Both the position numbers and the translations under genes were made by a program. DNA of 64,000 bases from NCBI RefSeq assembly GCF_014656375.1, contig NZ_BNCH01000005.1, positions 124,001-188,000 of the forward strand, written 5' to 3'. The DNA is from Aliiroseovarius zhejiangensis. GTDB taxonomy: Bacteria > Pseudomonadota > Alphaproteobacteria > Rhodobacterales > Rhodobacteraceae. Under the pieces are notes generated by a model. It had not been told where the DNA came from. It searched no databases and saw nothing but the letters and a program-made list of their open reading frames with translations. The stretch's first letter is position 1, and the number at the start of each line of letters is the position of its first letter. This document shows, piece by piece, positions 1-64,000 of the stretch.

Positions 1-675
1 GATTGTCCGGTCGACCATTTCTGATCCGGTGGGTTCGGTGGCCACCTCGCTGGACCCGCCAGTCTCGCTCCGCCAGACCTCGGCCACCGCATCGCTGATG
101 GCAATGACGTGCACGTCGGGTCCGATCGTCGTGATCGCCTGCCCAACCAACCTTGCCGAGCGGGGCGAAAAAAGGGGAAGGATCGCAGGACGCTCCCCTT
201 CCAGCACATGACGGGCCGCATTAGTCAGGGGCAGATCTTCCTGCCGGTATGTCTGCGCCGACCGCGCGTTCACCGACCGGTGCGACAGCGCGGCAGGAAA
301 ATCGGTCGCCACATGCGATCCGCGCAAGTAAAGCACCGCCCCCGGATCGGGCTGAGTGTCCATCCACGCCAGCAAAGCCGCTGCATCCAGCGCACAATGG
401 CACACCTCGCCCCCCGCCTGCGTTACCGCTTCGGCGGTGCGTGTGCCCACGCAAAAGACCCGCTTTCCCTGCAATGAACCCTGGATCGCGTGGACAGAGG
501 TGGCAATCACCACGTCAATACCGGACAGATCGGGCCAATCCCCGGTCGGAACGATATTCAGGATCGGTGACAGCACCACCGGGATCTTATGCCCCAGATC
601 CGTTTCGATTTGGGTCAACATCTGGCTGGCACTAAGTGCCGGCCGGGTCAGTACCAGGGTCTTTTGGGTCGACAT
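1..675 (-). CDS. hemD: Uroporphyrinogen-III synthase, N-terminal part (cut by window edge)
   Basis: Cyclises hydroxymethylbilane to uroporphyrinogen III in tetrapyrrole synthesis (cytoplasm). Reading leftward from the ATG at 675 the frame is open for 225 codons to the window edge, so the C-terminus is missing. The start MSTQKTLVLTRP, the segment DVVIATSVHAIQ, the GTRTAEA segment and the SPRSAR segment match the two-lobed HemD fold, a very divergent family usually about 230-260 residues. It is divergent from tsaD, a pairing common in Rhodobacterales, with a roughly 90-bp shared upstream region. The family call rests on these weak motifs plus context. Confidence 0.82.
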   Translation of the reverse strand, partial: MSTQKTLVLTRPALSASQMLTQIETDLGHKIPVVLSPILNIVPTGDWPDLSGIDVVIATSVHAIQGSLQGKRVFCVGTRTAEAVTQAGGEVCHCALDAAALLAWMDTQPDPGAVLYLRGSHVATDFPAALSHRSVNARSAQTYRQEDLPLTNAARHVLEGERPAILPLFSPRSARLVGQAITTIGPDVHVIAISDAVAEVWRSETGGSSEVATEPTGSEMVDRTI

Positions 676-765
676 GACGGGCCTGCCGGGATTGTCTGAG
701 TTGCCCTGTGGTGTTACCCCGACCCAAGGCCAATCTGCAACCAATCCCGCCTGGACCTAAACGCA

Positions 766-1863
766 ATGACTGACACGTTAACCCTTTTGGGGCTGGAAAG
801 CTCCTGTGACGACACGGCGGCGGCGGTTGTGCGCCATACGCCCGGAGAGTTGCCGCAGATCCTGTCCTCGGTCGTCGCGGGTCAGGCGGAGCTGCACGCC
901 GATTTTGGCGGAGTCGTGCCCGAAATCGCGGCTCGCGCCCACGCCGAGAAACTGGATATCTGCGTGGAACAGGCTCTGTTGCAGGCCAATTTGCTCCTGA
1001 AAGACCTGGACGGCATCGCCGTCACGGCCGGGCCGGGGCTGATCGGGGGCGTGGTTGCGGGTGTCATGTGTGCCAAGGGGTTGGCGGCGGGGTCAGGGTT
1101 GCCGTTGATCGGCGTGAATCACCTGGCCGGTCATGCTTTGACCCCGCGCCTGACCGATCAGGCGTCGTTCCCTTATCTGATGCTTCTGGTCTCGGGCGGA
1201 CATTGCCAGTTTTTGATTGCCAAGGGACCAGAGGCGTTTCAGCGTCTGGGTGGCACCATCGACGACGCCCCCGGTGAAGCGTTCGACAAAACCGCCAAGC
1301 TGTTGGGTCTGCCGCAACCCGGCGGCCCCTCGGTCGAGGCCGAGGCGCGACAGGGCGACCCGCAGCGGTTCAGGTTCCCCCGCCCCCTGCTGGATCGCCC
1401 CGGCTGCGACATGAGCTTTTCAGGCCTGAAAACCGCCCTGTTGCGGCAAAGGGACCGCCTGATTGCAGAGCATGTGGGGCTGCGACGCCGCGACCGCGCC
1501 GATCTGTGTGCCGGATTTCAGGCCGCCGTGGCTGACGTGCTGGCGGAAAAATCGCGCCGTGCGCTGGCGGAATACCTGACCCTGAAACCCTCTGCCCCGA
1601 TATTGGCAGTGGCAGGGGGCGTCGCCGCGAACATGACCATTCGCAGTGCGTTAGAGACTGTTTGCACACAGGCGGGGGCCGCGTTTCTGGCGCCACCACT
1701 TGCCCTGTGCACCGACAATGCCGCGATGATCGCCTGGGCCGGGATCGAACGGATGCGAGCGGGGGCGCGTGACGATATGACCTTGCAGGCACGACCGCGC
1801 TGGCCACTGGACCAAAAGGCCCCGGCCATGCTTGGATCGGGAAAGAAAGGGGCTAAGGCATGA
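766..1863 (+). CDS. tsaD: tRNA N6-adenosine threonylcarbamoyltransferase TsaD
   Basis: Transfers the threonylcarbamoyl group to A37 of ANN-decoding tRNAs; works with TsaB and TsaE, and tsaE lies at 14.8 kb in this window. The 365-residue protein has the ASKHA-fold start [11 protein letters not shown], the metal-binding motif HLAGHA (residues about 118-123), SGGHCQF and the C-terminal GGVAAN and CTDNAAM segments typical of the family. Length is normal. Its end overlaps the gpsA start by 4 bases (ATGA), so the two are translationally coupled. Confidence 0.97.
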
Positions 1864-2807
1864 GTGTTTCGGTTCTGGGCGCCGGCGCGTTCGGCACGGC
1901 GCTGGCGATTTCGCTGGCGCGCACGGGTCAGCCGGTGACGCTGTGGGCGCGCGATCTGGGCGACATGGCGAAAACACGGGAAAACACCCGACGCCTTGCG
2001 GGGTTCACATTTCCCGACTCCCTCATCGTGACGGATGATCTGTCGCTTGCCACGCAGGCTGGGATTATCCTTGTGGCGGTTCCGATGCAGTCCCTTGCCG
2101 GGTTCCTGACCGAAAATGCCGGTCAACTGAATGGCAAAACTCTTGTGGCCTGCTGCAAGGGCATTGACCTGAAATCGGGTCTTGGCCCGGCCGAGATCAT
2201 TCGGCGCGCTTGCCCCGATGCGACCCCCGCCATCCTGTCCGGCCCCAGTTTCGCGGTGGATATTGCCGCGGGCCTGCCAACCGCCCTGACCCTGGCGGTC
2301 AAAGACGGTCACGCGCTGCAAGCGGCGCTGTCGACGCCGAATATCCGCCTATATCGCAGCGCCGATCTGGTCGGCGTCGAAATCGGCGGTGCCCTGAAAA
2401 ACGTTGTGGCCATTGCCTGTGGCATCACGGTGGGGGCAGGACTTGGTGAAAGCGCCCATGCAGCCCTGATGACCCGCGGATTTGCCGAGATGCAGCGGTT
2501 CGCCCTGTCGCGCGGTGCGCGCCCCGACACCTTGTCCGGCCTGTCCGGCTTTGGCGATCTGGCATTGACCTGTTCGTCGGAAAAATCGCGCAACTTTGCT
2601 TTTGGATTGGCCCTGGGCCGCGGCGACCCCCTGCCTGAAGGCACCACGGTCGAGGGCAAGGCCACCGCCAAAGCAGTCTCTAACCTTGCGCAAAAGCTGG
2701 GGTTGGACATGCCCATCGCCGAGATGGTCGTGGCCGTTCTGGAAAAACATCTGACGGTGAAGGAAGCCGCCGAGATGCTGCTGACACGCCCCTTGAAGGA
2801 GGAATAA
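1860..2807 (+). CDS. gpsA: Glycerol-3-phosphate dehydrogenase [NAD(P)+]
   Basis: Reduces dihydroxyacetone phosphate to sn-glycerol-3-phosphate for phospholipid synthesis (cytosol). It starts with the Rossmann nucleotide-binding motif [10 protein letters not shown] (residues 7-16), followed by the family motifs CCKGID, LSGPSFA and the catalytic-lysine segment GGALKNVVA. At 315 residues it is slightly shorter than the usual 330-340 but has no visible gap. The start overlaps the tsaD stop, and the next gene follows after 1 base, so tsaD-gpsA-yciI-EVE form one transcription unit. Confidence 0.97.
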
Positions 2808-2808
2808 C

Positions 2809-3081
2809 ATGCCTTTCGCCCTGATCTGCACCGACAAACCCGGTGCGATAGACACCCGCAAAGCCAATCGTGAGGCGCATCTAGCCTATATCAAGGACAC
2901 CGGCGTTGTCGCGCAGGCCGGTCCCTTTCTGGACGCAGACGGCGGAATGTGCGGCTCGCTGGTGATCCTTGACGTCGTCGATCGTGAGGCGGCACAGGCT
3001 TGGGCCGATGACGACCCCTATGCCAAGGCAGGATTGTTCGCGGATGTACGGATCGAGGAATGGAAAAAGGTGGTGGGATAA
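2809..3081 (+). CDS. YciI family protein
   Basis: A 90-residue single-domain protein of the YciI (dimeric alpha/beta barrel, ferredoxin-like) family. The central YIKDTGVVAQAGPF and DDDPYAKAGLF segments carry the family's conserved His/Asp-containing pattern. YCII proteins are small dehydratase/hydrolase-like domains without an agreed cellular role, so no reaction is assigned. The start ATG is one base after the gpsA stop, preceded by GGAGG inside the end of gpsA, and its stop shares a base with the next start (TAATG), so it is cotranslated with its neighbours. Confidence 0.85.
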   Translation: MPFALICTDKPGAIDTRKANREAHLAYIKDTGVVAQAGPFLDADGGMCGSLVILDVVDREAAQAWADDDPYAKAGLFADVRIEEWKKVVG

Positions 3082-3500
3082 TGTCGTATTGGCTTTTCAA
3101 ATCCGAAGTCTCGACCTGGAGCTGGGACCAACAGGTCGCCAAGGGGGACGCCGGCGAGGAATGGGACGGCGTGCGCAATTATCAGGCGCGCAATCATATG
3201 CGCGAGATGAAGGTGGGCGATCTTGGGTTCTTCTATCACTCGCAGAAGGAAAAAGAGATCGTCGGCATCGTCGAGGTAATCGCCGAAAGCCATCCCGACA
3301 GCACGACCGATGACGATCGCTGGGACTGCGTGGATATAAAGGCGGTGCGGCCGCTGAAGAACCCGGTGACTCTGGCCATGTGCAAGGACGACCCCCGCCT
3401 TGCCGATATGGTGCTGGTCAACAACACCCGCCTGTCAGTGCAACCCGTAACCGAACAGGAATGGAACGTGGTGCTGGAGCTTTCTGGCGACAAAACCTGA
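3081..3500 (+). CDS. EVE domain-containing protein
   Basis: A 139-residue stand-alone EVE domain (PUA-like fold), a family that binds modified bases in nucleic acid. MSYWLFKSEVSTWSW at the start, GVRNYQARNHMREM and the LGFFYHS segment are characteristic of the family. A longer in-frame start exists 21 bases upstream, but the ATG fused to the YciI stop (TAATG) gives the conserved N-terminus, so it was chosen. Function in this organism is unknown. It is the last gene of the tsaD-gpsA-yciI-EVE unit, so a link to tRNA modification is possible but only inferred from position. Confidence 0.88.
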   Translation: MSYWLFKSEVSTWSWDQQVAKGDAGEEWDGVRNYQARNHMREMKVGDLGFFYHSQKEKEIVGIVEVIAESHPDSTTDDDRWDCVDIKAVRPLKNPVTLAMCKDDPRLADMVLVNNTRLSVQPVTEQEWNVVLELSGDKT

Positions 3501-3548
3501 TCTTGGGATCATACTGGTCACATCTTGGATGCGAACAGGAGAGAACAA

Positions 3549-3935
3549 ATGTTGCAGGTCTTGATCTCGGCCATCGCCGGATATGCGTTCGGCGCGGTCT
3601 GGTATATGGTCCTGGCCAAAAAATGGGTGGCAGCGACTGAGATCGAAGTGGATGAGAATGGAAAGCCGGTCGACACTTCCCCGCTGCCTTTCATCGTCGC
3701 GTTCATATCTGCGCTGGTGGTGGCCGGAATGATGCGGCACATCTTCGTCATGGCTGGTATTGATACGGTCGGCAAAGGTCTGACCACAGGTTTGGGTCTG
3801 GGCCTGTTCGTAGCGGCACCGTGGATCGTGAACAATGTGATGTTTGGCGAACGCGACAAAAGCCTGATCTGGATCGACGGTGGCTATGCCGCGGGTGGCT
3901 GCGCGGTGATCGGGCTGGTACTGGCCCTGTTTTGA
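3549..3935 (+). CDS. DUF1761 family membrane protein
   Basis: A 128-residue protein with about four hydrophobic segments (near residues 1-19, 43-65, 72-94 and 108-127), matching the DUF1761 small integral membrane family. An upstream ATG at 3525 is possible, but the ATG at 3549 has AGGAGAG just before it and opens directly into the first membrane segment. No function is known for the family. It stands alone behind the EVE gene with a separate ribosome binding site, and a perfect 12-bp inverted repeat follows its stop. Confidence 0.8.
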   Translation: MLQVLISAIAGYAFGAVWYMVLAKKWVAATEIEVDENGKPVDTSPLPFIVAFISALVVAGMMRHIFVMAGIDTVGKGLTTGLGLGLFVAAPWIVNNVMFGERDKSLIWIDGGYAAGGCAVIGLVLALF

Positions 3936-3951
3936 CATTGTCTGAATACGA

Positions 3952-3985
3952 GAAAGGAGGGGCTGAAGTCTCGGCCCCTCCTTTC
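3952..3985. terminator. Perfect 12-bp hairpin in convergent gap
   Basis: GAAAGGAGGGGC and its exact complement are separated by a 10-base loop, directly after the DUF1761 stop. The stem is very stable but is not followed by a strong T run on either strand. It could end the DUF1761 transcript or, read leftward, end a transcript starting near the CtrA-type site at 4122-4136. Confidence 0.6.
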
Positions 3986-4121
3986 CACCCCACGTGCTCC
4001 CCAGCACCTCAAGCGACTTTGAAATTCAGGTCCGGCCGTCCTAGCCTTCGACTTGACATTAGCGGTTGGCGCACCGCCCTGCAAGCTCACTATGCTTACA
4101 ATATTATTCGAAATCAGAATG

Positions 4122-4137
4122 TTAAGGTTAAATTAAC
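4122..4137. promoter_or_regulatory. CtrA full-site motif TTAA-N7-TTAAC (no obvious target gene)
   Basis: TTAA, seven bases, TTAA, C in an AT-rich patch of otherwise GC-rich sequence matches the established CtrA consensus. Both flanking genes point into this gap, so the site is not in front of a known coding sequence. Binding is inferred from the motif only. Confidence 0.45.
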
Positions 4138-4162
4138 AAAGGCGCCGCACCCGTGGCGACGC
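4138..4162 (-). terminator. Probable terminator of the DUF2853 gene
   Basis: Read on the minus strand, GGCGTCGC pairs with GCGGCGCC (one G-U pair) and is followed by TTTGTTAATTT, an intrinsic-terminator layout just past the DUF2853 stop. Confidence 0.55.
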
Positions 4163-4185
4163 CCCTGTGTCCGGTCCGTATCGGC

Positions 4186-4527
4186 TTAACCGTAAACGGA
4201 TTCCTTGCCGAAGTGCTTGACCAGCATGTAATACACAACGGCGCGATACTTGTTCCGCTCACTGCGGCCATAGGTGTCGATAACGGCATTGATTGCATCC
4301 ATCAGTTGCGGCCCATCGGCCAGCCCCAGCTTCTTGACCAGAAAATTGTCCTTCACGGTCTCAAGCTCGCTGTCCTGAGTGGCAGCGACGGTTGACGCAT
4401 CATCATTATAGATTGCCGGGCCGCACCCGATGGTCACCTTGGTCAAAAGGTCCATGTCCGGGGTCATGCCACATTTGGTTTTCAGGTCCTCTGCATATTT
4501 TGCAATCAGCTCGTCACGTTTACCCAT
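4186..4527 (-). CDS. DUF2853 family protein
   Basis: A 113-residue soluble, helical protein whose start MGKRDELIAKYAEDLK, the VTIGCGPAIYN segment and the C-terminal YRAVVYYMLVKHFGK match DUF2853. No enzymatic motif is visible and no function is established. The ATG has AAGGAG about 8 bases upstream. It is transcribed alone, leftward, toward the convergent gap that holds the CtrA-type site, and its own terminator lies in that gap. Confidence 0.85.
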   Translation of the reverse strand: MGKRDELIAKYAEDLKTKCGMTPDMDLLTKVTIGCGPAIYNDDASTVAATQDSELETVKDNFLVKKLGLADGPQLMDAINAVIDTYGRSERNKYRAVVYYMLVKHFGKESVYG

Positions 4528-4692
4528 GTTGGTCTCCTTGGTTACAACTTTGGGGCTCTGCCCAACTCGCCAATGAGACTAGGGTTATTCACGAACGGGT
4601 CAAAGGAAAAGTTTGCGCGCGTATTCCCCCTAGGTTTTCCGGGCGATTTCGCGCACCATGCCACGGTGCTCAGTTTGATTTAGGAGGATAAC

Positions 4693-5112
4693 ATGGGTCT
4701 TTGGAGCTTTGTGAAAGGTGCAGGAAAATCGCTGTTCGGCGGCGGTGATGAATCCGCCTCGGCCGATACGCTGAACAAGGAGGTTGCCGACCTTGGCATC
4801 GACACGTCCGGGCTGGACATCAAGGTGGAAGGTGAAAAGGTCACCGTGAAAGGTGGCGAGAATCTGAGCGCGGAGGATCGCGAGAAGGTGATCCTGGCGG
4901 TGGGGAACGTCGAAGGCGTTGCCGAGGTTGAAGCCGACCTTGACGGTGAACCCACATTCCACACCGTCGAAAAGGGAGACACGCTGTGGGCCATTGCGGA
5001 AAAGACGCTGGGCAACGGTGCACGTTACAAAGAGATCTTCGAGGCGAACAAGCCGATGCTGAAAGATCCCGACCTGATCTATCCCGGACAAAAGCTGCGC
5101 ATACCCGGCTGA
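4693..5112 (+). CDS. BON-LysM protein (LysM peptidoglycan-binding, Kbp/YgaU-like)
   Basis: A 139-residue protein with a short N-terminal stretch, a BON domain (about residues 28-85, with the ISAEDREKVILAVGNVEGV-type pattern) and a C-terminal LysM domain (about 89-138, HTVEKGDTLWAIAEK to YPGQKLRIPG). The layout matches the Kbp/YgaU family, a small protein that in E. coli binds potassium and helps osmotic adaptation. No signal peptide is visible, as in Kbp. Strong ribosome binding site (AGGAGG) before the ATG; monocistronic, with its own terminator. Confidence 0.88.
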   Translation: MGLWSFVKGAGKSLFGGGDESASADTLNKEVADLGIDTSGLDIKVEGEKVTVKGGENLSAEDREKVILAVGNVEGVAEVEADLDGEPTFHTVEKGDTLWAIAEKTLGNGARYKEIFEANKPMLKDPDLIYPGQKLRIPG

Positions 5113-5130
5113 CAAGCCTGATACCAACCA

Positions 5131-5166
5131 AGGCGGCACGTTTCCGGACGGGCCGCTTTTTTCGTG
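5131..5166 (+). terminator. Intrinsic terminator after the BON-LysM gene
   Basis: AGGCGGC pairs with GCCGCTT across a 14-base loop and runs into a stretch of six T residues. Confidence 0.7.
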
Positions 5167-5216
5167 CCAAACACGCCCCTGCGGCAATTTTTGCCTTGTG
5201 ACACAAGCTGAGTCGC

Positions 5217-5254
5217 TGTCTGATCCGTTGAAATCTGCAAGCGAGGATCAGACA
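5217..5254 (+). promoter_or_regulatory. Inverted repeat covering the trpB ribosome binding site
   Basis: TGTCTGATCC and GGATCAGACA are perfect 10-base complements with an 18-base spacer. The right arm overlaps the GAGGA Shine-Dalgarno sequence, and trpB starts 4 bases after it. It could be an RNA hairpin that hides the ribosome binding site or a palindromic protein operator. Confidence 0.5.
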
Positions 5255-5258
5255 CAAG

Positions 5259-6467
5259 ATGGCATCATATTTGAAATCCACCCCGACCCGTGACGGCATG
5301 TTCGGCGACTATGGCGGCGCGATGCTGCCACCCCCGCTGGAGCCACATTTCAAGGAAATCCGCGAAGCCTATGACCGGATCTCGAAATCCGCTGATTTCA
5401 TTGCCGAACTGCGTCACATCCGCAAACATTTCCAGGGACGGCCGACGCCGATTTCCTATCTCAAGAACCTGTCGAACATGTCCGGCGGGGCGCAGATCTA
5501 TGCCAAGCGCGAAGACCTGAACCATACCGGCGCGCACAAGCTGAACCACTGCATGGGCGAAGGACTGCTGGCCAAGTTCATGGGCAAGAAAAAGCTGATG
5601 GCCGAAACGGGTGCAGGTCAGCACGGGGTCGCGCTTGCCACAGCCGCCGCCTATTTCGGACTGGAATGCGAGATTCATATGGGCGAGATCGACATCGCCA
5701 AGGAAGCGCCGAACGTCACCCGCATGAAGTTGCTGGGTGCCGAGGTCGTGCCGGTGGGTTTCGGCGGTCGATCGCTGAAGGAAGCCGTTGACAGTGCCTT
5801 TCAAAGCTATCTGGACCAGGCAGATACCGCGCTCTTTGCCATCGGGTCGGTCGTTGGCCCGCATCCCTTCCCGCTGATCGTGCGTGATTTCCAGCACGTC
5901 GTCGGCATCGAAGCGCGCGAACAGTTTCTTGAAATGACCGGCGATCTGCCCGACATGGTTGCCGCCTGTGTGGGCGGGGGGTCGAACGCCATGGGTCTGT
6001 TCTCGGGCTTTATCGACGACGAGGACGTCGCGCTTTACGGGGTCGAACCGATGGGCACCTCGTCCAAGCTGGGCGATCACGCGGCCACCATCACCTATGG
6101 TGAAGACGGTGACATCCACGGCTTCCGCACCATGGTTCTGAAGGATGAAAAGGGCGAACCCGCGCCGGTGCACACGGTCGCCTCGGGTCTGGATTATCCC
6201 GGTGTGGGGCCGGAACACGCGCATCTGTATCGCACCGGCAAGGCGAACTACACCGCTGCCGACGACAAGGAAGCCCTGGCGGCGTTCTATGCGCTCAGCC
6301 GTCACGAGGGCATCATTCCTGCACTGGAAAGCGCCCACGCTGTGGCCTTTGCCATGCGCGAGGCACCCAAGAACCCTGGTAAGTCGATCCTGATCAACCT
6401 GTCGGGTCGTGGCGACAAAGATATTGACTATGTCACCGAAACCTTCGGGTTTGGCGACAAGAGCTGA
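5259..6467 (+). CDS. trpB: Tryptophan synthase beta chain
   Basis: Condenses indole with L-serine to make L-tryptophan, with TrpA as partner. The 402-residue PLP enzyme has the Schiff-base lysine in GAHKLNH (about residue 95), the ETGAGQHG motif, GGGSNAMG for phosphate binding and the C-terminal LSGRGDKD. This is the classic TrpB1 length. trpA and trpF are not adjacent; trpB stands alone between two terminators, behind an unusual inverted repeat that covers its ribosome binding site. Confidence 0.98.
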
Positions 6468-6476
6468 CAAAAGACG

Positions 6477-6502
6477 GCGCCGCCCCGAAGGGCGGCGCTT
6501 TC
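6477..6502 (+). terminator. Terminator after trpB
   Basis: GCGCCGCCC and GGGCGGCGC form a 9-bp stem with a CGAA tetraloop, followed by TTTC. It lies between convergent trpB and the PRC-barrel gene and may serve both. Confidence 0.75.
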
Positions 6503-6534
6503 AACTTCAAACCATGAAAGACGTCATCGACACG

Positions 6535-7197
6535 TTATTGCGTCGTGGTGCCTTCTTCGGTGGTCGCTTCACCGGTGGCTTCGCCTTCTTCAGACATTGC
6601 GCCTTCTTCAGTCGCAGCGCCTTCCTCGGTTTCCGAAGATTCTTCGGTGGCTGCCTCATCCGTCACGGTGTCGGCAGCACCTTCTTCAGTCGTCGTTGCG
6701 CTTTCCTCGGTCATCGTCGCGTCACCGCTGGCGCCACCTTCCGCCTGTGCCAGAAGCGATCCGATCGAGGTTTCGCCCGGCAGGTTCTCGGCGGTGGATT
6801 CATCGAATTCCGGATAGGTTTTCAATGTCTCCTTGTCGGTGCCCAGACGCAGGGTCGCGCCGTCATCGCCAAGTTCAAACTCGGTCAGCGGCAGGGCCAC
6901 GGTGTATTCGCCAAGGCCCAGGAAACCACCGATGCCCAACACGACTTCGGGCCCGTTCGCCCCCATGATCACGTAGTCGACTTCGCTGATCCGCTCACCC
7001 TCCGGGTCATAGGCGAACATGCCGATCATGTCGGCAACCGTCATGTCCCCGAGACTGGTGAACATGGGCTCAACGACTGCGGTGTCTGCACCCGTGGTTG
7101 CGGTGCCGGTTTCCGGCGTGGCGGTGTCTTGGGCCACGGCGCCACCGGCGATCATCATTGCAACTGCGGTGCTCATCAAGAAATGCTTGCGTTTCAT
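6535..7197 (-). CDS. Exported PRC-barrel-like protein with acidic low-complexity tail
   Basis: A 220-residue protein with a cleavable signal peptide (MKRKHFLMSTAVAMMIAGGAVA, likely cut after AVA). A central region, about residues 50-125 (SLGDMTVADMIGMFAYDPEG to VALPLTEFEL), resembles a PRC-barrel. The last roughly 75 residues are almost only Glu, Thr, Ala, Ser and Gly. The ATG is preceded by AGGAGG. PRC-barrel exported proteins are common in Rhodobacterales and their role is unknown; the acidic tail suggests a periplasmic binding or surface function, which is inference. Confidence 0.72.
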   Translation of the reverse strand: MKRKHFLMSTAVAMMIAGGAVAQDTATPETGTATTGADTAVVEPMFTSLGDMTVADMIGMFAYDPEGERISEVDYVIMGANGPEVVLGIGGFLGLGEYTVALPLTEFELGDDGATLRLGTDKETLKTYPEFDESTAENLPGETSIGSLLAQAEGGASGDATMTEESATTTEEGAADTVTDEAATEESSETEEGAATEEGAMSEEGEATGEATTEEGTTTQ

Positions 7198-7349
7198 GTG
7201 TGCCTCCTTTGGTCACTCTACGTGTCCACAACCAATCCAAAGGGCGTTGGTTCCAAAGCAGAGACAGTCGATGCAGAACCGGCAAATTGTTGCCGGATTC
7301 CACATTCAGGAAGCGCAGATTTCCGCCGTCTTTCCCGGCAAAACCCGAT

Positions 7350-8735
7350 CTAGTACCGATAGTGTTCGGGCTTGAACGGGCCTTCTGGCGTGACACCAAT
7401 ATAGGACGCTTGTTCGCTGCTCAGCTTCGACAATTTCACACCGATCCGGTCCAGATGCAGGCGCGCGACCTTCTCATCCAGATGCTTGGGCAGGATATAA
7501 ACCTTGTTTTCGTATTCATCGCCCTTGGTCCACAGCTCGATCTGCGCCAGCACCTGGTTGGTGAAGCTGGCGGACATCACGAAAGACGGGTGACCCGTAG
7601 CGTTGCCAAGATTCAGCAAACGGCCCTCGGACAACAGAATGATGCGGTTGCCTGACGGCATCTCGATCATATCTACCTGGTCTTTGATGTTGGTCCATTT
7701 GTGGTTCTTCAGGCTGGCCACCTGAATCTCATTGTCGAAGTGGCCGATATTGCCGACGATCGCCATATCCTTCATCGCACGCATATGCTCGATGCGGATC
7801 ACGTCCTTGTTGCCGGTGGTGGTGATGAAGATGTCAGCGTCCGCCACGGCGTCTTCCAGCGTCACCACCTCGAACCCGTCCATCGCGGCTTGAAGGGCGC
7901 AGATCGGGTCAATCTCGGTCACTTTCACGCGGGCGCCAGCGCCGCGCAAGCTGGCGGCCGAGCCTTTGCCAACATCCCCATAACCACAGACAACAGCAAC
8001 CTTACCCGCCATCATCGTGTCGGTGGCGCGGCGGATACCGTCAACCAGCGATTCCTTGCAGCCATATTTGTTGTCGAATTTCGACTTGGTGACAGAGTCG
8101 TTCACGTTGATCGCCGGGAAGGGCAGTTGACCCTGTTTCACCAGATCATACAGGCGGTGCACGCCGGTGGTGGTCTCTTCGGACACACCCTTGATCTGGT
8201 CGCGCATCTTGGTGAACCAACCGGGGCTGGCTTCCATACGTTTTTTGATCTGTGCGTGGATGACTTCTTCTTCTTCCGAACCGGGAACGCCCAGATCTTC
8301 GCCCGCTTCTGCACGTGCGCCCAGCAGGATGTAAAGCGTCGCGTCGCCGCCGTCATCCAGGATCAGGTTCGGGCCGTCGGGAAACTGAAAGGACTTGTCC
8401 AGATAATCCCAATGCTCCTCCAGCGACTGGCCCTTGATCGCGAACACCGGAATACCCGCCGCCGCAATCGCCGCCGCCGCATGGTCTTGGGTGGAAAAGA
8501 TGTTGCACGACGCCCAGCGCACATCCGCCCCCAACGCGACAAGGGTTTCGATCAGCACCGCCGTCTGGATGGTCATGTGCAAAGACCCGACGATCCGCGC
8601 GCCTTTCAGGGGTTTCGTTTCGCCATACTCCGCGCGCAGCGCCATCAGCCCCGGCATTTCGGTTTCGGCGATGTCCAGTTCCTTGCGGCCAAACTCGGCC
8701 AGATTGATGTCTTTTACGATATAGTCAGTGGTCAC
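7350..8735 (-). CDS. ahcY: Adenosylhomocysteinase
   Basis: Hydrolyses S-adenosylhomocysteine to adenosine and homocysteine, closing the methyl cycle. The 461-residue protein (family length about 465) has [11 protein letters not shown] near the substrate pocket, the NAD-binding [11 protein letters not shown] motif, [13 protein letters not shown] and the C-terminal end KPEHYRY. The reading frame stays open another 235 codons upstream, but the GTG start at 8735 has GGAGAG about 6 bases before it and gives the conserved N-terminus [15 protein letters not shown]; the extension only mirrors the opposite-strand gene. Confidence 0.97.
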
Positions 8736-8870
8736 GGTGTCTCTCCGATACGGAACCCAATACGTTTGCAGGTGCCGTAGCATCCTATCGGCGGGCTGGC
8801 AATCAAGGCTGATTGACACGCGGGCCAAAAACACCAGAGTGCGGCTCTGAACCCGCGAGGAGACCGCAAA

Positions 8871-9467
8871 ATGCCCAAACAACCCCGCGCATGGCAACGG
8901 ATGCTGTCCGGTCGTCGTCTGGACCTGCTGGATCCGACACCGATGGATATCGAGATCGAGGATATCGCCCACGGTCTGGCGTTCGTCGCGCGCTGGAACG
9001 GGCAGACCTTTGGGGATTTCCCCTACTCGGTGGCCGAACATTCGCTGCTGGTCGAAACGCTCTATTCCCGCATGAATCCCAATGCGCCGGTGAAGTGGCG
9101 GATGGCTGCCCTCTTGCATGATGCGCCGGAATACGTGATCGGCGACATGATATCGCCCGTCAAATCGGCGGTTGGCCCGGCATATGGAGAGCTTGATGAT
9201 CGCCTGATGGCGGCCATTCACATCAAATTCGGCCTGCCTGCCAAGCTGCCCGAGACCGTCAAAAAGGCGATCAAGAAGGCGGATCGAATCTCGGCCTGGC
9301 TTGAGGCGACCCAGATCGCAGGCTTCTCGGTCGCGGAATCCAACAGATTTTTCGGCACACCTAACGCCGAGCAGATCAAGGGGTTGTCCATTGCGCTCCG
9401 CCCCCCGGCCGAGGTGCGGCGCGACTTCACCAGACGACACGAAGATCTGCTGGGACAGATGACATGA
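8871..9467 (+). CDS. HD-domain hydrolase (YfbR/5'-nucleotidase-like)
   Basis: A 198-residue HD-superfamily metal-dependent phosphohydrolase. The metal ligands appear as VAEHSLLV (His), [14 protein letters not shown] (His-Asp pair) and a later KKADR segment. This arrangement resembles YfbR-type 5'-deoxynucleotidases, but substrate cannot be read from sequence. GAGGAG precedes the ATG. It is divergent from ahcY with about 135 bp between them and overlaps the following GNAT gene by 4 bases. Confidence 0.8.
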
Positions 9468-9970
9468 TCACCACCCGGCAAGCCCGTGCCGGGGATGCGC
9501 TGGCCATGTGTGATGTGATCAATCCGATCATTCGGGAAGGGTCCACGACGGCGCACCGGTCAGAGTTTGACGCAGAGCGGATGTGCGCCACGCATATCGA
9601 CGCGCCGCGGCTGATCCGCACGACGCTGGCATTTGACGGCGATGACCTGCTGGGGTTTCAACTGCTGGAATGGGCCGACCCGGACTATGATGGACCAGAG
9701 GCCTTACCCGATGACTGGGCCGTGATCGCGAGCTTCGTTCGCAGCGGGTTGCAGGGCCGTGGTGTGGGGCAGGTGCTGTGGCGGGACACACTTTTGGCCG
9801 CGAAACGGGCAAATGTACGGGCCATAGACGCCAGCATCCGAACTGATAACGAGCCGGGCTTGGCCTACTACGCAAAGCTCGGATTCAGAGACTATTCCAG
9901 CATAAACGGCATGGTATTGTCGGATGGAACGGTGGTCGACAAGACCCGCAAACGGTTCGATATCGCCTAA
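9464..9970 (+). CDS. GNAT family N-acetyltransferase
   Basis: A 168-residue single GNAT domain. The acetyl-CoA pyrophosphate loop appears as [13 protein letters not shown] (about residues 94-106), and the C-terminal [16 protein letters not shown] is the usual motif B region. The N-terminal [23 protein letters not shown] resembles PhnO/phosphinothricin-acetyltransferase-like members, but the acceptor is unknown. It is translationally coupled (ATGA) to the HD hydrolase and overlaps the convergent lipoprotein gene by 4 bases. Confidence 0.85.
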
Positions 9971-10299
9971 GCGCAGGTTTGGCCCTGCCGCCCGGTTGCA
10001 TCGCGCCAGCCCAAGAACCGTTCCCGCGAAAAGGTCAGAATCAGATCATTCCATTGCAACTGCTGCGCAATGCTTGCGGGGCAACCTGAAAGCGGCAGCA
10101 CCTCATGCCGGCCAAGTTCGCGGTCCAGCGCCGGCACGACGCCTTTGGGCGAACGTCCGAAGTCTATGCGCTTGTTCACCGGATCAACCTGTAGCCCGGC
10201 GGCATCCGGGCGAATGACCACCGCGCTGCGCGTCGGCGCTGGCGCCACGCAGGCGGTCAGTCCAACCATCATCACGACAGCACCAAGACACCGCATCAC
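9967..10299 (-). CDS. Small lipoprotein of unknown function
   Basis: A 110-residue protein with a type II signal: MMRCLGAVVMMVGLTAC, lipobox GLTAC with Cys17 as the lipidation site. The mature part holds no motif I recognise; two further cysteines (in SGCPAS and at the C-terminal TCA) could form a disulphide. Its start overlaps the regA stop by 4 bases, so it is cotranscribed behind regA, where Rhodobacter species carry hvrA instead. A redox role is therefore only a positional suggestion. Confidence 0.7.
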   Translation of the reverse strand: MMRCLGAVVMMVGLTACVAPAPTRSAVVIRPDAAGLQVDPVNKRIDFGRSPKGVVPALDRELGRHEVLPLSGCPASIAQQLQWNDLILTFSRERFLGWRDATGRQGQTCA

Positions 10300-10850
10300 T
10301 TCGGGCTGCGCTTGGCTAGGATGCGTTGCAGGGTGCGGCGGTGCATGTTCAGACGCCGCGCGGTTTCCGAGACATTGCGGTCACACAGTTCATAGACCCG
10401 CTGAATATGTTCCCACCGGACCCGGTCTGCCGACATAGGGTTTTCCGGCGGTGGTGGCATGGCGTCCGATTTCGCCAACAGCGCATTCATCACGTCATTT
10501 GCATCAGCGGGCTTCGACAGATAGTCATTCGCCCCGATTTTCACCGCCGAAACCGCCGTGGCAATCGCGCCGTAACCGGTCAGAACCACGATCCGGGCAT
10601 CGGGGCGCTTTTCGCGAATGGTTTCAACCACGTCCAGCCCGTTGCCATCCTCAAGCCGCAAGTCAACCACGGCATAGGCTGGCGGGCGAGCAGTGGCGAT
10701 GGCCTTGCCAGCCGCGACGGATCCGGCCGTTTCGGGTGCAAACCCGCGTTTCTCCATCGCCCGCGCCAGTCGGCGCAGGAACGGTTCGTCGTCATCGACA
10801 AGCAGCAGGGATGCGTCCTCACCGATCGCTTCAAGTTCCTGTGCCGTCAT
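10296..10850 (-). CDS. regA: Redox response regulator RegA/PrrA/ActR
   Basis: DNA-binding response regulator of the RegB-RegA global redox system, which controls photosynthesis, CO2 and nitrogen fixation and respiratory genes in alphaproteobacteria. The receiver domain (residues 14-125) has the acidic pocket LLVDDDEPF, phospho-acceptor Asp in AVVDLRLEDG, and the lysine in YLSKPAD. A proline linker (PPPPEN) leads to a Fis-type helix-turn-helix ending ETARRLNMHRRTLQRIL. The 184-residue length is exact for the family. It is followed by the lipoprotein gene and lies downstream of senC. Confidence 0.96.
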   Translation of the reverse strand: MTAQELEAIGEDASLLLVDDDEPFLRRLARAMEKRGFAPETAGSVAAGKAIATARPPAYAVVDLRLEDGNGLDVVETIREKRPDARIVVLTGYGAIATAVSAVKIGANDYLSKPADANDVMNALLAKSDAMPPPPENPMSADRVRWEHIQRVYELCDRNVSETARRLNMHRRTLQRILAKRSPK

Positions 10851-10933
10851 CAGACCAACCTCCGGTTCGCGTCTTATTCAACTTTACCTATGCGTTTCGC
10901 ACCGTAAGGTCAATTTCAACGCACCGAAACCGG

Positions 10934-11563
10934 CTATTTCTCCGAGGCGTCGATGAAGCACCCCACCCGGTCGGCCATCTGTTCCGGCGTCTCGTCGCGT
11001 TTGAAGAAATCGGCAAACCCGGTGTCAGGGAACATCAGATAGGTGAAGGTGGAATGATCCATCAGGTAATAATCTTCCTGCCCTTCTTCGGGTTCCTGCT
11101 TGCGGTAATAGGTTTTATAGGCCTGGCTGGCGGCTTTCACCTGCTCAGGCGTGCCGGTCAGCCCGATCATATCCTCGTGCATATAGCTGGTGAAATCGGC
11201 CAGATGCTCGGGCGTGTCGCGCTCGGGGTCGATCGAGATGAACGCCGACTGAATATCATAGCCGCGATCCTGCAACAGGCGCATCGCCTCGGCGTTGCGC
11301 GCATTGTCCAGCGGGCAGACATCCGGGCAGAACGTATAACCGAAATAGACCAGGGTCGGCTTTGTGATCACATCCTTGTCGGTCACAAGCTTGCCAGTTT
11401 CATCGGTCAGCTCGAACGGGCCACCGATAGAGGCGACCCCGGTGCCCACCGCGCCGGCCCGACACTGGGCAAACTTGTCGACCTCGCCGGTGGTGACATA
11501 CCAGGTCACACCCACAAGCGCGGCGATGGCCACGGCCCCGGTTACGGCATAAATTCGCATCAT
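10934..11563 (-). CDS. senC: SCO1/SenC/PrrC family copper chaperone
   Basis: Membrane-anchored thioredoxin-fold protein for copper delivery to cytochrome oxidase and, in Rhodobacter, signalling to RegB. One N-terminal membrane segment (residues 4-24), then the copper site CPDVCP (about residue 79) and the conserved His in YLMDHST. 209 residues, normal. Alternative starts are the two adjacent ATGs; AGGAGAG stands just before. It lies between regA and divergent regB, the arrangement known from Rhodobacter. Confidence 0.95.
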   Translation of the reverse strand: MMRIYAVTGAVAIAALVGVTWYVTTGEVDKFAQCRAGAVGTGVASIGGPFELTDETGKLVTDKDVITKPTLVYFGYTFCPDVCPLDNARNAEAMRLLQDRGYDIQSAFISIDPERDTPEHLADFTSYMHEDMIGLTGTPEQVKAASQAYKTYYRKQEPEEGQEDYYLMDHSTFTYLMFPDTGFADFFKRDETPEQMADRVGCFIDASEK

Positions 11564-11655
11564 CGGCTCTCTCCTTCAGAACGTGTCGGCATTGATCCGA
11601 TTTTTCCGCAGGACTAACAAGGGATCACAATGACGCAACCCGAAACAAGCAGGCG

Positions 11656-13083
11656 ATGGATCACATGAGCGAGAACAGCACAGGCCCCCTGACCCACCGC
11701 ATGTTTCAAGGGGACGGAGAGATCCTGCCGGGCCGCTGGGTGCGCCTGCGAACGTTGGTCGTGCTGCGCTGGGCGGCGATCTTCGGTCAGATCGCGGCCA
11801 TCATCGTGTCGATTTACGTGTTCTCGCTGCAAATCCCACTGGGTCTGGCGGCGGTGGCGATCGGCCTGGCCGTGATTGCCAATCTGGTCTCGCTGACCGT
11901 GTTTCCCAAGAACGCCCGCCTGAACGAACGGGACGCCACAGGTATGCTTCTGTTCGACACGCTGCAACTGGCCTTCATGGTGTATCTGGCGGGCGGGCTT
12001 CACAACCCGTTTATGGTGCTGATCGTGGCTCCTGTCACCGTGGCCGCAACCGCGCTGTCGACCCGCGCGACCGTGATTGTCGGCAGCGTCGCCATCGCCG
12101 CCACCACGGCGGTCGCGGATTTCAACATTCCGCTGCACACACGCGGCGGCACGGTGGTGCTGATGCCCGATCTTTTCGTGTTTGGCATCTGGGTCGCCGT
12201 GGTGACCTCGATCGGCTTTGTTGGTCTCTATACCCGCAGAATTTCATCTGAAATGCGGTCGATGTCCGAGGCCCTTCTGGCCACGCAAATGGCCCTGTCG
12301 CGCGAACAGAAACTGACGGATCTTGGCGGTGTCGTGGCCGCCGCCGCCCATGAACTTGGCACGCCGCTGGCCACCATCAAGCTGGTTGCATCCGAGATGG
12401 TGGACGAACTGGGCGATCAGACCGAGCTGCGCGAAGACGCGGCCCTGATCGGACAACAGGCCGACCGTTGTCGCGATATTCTTCAGTCGATGGGTCGGGC
12501 GGGCAAGGACGACATGCTGATGAAAAGCGTGCCACTTGTGACCTTGGTCGAAGAAGCCGCCGAGCCGCATGTCAACCGGGGCAAAACACTGGAAGTCGCG
12601 GTCATGTCTCAGTTGAACGACCCGGCGGATGAACCCGTCGTTGCGCGCCGTCCCGAAATCATTCACGGCCTGCGCAACCTGATTCAGAACGCGGTGGATT
12701 TCGCCACCACCACGGTCTGGATCGAAATCGACTGGACCCACGACGAGATCAAGTTACGGATCATTGACGACGGGCGCGGGTATTCTCCGCAGGTGATCGG
12801 CTGGATCGGCGATCCTTTCATTCGCGGCAAGAAGCCCGCCCAGGACAAGGGTCAGCGCCGGGAATACAAAGGTATGGGGCTGGGCCTGTTCATCGCCAAG
12901 ACTCTGCTGGAGCGCACCGGCGCAAAGCTGAGCTTTGCCAACGGCACCGAACCCTATACAGGCCGGCCGCATCCGCGCGAAAAATCCGGCGCCATCGCCC
13001 AGGTGGTCTGGCCCCGCGACACGGACGGAATCGAATACCGACCAACCCAGGGCGGGTTGGGCGAAAACATCCCCTTCGGCTGA
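11656..13083 (+). CDS. regB: Sensor histidine kinase RegB/PrrB
   Basis: Membrane redox sensor kinase that phosphorylates RegA. About six membrane segments fill residues 25-190; the quinone-sensing motif appears as GGLHNPF (about residue 118). The H-box is AAAHELGTPLATIKL, and the redox-active cysteine is present in QADRCRDI. The N box (NLIQNAVDFA) and G boxes (DDGRGY, GMGLGLF) complete the ATPase domain. A second ATG nine bases downstream is an equally possible start. It is divergent from senC-regA with about 90 bp between them. Confidence 0.96.
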   Translation: MDHMSENSTGPLTHRMFQGDGEILPGRWVRLRTLVVLRWAAIFGQIAAIIVSIYVFSLQIPLGLAAVAIGLAVIANLVSLTVFPKNARLNERDATGMLLFDTLQLAFMVYLAGGLHNPFMVLIVAPVTVAATALSTRATVIVGSVAIAATTAVADFNIPLHTRGGTVVLMPDLFVFGIWVAVVTSIGFVGLYTRRISSEMRSMSEALLATQMALSREQKLTDLGGVVAAAAHELGTPLATIKLVASEMVDELGDQTELREDAALIGQQADRCRDILQSMGRAGKDDMLMKSVPLVTLVEEAAEPHVNRGKTLEVAVMSQLNDPADEPVVARRPEIIHGLRNLIQNAVDFATTTVWIEIDWTHDEIKLRIIDDGRGYSPQVIGWIGDPFIRGKKPAQDKGQRREYKGMGLGLFIAKTLLERTGAKLSFANGTEPYTGRPHPREKSGAIAQVVWPRDTDGIEYRPTQGGLGENIPFG

Positions 13084-13094
13084 ATGCGCTCAGG

Positions 13095-13110
13095 TTAAAA
13101 CTTCATTAAC
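13095..13110. promoter_or_regulatory. CtrA full-site motif TTAA-N7-TTAAC upstream of the DivL-like gene
   Basis: An exact match to the CtrA consensus lies in the short regB to divL-like gap, about 75-90 bases before the chosen start. It implies that the gene has its own CtrA-controlled promoter rather than relying only on read-through from regB. Inference from motif. Confidence 0.6.
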
Positions 13111-13182
13111 CAACCCGCGACTAGGGTGTTCCTCACTGCCGATGGCGGCGCAATGGGTGCGCCAGGGCGGAAAGGGGCAAAG

Positions 13183-14766
13183 ATGGTCAACACTCTGCTT
13201 ATTATCGGGATCGTCCTGGTCGCATTCCTGACCGCGCTTGTCGCGCTTCTAGCTCTGTCGTGGGTGGAAACAAGGCGGCGCAAAAGCCTGCGTGACGATG
13301 CAGCGGCCAGCGATGGGCAACTGGTGTTCCTGTTCGACGATGAAACCCTGTGCGACGCTACACCGACCGCACGGCAAATGATGCTGGCCGGTCGCCCTGC
13401 CGGGCCTGAATCCGATTGGCAACGGTTCGCACAGCTTCTGCACAACCGGTTTCCCGACCTGACCCGGCATATGGGCGATCTGGCCGATCTTGGAACGCTG
13501 TCGCTGACATCGACCGACGGCAGCAACCGGATCATCGCAGAATGGCGGGACGGGCTGGCACGCATCGAACTGATCGACCGCGAAAGTCATGCCCCAACAA
13601 AAGCCATGGACCGGCTGAGCTTTGACGCAATGCAGCACGAGTTGGAAAGCCTGCGCGCCACATCCGAGCATCTGCCCCTGATGGTCTGGCGCGAGGATGC
13701 AGGCGGCGCCATCACCTGGGCCAACAAATCCTATCTGGACCTTGCCGAACGGATGACCGAACCCGATGACCTGGCCACCTGGCCGCCGCTGAAGATGTTT
13801 CAGCAAGGCCAATTTAAGGACGCGCAGGATCTGAAGCAACCGGGCCGCGTCGCAATCCAGTTTCCCGGCGATGATACCCGGCATTGGTTTGACCTGCACG
13901 AGGCCGAGTTGGGCAATGATAGGCTCTATACGGCCGTTCCCGCAGACCGGATCGTCCAGGCCGAGACCTCGCGAAACGAGTTCATCACCACCCTGACCAA
14001 GACCTTCGCGCATCTGCCCATCGGGCTTGCGATATTCGACCGCAAACGGCAATTGACGCTTTTCAACCCGGCCCTGACCGATCTGGTGGCATTGCCGGTC
14101 GACTTTCTGGTCGGGCGCCCCACCCTGTCAGGGTTTCTGGACCGACTGCGCGAAAAACGCATGATGCCCGAACCGAAAGACTATATTTCGTGGCGCCAGC
14201 AGATGTCCGACCTTGAGGCAGCGGCGGTCAACGGAACTTACGAGGAAACATGGGCGCTGCCCACCGGGCAGACCTACCGCGTGACCGGACGCCCCCATCC
14301 CGATGGGGCCGTCGCCTTCCTGTTCGAAGACATCAGCTCGGAAATTTCCCTGACCCGCCGCTTCCGGGCCGAGCTTGAAATGGGCCAGGCCGCCCTGGAC
14401 GGGATGGATCATGCCATCGCGATCTTCAACGCCGGGGGCGTCCTGGCGATGTCAAACAAGGCCTACAGCACCCTTTGGCAGAACGATCCGTCTGTCACAT
14501 TGGGTGACATCAACCTGGGCGACGCTGTCAAAACATGGCGCGCGGCCTGTGGGGACACGCCTTTGTGGCAGTCGCTGAAAGAATTCATCGCCACAAGCGG
14601 CGAGCGATCCGAGTGGCACCAACCTGTGGCACTGTCGGACGGGCGCCAGCTGACCTGCTTTGTCACGCCGATGATGCGCGGGGCAACCATGGTGCGTTTC
14701 GCCGCCTCTGCGACCGAAACCCTGCCCATCGTGAACCGCGACAGGTTCGTGACCGCAAACGCGTGA
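13183..14766 (+). CDS. divL: Membrane PAS-domain protein, DivL-like (no kinase domain)
   Basis: A 527-residue protein with one N-terminal membrane helix (residues 1-26) and three PAS-like units, about 155-235, 270-390 (AHLPIGLAIFDRKRQLT, FLFEDISSEISLTRRFR) and 405-515 (GMDHAIAIFNAGG). There is no histidine-kinase H-box or ATPase domain. The position immediately before tsaE-amgK-murU-addB is where Caulobacter has divL, and R. capsulatus DivL is described as a PAS-domain protein regulating CckA-ChpT-CtrA. The start at 13183 was chosen because it opens into the membrane helix behind AAGGGG; an ORF extends to 13126. Confidence 0.72.
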   Translation: MVNTLLIIGIVLVAFLTALVALLALSWVETRRRKSLRDDAAASDGQLVFLFDDETLCDATPTARQMMLAGRPAGPESDWQRFAQLLHNRFPDLTRHMGDLADLGTLSLTSTDGSNRIIAEWRDGLARIELIDRESHAPTKAMDRLSFDAMQHELESLRATSEHLPLMVWREDAGGAITWANKSYLDLAERMTEPDDLATWPPLKMFQQGQFKDAQDLKQPGRVAIQFPGDDTRHWFDLHEAELGNDRLYTAVPADRIVQAETSRNEFITTLTKTFAHLPIGLAIFDRKRQLTLFNPALTDLVALPVDFLVGRPTLSGFLDRLREKRMMPEPKDYISWRQQMSDLEAAAVNGTYEETWALPTGQTYRVTGRPHPDGAVAFLFEDISSEISLTRRFRAELEMGQAALDGMDHAIAIFNAGGVLAMSNKAYSTLWQNDPSVTLGDINLGDAVKTWRAACGDTPLWQSLKEFIATSGERSEWHQPVALSDGRQLTCFVTPMMRGATMVRFAASATETLPIVNRDRFVTANA

Positions 14767-14807
14767 ACGGGCTTGCGTCACCCTGACAGAGGGATAAAAC
14801 TCCTGCC

Positions 14808-15305
14808 ATGTCGCAGGCGTTTTCTCACCAATTTCATTTCCCCTCACCGGATCACACCCGGCGATTTGCAGAGAATCTTTCGACCCGTCTTCGCAAAGGC
14901 GACGTGATCTTGCTGCAAGGCGGGATCGGCGCTGGCAAAACCCATTTCGCCCGGTCGCTGATTCAGGCATTGCAGGTTAGGACCGGCCAGATCGAAGATG
15001 TCCCATCCCCCACATTCACATTGGTCCAAACCTATGACCTTTCCCCGACCGAGGTCTGGCATGCCGATCTTTACCGGCTGACCCACCCGGACGAGGTTGA
15101 AGAGCTTGGTTTGACACAGGCCTTTCAGGAGGCCATCTGCCTTGTCGAATGGCCGGACCGGTTGGGCGACCTCTGGCCCGACAAGGCACTGCTTGTCTCT
15201 TTCACGCCGGTCGCCGAGGACGGGTGCGAGGACCATCGTGTGATCACATTCGAAGGTGATGCCGATACCTGGCGAAACCGTGTCCTGAAGTCTGTGCCCG
15301 CATGA
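14808..15305 (+). CDS. tsaE: tRNA threonylcarbamoyladenosine biosynthesis ATPase TsaE
   Basis: P-loop ATPase that supports the TsaB-TsaD complex in making t6A37 in tRNA. The Walker A is GGIGAGKTHFA (about residues 38-48), followed by the family motifs VPSPTFTLVQTY and HADLYRL, and WPDRLGDL. 165 residues, normal. Its stop overlaps the phosphotransferase start by 4 bases. It begins a run of overlapping genes through addA. Confidence 0.97.
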   Translation: MSQAFSHQFHFPSPDHTRRFAENLSTRLRKGDVILLQGGIGAGKTHFARSLIQALQVRTGQIEDVPSPTFTLVQTYDLSPTEVWHADLYRLTHPDEVEELGLTQAFQEAICLVEWPDRLGDLWPDKALLVSFTPVAEDGCEDHRVITFEGDADTWRNRVLKSVPA

Positions 15306-16315
15306 CTAAACGCGCGGATCAGATATCGCGGTTTCTGGCCAGTGCCGGTTGGCAATCTGCCACCATGTCGCCGATCACCGGCGATGCCTCGGCCCGGGTA
15401 TATCAGAGACTGTTTCACCCAAAAACACAACAAACCGCGATCCTGATGGACGCCTCGCCAGATCGCGCCGGTTCATCGGCGCCTTTCCTGGCAGTCGCCG
15501 AATATCTGAAACAGGCGGGTCTGTCGGCGCCGGTCGTGTTTGCACATGACATCGCGACCGGCTTTCTGCTGCTGGAGGATCTGGGCGACGATCTCTTCGC
15601 AAATGTGATCACAAACGATCCATCTCAGGAACGCCCGCTTTACGAAGCAGCCGTACATGTGATCTGCCATCTGCACGACCACCCCAATCCCGAGCTTCCA
15701 CCCCTTGGCCCGGCGCAAATGGCGCAAGCCACGGATCTGGCCTTCTTGCACTATCGGAAAACGCCGCGCGCGCAGCTAAGCGCCGACGCAGCCGAAGCGA
15801 TGGATGTGCTGCGGGATATGCTGGCGCGGCTGGATGATTTCAACAAGGTCTCGCTGCGTGATTATCATGCGGAAAACCTGATCTGGCTGCCCCAGCGCAG
15901 TGGCATCGCCCGCGTCGGACTGCTGGACTTTCAGGACGCGGTTCTGACCCATCCGGCCTATGACCTTATGTCGCTGATCCGGGATGCGCGGCGCGATGTC
16001 TCGCCTGCCATTGCCGACCACCTGATCACGATGTTCTGTCAGATCAATGGCCATGACGAAACCCGCTTCCGTGCCGAGGCAGCCCTGATCTCGGCCCAGC
16101 GCAACCTGCGGATTCTGGGCATCTTTGCCCGCCTGTCGCGCGTGATGGGCAAACCGCAATATGTCGATCTGATTCCACGGGTCTGGGCCAATTTGCAGAC
16201 CGATCTGTCCCACCCGTCGCTGTCGCGCTTGTCGGCGGCGCTAGGACCGCTGCTTCCCCCGCCAACTGAAGATTTCCTGCACCACCTGAGGACACCATGC
16301 CAGACGCCGTCATGA
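15302..16315 (+). CDS. amgK: Aminoglycoside-phosphotransferase-fold kinase, AmgK-like (N-acetylmuramate/GlcNAc kinase)
   Basis: A 337-residue kinase of the choline/aminoglycoside kinase fold: SGDAS-like N-lobe (ITGDASARVYQRL), catalytic loop LRDYHAENLIWL (about residue 187) and metal motif LLDFQDA. AmgK phosphorylates the anomeric carbon of MurNAc in peptidoglycan recycling. The assignment rests mainly on the directly overlapping nucleotidyltransferase downstream, the AmgK-MurU pair. It overlaps tsaE by 4 and murU by 19 bases. Confidence 0.8.
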   Translation: MTKRADQISRFLASAGWQSATMSPITGDASARVYQRLFHPKTQQTAILMDASPDRAGSSAPFLAVAEYLKQAGLSAPVVFAHDIATGFLLLEDLGDDLFANVITNDPSQERPLYEAAVHVICHLHDHPNPELPPLGPAQMAQATDLAFLHYRKTPRAQLSADAAEAMDVLRDMLARLDDFNKVSLRDYHAENLIWLPQRSGIARVGLLDFQDAVLTHPAYDLMSLIRDARRDVSPAIADHLITMFCQINGHDETRFRAEAALISAQRNLRILGIFARLSRVMGKPQYVDLIPRVWANLQTDLSHPSLSRLSAALGPLLPPPTEDFLHHLRTPCQTPS

Positions 16316-16989
16316 TTTTTGCCGCCGGGCTTGGCACGCGTATGGGCACGTTGACCCGGACGCTTCCAAAGCCACTGATCCCGGTTAACGGGAAGCCGTT
16401 AATTGACCACGCGCTGGCGCTGGTCGACGACAGTGCGATCGAGACTGTCGTTGTCAATCTGCACCACCTGGGCGATCAGATCGTCAATCACCTCGGCCAG
16501 CGCGATGTACGATATTCACGTGAAACGGATCAGCTTCTTGAAACCGGTGGTGGGTTGAAAAAGGCACTAAACCTTCTGAATAGCGATGCGGTGGTGACGT
16601 TGAATTCTGACGCGGTCTGGGCGGGGCCGAACCCGATAAAGGCATTGATGCAAGCATGGGATCCTGACCGAATGGACGCGCTCTTGATGCTGGTCACACC
16701 GAAAAATGCCATCGGCCACAAGGGCGAAGGCGATTTCATGATGGAAGCAAATGGCGCCCTGCGCCGGGGTGCAGGCCTGACCTATACCGGCTGTCAGATC
16801 ATCAAGACCCAGCCCGTCGCGTCGATTGCCGAAGACGTGTTTTCGCTCAACACCGTGTGGGACCAACTGTTGTCCAGAGGTCGCGTTTTCGGTCTGGAAC
16901 ACCAGGGGCGCTGGTGCGATGTTGGCCACCCCGAGGGGATCACCCTTGCCGAAACCATGCTAAGGGATACCAATGTTCGACCCAACTGA
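16297..16989 (+). CDS. murU: Nucleotidyltransferase, MurU-like (MurNAc-1-P uridylyltransferase)
   Basis: A 230-residue sugar-1-phosphate nucleotidyltransferase. The signature AAGLGTRM...LPKPLIPV occupies residues 8-28, with VTLNSDAVW as the metal Asp region and GRWCDVGHPEG near the end. With AmgK it would return MurNAc to UDP-MurNAc without de novo synthesis, a route known from Pseudomonas to lower fosfomycin sensitivity. A different sugar or nucleotide is possible. It overlaps addB by 17 bases. Confidence 0.8.
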   Translation: MPDAVMIFAAGLGTRMGTLTRTLPKPLIPVNGKPLIDHALALVDDSAIETVVVNLHHLGDQIVNHLGQRDVRYSRETDQLLETGGGLKKALNLLNSDAVVTLNSDAVWAGPNPIKALMQAWDPDRMDALLMLVTPKNAIGHKGEGDFMMEANGALRRGAGLTYTGCQIIKTQPVASIAEDVFSLNTVWDQLLSRGRVFGLEHQGRWCDVGHPEGITLAETMLRDTNVRPN

Positions 16990-19918
16990 CGCACCCCGCA
17001 TATTCGGTACACCGCTCGGGGTCGATTTTCCGCGCGCGCTGGTCAACGGCGTTGTGCAACGCCTGACCTCGCATGACCCGGATGCGCTTGCACGGGTCGA
17101 AATGTTCGTCAACACCAGCCGCATGCAGGCCCGCACACGTGCGCTGTTCGATGGGCAGACCCGATTTCTGCCCCGGATCCGGCTGATCACCGACCTGGCG
17201 CGCGACCCGGCCCTGCACGATGTGCCGCTGCCGGTCGCCCCCTTGCGCAGACGGTTGGAGTTGCGGCAGCTGATCGCCGCCTTGTTGGAGAAGGAGCCGG
17301 ACCTTGCCCCGAAGGCCGCGGCCTTCGACCTGGCGGACAGTCTTGCCGACCTGATGGACGAGATGCACAGCGAAGGCATTCACCCGCACGACCTGCACAC
17401 ACTGGATGTAGGCGAGATGTCCGAGCATTGGGCCAGAAGCCTGAAATTCATCTCGTTGGTCGAACATTATTTCGATCACGACACGCTGGACCTGCCCGAT
17501 GTTGAAACCCGCCAGCGCATGGTGGTCGAGGCCACGATTGCGAAATGGCGAAACGAACCACCACAGCACCCGATACTGATTGCCGGGTCCACCGGGTCGC
17601 GCGGGGCCACAGCCATGTTGATGGAGGCGGTCGCCCGTTTGCCACAGGGTGCGGTCATTCTGCCGGGGTTCGATTATGACCTGCCTCGGCAAAGTTGGGC
17701 TGAATTAGACAATGTTTTTTCGGCACAGGATCACCCGCAGTATCGGTTTGCGGCCTTCCTGAAACGCTGCGAGCTTTCCCCATCAGACCTGCCGCACTGG
17801 ACCGATGATCCACCCCCCGAACCCGAGCGCAATCGGCTTGTCTCACTCGCGCTGCGTCCCGCGCCGGTCACGGATCAATGGCAGGTTGAGGGCAAGGTCT
17901 TCAAGGGGGTCGAGGCGGCAACACAGAACCTGACCCTGATCGAAACCCGCACACCCAGGGACGAGGCGCTGGCGATTGCCGTGGTCGTGCGCCGGGCCGT
18001 CGAGGATCGGGCGTCGATTGCGCTGATCACCCCCGACCGGAACCTGACCCGACAAGTGGCGGCGGCGTTGGACCGATGGCGGATTGCGCCTGATGACAGT
18101 GCCGGGCGCCCACTTGCCTTGTCAGCCCCGGGTCGGTTGCTGCGCCAGACCGCGCAGCTTCTGTGTGAGGACACAAGCGGCGAGGCGTTGTTGGCCCTGC
18201 TAAAGCACCCTCTGACCCACAGCACCGCCGGGACGCGCGGCGATCATCTGCGCTGGACCCGCGACCTTGAACTTGGCGTGTTGCGTGGCCGTTACGCCCC
18301 ACCAACTGCGCAGGCACTGACCGACTGGGCGAAAAAGTTTTCCGAAGAGCCCGCGCGCGCCAAGTGGGCCAGCTGGGTCGGCGACACGTTCCTGAACCAA
18401 GGGCAACCCGGCGAAGTGTCCCTGACCACACTGGTGCGCCTTCATATCGAACTGACCGAGCGTATCGCGCGGGGGTGCGCCCCGGACGGCGCAGGCGCGC
18501 TGTGGGAACAGGCGGCAGGGCAGAACGCGTTGGAAACAGTCTCTGATCTTGCCGAAAATGCTGAGTTTGGCGGAAACATGACGGCCGCTGCCTATCGTGA
18601 TCTTTTCACTTCGGTTCTGAATGCGGGTGTGGTGCGTGACCCGGTGACGGCACATCCCGGCGTGATGTTCTGGGGCACGCTCGAAGCCCGTGTTCAGGGT
18701 GCAGATCGTGTCATTCTGGCGGGATTGAACGATGGCACATGGCCCGAACTGCCGGGGCCGGACCCGTGGCTGAACCGCAAGATGCGCATGGATGCAGGTC
18801 TGTTGCTGCCCGAACGCCGCATCGGCCTGTCTGCCCATGATTTCCAACAAGCCATCGCAACCCGCGAGGTGTTTCTGACCCGCGCAACCCGCGATGAAGA
18901 CAGCGAGACCATCCCCTCGCGTTGGCTGAACCGGTTGTGCAATCTGATGGGCGGGATGTCTGAGGCAGGGCAGCAGGCCCTTACCGAAATGCGCGAACGT
19001 GGCGATCACTGGGTGAAACTTGCAACGCAGTTGGACGAACCTGTGCAGCCAGTCACCCCCGCCCCACGCCCGTCACCAGCCCCCCCGGTGTCTGCGCGCC
19101 CGACCGAGCTTTCGGTGACAGGGGTGACGAAACTGATCCGCGATCCTTATGCCATCTATGCCGACAAGGTGCTGCATCTCAGACCGCTGGAGCCGATTCG
19201 TCAAACTGCGGATGCCCGCATCCGGGGCACGGTTTTGCACGAAGTATTTGAACGATATGTTGCCCAGCTCGATCCGGTCAGCCATCCCGATGACGACACC
19301 GCGCGGCTTATGACCATCGCGCAAGAGGTACTGGATGAACACGTGCCATGGCCCGCCACACGCATCCTGTGGCTGGCCCGGATCGGGCGAGTCGCAGACT
19401 GGTTCGTGAACGAAGAGCGCATGCGGCGCACAAAGGCCATCAATCTGGCAAACGAAGTCTGGGGCGAAGCGATATTCGACGTTATCGGGTTCACATTGCG
19501 CGCGAAAGCTGACCGGATAGACCAGCGACCGGACGGGCAGCTTGAAATCTATGACTACAAATCGGGTCAGCCCCCCACCGAAAAGATGCAAAAACACTAT
19601 GACAAGCAGTTGCTGCTGGAAGCCGTGATCGCCAGGTTGGGCGGATTTAGGGACATATCTGCCGCGCCGGTTGCCAGTGTTGCCTATATCGGGCTGACAC
19701 CACAGGAAACAAAGACCATGCCGCTTTCGGATGCAGAGGTTGATCTGGTTCAGGCCGAACTTCTGACCTTGATCCGTGCCTATCACAGCCCGGATCAGGG
19801 GTTCACCGCCCGCCGCGCGGTTCACAAGCAACGGTTTGACGGGGACTATGATCACCTGGCCCGGTTCGGGGAATGGGATGACAGCGCAGACCCGGTGAAA
19901 ATCAGGGTGGGACAATGA
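16973..19918 (+). CDS. addB: Double-strand break repair protein AddB (alphaproteobacterial type)
   Basis: Second subunit of the AddAB helicase-nuclease that resects DNA ends for recombination, replacing RecBCD in this group. 981 residues. The N-terminal half is an inactivated helicase-like region (IAGSTGSRGAT instead of a good Walker A); the C-terminal nuclease domain shows the PD-(D/E)XK pattern with EIYDYKSG (about residue 860) and an upstream GTVLHEVFE. The start inside the murU end suits the operon. It overlaps addA by 4 bases. Confidence 0.93.
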   Translation: MFDPTDAPRIFGTPLGVDFPRALVNGVVQRLTSHDPDALARVEMFVNTSRMQARTRALFDGQTRFLPRIRLITDLARDPALHDVPLPVAPLRRRLELRQLIAALLEKEPDLAPKAAAFDLADSLADLMDEMHSEGIHPHDLHTLDVGEMSEHWARSLKFISLVEHYFDHDTLDLPDVETRQRMVVEATIAKWRNEPPQHPILIAGSTGSRGATAMLMEAVARLPQGAVILPGFDYDLPRQSWAELDNVFSAQDHPQYRFAAFLKRCELSPSDLPHWTDDPPPEPERNRLVSLALRPAPVTDQWQVEGKVFKGVEAATQNLTLIETRTPRDEALAIAVVVRRAVEDRASIALITPDRNLTRQVAAALDRWRIAPDDSAGRPLALSAPGRLLRQTAQLLCEDTSGEALLALLKHPLTHSTAGTRGDHLRWTRDLELGVLRGRYAPPTAQALTDWAKKFSEEPARAKWASWVGDTFLNQGQPGEVSLTTLVRLHIELTERIARGCAPDGAGALWEQAAGQNALETVSDLAENAEFGGNMTAAAYRDLFTSVLNAGVVRDPVTAHPGVMFWGTLEARVQGADRVILAGLNDGTWPELPGPDPWLNRKMRMDAGLLLPERRIGLSAHDFQQAIATREVFLTRATRDEDSETIPSRWLNRLCNLMGGMSEAGQQALTEMRERGDHWVKLATQLDEPVQPVTPAPRPSPAPPVSARPTELSVTGVTKLIRDPYAIYADKVLHLRPLEPIRQTADARIRGTVLHEVFERYVAQLDPVSHPDDDTARLMTIAQEVLDEHVPWPATRILWLARIGRVADWFVNEERMRRTKAINLANEVWGEAIFDVIGFTLRAKADRIDQRPDGQLEIYDYKSGQPPTEKMQKHYDKQLLLEAVIARLGGFRDISAAPVASVAYIGLTPQETKTMPLSDAEVDLVQAELLTLIRAYHSPDQGFTARRAVHKQRFDGDYDHLARFGEWDDSADPVKIRVGQ

Positions 19919-22900
19919 TGTTTGACGACGCCACGCTAAGCCAGATCCGGGCCGCCGATCCGCAAAACTCGACCTGGCTGTCGGCCAATGCCGGGTCCGG
20001 CAAGACACGTGTTCTGACCGACCGAGTAGCGCGCCTGTTGCTCGAAGGCGTGTCGCCCCAGAACATTCTGTGTCTGACCTATACCAAGGCCGCCGCAAGC
20101 GAGATGCAGAACCGCCTGTTCAAGCGGCTGGGTGAATGGGCGATGAAGGACGATCAGGATTTGTCCGCCGCGCTGCGGGAATTGGGGTTGGAGACCATCG
20201 GCGACTTGTCCCTCGCGCGGCAGCTGTTCGCGCGCGCCATCGAAACGCCGGGCGGGCTGAAGATCCAGACCATCCACGCCTATGCGGCATCGCTTCTGCG
20301 TCGCTTCCCGATGGAGGCCGGGGTCTCGCCGCAATTCACCGAGATGGATGACCGCGCCGCCCGCGACCTGCGCGCCGAACTGTTGGACCGGATGAGCGAG
20401 GGGTCGCTGGCAGGTCATGTCGCCGCGCTGTCGCAGCATTTCACCGGCGAGGACATGGAACTACTGACCGCCGAAATCACCGGCAATCGCACCCTGTTCG
20501 TCGAGCAGGTGACAGAAGCCGAGATTGCCGCCTGGTTCGACGTGTCGCCCGCGCTGGACGAAGGCGCCATTCTTGACGCGCTGTTCCAACCCGGCGATTT
20601 GCAGATGCTGGCCACGCTGCGCGACATCCTTGCCACCGGAAGCACCACCGAACAAAGGGCGGCCGGGCATCTGGCGGGGGCGGACCTGACCGCACCATCT
20701 TTCGATATTCTGGACCGTTGCGCGCGGTTCATGATCCTTCAAAAACCACCCTATTCCGCCAAATCAGGGTCTTTTCCCACCAAATCAATGCGTGCTGGGG
20801 CGTGTGCGGCGATTGTGCCGCAACTGGATGATTTCATGCAGAGGGTCGAGGATGCGGTATTGGCGCGGATCGCCCTTTTGAACGTCAAACGCACGGCAGC
20901 ACTGCACAGGTTCGCCTATCACTATGTGCGCCTTTATGAAGAGGCAAAACTGGCGCGGGGGTTGCTGGATTTCGACGACCTGATCCTGAAAGCGGGCGCC
21001 ATTCTGACGGACCCATCGGTCGCTGCCTGGGTGCTGTTTCGGCTGGATGGCGGGATCGACCATATTCTTGTCGATGAAGCGCAGGATACAAGCCCCGCGC
21101 AATGGCGCATCATCGACAATCTGGCGCGCGAGTTCACCAGCGGTTTCGGCGCTCGCGACGACGTGGATCGCACGATCTTCGTGGTGGGCGACCCGAAGCA
21201 GTCGATCTATTCCTTTCAGGGGGCCGAGCCCGCCGCCTTCGACCGGATGCGCGCGACCTTCACCGATCGTCTGTCGCAAGTGGGGCGCAATCTGGTTCAG
21301 ATGCCGCTTGAATACTCGTTCCGGTCGTCCCGCGCGATCCTGGAGTTTGTTGACCTTGCCCTGAAAACCCGAAGCGGTTTGGGCGGTGATTTCCTGCACC
21401 GCGCGTTTTTCGACACCCAGCCCGGGCGAGTCGATCTGTGGCCTGCAATCGAACCCGTCAGCCATGACGAAGACCGGGATTGGCATGATCCGGTCGATGC
21501 CCCGTCACCGCAGGACCATCGTGTTCAACTGGCTGAGCATATCGCCGACGACATCGACCGCATGATCAAGACCGAGACTATTCCGGCGGAAAACGGTAAA
21601 CATCGCCCGGTTCATGCCGGTGACATTCTGGTGCTCGTCCGATCCCGCAAAGAGCTGTTTCACGAGATCATCCGTGCCTGCAAGTCCCGTGACATTCCCA
21701 TTGCCGGGGCGGATCAGTTGAAGATCGGGGCCGAGCTTGCGGTGAAGGATCTGACCGCGCTTTTGTCTTTTCTGGCAACGCCCGAGGATGATCTGTCCTT
21801 GGCCGCTCTATTGCGGTCGCCGTTGTTCGGGTGGTCCGAAGATGATCTGTTCCGGTTGGCGCATCCGCGGAGCAAAGGCAAATATTTGTGGCGCGCCCTG
21901 TCCGACCGCGCCGAGCAACACCCCGAAACGGTGCGCATCTTGCAGGATCTGCGCGATTCCGCGGATTTCCTGCGCCCCTATGAATTGTTGGAGCGGGCGC
22001 TGACGCGACATGGCGGTCGCCGCAAATTCCTGGGACGCCTTGGCCAAGAGGCCGAGGATGGCATCGACGCGCTGCTGGCACAGGCCATCGGCTATGAGCG
22101 ATCCGGCACGCCCAGTCTGACCGGGTTTCTGACCTGGCTGCAAACCGATGATGTGACGGTCAAACGCCGGATGGATTCGGTGGGTCGTCAGGTTCGCGTG
22201 ATGACTATCCATGGCGCAAAAGGCCTTGAAGCCCCGATTGTCATCCTGCCGGATCTGGCGCAGAAAAAAGCATCCCCGATGCCGGCTGTTGCGAAGCTTC
22301 CGGGCGGCCATGCATTTTTCTCTCCCAAGCAGGAAGATCGGACTGCGTCTATCGATCAGGTTGCCCAGTCCTTGAAAGACGCCGAGATCGAGGAGCGGAC
22401 CCGGCTGCTATATGTCGCCATGACACGTGCCGAACACTGGCTGATTCTGGCGGCGGCCGGAACCATTGGCAAGCCCGGCTCCGATGTCTGGTATCGCATT
22501 TGCGAAGGCGCGATGAGCATGGCGGGTGGCGTTGAATGTGGCTTTCCCACTGGGGCGGGCAAACGGTTTTCCGCAGGTGATTGGCCTGCACCGGCCCTGA
22601 ACGATACAACAGAGGTGCAGGTCACAAAACCGGAGTTGCCTGATTGGCTGGCGATGCGCGTGGATGCGCCCGCGCCCACTGTCAAACCCATCTCTCCCTC
22701 GGATCTGGGCGGGGCCAAGGCGCTTGCGGGGGAAGAGGTCTTTGGCGATACCGATGACGCCAAAATGCGGGGGCGGCAAATCCATCTGCTGCTGGAACAC
22801 CTTCCCAACATCCCGCAATTCAAATGGGATGAGACGGCACAGTTCCTGCTTGGATCGGGCGAAGATCGTGCATCGGACACCGCGCTCACGTCCCTTCTGG

Positions 22901-23286
22901 ACGAAACACGCGCGGTTCTCACCGACCCTGATCTGGCCCCGATCTTTGCCCACGCCGACCTGGCCGAGGTGCCCGTCACCGCCACCCTGCCCAACCTGCC
23001 GGGTCGTGTGCTGCATGGGGTGATCGACAGGCTGATCCTGACCGAAAACGAGGTGCTGGCGGTGGATTTCAAAACCAATCGCGTCGTACCCGCAACGCCC
23101 GAGGACACGCCCGACGGGCTGCTCAGGCAATTGGGGGCCTATCGCGCGGTGCTTTGCCAGATTTACCCCGACCGGGATGTGCGCTGCGCGATCCTGTGGA
23201 CACAAACCCGTGAGCTGATGCGTTTCGAAAATGCTTTGGTGGATGCGGCTTTCACGCACCTTGACGCAACCCGTCTGCCTACCTAG
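19915..23286 (+). CDS. addA: Double-strand break repair helicase-nuclease AddA
   Basis: UvrD-family helicase with a nuclease domain, partner of AddB. 1123 residues. Walker A is ANAGSGKTRVL (residues 22-32); motif II is LVDEAQDTSPAQ; motif III region GDPKQSIYSFQGA; motif VI LLYVAMTRAEHW; the C-terminal nuclease motif is AVDFKTNR. Two adjacent ATGs are available at the start. It is the last gene before trxA, separated by 36 bases. Confidence 0.97.
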   Translation: MMFDDATLSQIRAADPQNSTWLSANAGSGKTRVLTDRVARLLLEGVSPQNILCLTYTKAAASEMQNRLFKRLGEWAMKDDQDLSAALRELGLETIGDLSLARQLFARAIETPGGLKIQTIHAYAASLLRRFPMEAGVSPQFTEMDDRAARDLRAELLDRMSEGSLAGHVAALSQHFTGEDMELLTAEITGNRTLFVEQVTEAEIAAWFDVSPALDEGAILDALFQPGDLQMLATLRDILATGSTTEQRAAGHLAGADLTAPSFDILDRCARFMILQKPPYSAKSGSFPTKSMRAGACAAIVPQLDDFMQRVEDAVLARIALLNVKRTAALHRFAYHYVRLYEEAKLARGLLDFDDLILKAGAILTDPSVAAWVLFRLDGGIDHILVDEAQDTSPAQWRIIDNLAREFTSGFGARDDVDRTIFVVGDPKQSIYSFQGAEPAAFDRMRATFTDRLSQVGRNLVQMPLEYSFRSSRAILEFVDLALKTRSGLGGDFLHRAFFDTQPGRVDLWPAIEPVSHDEDRDWHDPVDAPSPQDHRVQLAEHIADDIDRMIKTETIPAENGKHRPVHAGDILVLVRSRKELFHEIIRACKSRDIPIAGADQLKIGAELAVKDLTALLSFLATPEDDLSLAALLRSPLFGWSEDDLFRLAHPRSKGKYLWRALSDRAEQHPETVRILQDLRDSADFLRPYELLERALTRHGGRRKFLGRLGQEAEDGIDALLAQAIGYERSGTPSLTGFLTWLQTDDVTVKRRMDSVGRQVRVMTIHGAKGLEAPIVILPDLAQKKASPMPAVAKLPGGHAFFSPKQEDRTASIDQVAQSLKDAEIEERTRLLYVAMTRAEHWLILAAAGTIGKPGSDVWYRICEGAMSMAGGVECGFPTGAGKRFSAGDWPAPALNDTTEVQVTKPELPDWLAMRVDAPAPTVKPISPSDLGGAKALAGEEVFGDTDDAKMRGRQIHLLLEHLPNIPQFKWDETAQFLLGSGEDRASDTALTSLLDETRAVLTDPDLAPIFAHADLAEVPVTATLPNLPGRVLHGVIDRLILTENEVLAVDFKTNRVVPATPEDTPDGLLRQLGAYRAVLCQIYPDRDVRCAILWTQTRELMRFENALVDAAFTHLDATRLPT

Positions 23287-23322
23287 GTTCACCACAACAT
23301 ATAGGTTTCAGGAGAAGACAAT

Positions 23323-23643
23323 ATGGCAACTGTAGCTGTCACCGACGCCACTTTCGAACAGGAAGTGCGCCAGTCGGACATCCCCGTCATCGTGGATTTC
23401 TGGGCAGAGTGGTGCGGCCCCTGCAAGCAGATCGGCCCGGCTTTGGAAGAGCTTTCGACCGAATACGAAGGCAAGGTCAAGATCGTCAAAGTCAATGTTG
23501 ACGAGAACCCAAACTCGCCCGCGCAGATGGGCGTGCGGGGCATTCCGGCCCTGTTCATGTTCAAGGACGGTCAGGTCGTGTCGAACAAGGTCGGCGCGGC
23601 GCCGAAAGCGGCTTTGCAATCCTGGATCGACGAAAGCGTCTGA
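23323..23643 (+). CDS. trxA: Thioredoxin
   Basis: Cytosolic disulphide reductase of 106 residues. The active site WCGPCK is at about residues 29-34, with the cis-proline in [14 protein letters not shown] precedes the ATG by about 9 bases. It follows addA closely, as in many Rhodobacterales, and is closed by the strongest terminator in the window. Confidence 0.98.
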
Positions 23644-23673
23644 TCCCGGCATTGCATGACGGAACGCCGAAAA

Positions 23674-23700
23674 AAAGCCCCGCCAGTTTGGCGGGGCTTT
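23674..23700. terminator. Bidirectional terminator between trxA and L,D-transpeptidase
   Basis: AAAGCCCCGCC and GGCGGGGCTTT form an 11-bp stem with a 5-base loop. There is a T-rich run to the right and an A run on the left side, so it can stop transcription from both convergent genes. Confidence 0.85.
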
Positions 23701-23719
23701 CTTCTTTGTGGCATCTTGC

Positions 23720-24322
23720 TCAGATCAGCAGAACCTGCGTGCCGTTCTTTGCATATCCGAACAATTCGGCAATGTGGCGATTGTAAAGCCCGATACAGCC
23801 GTTCGACGATTGCCGCCCGATCTTGCGCGTATCATGGGTGCCGTGAATACGGTAATACTTCCAGCTTAGATACAGCGCATGCGTGCCCAATGGGTTGTCC
23901 GGCCCCGGTCCCACAAAGGGTGGCCATTCCGGATTTCGTTTCCGCATCGCCGGGGTTGGCGCCCAGGACGGGCCTTCAACCTTGCGAATGACGCTGGTGC
24001 GGCCCCGGCGCGTCAGATCTTCGGTCAGCGGCACCGAGGTCGGGAACAAGCGATAGATCGACTGATCCTCGGACCAGTAGTGTAAACAACGCGAGCTGAT
24101 ATCGACCAGGATGGCCCCATTGCGCGTGTTGCTGAAATATGGCTGCCAGTTCAGGGCCCGAAAGCTTGAAACGTTGCGTTTCACAACTTCGGTCAGGTCA
24201 CGTTCGCCCTGCGTCGTGTTTTCAAACTGTGCAAGTGCAGGTGTCGCCAGGCCACTTGCGGCTGCGATCGTTCCCCCAAGGAACGCGCGTCTGCCCAGCA
24301 GAGCTTCCGGTTTCTTCCGCAT
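23720..24322 (-). CDS. L,D-transpeptidase (YkuD) with Tat-like signal
   Basis: A 200-residue exported YkuD-domain enzyme that would cross-link peptidoglycan or attach proteins to it. The leader carries GRRAFLGG followed by a hydrophobic stretch ending ALA, a twin-arginine-type signal. The catalytic motif is YRIHGTHD (His) with RQSSNGCIGL (Cys, S-x-G-C). The in-frame start 36 bases upstream was rejected because GGAGAC precedes the ATG at 24322. It is divergent from the CAP lipoprotein gene, with about 170 bp containing no other gene. Confidence 0.9.
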   Translation of the reverse strand: MRKKPEALLGRRAFLGGTIAAASGLATPALAQFENTTQGERDLTEVVKRNVSSFRALNWQPYFSNTRNGAILVDISSRCLHYWSEDQSIYRLFPTSVPLTEDLTRRGRTSVIRKVEGPSWAPTPAMRKRNPEWPPFVGPGPDNPLGTHALYLSWKYYRIHGTHDTRKIGRQSSNGCIGLYNRHIAELFGYAKNGTQVLLI

Positions 24323-24491
24323 TACTAAGTCTCCAGTATTCACTTGTATCGTCGTCATATATTGCGTCTGCGCATCAGTCGCAATTCAATCGCGTGTTAT
24401 CGGCTTAATCTCGCAAAGCCGTCATTTGCTACTTGCCTATACTCACGATAGAACGGCACAGATACAATGTTTTTTGAATGAGAGACAGACA

Positions 24492-24986
24492 ATGCGCGTG
24501 TTTTTGATGGCAGTTGCCGCTGCTGCGGCCCTTTCTGCGTGTGCTCCGACGACCGGAGGCATCGGCGGTGGCGTCAACATCTATCGAATCTCGTCTGGCC
24601 AGACGTCGAAGGTTCAATACCGGATGCTGGACAGCATCAACCAGTTGCGCCAGGCGGCCGGTGCTCAGCCGGTGAAGCTCAACTCGCAACTGAACGCGGC
24701 GGCGCTGACCCATGCCCGCGATATGTCGGTGCAGAACCGGCCGTGGCATTTCGGGTCTGACGGGTCGTCCCCGATCGACCGCGCCCGGCGCGCGGGCTAT
24801 ACCGGGAACTATCTGGGCGAAAACATCTCGGAAACCTTCGAGACCGAATTGCAGACCCTGTCAGCCTGGATGAACAAGCCTGATACGCGGCGGATCATCC
24901 TTGACCCGCGCGCGCGCGATCTGGGCTTTGCCTGGCTGCAAGAGCGCAATGGCAAGATCTGGTGGGTGATGGAGATGGGTGGTTAA
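24492..24986 (+). CDS. CAP (SCP/PR1) domain lipoprotein
   Basis: A 164-residue protein with the lipoprotein signal MRVFLMAVAAAAALSAC (lipidated Cys17). The CAP domain follows: MLDSINQLRQAAG, LNAAALTHARDMS with the metal-site His, WHFGSDGSSP and GENISETF. Bacterial CAP proteins are envelope proteins of uncertain role, sometimes with protease-like or sterol-binding activity. The start was set at the ATG that opens the signal peptide; the frame runs open further upstream with no coding character. Confidence 0.87.
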   Translation: MRVFLMAVAAAAALSACAPTTGGIGGGVNIYRISSGQTSKVQYRMLDSINQLRQAAGAQPVKLNSQLNAAALTHARDMSVQNRPWHFGSDGSSPIDRARRAGYTGNYLGENISETFETELQTLSAWMNKPDTRRIILDPRARDLGFAWLQERNGKIWWVMEMGG

Positions 24987-25004
24987 TCCACCCCTCCAAT
25001 CCGC

Positions 25005-25499
25005 TTACGGGTTGATATCAATCACAGTTCCCAAGCGAACCATCGTGAAGATTTCACGAATTTCGTGATTCTTGACCGAGATACAACCCGCGGTCCAGTC
25101 ATCCCGCTTGGGATCTTGCGGACGCCTGTCGCCGTGGATGAAAATCTCGCCCCCCGGTTTGCGCCCAACCGACCGCGCGTGCTCGGCGTCCTGCCGGTTC
25201 GGGTAAGACACCCCGATTGACAGATAAAAGGCGCTTTTCGGATTGCGGCGGTCGATGACATATCGCCCTTCCGGCGTCTTTCCGTCACCTTCGTATTTCT
25301 TGCGGCCCTCAGGGGCGAATCCAAGTTTGATCCGATAGGCTTTCAGGATCTCTGTCCCGTGCATCAGATACATCTTGCGGTCGCCCTTGTTGACGATGAT
25401 CTGCGTCACCTCCGGCCCGTCATACTTGTATCTTTTCGGGCCGCAGGATGCCACAAAGACCACGGACAAGACGGCAAGGATTGTTAGAACGGCTCTCAT
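25005..25499 (-). CDS. L,D-transpeptidase family lipoprotein (YafK-like)
   Basis: A 164-residue protein with lipoprotein signal MRAVLTILAVLSVVFVASC and a YkuD domain: KTPEGRYVIDRRN, FIHGDRRPQD (His) and DWTAGCISVKNHE (catalytic Cys). The motif spacing resembles the short YafK/DpaA branch, which in E. coli removes Lpp from peptidoglycan, so it may hydrolyse rather than make cross-links. Annotated starts farther upstream would destroy the signal peptide. It converges on the CAP gene. Confidence 0.87.
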   Translation of the reverse strand: MRAVLTILAVLSVVFVASCGPKRYKYDGPEVTQIIVNKGDRKMYLMHGTEILKAYRIKLGFAPEGRKKYEGDGKTPEGRYVIDRRNPKSAFYLSIGVSYPNRQDAEHARSVGRKPGGEIFIHGDRRPQDPKRDDWTAGCISVKNHEIREIFTMVRLGTVIDINP

Positions 25500-25526
25500 T
25501 TCATGTCCCAAACTGCTCGTTGTTTT

Positions 25527-25557
25527 TTGCGACAATCGTAAATCAGATTGGTCGCAA
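25527..25557. repeat. Hairpin upstream of the YafK-like gene
   Basis: TTGCGAC pairs with GTCGCAA, and the inner AATC pairs with GATT across one bulged base, within the 108-bp gap between the RNA methyltransferase stop and the YafK-like start. There is an A-rich, not T-rich, run on the minus-strand side, so it is not a normal terminator. Confidence 0.4.
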
Positions 25558-25607
25558 CACAAGAAAATTTGCATACGCGCGGTCGGATCGGCGATTCCAC
25601 GAAACGC

Positions 25608-26828
25608 TCAGCCGCGGGAAAAGCTGGCCACCTGTTCGGTATGGGTGGACCAGCGGAACTGGTCGACCACCTGGACCCAATTCAGTTCATATCCCGCATC
25701 CACCAGAGTTTTTGCGTCGCGTGCAAAGGTCTGCGCATTGCACGAAACCATGGCAATGCGCTTGATTCCAGATGCCGCAAGTGCGGCAACCTGCGCCTCG
25801 GCCCCCGCGCGGGGCGGGTCGATGACCGCGGCGTCAAATCGCGCGAGGTCATCGGCCATCAATGGGTTGCGAAACAGATCGCGCGTTTCGGTCGTGACCC
25901 GATGCAGCCCCTGCGCCTTTCGCCAACCCAGAGACAGCGCATCTGTCATCGCGGCAAGGCCTTCGACCGCGTGAACCTCGGCCGATTGCGCCAGTGGCAG
26001 CGCAAAGGTGCCACAGCCTGCGAACAGGTCGATCACCGAACCGGCTTTGCCAACGATCTCGCGCACAGCGTCCAGCAAGGCCGCTTCGCCCTCTCGCGTG
26101 GCTTGCAGAAATGCACCCGGTGGCGGCACGACCGCAGCGACCCCGAACATCTGTTCAGGTGGCGTTTCCGTGGCGATTATTTCACCGTTCCAAGTCAGTC
26201 GTGCAAAACCAAACTTATTCAGAGCTTGGGCCAAATCAGTCTCTAATCTACGGTCAAGCGGCTTTCCCTCCGTCACCGATACGTCGAGCCCCGCGACCGA
26301 ATGGACGACGTTGATCGACAGCTCGCCCTTGCGCGATGCCCCCAACGTGGCCAACGCGCCCAAGTTTGGAAGCGCCGCCAGTATATCCGGGTGCAGCAGG
26401 TGGCACTGGCTGATCTCGGTGATTGTGTCGGAGCGGCGACCGTGAAACCCGACGATCGCCCCTTTCTTGCCCCGTCGCGCAGACAGAACCGCGCGGCGGC
26501 GCGATCGGGGAGGCGATGTCGCAATGGATCTGAACTCCGGCGACAGGCTATGCGCGGCAAGCGCCGTGCGGACCACGTCCACCTTCCAATCCGCCACGAA
26601 TGGATCCGAGGCATGTAAAAGCGCACAGCCCCCGCAGGCGTTGTAATGCGGGCATGGCGCTTTGACCCGATCAGCCGAAGGGGTCACGATCCGGGGTGCG
26701 GTTATGCGACCCTCCTCGACCTCGCCCGTGACCACCTCTCCGGGCAGGCAGCGTGGTGCAAAGACCGGACCGGGCGCGATCCCGTCGCCCAGATGCCCCA
26801 ATCTGTCGATGACATGGGTTTCGCTCAC
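25608..26828 (-). CDS. Class I SAM-dependent RNA m5U methyltransferase (RlmD/TrmA family)
   Basis: A 406-residue methyltransferase for 5-methyluridine in rRNA or tRNA. It begins with a TRAM-like region (IDRLGHLGDGIAPG), then the iron-sulphur cysteines CPHYNACGGC, the SAM-binding VIDLFAGCGTFALPL, DPPRAG, and the catalytic cysteine in VSCNAQTFARD. Whether U1939 of 23S rRNA or another site is modified cannot be told. The GTG start overlaps the cca stop (GTGA); a longer ATG start 45 bases upstream is possible. Confidence 0.9.
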   Translation of the reverse strand: MSETHVIDRLGHLGDGIAPGPVFAPRCLPGEVVTGEVEEGRITAPRIVTPSADRVKAPCPHYNACGGCALLHASDPFVADWKVDVVRTALAAHSLSPEFRSIATSPPRSRRRAVLSARRGKKGAIVGFHGRRSDTITEISQCHLLHPDILAALPNLGALATLGASRKGELSINVVHSVAGLDVSVTEGKPLDRRLETDLAQALNKFGFARLTWNGEIIATETPPEQMFGVAAVVPPPGAFLQATREGEAALLDAVREIVGKAGSVIDLFAGCGTFALPLAQSAEVHAVEGLAAMTDALSLGWRKAQGLHRVTTETRDLFRNPLMADDLARFDAAVIDPPRAGAEAQVAALAASGIKRIAMVSCNAQTFARDAKTLVDAGYELNWVQVVDQFRWSTHTEQVASFSRG

Positions 26829-27982
26829 GGCAACAGATCCTTCCGTGTCAGGGTAAAACCGGATGCGATCCAAAGCTGTTCCAGCCGCCGCAACTCGGCG
26901 CCAAGGGCAGGGCCGGTCAACGTCGGCATCAGATCGGCGGGTTGCACGGGAAACGTGGCCTGTGCGCCCGCCTTGATCTCGTCCGCTGTGGTCGTGTCGA
27001 TCGGTTGCCCCATTTGCGCAGCACGCAGCAGCACGACATCCCGTGCGAATTCAGCACCATCGTGATACGCCAGTTCACCCGCACCAACTGTGTTTCCCAT
27101 CGCATCGCGCAGGCGTTCATATCGCTTGCGATCCCGCCTGGACAGGCGCAACCGGGCGGCAACGCCCTCGCCCCCCAGTGCCGCGAGACGGCGCACGGGA
27201 TCGGCAGCGCGATGGCCCTCAGCATGGCTCTCAAGATGGATGAGCGCAGGCAACACCCGCGCCTCGGCACCCGGCAAAACGGACCCCAGAACCCCGATCT
27301 GCGCCATGGTGGCAATGGCTGGCGCGGGGTCGGGCGCAGCCAGCAGCTTCAACATCTCGACCCCGACACGTTCACGCGAAAGCGTCTCTAACCCGCCCAA
27401 ATTTGCGGCAATTCCCGCAAGCGCATCCTGATCCATCCCCCGTGATGGATCCCCATACCAGGCATGAAAGCGGAAGAAGCGCAGAATGCGCAGATAATCC
27501 TCGCGGATACGATCGACGGGATCATCAATGAACCGCACCCGGCGCGCCGCCAGATCAGCCAGCCCGCCCAGCGGGTCGACGACCACGCCATCCGGCATGG
27601 CGTAAAGCGCGTTCATGGTGAAATCGCGCCGATGCGCGTCATCTTCCAGCCGATCCGAAAACGCGACAACCGCGCGCCGACCGTCGGTCTCGACATCCTT
27701 GCGAAAGGTCGTGACCTCCAACCCAACTCCGTCGGCGATGACGGTGACAGTGCCATGGTCGATGCCCGTGGGCACGGCCCGCAACCCTGCGTCCGTGGCA
27801 ACCTGCATGATGCGGTCAGGCCGTGCGTCTGTCGACAGGTCCAGATCCGAAATCGGCGCGCCCAGCAGATCGTTGCGCACACACCCGCCGACAAAGAACA
27901 CCTGATGTCCCGCCTGTGCAATCGCGGTGCAGACGGCCTGCGCCGCAGCGGTCCTGATCCATTCGCCGGTAACACGTGTCAT
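26825..27982 (-). CDS. cca: CCA tRNA nucleotidyltransferase
   Basis: Adds or repairs the 3' CCA end of tRNA, or acts as a poly(A) polymerase-like relative. 385 residues of the class II nucleotidyltransferase fold: FFVGGCVRNDLLG (residues 28-40), metal ligands ISDLDLSTDA, RRDFTMNALY, and the ERVGVEMLK segment. Start set at MTRVTGEW, 17 codons inside the longest frame, where a 4-base overlap with the Nudix stop occurs. Part of a four-gene minus-strand overlap chain. Confidence 0.95.
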   Translation of the reverse strand: MTRVTGEWIRTAAAQAVCTAIAQAGHQVFFVGGCVRNDLLGAPISDLDLSTDARPDRIMQVATDAGLRAVPTGIDHGTVTVIADGVGLEVTTFRKDVETDGRRAVVAFSDRLEDDAHRRDFTMNALYAMPDGVVVDPLGGLADLAARRVRFIDDPVDRIREDYLRILRFFRFHAWYGDPSRGMDQDALAGIAANLGGLETLSRERVGVEMLKLLAAPDPAPAIATMAQIGVLGSVLPGAEARVLPALIHLESHAEGHRAADPVRRLAALGGEGVAARLRLSRRDRKRYERLRDAMGNTVGAGELAYHDGAEFARDVVLLRAAQMGQPIDTTTADEIKAGAQATFPVQPADLMPTLTGPALGAELRRLEQLWIASGFTLTRKDLLP

Positions 27983-28575
27983 TGCGGCAGCCTTTCGGCC
28001 AGCGCGCGTAGCATCCGTGCGGTGGCGCCCCAAATATAATATGGCCCATAGGGCACGGTTTCATACAGCCGCATCCGCCCCTGCCACATCCGGCCCTGAC
28101 GGGCGTATTTGGCAAGGTTAGAGACATGTTTGAACGGCACTTTGAACACCTCTTCCACCTCACCGACCTCGGCAATGATGTCGAAGGGTTTCGCAATGAA
28201 CCCGATCACCGGGGTCACGGAAAACCCTGTCACGGTCTCGTGCGGGGGCAATTGACCGATCAAATCCACATGGGTCGGTGGCAATCCGACCTCCTCTTGT
28301 GCTTCACGCAGGGCAGCGGCGATCGCATCTGCGTCGCCCGGGTCGACCTTGCCGCCCGGAAACGCGATCTGGCCCGGGTGATGCTTCAGCGCCGATGACC
28401 GCTTGGTCAGGATCAGTTGAAGCTGGCCGGCTTCTTCGATCAACGGAATCAGTACGCCAGCCGGGCGCAGCTTGCGGCCCATTGGAGGCTTCACATCGGG
28501 GTTCAGATCGAAATCCGAACTGCCGCGCCCTGGCTGGGTCACGGCCTTTCGGATCATGTCGAGCCTGTCAGTCAC
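27979..28575 (-). CDS. Nudix hydrolase, CoA pyrophosphatase (NudL-like)
   Basis: A 198-residue Nudix protein. The Nudix box is GGKVDPGDADAIAAALREA followed by QEEVGL, and just before it LKHHPGQIAFPGG shows the CoA-specific motif (here RSSALKHHPGQIAFPGG). It would cleave coenzyme A to 3',5'-ADP and phosphopantetheine. The GTG start at 28575 gives the usual N-terminus (TDRL...PGRGSSDFDLNPDV); ATGs at 28590 and 28557 are alternatives. It overlaps both hslO and cca. Confidence 0.92.
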   Translation of the reverse strand: MTDRLDMIRKAVTQPGRGSSDFDLNPDVKPPMGRKLRPAGVLIPLIEEAGQLQLILTKRSSALKHHPGQIAFPGGKVDPGDADAIAAALREAQEEVGLPPTHVDLIGQLPPHETVTGFSVTPVIGFIAKPFDIIAEVGEVEEVFKVPFKHVSNLAKYARQGRMWQGRMRLYETVPYGPYYIWGATARMLRALAERLPQ

Positions 28576-29560
28576 CCGGATCGACCGCATCTTTGCCCAG
28601 CGTGGCCGGGTCCAGATCGTAATGCGCGCCGCAGAACTGGCAATCGGCGGTCACACGCCCGTCGTCAGTCGTCATGTGTCCGATGTCGCGGGCAGAATAG
28701 ATCGACAGGCTATCGCGCACGCGCTGTTCCGAGCATGGGCAGCCGAAGCTGATGGCTTGCGGATCGAACACGCGCGGAGCCTCTTCGTGAAACAGGCGCA
28801 CCAGCAGGTCGGTGGGTTGAACCGAGGGGCCGACCAGTTCCAGCTCTTCCACTGAACTGAGCAGGATATTCGCGCGGTTCCAGTTTTCGGCATCATCATC
28901 CGACATCAGATCCTGCGCCGACAAAAGCCCGCCCTCGCCGGACCCGCCTTCGCCAGTCACCTGCGGCGCGGCTTTCGGCATATGTTGCAACATGATCCCG
29001 CCTGCCCGCCAGCTTTCGCTGCCACCCGTCCAGGTCGATTTTCCGAACGTCAGGTGAAACCGGGTCGGCAGCTGCTCGGACTGAGCGAAATACGCTTGCG
29101 CGCAATCCGACAGCGATTGCCCGGCAATCGGCGTCATCCCGGTATAGGGCTTCTGTTCGCTGCCCTGATGGATCAGGATGGCGAAATACCCTTTGCCGAT
29201 CTGTTCAAACCCCGGCGCATCCGGCTGCAGCCGGTCTTCATCAAAGCTGGCATAGGCGCGGATCGTGGCGGGCTCGCCTTCCGTCTTGGGCGCATAATAG
29301 TCGGTGGCAATCAGCCGCGCCGGTCCATCGCCACGGACCTGTAACGACAGCTTCCACTGCATCTTGATCGTCTGCCCGATCAGCGCAGTCAGCATGGCCG
29401 CTTCGGCCACCAACGCCTCGATCGCCGGGGGATAGTTGTGTTGAGACAGGATCGTGTCCAACGTTCCATCCAGCCGCAACACCCGCCCGCGAATGTCGCT
29501 GCGGTCCAGTTGAAAGGGCAGGATGGTGTCATCCCAGGCGATTTGGGTTCCAAGGGTCAT
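28568..29560 (-). CDS. hslO: Hsp33 redox-regulated chaperone
   Basis: Holding chaperone activated by oxidation, protecting proteins under oxidative or heat stress. 330 residues, with the C-terminal zinc/redox switch as CPCSEQ and CQFCGAH (CxC and CxxC). A Met-rich, mainly alpha-beta N-terminal half and the QPTDLLVRLFHEE linker agree with the family. It starts the hslO-Nudix-cca-RNA methyltransferase overlap chain and is divergent from another Nudix gene. Confidence 0.95.
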   Translation of the reverse strand: MTLGTQIAWDDTILPFQLDRSDIRGRVLRLDGTLDTILSQHNYPPAIEALVAEAAMLTALIGQTIKMQWKLSLQVRGDGPARLIATDYYAPKTEGEPATIRAYASFDEDRLQPDAPGFEQIGKGYFAILIHQGSEQKPYTGMTPIAGQSLSDCAQAYFAQSEQLPTRFHLTFGKSTWTGGSESWRAGGIMLQHMPKAAPQVTGEGGSGEGGLLSAQDLMSDDDAENWNRANILLSSVEELELVGPSVQPTDLLVRLFHEEAPRVFDPQAISFGCPCSEQRVRDSLSIYSARDIGHMTTDDGRVTADCQFCGAHYDLDPATLGKDAVDPGD

Positions 29561-29632
29561 GGGGTTTCCTATCGGCGTTCAGCTTGGCATACCGCGTCTA
29601 TATGGTGTCGGCAACCGAAGGGAAAAGGTCAG

Positions 29633-30073
29633 ATGCGCAGATTTGGCAATCAGCGAGAGGCCGGGCGCAGATATGTGCTGCGACCGGGCGCCTATGCCAT
29701 TCTGATGCGGGGGCGGGATTTTCTGATCACCCATCAGGCCGCGCCGTTCAACGAATTTCAACTGCCTGGCGGGGGGATCGACCCCGGGGAATCGGCGATT
29801 GTCGCGCTGCACCGTGAGGTGCTTGAGGAAACAGGCTGGAAGATCGCCCAACCACGGCGCCTTGGCGCGTATCGGCGGTTCAGCTATATGCCGGAATACG
29901 ATCTGTGGGCCGAGAAGATCTGCCACATTTTCACTGCCCGACCCGCCCGCAGGATCAGCACCCCGCTGGAGCCGGATCACGACGCCATCTGGACAGACGC
30001 CGCAACCGCCCAGCGCCTTCTGTGCAATGCAGGCGATCGTCACTTCCTTCGCCGCTATCTGCGGTCTTGCTGA
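29633..30073 (+). CDS. Nudix hydrolase of unknown substrate
   Basis: A 146-residue single Nudix domain. The box is QLPGGGIDPGE...HREVLEETGW at about residues 42-66, with all three acidic metal ligands present. The substrate cannot be inferred. The start ATG follows AAAAGGTC; a longer frame exists upstream but lies inside hslO on the other strand. It overlaps the convergent RbaY-like gene by 19 bases. Confidence 0.88.
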   Translation: MRRFGNQREAGRRYVLRPGAYAILMRGRDFLITHQAAPFNEFQLPGGGIDPGESAIVALHREVLEETGWKIAQPRRLGAYRRFSYMPEYDLWAEKICHIFTARPARRISTPLEPDHDAIWTDAATAQRLLCNAGDRHFLRRYLRSC

Positions 30074-31353
30074 AAGGTCACCATGACACAGGACAGATCG
30101 TCACCCAGATCCTGACCGCCCGAATACGCATCCAGATCCCAGACCAGCGCATCAAACAGGGCCTCGTTCGTCAGCGCGCTGTTCTTACGCAGAAAGTCGG
30201 CGAACCCGGCTTCATCCAGCATGGCGCCACCGGGGCCAACGCATTCCGTAAAGCCGTCGGAATAGAAGATCAGCCGCTCGCCCGGTGACAAGGTCATTTG
30301 CTGCCTTTCGAACCGGGCGTCCTCGATCAGGCCGATGGGCATGCCGCCTGCACCGAAGAAGTCGGCATCGTTTTGCGGTGTCAGCCGTACCGCGTTCGGG
30401 TGCCCACATTGCGTCAGGTCGACCCCGCCGCTGGTCAGATCCAGATACCCGAACAACATGGTAAAATAGTGCTCGGACCGCAGATCGTTCAGCAGCAGCT
30501 TGTTCAATTCGTCGGCAACCATTTCGGGTGGACGGGGGCGATAATCGCCGTTCGGGCCTTGCTCCAACGCGATGTTATGGGTCGGCGAGCCGTCCGAGAA
30601 ATACGACGCCAGACGCGCAGTCAGCAGGGCCGACGCGATCCCGTGACCCGATACGTCAATGGAATAGAAGGCCAGCACGTCAGGTCCAGCCTCAAAAAAA
30701 CCGACAAGATCACCCCCGACATGGCCGCATGGCTTCAGCATCAATGACACCTCGGCCGTCCCGAAATCACGATATTTCTCACGCACTAGGGACTGCTGCA
30801 TCTTGCGCGCTTCGACCAGATCGCGGTCCAGCGAATTATACAGCGCCTGGATTTCGGCAAGGGTGGTGGTGACAAGCCGGTTCTTGTCCTGCAACTCCCG
30901 CTCCATCGACAGTATGCGGCCACCGGCATTGATACGTGCGCGCAGTTCGTCCGGGTTGACCGGCTTGGCAAGGAAGTCATCGGCGCCGACATCCAGACCC
31001 TGCGCGACCGCGCCCTTGTCGGTCTTGGACGTCAACAGAATGAAATACACATAGCCCGTACGTGGCAGGTCGCGAAACGCGGCGCACAGCTCCAACCCGT
31101 CCATCCCCGGCATCATCCAATCACTGAGGATCAGATCGAAGTGATTCCGCGTCAGAATCTCCAACGCCTCGTCACCGGTGCCCGCCTCGGTCACGTCATA
31201 CCCCTGGCGCGTCAGCGAAGACGTCAGAATACGCCGTTGTGCCCGACTGTCGTCAACCACCAAGATGCGTCGCACCGGATTGATCACCACTGCCTCAGGT
31301 GGGTCGTTCAACGACGGTTCGTCACTGTTTATATATGCATTAGCGGCGCTCAC
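30055..31353 (-). CDS. Receiver-SpoIIE/PP2C phosphatase, RbaY-like
   Basis: A 432-residue two-domain signalling protein. Residues 28-150 are a receiver (LVVDDSRAQ, phospho-acceptor in LSDWMMPGMDG, FLAKPVNP); residues 160-185 a coiled linker; residues 200-430 a PP2C-like phosphatase with YSIDVSGHG, FYSDGFTE and GDDLSCV metal aspartates. R. capsulatus RbaY, which dephosphorylates the anti-sigma antagonist RbaV, has this layout and influences gene transfer agent production. Start GTG. It is divergent from an Hpt gene with a shared CtrA site between them. Confidence 0.85.
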   Translation of the reverse strand: MSAANAYINSDEPSLNDPPEAVVINPVRRILVVDDSRAQRRILTSSLTRQGYDVTEAGTGDEALEILTRNHFDLILSDWMMPGMDGLELCAAFRDLPRTGYVYFILLTSKTDKGAVAQGLDVGADDFLAKPVNPDELRARINAGGRILSMERELQDKNRLVTTTLAEIQALYNSLDRDLVEARKMQQSLVREKYRDFGTAEVSLMLKPCGHVGGDLVGFFEAGPDVLAFYSIDVSGHGIASALLTARLASYFSDGSPTHNIALEQGPNGDYRPRPPEMVADELNKLLLNDLRSEHYFTMLFGYLDLTSGGVDLTQCGHPNAVRLTPQNDADFFGAGGMPIGLIEDARFERQQMTLSPGERLIFYSDGFTECVGPGGAMLDEAGFADFLRKNSALTNEALFDALVWDLDAYSGGQDLGDDLSCVMVTFQQDRR

Positions 31354-31406
31354 ACCTGTGTCCCGACCTAGGAATCGCTTCGACAGACATCGTTAAGCCC
31401 CGTCAT

Positions 31407-31422
31407 TTAACAGCGCTTTAAC
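31407..31422. promoter_or_regulatory. CtrA full-site motif TTAA-N7-TTAAC in divergent RbaY-like / Hpt promoter
   Basis: TTAA CAGCGCT TTAA C lies about 55 bases before the phosphatase start (minus strand) and about 85 bases before the Hpt start (plus strand). The surrounding 150 bp are AT-richer than the coding regions and contain further TTAA half-sites. The motif is exact; binding is inferred. Confidence 0.6.
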
Positions 31423-31504
31423 GCGAAAATTTTAAGTGATCTTCGCAGCTTACCGCTTGTTAACTGTCTGCGCATAAACTGACCCGAAGTATGAGGAGGT
31501 CGTG

Positions 31505-31819
31505 ATGATCAACTGGACGCGCGTGAACGAGTTGAAGGCCGAGATCGGCGAGGAGGATTTCGCCGAGGTGGCCGAGCTGTTTCTGGAAGAGGTAGAAGAG
31601 GTTCTTGGCCGTCTGAAATCCGCGCCGAAGCCCGATTTATTCGAACAAGACATGCATTTTCTGAAAAGCTCGTCATTGAATCTGGGGTTTGACCGGCTGT
31701 CCAAACTGTGTGGCGAAGGCGAACGGGAAGCCGCCGCCGGCAACTTCGACGCCGTTCCGCTGACCCCGGTGTTTCAAGCCTATGATGCCTCGAAACAGGC
31801 GTTTCTGAACGGTGGCTAA
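31505..31819 (+). CDS. Stand-alone histidine phosphotransfer (Hpt) protein
   Basis: A 104-residue Hpt domain. The phosphorylated His is in DMHFLKSSSLNLGF, the family's HxLKGxS pattern with Ser for Gly. It has no kinase or receiver fused to it, so it must shuttle phosphate between separate proteins; the adjacent divergent receiver-phosphatase is the obvious partner by position. A GTG directly before the ATG also gives an open start; GAGGAGG spacing favours the ATG. It overlaps the convergent ilvA stop by 4 bases. Confidence 0.85.
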   Translation: MINWTRVNELKAEIGEEDFAEVAELFLEEVEEVLGRLKSAPKPDLFEQDMHFLKSSSLNLGFDRLSKLCGEGEREAAAGNFDAVPLTPVFQAYDASKQAFLNGG

Positions 31820-33063
31820 AGCACGAACTCTGCGATGGTTTCATCGTTGGTAATGTCTGAATACACGAAACCGCCAGCATCCAGTCGTGCAAAAAGCGTG
31901 TCGAAGTTCTCAGGTTTCTTGGTTTCGATCCCGATCAGAACCGACCCGAAATTGCGGGCGCTTTTCTTCAGATATTCAAACCGGGCGATGTCATCGTCCG
32001 GCCCAAGGGTTTGCAGGAAATCCCTGAGCGCGCCGGGCCGCTGCGGAAGCCGCAGCAGGAAGTATTTTTTCAGACCCACATATCGCTGACTGCGCTCTTT
32101 CACCTCCGGCAGACGTTCGAAATCAAAATTGCCGCCCGAGGTCACACAAACCACGGTTTTTCCCTTCACCACATCGCGCAGGTCTTTCAGCGCATCAATC
32201 GACAAGGCGCCCGCAGGTTCAAGCACCACGCCTTCGACATTCAGCATCTCAAGAATGGTGGAACATATGCGATCTTCCGGCGCGGCCAGAACCCGATCGG
32301 CTGGCGTGGCTTTCAGAACATCAAATGTCAGCTGCCCGATCTGGGCCACCGCCGCGCCATCCACGAAATTGTTGACCTGGCCGAGCTTCACCGGTGCCCC
32401 GGCCGCCAGGGCGGCGGCAAGGCTGGCCGCGCCCGCAGGCTCAACAAACCGCACTTCGGTCTTTGGTGCCACATCACGCAGATATCTGGTGACGCCGGCG
32501 GACAACCCCCCGCCACCGACCGGCAGGACGACCATATCGGGCAAACTGTGCAATTGCTCGACAATTTCGGCAGCCACACTGGCCTGACCCTCGATCACAT
32601 CGAGGTCGTCGAAAGGTGACAGGAAATGCCCGCCCGCGTCGGAACAGAACCGCATCGCTTCGGCCAGCGTGTCGTCAAAATAGTCTCCAACAAGGCGGAT
32701 TTCGACGTTCTGCCCGCCAAACATTCGCGTTTTGTCGATCTTTTGCTGGGGTGTTGTCACCGGCATGAAGATCACGCCGGTCACATCAAAGTGGCGGCAC
32801 ACGTAAGCCACCCCTTGCGCATGATTCCCTGCCGAGGCGCAAACAAAAACTCGCTGTGCCCGGTCGCGCGATCGGGCCTTGGCCATCGCATTCAACGCGC
32901 CGCGAATCTTGTAGCTGCGCACCGGGCTCAGATCTTCGCGCTTCAGCCAGATATCGGCTTCATACAGATCGGACAGGTGGTCGTTGCGCTGCAGGGGTGT
33001 TGCAGGGAACAGCGTGCGCATCAGATGCTCGGCGCTGTGTGCTTTGTCGGTAAATCTGGTCAT
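31816..33063 (-). CDS. ilvA: Threonine ammonia-lyase
   Basis: Deaminates threonine to 2-oxobutanoate, first step of isoleucine synthesis. 415 residues with the PLP lysine in SYKIRGA (about residue 47), ASAGNHAQGVA, and the glycine loop PVGGGGLSAG. The C-terminal regulatory ACT-like part is a single one, about residues 330-415. The ATG at 33063 gives the conserved start; the frame continues open 23 codons upstream without a ribosome binding site. Convergent with the Hpt gene. Confidence 0.94.
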   Translation of the reverse strand: MTRFTDKAHSAEHLMRTLFPATPLQRNDHLSDLYEADIWLKREDLSPVRSYKIRGALNAMAKARSRDRAQRVFVCASAGNHAQGVAYVCRHFDVTGVIFMPVTTPQQKIDKTRMFGGQNVEIRLVGDYFDDTLAEAMRFCSDAGGHFLSPFDDLDVIEGQASVAAEIVEQLHSLPDMVVLPVGGGGLSAGVTRYLRDVAPKTEVRFVEPAGAASLAAALAAGAPVKLGQVNNFVDGAAVAQIGQLTFDVLKATPADRVLAAPEDRICSTILEMLNVEGVVLEPAGALSIDALKDLRDVVKGKTVVCVTSGGNFDFERLPEVKERSQRYVGLKKYFLLRLPQRPGALRDFLQTLGPDDDIARFEYLKKSARNFGSVLIGIETKKPENFDTLFARLDAGGFVYSDITNDETIAEFVL

Positions 33064-33200
33064 GAACCAGCCTTCGCCCGAAAAGCGGTTCCATTCAAGC
33101 CTTACCGGGTGCCTTAGGTCCGCAAACCGCACAGGGCACGTGCCTTGCTCTTGCCAACAAAAACAGGTAACTGCGCGCTGACCACACGTAGGAGAAAACG

Positions 33201-34427
33201 ATGTCTGCGCCCAAGAAAGTTGTCCTGGCCTATTCCGGCGGACTTGATACCTCGATCATCCTGAAATGGCTGCAAACCGAGTATGGGTGCGAGGTCATCA
33301 CCTTCACCGCTGATCTGGGTCAGGGGGAAGAGCTTGAGCCCGCCCGCAAAAAGGCCGAATTGCTGGGCATCAAGCCGGAAAACATCCACATCGAAGACCT
33401 GCGTGAAGAATTCGTGCGCGATTTCGTGTTTCCGATGTTCCGTGCAAACGCACAGTATGAGGGGTTGTATCTGCTGGGCACCTCGATCGCGCGGCCGTTG
33501 ATTTCCAAGCGACTGGTCGAGATTGCTGCGGAACATGGCGCAGATGCGGTCAGCCATGGTGCCACCGGAAAGGGCAATGACCAGGTACGGTTCGAACTGG
33601 CGGCCTATGCGCTGAACCCGGAAATCAAGGTGATCGCCCCCTGGCGCGAATGGGATCTGAGCTCGCGCACCAAGCTGTTGGATTTTGCCGAACAGAACCA
33701 GATTCCGATTGCCAAGGACAAACGTGGCGAAGCGCCGTTCTCGGTCGATGCCAACCTTCTGCACACCTCGTCCGAGGGCAAAGTGCTGGAAGATCCCGCT
33801 GAGGATGCGCCGGACTACGTCTATCAACGCACCGTGCATCCAGAAGATGCGCCCGACACGCCCGAGTTTATCGAAATCGGGTTTGAAAAGGGCGACCCGG
33901 TGTCGATCAACGGGGTGGCGATGTCGCCCGCTACGATCCTGACCGAGTTGAACGAATATGGCCGCAAACACGGCATTGGCCGCTTGGATCTGGTCGAAGG
34001 CCGTTATGTGGGCATGAAATCGCGCGGGATTTACGAGACCCCGGGCGGCACCATCCTGCTGGACGCCCATCGTGGCATTGAATCGATCACCATGGACCGC
34101 GGCGCGATGCATCTGAAAGACGAATTGATGCCGAAATATGCCGAGCTGATCTATAACGGCTACTGGTATTCGCCCGAGCGTGAAATGCTGCAGGCCGCGA
34201 TTGACCTGAGCCAGGAACACGTCACCGGCACCGTGCGTATGAAGCTCTACAAGGGTCTGGCCCGCGTGGTGGGCCGCTGGTCCGATCACTCGCTTTATTC
34301 CGAAGAGCATGTGACGTTCGAGGAAGATCAGGGCGCCTATGACCAGAAAGACGCGGCAGGGTTCATCCAGCTGAACGCGCTGCGTCTGAAGCTGATCGCC
34401 ATGCGCAACAAGCGTGTCGGCAAGTGA
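33201..34427 (+). CDS. argG: Argininosuccinate synthase
   Basis: Joins citrulline and aspartate using ATP in arginine synthesis. 408 residues, with the P-loop-like AYSGGLDTS (residues 10-18), the aspartate-binding [15 protein letters not shown] and the conserved [10 protein letters not shown] segment. Family-normal length. GTAGGAGA precedes the ATG. The DUF1810 gene overlaps its stop by GTGA, so the two are cotranscribed. Divergent from ilvA. Confidence 0.98.
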
Positions 34428-34864
34428 GCTTCGAAGACGAAGACAACGATGAGCTTGAGATGTTCATCGAAGCTCAGGACACTGTCTGGAACGATGTCCT
34501 GAGCGAACTTCAGGTGGGCCAAAAGACCAGCCACTGGATGTGGTTCGTCTTTCCGCAACTGGCCGAGCTTGGACAGTCGGATATGTCACAGCTTTACGGG
34601 CTGGAAGACCTGACCGAGGCCGAAGCCTATTTGCGCCATGACGAATTGAAGCGGCGCCTGATCGACGTGTCCTCGCTGCTGCTGGAACATGCGGGAACGG
34701 ATGCAAGGCAAATCCTTGGCAAGGTCGATGCGAAGAAGCTGCAATCCTGCATGACACTGTTTGCTGCTGTCCCGCAGGCCCCACCCGTGTTTCAGCGGGT
34801 GCTTGATGCCTTCTATGACGGCGCGCCCTGCCGCCGCACAACCGCCGCGCTGACCCGAACCTGA
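34424..34864 (+). CDS. DUF1810 family protein
   Basis: A 146-residue soluble protein with the DUF1810 signature [16 protein letters not shown] (residues 38-53), [17 protein letters not shown] and a late CMTLFAAV. The function of the family is not established. The start is the GTG formed at the argG stop (GTGA overlap), with [19 protein letters not shown] as N-terminus. Translational coupling to argG is clear, but no link in function follows from it. Confidence 0.87.
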
Positions 34865-34938
34865 CGTCACCGGCCGCAAGGTCAATCTTGCCTACAATCC
34901 CACCTTTGCCCTATCGCAGTCGAAAAGGGGGGGTGTTC

Positions 34939-35223
34939 ATGCCACTGACAAAAATTGCCGACGGGATTCGCACGGGCATTGCGGGGCGCAGCTTTGACGG
35001 ATCGTTGAAATTTGATTGCGGCGCGGATGGGGTCATCATCCTGGCCTCGGGTGATGTCAGCACGGTGGATCGCGACACCGACTGTGCGCTGCACCTGTCG
35101 ACCGAGAACCTGCAGAAACTGCTGGCAGGCAAGCTCAATCCGATGACAGCCGTGATGTTGGGCAAGATCAGGATCACAGGCGACATGCCAACCGCGCTGA
35201 AACTTGCACGGTTGCTGGGCTAA
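34939..35223 (+). CDS. SCP2 sterol-binding domain protein
   Basis: A 94-residue single SCP2 domain, a lipid-binding fold. The segments GSLKFDCGADGVIILASGDV, HLSTENLQKLLAGKLNPMTAVMLGKIRI and DMPTALKLARLLG follow the family. The start at 34939 has GGGGGG about 5 bases upstream; an earlier ATG at 34888 is possible but adds a basic stretch without homology. Converges on the ribokinase gene with a 4-base overlap. Ligand unknown. Confidence 0.88.
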   Translation: MPLTKIADGIRTGIAGRSFDGSLKFDCGADGVIILASGDVSTVDRDTDCALHLSTENLQKLLAGKLNPMTAVMLGKIRITGDMPTALKLARLLG

Positions 35224-36113
35224 GGCCGCGTCGCCAGAAAATCGTCCACGTCATCGGATCGGGGCATTGCCGAAGATGTTCCTTCGCGCGTGACCTGAAT
35301 GGCCGCCGCCGCCGACGCCCGGCGGAGTGCCGTGTCAATATCCTGCCCCTGATCCAGCGCGGCGACCACGTTGCCTATGAAGCAATCCCCGGCGCCGGTC
35401 GTATCCACGGGGTCCACCCGGAACGCTGGCGCCTGATGTTCAGCCCCCGTCTGACGGTCCCGCCAGATGGCCCCTTTTGCCCCGCGCGTGATCACCAGAT
35501 GCGGCACCTCGATGGTTTCCACTGCGGTGCCCAGGGCCGCTGACAGTTGTTCGGCCTCGACCTCGTTCACCGCAAGCAGATCAATGACCGGCAGCATCGC
35601 GATCGCTCGGGACGCGTCGAAAGGCGCGGCAGAATAGATCACGAACACACCCGCGGCGCGCGCCATCTGCGCGGCCTCATAGGTTAGGGTGGTTTCGTTC
35701 TGCAAAAGAAGGTGGTCCCCGGACCCAGATCCGCGCAGCGCGTCTTTGACCTGTGCATCGGAAATATCGGCATTTGCGCCGGAATAGAGAATGATCAGGT
35801 TTTCACCCTCAGGGTCCACGCATATATTCGCATGACCCGTCGCGGTTGCGACGGTCGCGATATGGTCGGTGTTGACCCCGGCGTCCGACAGCCGGGATTT
35901 GCACCAGCCCCCGTCCGCCCCCACTGCGCCGATGTGATGCACTTGCGCGCCCGCCAGCGCAGCGGCGATGGACTGGTTTGCGCCCTTTCCACCCAGTCCG
36001 ACATGATAGCCTTGCGATGCAAGCGTTTCACCCGGTTTGGGCAGGTGGTCAACCTGATATAAATGATCAATGTTGATGGAGCCAAGATTATAGATCGCCA
36101 CGCCATCCCCCAT
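35220..36113 (-). CDS. rbsK: Ribokinase-like PfkB family sugar kinase
   Basis: A 297-residue PfkB carbohydrate kinase. GGKGANQSIAAAL is motif 1 (about residues 41-53) and VDTTGAGDCFIG is motif 2 with the catalytic Asp, the ribokinase-type arrangement. No ribose transporter is near, so another sugar or nucleoside is possible. It is divergent from the NAD-type isocitrate dehydrogenase gene with about 170 bp between. Confidence 0.83.
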   Translation of the reverse strand: MGDGVAIYNLGSINIDHLYQVDHLPKPGETLASQGYHVGLGGKGANQSIAAALAGAQVHHIGAVGADGGWCKSRLSDAGVNTDHIATVATATGHANICVDPEGENLIILYSGANADISDAQVKDALRGSGSGDHLLLQNETTLTYEAAQMARAAGVFVIYSAAPFDASRAIAMLPVIDLLAVNEVEAEQLSAALGTAVETIEVPHLVITRGAKGAIWRDRQTGAEHQAPAFRVDPVDTTGAGDCFIGNVVAALDQGQDIDTALRRASAAAAIQVTREGTSSAMPRSDDVDDFLATRP

Positions 36114-36287
36114 TCGAGCCAGTTGTTTTGCTACAGCCTATTGCGCTGGACTATTATCACAAGGGAAAGCTAGGTTGGACCACCGGTGCCTGTTTTCATT
36201 CCGATTACTGCATTTGACTTTCTGCTTGTATTCCATTGTATACCGTTTAGATGAACACTGACACGCATCCGAAGCATGGAGGTACCC

Positions 36288-37307
36288 GTGACCAGCAAGA
36301 TCCAAGCAACCCTGATTCCCGGCGATGGAATCGGCCCCGAAATCACGAAAGCCGTAACCGCCGTTCTTGACCATATGGGCCAACCGTTCGAATGGGACGT
36401 GCAACAGGCCGGTATGGCAGGCATTGACGCAGAAGGCGTACCGCTTCCGCAAAACACCATCGACAGCATCCGGCGCACGAACCTGGCGCTGAAAGGTCCG
36501 CTGACCACGCCCGTGGGCGGTGGCTTTACGTCGATCAACCTACAACTGCGGCAGGAATTCGAGCTCTTTGCCAATGTGCGCCCGACCAAGACGATCAAGA
36601 CCGATGGGCGGTATGACAATGTCGATATGGTGATTTTCCGCGAGAATCTGGAAGGGTATTACATCGCCGATGAGGGTTACATCGAACATAATGGCGACCC
36701 CGAAGGTAAGGTCTATTCCACTGGATACAACACCAAGGAAGAAGCGCGGCGCATCACCCGCGCGGCCTTTGACTATGCGGTGGCCAACGGGCGCAAGAAG
36801 GTCTCGATCGTGCACAAGGCCAACATCCTGAAACTGCTGTCCGGCATGTTTCTGGAAGAGGCCCGCGAGATCGCGAAGGAATACGAAGGCAAGGTAGCGT
36901 GGGACGAGCGTATCGTCGATGCCTGCGCCATGCAGATGGTCATGTATCCCGACGATTTCGACGTGATCGTCACCACCAACCTGTTTGGCGACATCCTGTC
37001 CGACCTTGCCGCCGGTCTGGTCGGCGGTCTGGGTCTGGCCCCCGGCGCCAATATTGGCAAGGATGCCGCGATTTTCGAGGCCGTTCACGGCTCGGCACCC
37101 GACATTGCGGGCCAGCAAAAGGCCAACCCCTGCGCCTTCCTGATGGCCGCCGGCCTGATGCTGGAGCATGTGGGCAAGACCGATGATGCCGAACGCCTGA
37201 GAAAGGCAGTGATAGGCACTGTTCAGGCCAAAGATCGCGTGACCCCGGATCTGGGCGGCACCGGCAACACCATGTCGATTGCCGAAGCGATCATGGATCG
37301 GCTGTAG
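36288..37307 (+). CDS. NAD-type isocitrate dehydrogenase (isocitrate/isopropylmalate family)
   Basis: A 339-residue beta-decarboxylating dehydrogenase. IPGDGIGPEI opens the fold; TSINLQLRQEFELFANVRP is the isocitrate phosphorylation-loop-type motif of NAD-IDH rather than isopropylmalate dehydrogenase. The catalytic Lys/Tyr appear in FRENLEGYY and HKANILKL, and VHGSAPDIAG has an Asp where NADP enzymes have Lys, predicting NAD use. The GTG at 36288 has GGAGG 5 bases upstream and was preferred to the ATG at 36276. It lies directly before the unrelated monomeric NADP-IDH. Confidence 0.85.
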   Translation: MTSKIQATLIPGDGIGPEITKAVTAVLDHMGQPFEWDVQQAGMAGIDAEGVPLPQNTIDSIRRTNLALKGPLTTPVGGGFTSINLQLRQEFELFANVRPTKTIKTDGRYDNVDMVIFRENLEGYYIADEGYIEHNGDPEGKVYSTGYNTKEEARRITRAAFDYAVANGRKKVSIVHKANILKLLSGMFLEEAREIAKEYEGKVAWDERIVDACAMQMVMYPDDFDVIVTTNLFGDILSDLAAGLVGGLGLAPGANIGKDAAIFEAVHGSAPDIAGQQKANPCAFLMAAGLMLEHVGKTDDAERLRKAVIGTVQAKDRVTPDLGGTGNTMSIAEAIMDRL

Positions 37308-37327
37308 ACGTACACGCCCTGCCACAG

Positions 37328-37360
37328 GGGTCGCGGACTGATCGCGGCCCTTTTCTTTCT
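37328..37360 (+). terminator. Terminator after the NAD-type IDH gene
   Basis: GGGTCGCG pairs with CGCGGCCC (one G-U pair) across a 7-base loop and is followed by TTTTCTTTCT, so the two isocitrate dehydrogenase genes are probably separate transcripts. Confidence 0.72.
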
Positions 37361-37489
37361 GCCCGTTAGCGCCCTGCCCCTTTTTTTTCGCACGATGTTT
37401 GTGTATGTGGGTGGGGAAATTTCACCAATCACCGCATCGGGGCGCCGCCCCTTCGGTGCAGCCTTCCGCGAAAAAAGAGGTGTCCTGAC

Positions 37490-39703
37490 ATGACCGATAC
37501 ATCGCAACCAGATATTCTGTATACCATCGTAGACGAAGCGCCCGAACTGGCCAGCGCGTCGTTCCTGCCGATCATCAAGCGGTTTGCGTCGGCGGCCGGT
37601 GTGAGCGTCGGCACCAAGGACATCTCGCTTGCCGCGCGCATCATCTCGGCCTTCCCGGAATACCTGAGCGAAGATCAACGCCAGCCCGACGATCTGGCCG
37701 AACTTGGCAAGCTGGTGAAAACACCTGATGCGAATGTCATCAAGCTGCCCAACATCTCGGCCTCGGTCCCGCAGCTTGTCGCTGCTGTCGAGGAGCTTCA
37801 GGCCCAAGGCTATGCCTTGCCCGATTACCCCGAAGAGCCCAAGACCGACGACGAAAAGGCGATCCGCGCGCGTTATGACGCGATCAAGGGCTCGGCCGTG
37901 AACCCGGTCCTGCGCGAAGGCAACTCGGACCGTCGCGCCGCAAAGGCCGTAAAAAACTTCGCACAGAAAAACCCGCATTCGATGGGCGACTGGTCGGCAG
38001 ACAGCAAGACCAAAGTGTCGTCCATGCCTGACAATGATTTCTATGCCAACGAGAAATCGGCCACCATCTCCGCCGATCAGGCTGGCGACGCAAGGATCGA
38101 GTTCGTCGGCAAGGACGGCAACGTCACCGTTCTGAAAGACGGCTGGACGCTGGAGGAAGGCACCATCGCAGACGCCACCTTCATGTCGGCCCGCGAGTTG
38201 GGTGCGTTCCTGGCAGACGCCATCGAGGACACCAAGAAAGACGGCACCATGTTCTCGCTTCACATGAAAGCGACAATGATGAAGGTCTCGGACCCGATCA
38301 TCTTTGGTCACGCGGTCAAAGCCTGGCTGGCCCCGGTGTTCGAAAAATACGGCGACAAGCTTGAGGCGCTGGGCGTCAACCCGAACTCCGGCATGGGCGA
38401 TCTGCTGGAGCGGGTCGAAGGCGACGCCGAGATCATGGCCGCCATCGAAGCCCTGACCGCCGAGCGTCCTGCCATGTATATGGTCGACTCGGACAAGGGT
38501 ATCACCAACCTGCATGTGCCGTCGGATGTGATCATCGACGCCTCGATGCCTGCTGTGATCCGCGCGGGCGGCAAGGGTTGGGATGCAGACGGCAAGAAGG
38601 GCGACACCAACTGTGTGATCCCTGACCGTTGCTATGCCACCGTCTATGACGAGACGATCAACTTCTTCAAAGAAAACGGCAAGCTGGACGTGACCACCGC
38701 CGGCGCTGTGGCAAATGTGGGTCTGATGGCGCAGAAAGCCGAGGAATATGGCTCGCACCCCACCACCTTCGAAGCGCCTGCCGACGGCACCATTCGCATC
38801 GTGCTGGCCAATGGCGATACACTGCATGAGCATCAGGTCGAGGCCGGTGACATCTGGCGCGCTTGCACCGTGAAGAAGGCCCCGATTGAAAACTGGATCG
38901 AGCTGGCGATGGACCGTCAGCGCCTGACGGGGTCGGAAGCCATCTTCTGGCTGGACGCAAACCGCGCCCATGACGCCGAGCTGATCAAATATGTGAAACC
39001 CGCGCTGGAAAAAGCCGGTGTGGCGGACAAGTTCCAGATCATGGCGCCGCGCGAAGCCACCCGGCAAACGCTGGAAACAATCACGACGGGCAAGGATTCA
39101 ATTGCGATCACCGGCAACGTGCTGCGCGATTATCTGACCGACCTGTTCCCGATTTTGGAGCTTGGCACCTCGGCCAAGATGCTATCGATCGTGAAGCTGA
39201 TGAACGGTGGTGGATTGTTTGAAACCGGCGCCGGTGGGTCCGCCCCCAAGCACGTTCAGCAACTCGTTGAAGAAAACCACCTGCGCTGGGATTCGATGGG
39301 CGAGTTCTGCGCGCTGGGTGAAAGCCTGAACTTCCTGGCCGACGCAAAAGGCAATGCCAAAGCCGGTGTTCTGGGCGCTGCAGCTGAGGAGGCCACGCAA
39401 GGTATCCTCGACAACAACCGCTCGCCCTCGCGCAAGGTGGGTGAGCCGGACAACCGCGATAGCCACTATTGGTTCGCCCGCTACTGGGCCGAGGCGCTGG
39501 CCGACCAGACCGATGACGCCGAAATCGCAGCGGAATTCGCCCCGATTGCCAAGGCGCTGGCCGATGGCGAAGACGCAATTCTGGCAGAACTGGCGGCCGT
39601 GCAAGGTCCGCCCGCCGACATTGGCGGCTACTATCACCCGAGCGTTGAGAAAAAGGCGAAAGTGATGCGGCCCAGCGCGACGCTGAACGCCATCATCGGC
39701 TAA
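37490..39703 (+). CDS. icd: Monomeric NADP-dependent isocitrate dehydrogenase
   Basis: Oxidatively decarboxylates isocitrate to 2-oxoglutarate with NADP. The 737-residue length and [35 protein letters not shown] (residues about 130-147, the substrate site), [11 protein letters not shown] and [13 protein letters not shown] are typical of the monomeric IDH-II type. Ends with [10 protein letters not shown]. It has its own ribosome binding site behind a terminator, and a strong terminator follows. Confidence 0.97.
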
Positions 39704-39727
39704 GCTGCCAATCACAGGCTGCCCCTG

Positions 39728-39759
39728 AACACCCCGTCACCTTGTGGCGGGGTGTTTCC
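39728..39759 (+). terminator. Terminator after icd
   Basis: AACACCCCG and CGGGGTGTT form a 9-bp stem, extended inside by CAC/GTG, then TTTCC. It sits between convergent genes. Confidence 0.75.
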
Positions 39760-39768
39760 ATATGCGCC

Positions 39769-40635
39769 CTAGGGTCCCTGGGTAAGCACATTGCCATCTA
39801 AGAGTTCGGCACGACTGGGAAACCAGATGTCCCGGTTCGGGCGATCATAGATGCGCGCCGCGAACACGTCACTGACCCCTTGCGCCACAAAGAAGCGACG
39901 ATCGCGGTCCTGTTCGGCCTTCACATCAAATTGCGGCAATCTGGCGGCATCCATCAGGGCATAGCCATGAAATCCCAGACGCGCATCGGGATGTGCGGTG
40001 CGTTTGGACCCAGCCATGAAGATGATCGTGCAGGCCGAACTGCATGTCTGGACCACATGCGTGTCTAATCCTGCGGAAACGATCAGTTTCGCCACCCCAC
40101 GCGCTTCGAATATGTTGCCACCAGGGCTGTCCAGATGGACCGCTGACAGATCAGGATATTTGGTGAGCAGCGCGCTCATGCGTTTGGTGACACCATGGGT
40201 CAGCTCTCCTTTGAACCTCACCGCCTGTTGGGCGTCATCCACCGAAAGCTCGTATTGTGCTGCCCGGATACGATCCATCTTCGCGGAATACAGCTCGTCC
40301 GGCGGCGGAGCATTTGCGGCCAACACCAAGCCCCACCATTGCGACAGCATCACCGCCACTGCGACGATAAGGGCAACGATCCCGCCCCAAAGCGGCAGCA
40401 TTGAGCTTGAGCCGGACAACCCGTGTTCCGCGGTGCGAAAATAACCGACGGACTGCCAGACCATCACGATCAGATCCACCGCGATGGCAACAAACATAAA
40501 CGCCTTCGGCAAAGGCTGCGCGCTGGTCAGCAGCGCCAGCGCAGCATAGACCACCAATCGCACCGCCAAGCCGTTCACCCAGAACGCTCGGGTCAGGGGC
40601 TGCTGCCCGCGCCAATGTGTCGCCAGATATCCCAT
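39769..40635 (-). CDS. Membrane-anchored ClpP-like protein of unknown function
   Basis: A 288-residue protein with about three membrane helices in residues 20-110 and a C-terminal domain resembling the ClpP/crotonase-like COG3904 family: AVHLDSPGGNIFEARGVAKLI, then CSSACTIIFMAG (the serine-loop region) and LGFHGYAL. The SSAC and FHG patterns are those where ClpP-like folds place Ser and His, so a proteolytic or esterase activity is possible but unproven. A TTG start 6 bases upstream is an alternative. It lies 40 bp downstream of maeB on the same strand. Confidence 0.7.
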   Translation of the reverse strand: MGYLATHWRGQQPLTRAFWVNGLAVRLVVYAALALLTSAQPLPKAFMFVAIAVDLIVMVWQSVGYFRTAEHGLSGSSSMLPLWGGIVALIVAVAVMLSQWWGLVLAANAPPPDELYSAKMDRIRAAQYELSVDDAQQAVRFKGELTHGVTKRMSALLTKYPDLSAVHLDSPGGNIFEARGVAKLIVSAGLDTHVVQTCSSACTIIFMAGSKRTAHPDARLGFHGYALMDAARLPQFDVKAEQDRDRRFFVAQGVSDVFAARIYDRPNRDIWFPSRAELLDGNVLTQGP

Positions 40636-40680
40636 GCCCAACGATAGGGGCTTGGGGTCTCGCCGGTCAAACCGGGCAGC

Positions 40681-42942
40681 TTATCGTTCACCCAGACGCG
40701 CGGCGGCGAGAACAGCCATGTTCAGAATGTCGTTTGATGTCGAGCTGGTCGAACAGATCTGGATCGGTTGATCAATGCCCGACAGAATCGGCCCGATCAC
40801 CGTCGCCCCAGCCAGTTCCTGCATCATCTTGACCGAGATCGACGCCGAATGCCGCGCCGGCACAACCAGCACATTCGCCGGGCCTGACAGCCGGCAGAAC
40901 GGGTAATGCGCCATCACCTCGGCGTTCAGCGCCACGTCGACGGTCATCTCGCCGTCAAACTCGAAATCCACACCGCGCTTTTCGAGGATCGCGGGGGCTT
41001 CGTGCATCTTTTCGGCCCGTTCCGACACCGGATACCCGAAGGTCGAGAAGCTGACAAAAGCGACCCGCGGCTCAAGCCCCAGACCACGCGCCACCCCGGC
41101 AGCCCGTTCGGCGATGTTGGCCAGATCTTCGGTCTCGGGCCATTCATGGACCAGCGTGTCAGCGATCAGCACGATCCGCCCCTTGTGCAGAACGGCGGTC
41201 ACGCCCACCGCCCCGTCCGTCGCGCGCGCGTCAAACACGTGGTTGATCCGGTCAAGAATATAAGCCGACTTGCGCGTCGCCCCGGTGATCAGCCCATCCC
41301 CGTGTCCGTGCGCCAGCATTAGCGACGCGAACACGTGACGATCCCGCGCCGCCAGACGGTGAATATCGTGACGATCAAACCCGTTGCGCTGCAGGCGTTC
41401 ATACAGGAAATCCTTGTAAAGGGGCATCTGTTCCGTATTGGCGGCGTTGACCACCCTCAACTCGCGCACCGCGTCCCCAAGCCCTTCGGCCTGCAGCTTG
41501 GCCTTCACATCATCCTCGCGCCCGACCACAAGCGCGCGGCCGTAGCCGTTGCGCTGATACTGAACGGCTGCGCGCAGCACCTGTGGCGTATCGCCTTCGG
41601 CAAAGATCATGGTCGCCTGGTTCTTGCGCGCCCGCGCGGTGATCCCACGCAGGATCGAAGCGGTCGGGTCCATCCGCGCCTTCAGGCTCAGCTCGTACCC
41701 ATCCATGTCGATGATCGGGCGACGGGCGACGCCAGTATCCATCCCGGCACGCGCGACAGCAGGCGGAACAACATAGATCAGCCGCGGATCAAACGGAGTG
41801 GGAATGATGTAATCGCGGCCAAATGTCAGCTTCTTGCCATAGGCCATCGCGACCTCATCCGGCACATCCTCGCGCGCCAGTTCGGCCAGGGCACGGGCGC
41901 AGGCGATCTTCATTTCGTCATTGATGGCCCGTGCATTGATGTCTAACGCACCGCGAAACAGGTAGGGAAAGCCCAGAACGTTGTTCACCTGGTTGGGATA
42001 ATCTGACCGACCCGTCGCGACGATTGCGTCATTGCGCACCTCGTGCGCCTCTTCCGGTGTGATCTCGGGATCGGGGTTGGCCATCGCGAAAATCACCGGG
42101 TTGTCCGCCATCGAGGCGACCATGTCCTGCGTCACCGCCCCCTTGACCGACACGCCAAGGAACACATCGGCGCCTTCCATCGCTTCCTCCAGTGTGCGCA
42201 GGTCTGTATTGGCGGCGTGGGCGGATTTCCATTGGTTCATCCCGTCCTTGCGGCCCTGATAGATGACGCCCTTGGTGTCACACACAATGCAATTGTCATG
42301 CTTGGCGCCCATCGCCTTGATCAGCTCGATACAGGCAATGCCCGCTGCGCCCGCGCCGTTCAGAACGATCCGGCAATCCTCGATCTTTTTGCCCGACAGA
42401 TGCAGCGCGTTCATCAGCCCCGCCGCACAGATCACCGCTGTGCCGTGCTGGTCGTCGTGAAAGACGGGGATGTCCATCTCTTCCTTCAGGCGCTGTTCGA
42501 TGATGAAACATTCCGGCGCCTTGATGTCCTCAAGGTTGATCCCGCCAAAGGTCGGACCCATCAGCTTCACCGCGTTTATGAACGCCTCGGGGTCTTCGGT
42601 ATCCAGCTCGATGTCGATCGAGTTCACGTCGGCAAACCGCTTGAACAGAACCGCCTTGCCCTCCATCACGGGTTTCGACGCCAGCGCCCCCAGATTTCCC
42701 AACCCCAGAACCGCCGTCCCGTTTGAAATCACCGCCACAAGATTGCCCTTGTTGGTGTAATCATAGGCCGTCTGAGGGTCCGCCGCGATGGCTTCACACG
42801 GCACCGCCACACCGGGGCTGTAAGCCAGGGACAGATCGCGTTGGGTCGTCATCGGGACAGACGGGGTGACCTCGAATTTTCCCGGCATCGGGTCCAGATG
42901 GAAGGCAAGCGCCTCTTCCGACGTGATCTTGGCTTTGGGCAT
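40681..42942 (-). CDS. maeB: NADP-dependent malic enzyme with C-terminal PTA domain
   Basis: Decarboxylates malate to pyruvate, making NADPH. 753 residues: malic enzyme domain (about 1-430; YSPGVAVPCEAI, HDDQHGTAVICAAGL, NGAGAAGIACIE for NAD(P)) and a phosphotransacetylase-like domain (about 430-753; HGDGLITGATRKS, VVPARHSASISVKMMQELAGA) that is regulatory, not catalytic. Start at MPKAKITSEEALAFH, 15 codons inside the longest frame. Together with the two IDH genes upstream it forms a NADPH-producing neighbourhood. Confidence 0.96.
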   Translation of the reverse strand: MPKAKITSEEALAFHLDPMPGKFEVTPSVPMTTQRDLSLAYSPGVAVPCEAIAADPQTAYDYTNKGNLVAVISNGTAVLGLGNLGALASKPVMEGKAVLFKRFADVNSIDIELDTEDPEAFINAVKLMGPTFGGINLEDIKAPECFIIEQRLKEEMDIPVFHDDQHGTAVICAAGLMNALHLSGKKIEDCRIVLNGAGAAGIACIELIKAMGAKHDNCIVCDTKGVIYQGRKDGMNQWKSAHAANTDLRTLEEAMEGADVFLGVSVKGAVTQDMVASMADNPVIFAMANPDPEITPEEAHEVRNDAIVATGRSDYPNQVNNVLGFPYLFRGALDINARAINDEMKIACARALAELAREDVPDEVAMAYGKKLTFGRDYIIPTPFDPRLIYVVPPAVARAGMDTGVARRPIIDMDGYELSLKARMDPTASILRGITARARKNQATMIFAEGDTPQVLRAAVQYQRNGYGRALVVGREDDVKAKLQAEGLGDAVRELRVVNAANTEQMPLYKDFLYERLQRNGFDRHDIHRLAARDRHVFASLMLAHGHGDGLITGATRKSAYILDRINHVFDARATDGAVGVTAVLHKGRIVLIADTLVHEWPETEDLANIAERAAGVARGLGLEPRVAFVSFSTFGYPVSERAEKMHEAPAILEKRGVDFEFDGEMTVDVALNAEVMAHYPFCRLSGPANVLVVPARHSASISVKMMQELAGATVIGPILSGIDQPIQICSTSSTSNDILNMAVLAAARLGER

Positions 42943-42997
42943 GAAAACGGCCTTTGTTATTGGTCTTGTATCGACCAACCCATACAAGGGGTTCGCG

Positions 42998-43087
42998 ATG
43001 GCCTCAACCGCTATTCTGGAAATTTTCTATCGCTTGGGCGATGCATTTCGCAATAATCAGAAAGCAACGGCTGGCTTTCTGCAATAA
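42998..43087 (+). CDS. Possible 29-residue small protein upstream of galE
   Basis: An ATG 7 bases after AAGGGG opens a 29-codon frame (starts MASTAILEIFY, ends GFLQ) in the divergent maeB-galE gap. Its third codon positions are less GC-rich than those of neighbouring genes, so it may be chance. No relative is recognised. Confidence 0.22.
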   Translation: MASTAILEIFYRLGDAFRNNQKATAGFLQ

Positions 43088-43194
43088 CCGGTATGTTAGC
43101 GCCATCTTGCCCCAACACGCGCCATCCCTTCGGTTCCTGCGTGCGTTTTCAGAACGATCGCCCTATACCTGCCCCACCAGACAAGGGGTATCAC

Positions 43195-44205
43195 GTGGCT
43201 CAAAAAATCTTACTGACAGGCGGCGCCGGGTTCATCGGGTCGCACACCTATGTTGCGCTGGCAGAGGCAGGGTACGAGGTCATCATCCTCGACAATTTCT
43301 CGAACGCGCGCCGCGATGTCATCGACCGGCTAGAGGTCATCACCGGCGCGCCCGTGACGTGCATCACCGGGGATGTGCTGGACGGCGCGCTGCTGGACCG
43401 CATATTTTCCGACCACAGGATCGACGCCGTGATCCATTTTGCCGCGCTGAAAGCGGTGGGGGAAAGCGTCGAAAAGCCGCTGGACTACCTGACCACGAAC
43501 ATCGCGGGGCTGTATACGCTGCTGGGCGCCATGCAGCGCGCCGACGTATATACTCTGGTTTTCTCATCGTCGGCCACTGTCTATGGCCAGCCTGAAAACT
43601 TGCCCGTGACCGAAGATGCACCGCGCGGTTTCACCAACCCCTATGGGTTCACCAAGTTGATGTGCGAACAGTCGCTGGAACAAATCGCCGCCTCAGACGC
43701 GCGTTGGACCTTTGGCGTGCTGCGCTATTTCAACCCGGTCGGCGCCCATGACACTGGGTTGATTGGCGAAGACCCGAACGACATTCCCAACAACCTGATG
43801 CCCTATATTGCCAAGGTTGCGACCGGCGAACTGGAAAGCCTGTCGGTCTTTGGCGAAGATTACGACACGCCCGACGGGACTGGTGTGCGGGATTATATCC
43901 ACGTGATGGATCTGGCCCGCGGGCATGTGCAGTCCCTCGATGCGCTGTTGTCCGAAGGTACGGGGCATGTGGTGAACCTGGGCACGGGCACCGGGTATTC
44001 GGTGCTGGAAATGCTGACCGCCTATGAGCGCGCCTGCGGGAAAACGCTGCCGTATCGCATCGCGCCACGCCGTGCAGGCGATGTGGCTTGCGTCTATGGC
44101 GACACGCAGTTGGCGCATGAGATTCTGGGTTTCAAGGCGGAATTGGGTCTGGATGAGATGTGCGCGTCAAGCTGGAACTGGGTGTCTCGCCGCAAAAACA
44201 CCTGA
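43195..44205 (+). CDS. galE: UDP-glucose 4-epimerase
   Basis: Interconverts UDP-glucose and UDP-galactose for polysaccharide synthesis. 336 residues of the extended SDR family: LTGGAGFIGSHTY (NAD motif, residues 6-18), SSSATVYG (Ser) and NPYGFTK (Tyr-x3-Lys). The GTG start has AAGGGG 6 bases upstream; a longer ATG-started frame exists but begins in the intergenic region. It lies between the maeB promoter and mutS, with no other sugar gene adjacent. Confidence 0.95.
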   Translation: MAQKILLTGGAGFIGSHTYVALAEAGYEVIILDNFSNARRDVIDRLEVITGAPVTCITGDVLDGALLDRIFSDHRIDAVIHFAALKAVGESVEKPLDYLTTNIAGLYTLLGAMQRADVYTLVFSSSATVYGQPENLPVTEDAPRGFTNPYGFTKLMCEQSLEQIAASDARWTFGVLRYFNPVGAHDTGLIGEDPNDIPNNLMPYIAKVATGELESLSVFGEDYDTPDGTGVRDYIHVMDLARGHVQSLDALLSEGTGHVVNLGTGTGYSVLEMLTAYERACGKTLPYRIAPRRAGDVACVYGDTQLAHEILGFKAELGLDEMCASSWNWVSRRKNT

Positions 44206-44269
44206 TCCCCCTTTTACCCTGCCTGCGAAGACCATAGTCTGGCGCAAACCGGATCATGGGGGACCGAAG

Positions 44270-46921
44270 GTGAGCGATAAGACGGCCAAAGTCACGCCGA
44301 TGATGGCGCAGTTTCTTGAGATCAAGGAAGGCTATCCCGACGCGCTCTTGTTCTATCGCATGGGCGACTTTTACGAGCTGTTCTTTGACGACGCAGTCGC
44401 CGCCGCCGCCGCGCTGGACATCGCCCTGACCAAGCGCGGAAAGCATCTGGATAAGGACATTCCGATGTGCGGCGTCCCGGTCCATTCTGCCGAAGGGTAT
44501 CTGCTGACCCTGATCCGCAAGGGATTTCGGGTTGCCGTCTGCGAACAGATGGAAGACCCCGCCGAGGCGAAGAAACGCGGGTCGAAAGCGGTGGTCAAGC
44601 GCGATGTGGTCCGGCTGGTCACACCCGGCACATTGACCGAAGAAAGCCTGCTGGACGCGCGCCGCCATAACTTTCTGGCGGCCTATAACGAGGTGCGCGA
44701 CGATGCGGCGCTTGCGTGGGTCGATATCTCGACCGGTGCGTTTCGGGTGATGCCCTGCAATCGCACGCGCCTGTCCCCTGAACTGGCCCGCCTGGCGCCG
44801 CGCGAACTTGTCATATGTGACGAACTTTCCAAAGATCTGGGCGAAATCGTCACTGAATCCGGGGCGTCCGCCACGGATCTTGGCCGCGCTGCGTTTGACA
44901 GCACCGGCGCAGAAAAGCGCCTGCTTGAGCTGTTCAAGGTCGGATCGCTGGACGCCTTTGGCTCCTTTTCGCGGGCCGAGTTGGGTGCGATGGGCGCAAT
45001 TGTCGAGTATCTGGACATCACGCAGAAAGGCAAACTGCCGCTGTTGCGCCCTCCGGTTCGGGAGATGGCACATGGCACGATGCAGATCGACGCCGCCACC
45101 CGCCGCAATCTGGAACTGACACACAGTCTGACCGGTGGGCGGGATGGGTCGCTTTTGTCGGTGATCGACCGGACGGCCACCGCGGGCGGGGGTCGATTGT
45201 TGGAACGCCGCCTGTCCAGCCCGTCCTGCGATCTGAGCGAAATACACGCACGGCTGGACAGCGTTCGTTTTTTCCATGAGAGCGCGCGGTTGACCGAGGA
45301 TCTGCGCGCCCTGCTGCGCAAGGTGCCTGACATTGACAGGGCCCTGTCCCGGCTTGGGCTGGATCGGGGCGGGCCACGCGATCTGGCCGCCATTCGTGGC
45401 GGAATTGCAGCGGCGGCGGATATTGCGCAACTTCTGGACGGTCACGACCTGCCACCAAGGATCGCCGAGGCGTCATCAGCACTGACCGGGCATGATGACC
45501 TGTCCGCCCTTCTCGAAGACGCCCTGGTCGCAGAGCCGCCCCTTCTGGCGCGCGACGGTGGGTTCATTGCGCCCGGCTATGACGACGACCTGGACGAAGC
45601 GCGCCAATTGCGTGACGAAGGGCGTGGTGTGATCGCCGGGATGCAGGCGCAATATGCCGAACACACAGGGATTGGCAGCCTGAAGATCAAGCACAACAAC
45701 GTGCTGGGCTATTTCATCGAAACCACCGCGACCCATGCGCAAAAAATGCTGAGTGCTCCGCTGTCAGAGCACTATATCCACCGGCAAACGACTGCGAACG
45801 CGGTGCGCTTCACCACCGTCGCGCTGAGCGATATGGAAACCAAGATCCTGAACGCTGGCAATCGGGCGTTGGAGATCGAAAAACGTCTCTATTCCGCCTT
45901 GGTTGCGAAAGCATTGGATCGCGCAGGCGAGATTGCCAGCACCGCCCGCAGCTTGGCTGAACTGGACGTGGCAGCCGGATTTGCCACGCTTGCCCGATCA
46001 GAAAACTGGACGGCACCAAGGGTGGACGACAGCCGCGTTTTCGATGTGCAGGCCGGGCGTCACCCAGTCGTGGAGGCTGCCCTGAAGCGCGCAGGCGATC
46101 CGTTTGTAGCCAATGACTGTCGCCTGTCTGACGGCGCACGTGACGCCGACATCTGGCTGCTGACCGGTCCGAACATGGCGGGTAAATCGACCTTCCTGCG
46201 GCAGAATGCATTGATTGCGTTGTTGGCGCAAAGCGGCAGTTATGTGCCAGCCTGGTCGGCCCATATCGGCATCGTGTCACAACTGTTCAGCCGTGTTGGC
46301 GCATCCGACGATCTGGCGCGGGGGCGGTCGACCTTCATGGTTGAAATGGTGGAAACCGCCGCGATCCTGAATCAGGCCAACGACCGCGCGCTGGTCATTC
46401 TGGACGAGATCGGGCGCGGCACCGCGACTTATGACGGGTTGTCGATTGCCTGGGCCACGCTGGAACACCTGCACGACGTAAACCGCTGCCGCGCCCTGTT
46501 CGCCACGCACTACCACGAAATGACGCAGCTCGCCGCCAAGCTGGACGGGGTGGAAAACGCCACCATCGCCGTGAAGGAGTGGGAGGGCGAAGTCGTCTTT
46601 CTGCACGAGGTGCGCAAAGGGGCTGCCGATCGGTCCTATGGCGTGCAGGTCGCGAAGCTGGCCGGTCTGCCCGACAGCGTGATTGCCCGCGCCAATACGG
46701 TTCTGGAAGCCTTGGAAAAAGGCGAGCGCGAAGGTACGGGTCAGAATGCTGTGATTGACGATTTGCCTTTGTTTGCCGCCACGCCCGCCCCGATGCAGCC
46801 GCCGACCGCCGGCCCGTCAGACGTCGAACAAGCCTTGGCCGATATTCAACCGGACAGCCTTAGCCCGATCGAGGCGTTGAACCTGCTCTATGATCTCAAG
46901 GAACGGCTGGGCGACAAATAG
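44270..46921 (+). CDS. mutS: DNA mismatch repair protein MutS
   Basis: Recognises mismatches and starts repair with MutL. 883 residues: N-terminal mismatch reader with the F-x-E motif in MGDFYELFFDD, core and clamp regions, and the ATPase domain with LLTGPNMAGKSTFLRQN (about residue 625), DEIGRGTATYDG and FATHYHEM. The start is GTG at 44270 with GAAGG close before; the open frame reaches back into galE but without coding character. Hairpin follows. Confidence 0.98.
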   Translation: MSDKTAKVTPMMAQFLEIKEGYPDALLFYRMGDFYELFFDDAVAAAAALDIALTKRGKHLDKDIPMCGVPVHSAEGYLLTLIRKGFRVAVCEQMEDPAEAKKRGSKAVVKRDVVRLVTPGTLTEESLLDARRHNFLAAYNEVRDDAALAWVDISTGAFRVMPCNRTRLSPELARLAPRELVICDELSKDLGEIVTESGASATDLGRAAFDSTGAEKRLLELFKVGSLDAFGSFSRAELGAMGAIVEYLDITQKGKLPLLRPPVREMAHGTMQIDAATRRNLELTHSLTGGRDGSLLSVIDRTATAGGGRLLERRLSSPSCDLSEIHARLDSVRFFHESARLTEDLRALLRKVPDIDRALSRLGLDRGGPRDLAAIRGGIAAAADIAQLLDGHDLPPRIAEASSALTGHDDLSALLEDALVAEPPLLARDGGFIAPGYDDDLDEARQLRDEGRGVIAGMQAQYAEHTGIGSLKIKHNNVLGYFIETTATHAQKMLSAPLSEHYIHRQTTANAVRFTTVALSDMETKILNAGNRALEIEKRLYSALVAKALDRAGEIASTARSLAELDVAAGFATLARSENWTAPRVDDSRVFDVQAGRHPVVEAALKRAGDPFVANDCRLSDGARDADIWLLTGPNMAGKSTFLRQNALIALLAQSGSYVPAWSAHIGIVSQLFSRVGASDDLARGRSTFMVEMVETAAILNQANDRALVILDEIGRGTATYDGLSIAWATLEHLHDVNRCRALFATHYHEMTQLAAKLDGVENATIAVKEWEGEVVFLHEVRKGAADRSYGVQVAKLAGLPDSVIARANTVLEALEKGEREGTGQNAVIDDLPLFAATPAPMQPPTAGPSDVEQALADIQPDSLSPIEALNLLYDLKERLGDK

Positions 46922-46924
46922 AAA

Positions 46925-46944
46925 CGCCCCCGTTTCCGGGGGCG
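46925..46944. terminator. Terminator between convergent mutS and grpE
   Basis: CGCCCCC and GGGGGCG pair across 6 bases; on the minus strand TTTCTATTT follows, so it fits best as the grpE terminator and may also stop mutS. Confidence 0.7.
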
Positions 46945-46963
46945 CTAGCTTTAGTCAGATCGC

Positions 46964-47527
46964 TTACTTCGGCGTTGACGAAACACCAACCTGCGCGGGC
47001 CGCAGCAAACGGTCATGCAACATGAAACCTTCGCCCATCACCTGAATGATGTCGCCCGCTTTGGTGCCGGGCACAGGTGCTTCGAACATGGCCTCGTGCA
47101 CTTCCGGGTCGAACTTGTCACCAATCTCGGGCGACAGAAGCCGAATGCCGTGCTTCTCAAAAATGTTCAGAAGCGACCGCATCGTCAGCTCGACCCCCTC
47201 GACCAGCGCCTTTGCGCCGTCGCCGGCTTCGCCTGCTGCCTCCAGCGCGCGCTTCATGTTGTCGTAAACAGGCAGCATGTCACGCGCCAGTTTGGACCCG
47301 CCATATTGTTCCGCTTCACGGCGATCGCGCTCGCCCCGCTTGCGGGTGTTTTCGGCATCCGCCAGCGCCCGCATGAAGCGATCCTTGAACTCGTCCCGCT
47401 CGGCGCGCAGGGCGGCCAGCTCGTCAACCGGTTCTTCCTCGGTCAGATCAATTTCAACTTCCTCGGTCATCAGCTCTTCGATTGCCGATTCCAGGTTCTC
47501 TACTGCTTCGTTCTTTGCGTCAGCCAT
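46964..47527 (-). CDS. grpE: Nucleotide exchange factor GrpE
   Basis: Releases ADP from DnaK. 187 residues: acidic N-terminal region (EELMTEEVEIDLTEEE), long coiled coil (about 35-90; ELAALRAERDEFKDRFMRALADAENTRKR) and C-terminal beta domain with GVELTMRSLLNIFEKHGI and VHEAMFE. It follows hrcA by 10 bases on the minus strand, so the heat-shock repressor and cochaperone share a transcript. Confidence 0.97.
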   Translation of the reverse strand: MADAKNEAVENLESAIEELMTEEVEIDLTEEEPVDELAALRAERDEFKDRFMRALADAENTRKRGERDRREAEQYGGSKLARDMLPVYDNMKRALEAAGEAGDGAKALVEGVELTMRSLLNIFEKHGIRLLSPEIGDKFDPEVHEAMFEAPVPGTKAGDIIQVMGEGFMLHDRLLRPAQVGVSSTPK

Positions 47528-47537
47528 CTCTTCGCCT

Positions 47538-48602
47538 TTACCTTCGATCCGAGATCATCTTGCCGATCAATTGTGCGGTGTAATCGACGATGGGCACGAT
47601 CCGCCCATAGTTCAATCGCGTGGGCCCGATGACCCCGACCGCGCCAATGATCTTTCGCTCAGCGTTCATATATGGGGAAACCACCAAAGAGCTACCCGAA
47701 AGTGAGAAAAGTTTGTTCTCGGACCCAATAAAAATGCGCACGCCTTCGCCCTGATCGGCCAATTCAAGGAATTCGGCAATATCGCGCTTGCGCTCAAGGT
47801 CGTCAAACAGGGTTTTGATCTTCTCAAGGTCCGCCGCTTCGGCGTCCTCGGCCAACAGATTCGACCGGCCACGCACGATCAGACGCTCGTAAGGTTGCCC
47901 TTCGTTTTCCCAAAGCGCTGCACCGCTTTCGACCAGATCCTGCGCCAGAACATCCAACTCCTGCCGCCGTGCCTTGATTTCACGCGCAACCAGCGTCTGA
48001 AGTTCAGACAAGGTGCGCCCTTCGGCCAGCGCATTCAGGAAATTCGCCGCTTCGCGCATCGAAGATGGCGTTTGCCCAATCGGCGGCGTGAACACGCGAT
48101 TTTCGACATGCCCATCGGCAAAGACCAAGACGACCAGGGCACGATCTGCACCCAGCGACACGAATTCGATATGCTTGATCGGGGCTTCGTGCTTCGGGGT
48201 CAGGACAAGGCTGGCACCCGCAGTGATGCCTGACAATGCCGACCCGACGCGGTCCATCATCGTGTTGATATTGTTGTCTGATTTGCCAACGGTTTCATCA
48301 ATCTTCTGACGGTCGCCCTGGTCCAGGTCTGACACCTCCAACAGCCCATCCACGAACATCCGCAAGCCAAGCTCGGTCGGAATACGTCCAGCCGACACAT
48401 GCGGGCTGTCCAGCAGACCCATGAACTCGAGATCCTGCATCACGTTTCGAATGGTCGCCGCGCTGACCTTTTCGGTCAGCGAACGTGTCAGCGTGCGCGA
48501 CCCCACGGGTGCGCCCGTCGTAAGATAGCTTTCAACCACACTGCGAAACACCTCGCGCGAGCGGGCGTTCATGTCATTCATCAGATCGTGACGGTCTTCC
48601 AT
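47538..48602 (-). CDS. hrcA: Heat-inducible transcription repressor HrcA
   Basis: Represses groESL and related operons by binding CIRCE. 354 residues with an N-terminal winged helix ([36 protein letters not shown]) and the HrcA dimerisation domain ending [10 protein letters not shown]. Start chosen at [12 protein letters not shown]; a second plausible start is the Met 8 residues later. Divergent from rph by about 70 bp. Confidence 0.95.
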
Positions 48603-48674
48603 ACGCAATCGCCTTGCCTTTTCGCCGGCGCCATGGGTATCACGCCTTTGAACATGAAACAAAGGGGGAAGCCC

Positions 48675-49385
48675 ATGCGCCCGTCAGGTCGGAATCTAGA
48701 TCAAATGCGCCCGATTTCAATTGAGACCGGGGTCACAAAACACGCCGAGGGATCGTGCATGATCAAAGTGGGCGACACCCATGTGCTGTGCACTGCATCG
48801 CTGGAAGAGCGTGTGCCGCCCTTTTTGCGCAACTCCGGAAAGGGCTGGGTGACGGCAGAATACGGGATGCTGCCGCGGTCTACCGGGTCGCGCATGCGGC
48901 GCGAGGCGTCGGCGGGCAAACAGGGTGGACGCACCGTCGAGATTCAGCGCCTGATTGGGCGATCCCTGCGTGCAGGCATTGATCTGGTGGGTCTGGGCGA
49001 GCGCCAGATCACCGTTGATTGCGATGTGATTCAGGCGGATGGCGGTACGCGGTGCGCCGCGATCACCGGCGGTTGGGTCGCGCTGCGTCTTGCGGTAAAC
49101 AAGCTGTTGAAGGCAGGCGATGTGACGACCGACCCGCTGCTGGACCCGGTTGCCGCCGTGTCCTGTGGAATTTATGCAGGCCAACCGGTGCTTGATCTGG
49201 ATTACCCCGAGGATTCCGAGGCTGGCGTGGACGGCAATTTCGTTCTTTGCGGTCCGAAACTGATCGAGGTGCAGATGTCCGCCGAAGGCTCGACCTTCAC
49301 GCGTGATCAAATGAACGAGCTGATGGATCTGGCCGATAAAGGTGTGTCCGAACTCGTCGCCGCCCAGCTAAAGGCAACCGCCTGA
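48675..49385 (+). CDS. rph: Ribonuclease PH
   Basis: Phosphorolytic 3'-5' exonuclease trimming tRNA precursors. 236 residues: [48 protein letters not shown] and [12 protein letters not shown] are the family's conserved blocks, including the phosphate-binding region. AAAGGGGGA before the ATG. It shares its last base with the rdgB start and is cotranscribed with rdgB and hemW. Confidence 0.98.
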
Positions 49386-49993
49386 TGCGCCGGTTCGAAG
49401 GCGATCAACTGGTCATTGCCACCCACAACGAAGGCAAACTGCGCGAGATTTCGGCATTGTTAGAGCCTTTTGGCGTCACTGTGACCTCTGCTGGCGCCCT
49501 TGGGCTGGACGAGCCGGACGAGACCGAGGATACCTTCGTCGGCAATGCCCGGATCAAGGCGCATTTCGCCGCCAAAGCATCCGGCCTGCCCGCCCTGTCC
49601 GATGACAGCGGCATCATGGTTGACGCACTGGACGGCGCACCGGGCGTTTACACCGCCGATTGGGCCGAAACCCCCAATGGGCGCAATTTTCCGATGGCGA
49701 TGGAGAAAACGTGGAACCTGCTTGAGGAAAAGAACGCGCCTCACCCCCGCACCGCAAGGTTCTGTTGCACGTTGTGTCTGGCTTGGCCCGACGGGCATGA
49801 CGAGATTTTCGAAGGTCGGGTCAACGGCAGTCTGACCTGGCCCATGCGTGGCGATCAGGGGTTCGGGTATGACCCGATTTTCGTGCCCGACGGGTATGAC
49901 GTCACCTTCGGCGAAATGGACCCGGCGAAAAAACACGAAATGAGCCATCGCGCGGATGCGTTCGCCAAGCTCGTGCGGGGCGTCTTTGCTTGA
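49385..49993 (+). CDS. rdgB: XTP/dITP diphosphatase RdgB
   Basis: Removes non-canonical purine nucleotides (XTP, ITP, dITP). 202 residues with [13 protein letters not shown] (residues 10-22), the [20 protein letters not shown] block and HRADAFAKL near the end. Sits between rph and hemW; the hemW start lies inside its last codons. Confidence 0.97.
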
Positions 49994-51143
49994 GAACTGG
50001 CAAATCGGCGGCTTTGGGCTGTATGTCCACTGGCCCTTCTGCCAATCCAAGTGCCCCTATTGCGACTTCAACAGCCATGTCGTTGCGTCGATTGATCACG
50101 ACGCATGGCGGGATGCCTATGTTGCGGAAATCGACAGACACGCGGCTGAAACACCGGATCGTGTGCTCAGTTCGATCTATTTCGGTGGCGGCACGCCCAG
50201 CCTGATGGAGCCCGCCACCATCGCCGCGATCATAGACCGCGCCGCGCAACATTGGACCGTCGCCAACGATATCGAGATTACGCTGGAGGCTAATCCCGGC
50301 TCGATCGAAGCGCAAAACTTCGCGGGTTATAAGGCAGCGGGCGTCAATCGTATTTCCATCGGCGTTCAGGCGTTGAACGATACCGATTTGGGGCGGCTCG
50401 GGCGGCTTCATTCCGTGGACGAAGCGCAGCGTGCCTTGGCCGTCGCGCGGTCGCTGTTTGATCGGGTCAGCTTCGATCTGATCTATGCGCGACAAGATCA
50501 ATCGCTGGATGCGTGGCGCGCCGAATTGACCGAGGCGTTAAGCTACGGCCCCGATCATCTGTCGCTTTATCAACTCACCATCGAACCCGGCACCGCGTTC
50601 GGCGCGCGTTTTGATGCGGGTAAGTTGCGCGGATTGCCGGACGAGGATCTGGCGACTGACATGTATTTCCTGACCCAGTCGATCTGCGACGCCGCTGGCC
50701 TGCCCGCTTACGAGGTATCGAACCACGCGCGGCCCGGTCAGGAAAGCCAGCACAATCTGGTCTATTGGCGGTCCGGCGATTGGGTCGGCATCGGCCCCGG
50801 CGCGCATGGGCGGCTGACGCTGGACAATGTGCGGGTGGCAACCGAAACGCCGCTGGCCCCCGCCGCGTGGCTGCGCGCCGCAAACCAGTCGAACGGCGAA
50901 AGCGCGCGGGCGCTCATTCCGCAGGAAGAACAAGTGACCGAGCTTTTGCTGATGGGGCTTCGCACCACCGAAGGTATTGACCTGGAGCGCCTTCACACCC
51001 AATATCACACACGGTTAAATCATAATAAAATCAATGGTTTATTGGGATACGGGTTGATTCAAATCTCCGACAATCGTCTTGCCGCAACAGACAAAGGGCG
51101 CCCCGTATTGAACGGCATCTTGCGTGAACTGGCGCCCGATTAG
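49986..51143 (+). CDS. hemW: Radical SAM heme chaperone HemW
   Basis: Radical SAM protein that binds heme and helps mature respiratory enzymes; often mislabelled coproporphyrinogen oxidase HemN. 385 residues with the cluster motif [10 protein letters not shown] (CX3CX2C, about residue 22), GGGTPSLM and ETNPGS-like EANPGSIE, plus [10 protein letters not shown]. It lacks the longer HemN N-terminus. The TTG start overlaps the rdgB end by 8 bases; an ATG at 49956 is an alternative. The last codons (about 51010-51050) are markedly AT-richer than neighbours. Confidence 0.9.
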
Positions 51144-52021
51144 GACGACAGTTTACCACACAGCGTATCAAGCTCATCCAGAGATTTGTACCGCACCGTG
51201 ACCATGCCGCTTTCCCCATCCGCGCCGTGGTCGATCTGTACCTTCATCCCCAACGCGGCGGACAGATCGCCCTCAAGCGCGCGGGTGTCGGCGTCTTTCT
51301 CGGCCTTCTGCCGCGCAGGTTTCTTGGCGGTTGGTTTAGGCCCCTTCGCCAACGCCTCGGCCGCGCGGACAGACAGGCCTTTGGCGATGATCTGCCGCGC
51401 CAGCTCGACCGGGTTTTCTACCGTCACCAGCGTCCGGGCGTGACCGGCGCTTAGCTTTCCGTCGCGCACAAAATCCTGAACCTCGTCCGGCAAGTTCAAC
51501 AGCCGCAAAAGGTTCGCGATATGACTGCGACTTTTACCCAGGGCTTCCGACACTTTTTCCTGCGTGTGGCCAAATCGGTTCATCAGGTCGCGATAACCCG
51601 CGGCTTCTTCAATCGCGTTCAGGTCGGCGCGCTGGATGTTTTCGATGATCGCAACTTCCAGCGCCTCGGTATCACTGTAGTCACGCACAATCACCGGCAA
51701 TTCATGCAGCTGCGCCATCTGCGATGCTCGCCAGCGGCGTTCGCCCGCCACGATCTCGTACTCCCCGTCGGCACCCGATTTCGGACGCACGATCAGCGGC
51801 TGAATGACACCCTTTTCGCGGATCGACGCAGCCAGATCATCCAGCTGCTCTTCTGTAAAGCGGCGGCGGGGCTGTTCCGGGTTGGGCGAAATTTTCTCAA
51901 CCGGAACAACAAGATCGGCGCGGCGCGGGCTTTGAGGGCTGGACGTCTCCTCGGGGCCGACATCCGCCATCAAGGCCGACAGGCCCCGGCCGAGACCGCG
52001 TTGTTTTTGATTCTTGCTCAT
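51140..52021 (-). CDS. parB: Chromosome partitioning protein ParB
   Basis: CTP-dependent clamp that loads at parS and spreads on DNA for segregation. 293 residues: GLGRGLSALMAD start, ISPNPEQPRRRF, CTPase/arginine patch GERRWRASQMA (about residues 100-110), helix-turn-helix KVSEALGKSRSHIANLLRLL, and a C-terminal dimer domain with KVQIDHG. The start is the second in-frame Met of the longest frame. It directly follows parA; two perfect parS sites are 1.4-3.3 kb away. Confidence 0.97.
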   Translation of the reverse strand: MSKNQKQRGLGRGLSALMADVGPEETSSPQSPRRADLVVPVEKISPNPEQPRRRFTEEQLDDLAASIREKGVIQPLIVRPKSGADGEYEIVAGERRWRASQMAQLHELPVIVRDYSDTEALEVAIIENIQRADLNAIEEAAGYRDLMNRFGHTQEKVSEALGKSRSHIANLLRLLNLPDEVQDFVRDGKLSAGHARTLVTVENPVELARQIIAKGLSVRAAEALAKGPKPTAKKPARQKAEKDADTRALEGDLSAALGMKVQIDHGADGESGMVTVRYKSLDELDTLCGKLSS

Positions 52022-52022
52022 C

Positions 52023-52826
52023 TCAGCCCCTTCCGTTGCGGATCGACAATTCGGACGCCAGCGCGCGATACGCCTGGCTGCCCTTTGATGTGGGATCATA
52101 CATCAAGACCGGCAGCGCGTAAGACGGCGCCTCGCTGACCCTGACATTGCGGGGGATCATCGTGTTGAACACCAATTCACCCAGATTGTCGCGGGCGTCA
52201 GCTTCGACCTGGCGCGACAGGTTGTTGCGGGTATCGAACATGGTCAGCACGATCCCTTCAATCCGCAAATCCGCATTCGCCGTCTGGCGCACTTCTCGGA
52301 TGGTCAGCATCAACTGCGACAGGCCTTCAAGCGCGAAAAACTCGCTTTGCAGCGGAATAAGAACACTGTCGGCTGCGACCAGCGCGTTCACCGTCAGCAG
52401 GTTCAGCGACGGCGGGCAGTCGATCAGGATATAATCCAGTCCAAGCTGCGCCAGACCCGTTGCCCGCAGGGCATCATGCAGCAAATGGCTGCGCTTTTCA
52501 TTCGACACCAGCTCAATATCTGCCGAGGACAAATCAGTGGTCGCCGGCGCGATAAGCAGGTTCTCGATATCTGTTTCCTGCAAGACGTCGGTCAAAGGCG
52601 CCTCTTCCAGCAACAGGTCATATGTAGTGAGTTTCCGATCCGCGACCTCTATACCTAGTCCTGTCGAGGCGTTTCCCTGCGGATCAAGGTCGATCAGAAG
52701 CACCCTGCTGCCTGTCTCGGCCAGCGCGGCCCCCAGGTTGATTGTGGTGGTCGTCTTGCCCACGCCACCTTTTTGATTGGTAATCGCGATGATCTTGGGG
52801 CCATGGCCATTGATGATATCAGGCAC
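52023..52826 (-). CDS. parA: Chromosome partitioning ATPase ParA
   Basis: Walker-type ATPase that moves ParB-parS complexes. 267 residues with the deviant Walker A NQKGGVGKTTTTINLG (residues 17-32), LIDLDPQGNAS and YILIDCPPSLNLLT. GTG start overlapping the rsmG stop by 8 bases. The order rsmG-parA-parB is the standard origin-proximal block. Confidence 0.97.
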   Translation of the reverse strand: MPDIINGHGPKIIAITNQKGGVGKTTTTINLGAALAETGSRVLLIDLDPQGNASTGLGIEVADRKLTTYDLLLEEAPLTDVLQETDIENLLIAPATTDLSSADIELVSNEKRSHLLHDALRATGLAQLGLDYILIDCPPSLNLLTVNALVAADSVLIPLQSEFFALEGLSQLMLTIREVRQTANADLRIEGIVLTMFDTRNNLSRQVEADARDNLGELVFNTMIPRNVRVSEAPSYALPVLMYDPTSKGSQAYRALASELSIRNGRG

Positions 52827-53439
52827 GTCTTAGATCTCCGATCTTCAGAACAACGGCGTTGGGGTTGGTCTTACTGGGATATGTATCCAGTTCAAACCGC
52901 CATTTTTCAAGGGCTTCTTCGACCTCGGCGCGGTAATTCTCGCCTTTCAGAAAAAGGCAGGTTCCGCCGGGCTTCAAATGCCGATCTGCGTAACCCAACA
53001 AGTTACTTAAAGGGGCCAGCGCACGGGCAGACACGACCTCGGCCCCGATTGGTTTAACCTCTTCAATTCGTTCGGAGATTATCGTTGCATTCACACCCGT
53101 TTCGCGCACCACGGTGCGCAGGAAAGTCGCTTTGCGCAGATCGCTTTCGATACAGATGATTTCGCGCAGCGGGTCGGATTCTTGTGCCAAGATTGCGATG
53201 ACGAGGCCCGGAAACCCGCCACCCGTCCCCATATCGCACCACCGAAGCAGATTGAGGGGCGCAAGATGAAAGATCTGCGCCGAATCCTGAAAATGCCGCG
53301 CCCACAGGTGCGACAGTGTTGACGGGGCGACCAGATTGATCGCGGGATTCCATTTCTTCAAAAGGGCCGCATAGGTCTTGAGGCGCGCCGTTGTTTCACG
53401 TGAAACATCAAGATCCGCCAGAACCTCTTCATCCTTCAT
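52819..53439 (-). CDS. rsmG: 16S rRNA (guanine-527-N7) methyltransferase RsmG
   Basis: Methylates G527 of 16S rRNA. 206 residues: [17 protein letters not shown] is the SAM-binding motif (about residue 70), [12 protein letters not shown] and LFLKGENY follow. Its N-terminal codons for DVSRETTA form a perfect parS site. The ATG overlaps the mnmG stop (ATGA). Confidence 0.97.
53392..53407. promoter_or_regulatory. parS site (inside rsmG)
   Basis: TGTTTCACGTGAAACA, an exact match to the bacterial parS consensus, lies in the first codons of rsmG (minus strand) and should bind ParB. It is 5.1 kb left of the probable oriC. Confidence 0.9.
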
Positions 53440-55313
53440 GCCGAACGTTTCCGATCAGTGCGGCGCAGTCGCGCCAGGATCAGAGTCAGGGCGGCTGGTG
53501 TCATCCCCTCGACCCGCCCTGCCTGCGCCAGCGTTCTGGGCCGCGCAATTGTAAGCTTGCTTGCCAGTTCGTTCGACAGCCCCTCCAGATCGTCATATTG
53601 GAAATCTTCAGGAATGCGGTGGGCCTCGTCGCGTTGCAGGGCTGCGACGTCACGCGCCTGACGCTCGATATAATTGGCATACATGGCATCGCGTGCGATC
53701 TGGGTTTGAATCTCCTCCGCCATGTCAGTCAGCGAGGGGTCAAGCTGCGCAATCATTGAAAAATCGACAGTTGGAAACGCCAGAAGCTCAAATGCCGTGC
53801 GCTTGGTGCCGTCTTTTCGCGCCGTCAAGCCCAGTTTCTCAAGGTCCTGAGGGGAGAAGGTCCGTCCGGTCAACGCCGTCTTTGCAGTTTGAAGCGCATT
53901 GGCCTTGGTTTCAAAGGCATGTCGACGCACATCGCCGACGCAACCCAGGTCGATTCCCAGTGGTGTCAGGCGCTGGTCCGCATTGTCGGCGCGCAGAGAC
54001 AGACGATATTCCGCCCGCGACGTGAACATCCGATAAGGTTCCGTCACGCCGCGCGTGATCAGGTCATCCACCATCACACCCATATAGGAGTTCGCGCGCG
54101 AAAAGATGACAGGATCGCGATTTTGAACAGCAAGCGCCGCGTTCAATCCGGCAATCAAACCTTGCGCTGCAGCTTCTTCATACCCTGTGGTGCCGTTGAT
54201 CTGCCCGGCAAGGTAAAGGCCCGGCACGTCCCTCAGCTGAAGCGTTTCGGTCAGGGATCGGGGGTCCACGTAATCATATTCAATGGCATAGCCGGGCTGA
54301 AGAATCTCAGCCTTCTCAAGCCCCTCGATTGATCGGACATAGGCTGTTTGGACATCAATCGGCAGCGATGTGCTGATCCCGTTCGGATAAACCGTGTGAT
54401 CGTCCAGCCCCTCTGGCTCAAGGAAAATCTGGTGCGAGTCCTTGTCGGCAAACCGGACAATCTTGTCCTCGATCGACGGGCAGTACCGCGGCCCGACGCC
54501 GTCGATATGGCCACCATACATCGCCGAACGATCAAGATTTTCCCGAATAATTTCATGGGTTTGTGCGTTGGTATGCGTGATGCCGCACGAGATCTGGCGC
54601 GCCTCGGGTTTGGTGTTCAGGAACGAGAACACCACCGGATCATCGTCGCCGGGTTGGCGGTCAAGAATATCCCAATTGATGGTGCGACCATCCAGGCGCG
54701 GCGGGGTCCCTGTCTTGAGCCGCCCAAGGGGCAGTCCGAAACTGTCGATCCGCTCTGCCAGTTTCACCGAGGGACGATCCCCCATACGTCCACCTTCGCT
54801 TTGCTGATCGCCGACGTGGATGACGCCACGCAGAAAGGTTCCGGTGGTCAGGATCACCGCGCCAGATGACACGGTGCTGCCATCCTGCAAAACAACGCCA
54901 GCGACGCGTGCACCATCCATCAGAAGGTCGGTGGTTTCGGCTTCGATCACCGTCAGATTCGGGGTCTTGAAGATCTCGGCTTGCATCGCCGCGCGGTACA
55001 GTTTGCGATCTGCCTGAGCACGCGGCCCCTGCACGGCTGGCCCTTTGCGCCGATTGAGCAGGCGGAACTGAATGCCCGCCCGGTCGGCAACCCGGCCCAT
55101 CAGGCCATCCAGCGCGTCGATCTCGCGCACCAGGTGCCCCTTGCCCAAACCCCCGATGGCGGGGTTGCAGGACATGACGCCCAGATCGCTTTTCCGCAAT
55201 GTGATCAAAGCGGTACGTGCACCAAGCCGTGCTGACGCATGCGCAGCGTCGGCACCGGCGTGGCCGCCGCCAACAACGATCACATCAAAATCCAGATGTT
55301 TCACGTGAAACAC
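53436..55313 (-). CDS. mnmG: tRNA uridine-5-carboxymethylaminomethyl synthesis enzyme MnmG (GidA)
   Basis: FAD/NADH enzyme that works with MnmE to modify wobble uridine 34. 625 residues: FAD motif [19 protein letters not shown] (about 10-28), the [15 protein letters not shown] block, ISCGITHTN, and the C-terminal helical domain YANYIERQ. The first codons (MFHVKH) create another exact parS site. Overlaps rsmG by 4 bases and lies 21 bases downstream of mnmE on the same strand. Confidence 0.98.
55297..55312. promoter_or_regulatory. parS site (start of mnmG)
   Basis: TGTTTCACGTGAAACA, again exact, spans the second base of the mnmG start codon onward. Second ParB target, 3.2 kb left of the probable oriC. 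Confidence 0.9.
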
Positions 55314-55334
55314 TCCATACCCAAGTTCTTCCCG

Positions 55335-56624
55335 CTACTTCCCAAGACAGAAGCTTGCGAAAATTTCATCCAACAGATGCTCTACATCGACACGCCCGAC
55401 CAAACTATCAAGGGCGCGGATGGCGGTGCGAATTTCTTCCGCCGCAAACTCAGCCCGGTCGGGTCCGCGTTCTACCTCGATTCGGGCGTCTTCCAAAGCC
55501 TCCAATGCAAGCTGCATCGCTTTCCGGTGCCGCGCCCGCGTGGCAATGCCCGCCCCTTTCACCCGGTCTTCCAACACCCGAGCGATTTGCGAAACCAGTG
55601 TATCAACGCCCTGCCCGGTCCGGCCGGACACCGCAAGACCATCGACCTTGCGCAAATCGGCCTTGCCGGACACAACGATATCGTCCCCGGTTGGGGAGAT
55701 CGGCAACGCCTCCGCCTGATCGGAAATCAGGAACACGCGCAGATCTGCCGCTTTTGCGCGGGTCAAGGCGCGTTCAACCCCGATCGCCTCGACGCTGTCC
55801 TGCGCCGTTCGCAGGCCGGCGGTGTCCAGCACGGTCACGGGCAAACCGGACAGTTCCATCTGCACTTCGATCACATCGCGCGTGGTCCCTGCAATCTCCG
55901 ACGTGATCGCCGCATCCCGCCCGGCAAGGGCATTCAGAAGCGTGGATTTGCCGGCATTGGGCGCGCCAACAATTGCAACCTCGAACCCGTCGCGAATGCG
56001 CTCAGCGATGCGTGTCGCTGCGGTTTCCCGACGAAGCGTGTTCAGCACGTCGCCCAACAGTGTCGTGACCTCGGGCGAAACGTCAACCGGCACTTCCTCA
56101 TCCGCGAAGTCAATCGTGGCTTCCAAGAGGGCAGCAGCCCGGATCAGATCGCGGCGCCACCTTTCGGCAAGCTCTCCCAACGCGCCTGACAGGATGTTGA
56201 ATGCCTGGCGACGCTGGGCTTCGGTTTCGGCGTCCAGAAGATCGGCCAGCCCTTCAACCTGCGCCAGATCCAGGCGTTCGTTTTCCAGCGCTCGGCGCGT
56301 GAATTCGCCCGGTTCTGCCAGTCGCAGGTCAGGCAACGTGGATAGTTCATCCAACACGGCACGCACAACGGCGGTGGAGCCGTGGAGCTGGAACTCGACA
56401 ACCTCTTCCCCGGTGAAGCTGGCCCCTGCGTCGAAACACAACACAAGGGCTTCATCCAACACACGCCCGTCCGCAGCCACGAGTTGGCGCAGCCCAGCCT
56501 TGCGAATGGGTGGCAGGCCCCCCGCCAATGTCCGGCCGGCCAAAAACGCCTGTGGCCCGGAAATCCGGACCACGGCAACACCCGATTTTCCACGGGCACT
56601 GGCAAGTGAGAATATCGTATCCAT
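55335..56624 (-). CDS. mnmE: tRNA modification GTPase MnmE
   Basis: Potassium-dependent GTPase, partner of MnmG. 429 residues: folate-binding N-terminal domain, GTPase domain with [12 protein letters not shown] (G1), EIAGTTRD (G2), DTAGLR (G3), and the C-terminal FCLGK (canonical FCIGK). The G4 position reads SGKADL rather than NKxD, which is unusual for guanine specificity. Follows rho by 30 bases on the minus strand. Confidence 0.96.
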
Positions 56625-56654
56625 AAGACTAACCCATTGTTTTATAACAATAAG

Positions 56655-57926
56655 TTACGTGTTCATCGAATCGAAGAATTCACCGTTCGTCTTGGTTTGC
56701 TTCAGTTTCGAGATCAAGAACTCGATCGCATCCGTGGTGCCCATCGGGTTCAGGATTCGCCGCAGGACATAGGTTTTCTGCAGGTCCTTCGCATCCACCA
56801 GCAACTCCTCTTTCCGGGTGCCGGATTTCAGAATGTCGATGGCCGGGAACACGCGTTTATCGGCGACCTTGCGGTCCAGCACGATCTCGCTGTTGCCCGT
56901 GCCTTTGAACTCTTCAAAGATCACTTCGTCCATCCGCGATCCGGTATCGATCAGCGCGGTCGAAATGATGGTCAGAGAGCCACCCTCTTCGATGTTCCGC
57001 GCAGCACCAAAGAACCGCTTGGGGCGTTGCAGGGCATTGGCATCCACACCGCCGGTCAAAACCTTCCCGGACGACGGCACGGTCGTATTGAAGGCGCGGC
57101 CCAAGCGGGTGATCGAATCGAGGAGGATCACGACGTCGCGCTTGTGTTCCACCAACCGCTTGGCTTTCTCGATCACCATCTCGGCCACCGCCACGTGACG
57201 CGATGCCGGCTCATCGAAGGTCGAGGACACAACCTCGCCTTTCACAGAGCGTTGCATGTCCGTCACCTCTTCCGGGCGTTCGTCGATCAGAAGCACGATC
57301 AGATAGCATTCCGGGTGATTGGTTTCGATGGAATGCGCGATGTTTTGCAGCAACACCGTTTTACCCGTCCGCGGCGGGGCCACGATCAGCGCCCGCTGCC
57401 CTTTCCCGATGGGCGACACCAGGTCAATGATACGGGCTGAACGATCCTTGATGGTGGGATCCTCGATCTCCATCTTCAGACGTTCGTCGGGATAAAGCGG
57501 TGTCAGGTTGTCAAAGGCAACCTTGTGCTTGGCAAGTTCCGGATCACCGAAATTGATCTTTTCGACTTTGGTGATAGCGAAATAGTTTTCATTCTCGCCC
57601 GGCGCCTGGATGATCCCTTCGATCGTATCCCCCGTGCGCATCGAGTATTGGCGGATCACGTCGGGTGACACATAGATGTCGTCGGGACCGGGCAGATAGT
57701 TCGCCTCGGGCGAGCGCAGGAAGCCGAACCCGTCCTGCACGACCTCAAGCACGCCGTCCCCGCCGATGATCCACTCATCTTCCGCCAGTTCTTTCAGGAT
57801 CGAGAACATCATCTCGCCCTTGCGCATGGTCGAGGCGTTTTCGATTTCCAGCTCTTCTGCCATGTTCACAAGCTCTTTCGGGCTTTTGGCTTTCAGCTCG
57901 GACAGGTTCAGTCGATTGTCGGACAT
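56655..57926 (-). CDS. rho: Transcription termination factor Rho
   Basis: Hexameric RNA helicase for factor-dependent termination. 423 residues: [19 protein letters not shown] start, RNA-binding cold-shock domain ([23 protein letters not shown] split here), Walker [13 protein letters not shown], and the Q-loop/R-loop [18 protein letters not shown]. The frame extends 34 codons upstream without family sequence. Head gene of rho-mnmE-mnmG-rsmG-parA-parB. Confidence 0.98.
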
Positions 57927-58059
57927 AGGAATACTCTGCGATTGCGGCAGAACGGCGGGTTTGGCGGTTCTGCGGTCGGTCTGGATATGGGAAACATGCG
58001 TGACCGGACGGCCCGCGTTGTTCGTCACATAGGCCGGATCGGCCCATGAGTCAACGATG

Positions 58060-58509
58060 CTAGAATTTCATGACCACCGAGAAGACGATGATCAGCATCA
58101 GGATCGTTGGAAATTCATTCATCATCCGATAACGCCGCCCGGTCAGGGTGTTGGTGCCGGCGATGAACTCTTTCCGGCGGACCGCAAGCCACATGTGAAA
58201 CCATGTCATCAGGATCACGGACAGCCCCTTGGTCCAGGGCCAGATCATCGTCCAGTCCACCAGACCCGGAGTCATCACCAGCAGAAGGCCAAACAGCCAG
58301 GTGCTGATCATGGATGGATTCATGATCGCCTTCAGCAGACGGCGTTCCATGGTCTGAAACAGATCATCCGTCGCGTTCCCTGAACCGACAACCTCGACAT
58401 GATAGACATAAAGGCGGGGCAAATAGAAAAGCCCGGCCATCCATGCAATCACAGACACAATGTGAAGCGATTTCGTCCAGGGATAAATATCGGCTAGAAA
58501 CGCGCCCAT
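58060..58509 (-). CDS. hemJ: Protoporphyrinogen IX oxidase HemJ
   Basis: Membrane enzyme making protoporphyrin IX in bacteria without HemG/HemY. 149 residues with about four helices and the family pattern [27 protein letters not shown] (given here in part: [20 protein letters not shown] is its core), plus [14 protein letters not shown] stands 8 bases before the chosen ATG; a GTG nine bases upstream is too close to it. Immediately borders the oriC gap. Confidence 0.92.
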
Positions 58510-58595
58510 TCTCTGCACTCCTGTTCACACGGGTCCGGTTCGCCCTTCTTAAAATAATAAAGAAGAAGAAAGAAAGATGATGTTTCTGTAGGGGC

Positions 58596-58604
58596 TGTGA
58601 ATAA
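58596..58604 (-). promoter_or_regulatory. DnaA box (exact)
   Basis: TGTGAATAA is the complement of TTATTCACA, matching TTATNCACA. Confidence 0.8.
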
Positions 58605-58715
58605 TGGGGATTATTGGGTTTTCCCTGTGGTTATGAACAGGTGGAAAAAGCGACCATGAAGGGCGGGAGAAGTTATTCAACATATTGTAAAATATATGAA
58701 CTTCTTGGCGTTTCC

Positions 58716-58724
58716 TGTGGATAA
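58716..58724 (-). promoter_or_regulatory. DnaA box (exact, R1-type)
   Basis: TGTGGATAA is the complement of TTATCCACA, the strongest DnaA-binding sequence. Confidence 0.85.
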
Positions 58725-58887
58725 CCGTCGGGACGATAAATAAGGGTGGGCAAAAAACCTCACCCCATCAAAAACCGCTTTCCACAGTGGAGGAAACCCG
58801 AAAACTGTCTTAGGAAAGGGGTGAGTTTTCCAGTTGTGATGTCGGAACCGGGTTTTCCCTTGTTCCGGGCACGGGAACAAACAGAGT

Positions 58888-58896
58888 TTTTCCACA
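58888..58896 (+). promoter_or_regulatory. DnaA box (one mismatch)
   Basis: TTTTCCACA differs from TTATCCACA at the third base; it lies immediately before maf. Confidence 0.55.
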
Positions 58897-58906
58897 GGGT
58901 TATCAC

Positions 58907-59506
58907 ATGGCCATCCCTTTGATCCTGGCATCGGCTTCTGAAATCCGGGCGCAGCTTCTGCAAAACGCCGGTGTTGATATCGACGTTCAGCCCGCCCGGA
59001 TCGACGAAGATACGATCCGCGCTTCGCTTGAGGCTGAAGGGGCAACCCCGCGTGACCTTGCCGATGCGCTGTCCGAGTTCAAGGCGCGCAAGATTGCCGA
59101 AAAGAACCCGGCGTGCACGGTTCTTGGCTGTGATCAGGTGGCAGAGCTGGGTGGCGTTGCCCTGGCCAAGCCGCGCGACAGGGATGAGGCGAAGGCGCAA
59201 CTGGCGCAGATGTCCGGTCAGACCCATCGCCTGTTGTCAGCAGCCGTTCTGTACCATGACGGCAAAGCTGTGTGGCGCCATGTCGGTGTGGTGCGGATGC
59301 GGATGCGCGATCTGTCGCCGGACTATATCGACAGCTATGTCACGCGCAACTGGGACAGCATTCGCCACGCGGTCGGGGCCTATAAGCTGGAAGAAGAAGG
59401 TGTGCGCCTGTTTGCCAAGGTGGACGGCGACTATTTCAACGTTTTGGGTTTGCCGCTGACCGAGCTGCTGTCATACCTGATCTTGCGAGGAGATCTTGAT
59501 ATATGA
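58907..59506 (+). CDS. maf: Maf-family nucleoside triphosphate pyrophosphatase
   Basis: Hydrolyses nucleoside triphosphates such as dTTP/UTP or modified nucleotides. 199 residues: LASASEIRAQLL (phosphate/metal segment, residues 6-17), ARIDEDTIR, GCDQVAEL (catalytic Asp), and the late AVGAYKLEEEGVRLF. First gene to the right of oriC and overlapping aroE by 4 bases. Confidence 0.96.
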   Translation: MAIPLILASASEIRAQLLQNAGVDIDVQPARIDEDTIRASLEAEGATPRDLADALSEFKARKIAEKNPACTVLGCDQVAELGGVALAKPRDRDEAKAQLAQMSGQTHRLLSAAVLYHDGKAVWRHVGVVRMRMRDLSPDYIDSYVTRNWDSIRHAVGAYKLEEEGVRLFAKVDGDYFNVLGLPLTELLSYLILRGDLDI

Positions 59507-60339
59507 GTGAACGACGTATCCCCCTGGCCGGCGTGATTGGCGACCCGATCGACCATTCCCTGTCGCCTCGCCTGCATGGGCATTGGCTTCGCACGAACGC
59601 CATTGCCGGGTACTACATCCCGATGCATGTCACGAACGAGGATTTTGCAGATGTCATCCGCACCTTGCCCAAAGCCGGGTTTGTCGGCGTGAACGTGACC
59701 ATTCCGCACAAGGAAACGGCGCTGAACATGGCCGATACCGTGACCGATCGCGCGGCATTGATCGGGGCGGCCAACACGCTGATCTTTCGCCCGGATGGCA
59801 AGATTTATGCAGACAATACGGATGGGTACGGTTTCACCGAAAACCTGCGCCAAGGCGCGCCCGACTGGGCACCGGAATCCGGCCCCGCAGCAGTGTTCGG
59901 AGCAGGAGGTGCCGCGCGCGCAGTGATTGCGTCGCTGATCGAGGTCGGTGCGCCCGAAATCCGTCTGGCCAACCGCACCCGCGCCCGGTCCGACGCGCTG
60001 CGCGCAGAGTTCGGCAACCGGATCAAGGTCTTTGACTGGATCCAGGCCGGCAACATGCTGGACGAGGCCGCCACGGTGGTGAACACCACGTCGCTTGGTA
60101 TGGTGGGCAAGCCGGATTTTCGGGTGCCGCTGGATGGCTTCAACCCGGCGGCGGTTGTCACCGATCTGGTCTATACGCCTTTGCGCACGCATTTCCTGGC
60201 CGAGGCCGAAAAGGCGGGTTGTGTGACGGTGGACGGGTTGGGAATGCTGTTGCATCAAGCCGTGCCCGGGTTTGAACGCTGGTTTGGGATGCGGCCAGAG
60301 GTCGACGATGCGCTGCGACAGGCCGTGATCGGCATATGA
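59503..60339 (+). CDS. aroE: Shikimate dehydrogenase
   Basis: NADPH-dependent reduction of 3-dehydroshikimate. 278 residues: substrate site SLSPRLHGHWL and NVTIPHKE (with catalytic Lys), GAANTL, NADP motif GAGGAARAVI. Family length. Overlaps maf and coaE. Confidence 0.98.
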   Translation: MSERRIPLAGVIGDPIDHSLSPRLHGHWLRTNAIAGYYIPMHVTNEDFADVIRTLPKAGFVGVNVTIPHKETALNMADTVTDRAALIGAANTLIFRPDGKIYADNTDGYGFTENLRQGAPDWAPESGPAAVFGAGGAARAVIASLIEVGAPEIRLANRTRARSDALRAEFGNRIKVFDWIQAGNMLDEAATVVNTTSLGMVGKPDFRVPLDGFNPAAVVTDLVYTPLRTHFLAEAEKAGCVTVDGLGMLLHQAVPGFERWFGMRPEVDDALRQAVIGI

Positions 60340-60938
60340 GTAAACACCCTTTCATCATTGGCCTGACCGGGTCGATTGGCATGGGAAAATCCACAACTGC
60401 CGCGATGTTCGCGGCGCAGGGCGTGCCGGTATGGGATGCCGATGCGGCGGTTCATCGCCTCTATGCCAAAGGCGGTACGGCGGTCGAGCCGATCCGTGCG
60501 ATCTGTCCCGCGGCAATCGTGGACGGGGCGGTGGATCGTGGCGCGTTGAAAGACTGGATCAACCGCGACCCGACGGCTCTGGCGCAGATTGAAGCCGTCG
60601 TGCATCCGCTGGTCGCGCGGGATCGCAGTGACTTCATCGTTTCTACCAAGGCGCCGATCATTTTGCTGGACATCCCGCTTCTGTTTGAAACCGGTGCTGA
60701 AGATCAGGTGGACTTGATCGTCGTCGCCTCGGCCCCGGCTGAATTGCAACGTGACAGGGTGCTGGCGCGCGGTTCGATGAGCGAAGAGCAGTTCAACACA
60801 ATCCTTGCAAAACAGATGCCGGATGCGGAAAAACGAAAGCGCGCCGATGTGGTGATCCCGACAGAAACGATGGACGGCGCGCGCAAGGCCGTGGAAGCAC
60901 TGGTCGCCGAGGTAAAGGAGCGTTTGTCCCATGCGTGA
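60336..60938 (+). CDS. coaE: Dephospho-CoA kinase
   Basis: Last step of coenzyme A synthesis. 200 residues with the P-loop [14 protein letters not shown] (residues 9-22), the VWDADAAVH block, and [13 protein letters not shown]. Overlaps dnaQ by 8 bases; the origin-right gene order maf-aroE-coaE-dnaQ is standard in this group. Confidence 0.98.
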
Positions 60939-61662
60939 GATCGTGCTGGATACCGAGACGACCGGGTTCGACCCCGAGGCTGGCGACCGGATCGTCGAAA
61001 TCGGCTGTCTTGAGCTTTACAACCACATGCCCACCGGCAAGACGTTTCACGAATACATCAACCCCGAACGGGATATGCCGGATGAAGCGTTCGGCGTGCA
61101 TGGCATCGGCCCCGACCTGCTTTTGACCCCGCGCGCGGCGCAGGCGGGCGAGGTGACGTTGAAAGACAAGCCGGTGTTCAAACTGGTGGGCCAGGCGTTT
61201 CTGGACTTCATCGGCGACGCGCGACTGGTCATTCACAACGCCAGTTTCGATATGAAATTCCTGAATGCGGAACTGAAATGGATGGGGCTTCCGCAAATTC
61301 CCTGGGAACAGGCGACCGACACGCTGGCGATTGCGCGCAAGAAATTTCCGGGCGCGCCTGCCTCGCTGGATGCGTTGTGTCGCCGGTTCGGCATCGACAA
61401 TTCGTCGCGCACCTTGCACGGCGCGCTTCTGGACAGCGAGATTCTGGCCGAAGTGTATCTGGAGCTGATTGGTGGACGGCAGCCGGATCTTGTTCTGGCG
61501 CCGGAACAGGGGGCGTCGTCAGATGGTGGCGCGGGTGGCGCATGGCGGCCTCAGCCGCGCCCGGCACCATTGCCCAGCCGGATCAGCAAAGAAGAAGCCG
61601 CCGCCCATGATGCTTTCGTGGAAAAGCTGGGCGACGGCGCGATCTGGAAAACCTGTCGCTAA
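60931..61662 (+). CDS. dnaQ: DNA polymerase III epsilon subunit (3'-5' exonuclease)
   Basis: Proofreading exonuclease of the replicase. 243 residues: exo [21 protein letters not shown], exo [13 protein letters not shown], exo [19 protein letters not shown], all catalytic acids and His present. The C-terminal 60 residues (RPAPLPS) are the polymerase-binding tail. Start inside the coaE end. Followed by two palindromic elements. Confidence 0.97.
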
Positions 61663-61663
61663 A

Positions 61664-61705
61664 GCGCCTCGCGACAAACCTGAATCACAGCTTGTCGCGA
61701 AACGC
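61664..61705. repeat. Palindromic element A between dnaQ and secB
   Basis: TCGCGACAA and TTGTCGCGA are perfect 9-base complements around a 14-base loop, with an outer GCG/CGC pair separated by two mismatched positions. No T run follows. Confidence 0.7.
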
Positions 61706-61728
61706 AGTGTACCGCTCATATGTTGCGC

Positions 61729-61770
61729 GCGTTTCGCCTTAAGTGATGTCTCAAGTTTAAGGCGAAACGC
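61729..61770. repeat. Palindromic element B between dnaQ and secB
   Basis: GCGTTTCGCCTTAA and TTAAGGCGAAACGC are perfect 14-base complements around a 14-base loop. With element A it fills the convergent gap and may end both transcripts or be a dispersed repeat type. Confidence 0.8.
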
Positions 61771-61784
61771 TTTAGGCGATCCGG

Positions 61785-62276
61785 TCAGTTGACCTTGGCA
61801 CCGCCCTGTTCGGCGGCCACACGGCGCTCGATCTCTTGGCGATACAGCGCAAGGAAATCGACGGTGTCCAGGTTGAGCGACGGGAAGCCACCATCACGGG
61901 TCACATCGGCCACGATGCGGCGCACGAAGGGAAACAGCATGCGCGGGCATTCGATCATCAGAAACGGGTGCATCTGGTCATCCGGCACGTTCTCGACCTG
62001 AAAGATACCGGCATATTCCAGTTCCATCAGGAACAATTGCTCACCACCGTTCTTGTTTTTCGACCCGATCGTGTATTTCGAGATCACTTCGAACTGATTG
62101 TCCGCCGGGCGTTTCTTGGCGTCCAGGGCAACTTCGACATTGATGTCGGGCTGAACCTCGCCTTGCACACCCTTCTGCGCCAGGATGTTTTCAAACGACA
62201 TATCGCGGATGAATTGGCCAAGAACCTGCATCTTGGGTTGAACGGGGGCGGTTTGTGTTTTGGCTTCCTCGGCCAT
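61785..62276 (-). CDS. secB: Protein-export chaperone SecB
   Basis: Tetrameric chaperone that keeps preproteins unfolded and hands them to SecA. 163 residues: start MAEEAKTQTAP, MQVLGQFIRDMSFENILAQ, YAGIFQVENV, and the C-terminal CPRMLFPFVRRIVADVTRDGGFP region. GGAGAA precedes the ATG. Convergent with dnaQ and divergent from idi. Confidence 0.97.
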   Translation of the reverse strand: MAEEAKTQTAPVQPKMQVLGQFIRDMSFENILAQKGVQGEVQPDINVEVALDAKKRPADNQFEVISKYTIGSKNKNGGEQLFLMELEYAGIFQVENVPDDQMHPFLMIECPRMLFPFVRRIVADVTRDGGFPSLNLDTVDFLALYRQEIERRVAAEQGGAKVN

Positions 62277-62378
62277 GAACTTCTCCTTCGGGAAAACTGT
62301 TGGCATGTGCTTACCACCTTGGCCCCGCACCCTCAACAAGGGGTTTTCGCGGGCGTGTTTTGGCGGTATCTGGGCCGT

Positions 62379-62900
62379 ATGAAGGATATGATCCCCGCCT
62401 GGCTGGATGGCACCCTGACCCCGGTTGAGAAACTTCAGGCACATGTCGAGGGCATGAAGCACAAGGCCGTGTCAGTGTTTCTGTTTCACGCGGGCAAGGT
62501 CCTGATCCAGCAGCGTGCGGCGGGCAAGTATCATACGCCGAACAAATGGGCGAACACCTGTTGCACCCATCCGCACTGGAACGAAGACCCTCGCGATTGT
62601 GCGATACGGCGTCTGGAAGAAGAATTGGGGATCACTGACGTGGACCCGAAATGGGTCGAGCAGCTGGAATATCGCGCAGACGTGGGTGGTGGGCTGATCG
62701 AACACGAGGTGGTCGATATGTTCGTCATTCACGCCGATGAAACGCCAGAGATAAATCTTAACCCGTCAGAGGTGCAGGCGATCCAATGGCTTGACCGGGC
62801 GGCGCTGGAAGCGAAAATCGACGAAAATCCCGATATGTTCACGCCATGGCTGAAGATCTACATGTCGCACCACGCAAACTCAGTGTTTGGTCCAGCCTGA
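62379..62900 (+). CDS. idi: Isopentenyl-diphosphate delta-isomerase (type 1)
   Basis: Isomerises IPP and DMAPP for isoprenoids. 173 residues, Nudix-like type 1 fold: KWANTCCTHPHWNEDP contains the catalytic Cys and metal His, RRLEEELGI the acidic ligands. MKDMIPAWLDGTLTPVEKL is the typical start in Rhodobacterales. The stop overlaps convergent fxsA by about 20 bases. Confidence 0.95.
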   Translation: MKDMIPAWLDGTLTPVEKLQAHVEGMKHKAVSVFLFHAGKVLIQQRAAGKYHTPNKWANTCCTHPHWNEDPRDCAIRRLEEELGITDVDPKWVEQLEYRADVGGGLIEHEVVDMFVIHADETPEINLNPSEVQAIQWLDRAALEAKIDENPDMFTPWLKIYMSHHANSVFGPA

Positions 62901-63374
62901 CGGGCCCTCCACACCCGGATGGGTCGGGCGTTTTTCCGGAGTCACATCGGTGAAATCGCCGTCAATCACATCATCTTCGGGGTGATGCGGGTGCTGCGGC
63001 CTTTGCGGCCCCATCGTGAAGGTCTGCACCTGTATGCGTGATCGCGCCCAGTTGTAAACCGCGCGTCGCACGGCGGGGATCAGCAGTGCAAACCCCACGA
63101 AATCGGTGAAGAACCCGGGCGTCAGCAGCAGCGCGCCGGAAAACAGGATCATCGCACCATGGGCTAGCGGCTCGGTCGGATCGTTCAGTTGGCCGAAGCT
63201 TTCACGTAGTTGTGACAGCGCCAAAGCCCCCTGCGCGCGCATCAACTGTGTGCCCACAATTGCGGTCAAAACGACGATGGCGAGCGTTGGCCACAAGCCA
63301 ATTGCACCCCCGACCTGAATGAACAGGGCAATCTCGATCATCGGAACCGCGATGAACAGCGCAAAAAGCCACAT
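62880..63374 (-). CDS. fxsA: FxsA family membrane protein
   Basis: Integral membrane protein; E. coli FxsA eases F-plasmid phage exclusion, but the general role is unknown. 164 residues with about three or four helices (residues 1-110) and a charged, Pro-His-rich soluble tail. FIAVPMIEIALFIQVGGAIG, VGTQLMRAQG and LLLTPGFFTDFVGFALLIP are the family signature. Convergent overlap with idi. Confidence 0.92.
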   Translation of the reverse strand: MWLFALFIAVPMIEIALFIQVGGAIGLWPTLAIVVLTAIVGTQLMRAQGALALSQLRESFGQLNDPTEPLAHGAMILFSGALLLTPGFFTDFVGFALLIPAVRRAVYNWARSRIQVQTFTMGPQRPQHPHHPEDDVIDGDFTDVTPEKRPTHPGVEGPSGWTKH

Positions 63375-63479
63375 GGGTCATGTCTCCTTTTCGTTTCGAA
63401 CGGTGGACTTGGCCCCGCACAGCACCTACATATGTCTCCGGTTGACGCGTTTCCATATCGCGCTTGAAAAGAGGTATAA

Positions 63480-64000
63480 ATGAGCTCTTCCCTGATCCAG
63501 CTTCTGGTGCTTGCCGGCATCGCCCTGTTTCTGATCTTGCGCCTGCGCGACGTGCTTGGAACGCGTGAGGGGTTTGAAAAGCCGGTTGTGACGCGAAAAG
63601 ACGATCGCCGCCTTGACCGCGACCAGCTTGAGGTGATCGAGGGCGGGCCGGACAGCGACATTACCGACCACGTACCCGAAGGCAGCCCGGCCGCCCGTGC
63701 GCTGGCCGCGATGAAGGGCGCCGAACCCACCTTCAATGTCAGCGAGTTTCTGGGCGGCGCGCGTGGTGCCTATGAAATGATTCTGATGGGGTTCGAAGCC
63801 GGCGATCTGGCCCAGATCAAGCCGTTTCTGGCTGACGATGTGTATGAGACCTTCGCCGCGGTGATCGAAGAGCGCGAGAAGAAGGGCCTGACCGTCGATG
63901 CCAAGTTTGTTGGCCTGCGCGAGCTGAAACTGGTCGATGCGGAATACAATCCCGACACCCGTGAAGGTGAGGTGACGGTGCGATTCATCGGTGAACTGAC
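63480..64000 (+). CDS. TimA/Tim44-like inner-membrane adaptor, N-terminal part (cut by window edge)
   Basis: Reading rightward from the ATG at 63480, 173 codons are open to the edge. One N-terminal membrane helix (SSLIQLLVLAGIALFLILRL, about residues 2-21), then a charged linker and the start of a Tim44-like domain (FLGGARGAYEMILMGFEAGD, LKPFLADDVYETF-like IKPFLADDVYETF, VTVRFIGEL). In Caulobacter TimA shares ancestry with mitochondrial Tim44. GAGG precedes the ATG by 6 bases. Next to fxsA and secB, a position typical in this group. Confidence 0.88.
   Translation, partial: MSSSLIQLLVLAGIALFLILRLRDVLGTREGFEKPVVTRKDDRRLDRDQLEVIEGGPDSDITDHVPEGSPAARALAAMKGAEPTFNVSEFLGGARGAYEMILMGFEAGDLAQIKPFLADDVYETFAAVIEEREKKGLTVDAKFVGLRELKLVDAEYNPDTREGEVTVRFIGEL

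Follow-up and report, generated by a model that had tools for sequence, protein, structure and literature searches.

What drives the divL-like gene that follows regB in Aliiroseovarius zhejiangensis, and does its product feed back on its own regulator? In the stretch of 64,000 nucleotides analysed here (the window), the gap between the two genes holds a sequence of the type recognized by CtrA. We put the probability at about 85% that this sequence belongs to a CtrA-activated divL promoter and that the gene product, acting through CckA, provides positive feedback. The argument depends on the identity of the gene, on the conservation and placement of the box, and on what has been reported for CtrA and divL in related bacteria.

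The gene had been assigned to the divL slot ahead of tsaE, amgK and murU, and its surroundings agree with this: a TsaE gene, an APH-type kinase gene and a nucleotidyltransferase gene lie downstream and regB lies upstream (Table 1). The upstream neighbor is well kept, with regB on the same strand at 125 of 130 ortholog loci. A tsaE gene also stands beside the long form of divL, which carries a kinase part, at two of the seven such loci inspected, as it does beside divL in the window.

Table 1. Features at the regB–divL locus; coordinates are those of the window.
Feature	Coordinates	Strand	Basis
regA	10296..10850	-	NF033791, 320.6 bits
senC	10934..11563	-	SCO1-SenC (Pfam)
regB, redox sensor kinase, directly upstream of divL	11656..13083	+	NF045988, 697.5 bits
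CtrA-type box GGTTAA-N7-TTAACC (core 13095-13110)	13093..13111	.	motif scan and conservation
-10-like hexamer TAGGGT, 27 bases from box start	13122..13127	+	conserved among 11 Aliiroseovarius sequences; putative -10 role
Probable ribosome-binding sequence before ATG	13169..13177	+	read from sequence; putative
Short divL, membrane-anchored PAS protein, 527 aa, no kinase domain	13183..14766	+	Pfam, model, profile
N-terminal helix with membrane segment, residues 4-41	13192..13305	+	model; hydropathy peak from residue 5
PAS-like fold 1, residues 47-132	13321..13578	+	model secondary structure; boundaries read by eye
PAS fold 2, residues 167-253	13681..13941	+	PAS_8 at 157-189 (Pfam); model
PAS fold 3, residues 280-383	14020..14331	+	PAS_7 at 276-388 (Pfam); ortholog profile; model
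PAS-like fold 4, residues 411-508	14413..14706	+	model; boundaries read by eye
tsaE	14808..15305	+	TsaE (Pfam)
amgK-like kinase (name from first-pass annotation)	15302..16315	+	APH family (Pfam)
murU-like nucleotidyltransferase (name from first-pass annotation)	16297..16989	+	NTP_transf_3 (Pfam)

The first-pass annotation described the product as a 527-residue membrane PAS protein without a kinase domain, a description borne out by Pfam, hydropathy and a structural model. The Pfam search returned PAS_7 and PAS_8 and no kinase domain, and NCBIfam gave one weak, sub-cut-off match to a kinase model, located within the PAS part of the protein. The AlphaFold2 model (mean pLDDT 86.0, pTM 0.44) consists of a long N-terminal helix and four alpha/beta units joined by helices, which we read as PAS folds, and contains no kinase-type core; given the low pTM, the arrangement of the domains is not fixed. 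Foldseek matches to multi-PAS proteins such as PpsR, DosP and FixL, all with low TM-scores, support the PAS folds and nothing beyond them. The hydrophobic N-terminal segment is present in 130/130 orthologs, 13 of which have a further, later segment. An in-frame GTG at 13126 would extend the protein to 546 residues, but the ATG equivalent to 13183 is shared by all 11 aligned Aliiroseovarius sequences (of 12 with a match, one partial being left out), making the GTG an unlikely start. The closest named relatives among the matches listed are those of Aliiroseovarius sp. S1339 and A. sediminis, at 78 percent.

Is this protein a DivL? Of 240 genomes of the class, 143 contain a match with E no higher than 1e-10 to a profile (A1) built from 31 orthologs. 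Outside the family, the listed matches lie mostly in open frames of 600–1000 residues, and long DivL proteins are matched with E-values as low as 2.6e-65. All five long proteins tested have PAS_7, HisKA and HATPase domains, and the two that were searched against the PDB both found 4q20, Sensor protein DivL from Caulobacter, as their best match (E 1.7e-40 and 2.2e-50). The acceptor tyrosine is present at 14 of the 14 long-DivL loci where its pattern matched; the other 13 of the 27 scanned gave no match, probably because most of these stretches end soon after the PAS match. Against PDB sequences, profile A1 itself yields one weak PAS match, 6zj8 (E 3.1e-4). The window protein is thus homologous to full-length DivL over the PAS region, at an identity of 27–30 percent. 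It contains no kinase-like part with a tyrosine acceptor, and for this reason we file it as a short DivL only, the form described in PMC9430884 and PMC2877005 as having PAS domains and no kinase domain; it has the membrane segment as well. Because profile A1 retrieves the long proteins, and two of these match Caulobacter DivL best, the gene is by sequence relationship a short divL. The DivL likeness suggested earlier is upheld by the profile search, and an unrelated PAS protein is ruled out by the same matches.

The box itself, TTAAAACTTCATTAAC, is the exact TTAA-N7-TTAAC core found by a motif scan of the window at 13095-13110, just where it had first been reported, in the context GGTTAA-AACTTCA-TTAACC (13093-13111). 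Since the sequence reads GGTTAA-N7-TTAACC, the motif is also matched on the minus strand, at 13094-13109. The perfect palindrome belongs to the window sequence: its first base differs in most other aligned Aliiroseovarius sequences, and many loci of the family set match the box on one strand only. The box starts 12 bases beyond the last base of regB (13083). It had been placed 75–90 bases before the gene; this holds for the box start, 88 bases before the ATG, and not for the box end, which is separated from the ATG by 72 bases. The case against chance from one genome alone is weak. The exact motif has 14 strand-matches in the 3.4-Mb genome, as against 11 for the reversed pattern; the window has three exact places, and with one mismatch allowed it has seven matches compared with 1.62 in shuffles, 1 of 100 of which reached seven. 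Another of the three exact places, at 4122-4137, lies in a gap between convergent genes, past the stop of a DUF2853 gene, and is probably not a promoter site.

It is conservation across genera, and not the single genome, that settles the question of chance. Protein matches were obtained in 181 of 198 genera of the family. The main count comprises 130 of these, taken in order of score and leaving aside hits that cover only part of the query; 20 genera with lower-scoring or partial matches were counted apart, and 31 were left out. Within 200 bp upstream of the gene, the exact box occurs on either strand in 109 of the 130 genera and on the plus strand in 103; with up to one mismatch, the plus-strand box occurs in 126, which answers the check for motif conservation proposed in the first-pass annotation. 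In 38 bins of 100 bp from -1400 to +2400, the exact box is confined to -100..0 (107 genomes) and -200..-100 (two genomes), with none in the other 36 bins, and the plus-strand boxes start at a median of 65 bp before the start codon. Across the same 130 genera, the half-sites at any other spacer length from 0 to 15 reach a count of at most 4, the reversed pattern a count of 1, and 50 dinucleotide shuffles a mean of 0.02 and a maximum of 1, against the 103 exact plus-strand boxes observed. The 20 additional genera comprise 14 with an exact box, four with one mismatch, one without a box and one without upstream DNA. Among 80 named loci, the best 80 of 552 confirmed, 76 have an exact box and four a box with one mismatch; these overlap with the main genomes and were not added to the count. 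The four genera without a plus-strand box within one mismatch (loci L028, L085, L108 and L124) all have CtrA, and L085 has a box on the minus strand. The conservation of the box across 130 genera is far beyond chance; the site is real and strongly kept in the family, and a chance match is ruled out by the shuffles, the 126 genera and the named loci alike.

How might the box act? In the alignment of 11 Aliiroseovarius sequences, the most conserved blocks of the regB–divL gap are the box and a TAGGGT-like hexamer. At an offset of +27 or +28 from the box, chosen after inspection of the aligned columns of box-bearing loci, the pattern A-N3-T is found at 103 of 126 loci; other offsets average 11.5 loci and reach 25 at most. 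The strict form TANNNT is found at that offset at 16 of the 126 loci only, which means that conservation of the hexamer is loose beyond the genus. If TAGGGT serves as the -10 element, the box covers the -35 region. In C. crescentus, the CtrA motif lies near -35 in CtrA-activated promoters (PMC9430884), and the window box would occupy the same position, by its spacing from the putative -10. A scan for the sigma-70 consensus over 12900-13300 found no promoter. Iterative motif searching of the sequence beyond the box scored 4.9, as against 4.1–4.3 in shuffles, with scattered positions, and was unconvincing; the fixed-offset count served in its place. We also considered an RNA element at the locus and rejected it, as Rfam gave no match at the gathering score within 12900-14900.

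The circuit is not new. The first-pass annotation took a feedback on DivL to be undescribed in this group, a claim overturned by four papers that already describe a CtrA–divL link (PMC2877005, PMC4046655, PMC12363192 and PMC4158056): the circuit was predicted in 2010 and has been partly tested since. For cluster B Rhodobacterales, Brilli et al. (2010; PMC2877005) predicted that CtrA controls cckA and divL; they also remarked on the kinase-less DivL and on a theoretical feedback. In D. shibae, CtrA sites have been reported in the promoters of ctrA, cckA, divL and clpP, with a consensus that matches the box sequence and with lower divL expression in ctrA, cckA and chpT mutants (PMC4046655, 2014); the portions available of a later study list D. 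shibae CtrA sites for ctrA, cckA and others and do not name divL among them (PMC6473078, 2019). Loss of ctrA or cckA represses divL1 in P. inhibens (PMC12363192). In R. capsulatus, rcc00042 is among the genes affected by CtrA loss, the trend of its module being a reduction in ctrA and gtaI mutants and not in cckA mutants (PMC4158056), so that phosphorylation may not be needed there. Several genomes, including that of D. shibae, have two genes called divL (PMC8116508 and PMC6473078), and the copy measured in each of these studies is presumed to be the ortholog of the window gene.

Based on these reports, R. capsulatus rcc00042, and probably D. shibae Dshi_3433 too, resembles the window gene in encoding a PAS protein without a pseudo-kinase, and is reported as CtrA-affected. 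One passage of PMC6473078 equates Dshi_3346 with R. capsulatus divL and describes Dshi_3433 as having PAS domains only. A published 20-base rcc00042 primer (PMC9143464) matches exactly inside one divL ortholog (L166), and the same primer hit one of 394 family genomes; two other primer sequences hit none of 244 loci, and the R. capsulatus divL sequence itself was not found. Translated by eye, two primers read PTLYAF and MTELEQ, and ortholog L042 reads PTLYAF...MTELE. A short DivL is a common trait of Rhodobacterales (PMC9430884), and, as far as the published descriptions and primers go, we found no difference in kind between the R. capsulatus and D. shibae proteins and that of the window.

Compared with the loop proposed for cluster B Rhodobacterales (PMC2877005), the window presents the same circuit with the same kinase-less DivL, and the cckA-like gene of the host also has a box. 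The earlier work predicted sites by score in the genomes of its day, whereas the present count covers 130 genera with controls for spacing, position and shuffling; the literature searched, as far as its text was available, gave no family-wide count of the divL box. With the family count and the promoter layout, the 2010 prediction becomes a defined site, open to test by a few base changes in a culturable relative. Caulobacter DivL shares a homologous PAS region with the window protein, the two being linked via the long proteins whose kinase part is closest to 4q20, but it has the kinase-like part that the window protein lacks. Before the long divL of other families the box is exact at two of 27 loci and within one mismatch at seven of 27. 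These 27 were taken in score order, with some passed over, from 140 matches outside the family, and about 700 bases were scanned per locus as opposed to 200 in the main count, which favors finding a box. The conserved box is therefore mainly a feature of short DivL, in agreement with PMC2877005 on cluster B.

The host genome encodes CtrA (NF045991, 432.6 bits, cut-off 350) and a cckA-like hybrid kinase, matched best in the PDB by 5idj and then by CckA 5idm. An exact box lies 49–64 bases upstream of the cckA-like gene (2669-2684 of locus L226); ahead of ctrA, the best site deviates from the motif at one position. The host chpT (1456-2098 of locus L131, contig C2, minus strand) is broken into two reading frames around a run of identical bases, whereas in 12 of 12 other genomes of the genus a single match, in one open frame, covers most of the chpT model. 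The break may stem from misassembly or be specific to the strain.

Absence of CtrA and absence of DivL tend to coincide. Over 198 genera, 12 lack both, three lack CtrA only, six lack DivL only and 177 have both (Fisher p 1.4e-12, in a test that ignores relatedness and after two hand reclassifications); the raw counts, in the same order, were 11, 5, 6 and 176 (p 1.3e-10). The reclassified genomes are G109, moved to no DivL on account of a weak, generic match only, and G006, moved to CtrA present because of a C-terminal fragment; G069, with a 39-residue DivL fragment, was kept as having no DivL. Several of the single losses fall in incomplete genomes. One genome rated 99 percent complete (G184; locus L241, about 1290-1515) keeps divL and the box and has no CtrA match over the cut-off; its divL contains some 200 inserted bases, with inverted ends as judged by eye, through which the reading frame stays open. 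Another genome of the family (G008; loci L238 and L243) has a weak DivL match within a 772-residue open frame and no CtrA match over the cut-off.

In conjunction with the published work, we propose the following model. CtrA would bind the TTAA-N7-TTAAC box over the -35 region, as placed by its spacing from the -10-like element, and would activate a promoter that belongs to divL itself, downstream of regB. DivL, with its string of PAS folds anchored in the membrane and no pseudo-kinase, may then act on CckA and favor its kinase activity, so that phosphate would flow from CckA to ChpT and on to CtrA. As CtrA would in this way raise its own activator, the feedback would be positive. By analogy with relatives, the model draws on the lower divL expression in ctrA mutants and on R. 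capsulatus DivL, which is reported to promote CtrA phosphorylation by enhancing CckA kinase activity (PMC9143464, citing Westbye 2018). In the host organism, CtrA binding, activation and the positive sign of the loop are what the model predicts. Motility and gene transfer agents are among the traits that CtrA governs in these bacteria, and a widely conserved positive DivL loop would go some way toward explaining a switch-like output of the relay.

Could divL instead be transcribed mainly by read-through from regB, or be set by oxygen and redox regulators, with the box secondary? Since 12900-13300 contains neither a terminator-like site nor a sigma-70 consensus promoter, read-through is possible, and regB is nearly always upstream on the same strand. 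Redox control is suggested by the report that FnrL binds beside divL in R. capsulatus and that divL transcript levels are raised in dnrD and dnrF mutants of D. shibae (PMC7232146). Against both, no part of the gap is better conserved in the genus than the box and the -10-like element, and loss of CtrA relay genes leaves R. capsulatus regB transcripts unchanged (PMC7232146), whereas rcc00042 is affected by CtrA. On balance, we regard this arrangement as distinctly unlikely.

Less probable still is that CtrA binds the box and represses divL, giving negative feedback. A box over -35 can also block polymerase. There is a precedent for a negative loop in osp of R. sphaeroides, another CtrA-controlled gene: as in the window, a CtrA site precedes a gene for a CckA modulator, but Osp inhibits CckA (PMC9430884), whereas DivL is reported to enhance its kinase activity (PMC9143464). 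Repression is difficult to reconcile with the fall of divL transcripts in ctrA mutants of D. shibae and P. inhibens and of the rcc00042 module in R. capsulatus, or with the CtrA-activated promoters of C. crescentus that carry the motif near -35 (PMC9430884). Use of the box by another DNA-binding protein is very improbable: a Dnr/Fnr site has a TTAAC half in common with the CtrA motif (PMC7232146), but the box is the CtrA consensus of PMC4046655, its spacer is 7 in 103 genera and any other length in at most four, and CtrA and DivL tend to be lost together. That an unrelated PAS protein happens to follow a chance box is scarcely credible, for although the identity to long DivL is low and the motif is not enriched in the single genome, the profile matches, the tsaE neighbors of long divL and the box kept in 126 genera all speak against it.

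One may speculate further on the origin and timing of the loop, though we consider the following joint reading rather doubtful. The box may have become fixed at divL in the lineage where DivL lost its pseudo-kinase, and transcriptional feedback through the amount of DivL would then have taken the place of the input from DivK that was lost. In part of the family at least, CtrA may also drive divL independently of CckA; accumulating DivL would then time the passage of CtrA from the unphosphorylated form, in which gene transfer agents are produced, to the phosphorylated form, in which they are released. The suggestion is based on the exact box in 109 of 130 short-DivL genera as against two of 27 long-DivL loci, on the R. 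capsulatus module that falls in ctrA and not in cckA mutants (PMC4158056), and on the report that CtrA phosphorylation sets the phases of gene transfer agent production and release (PMC9143464).

Exact boxes also occur elsewhere in the host. The third exact place in the window, 31407-31422, lies between divergent genes for a receiver–SpoIIE protein (30055-31353, minus strand) and an Hpt protein (31502-31819, plus strand); D. shibae has a similar pair, Dshi_3485 and Dshi_3484, and a CtrA site is listed for Dshi_3484 (PMC6473078). The genes beside the remaining exact boxes (loci L228-L230) belong to no informative family except for RTX repeats. Two further boxes lie upstream of a gene for a glycosyltransferase with an MshEN domain (2600-2616 of L227) and of a gene for a UDP-sugar dehydrogenase (2708-2723 of L231), possibly placing surface polysaccharide under CtrA control.
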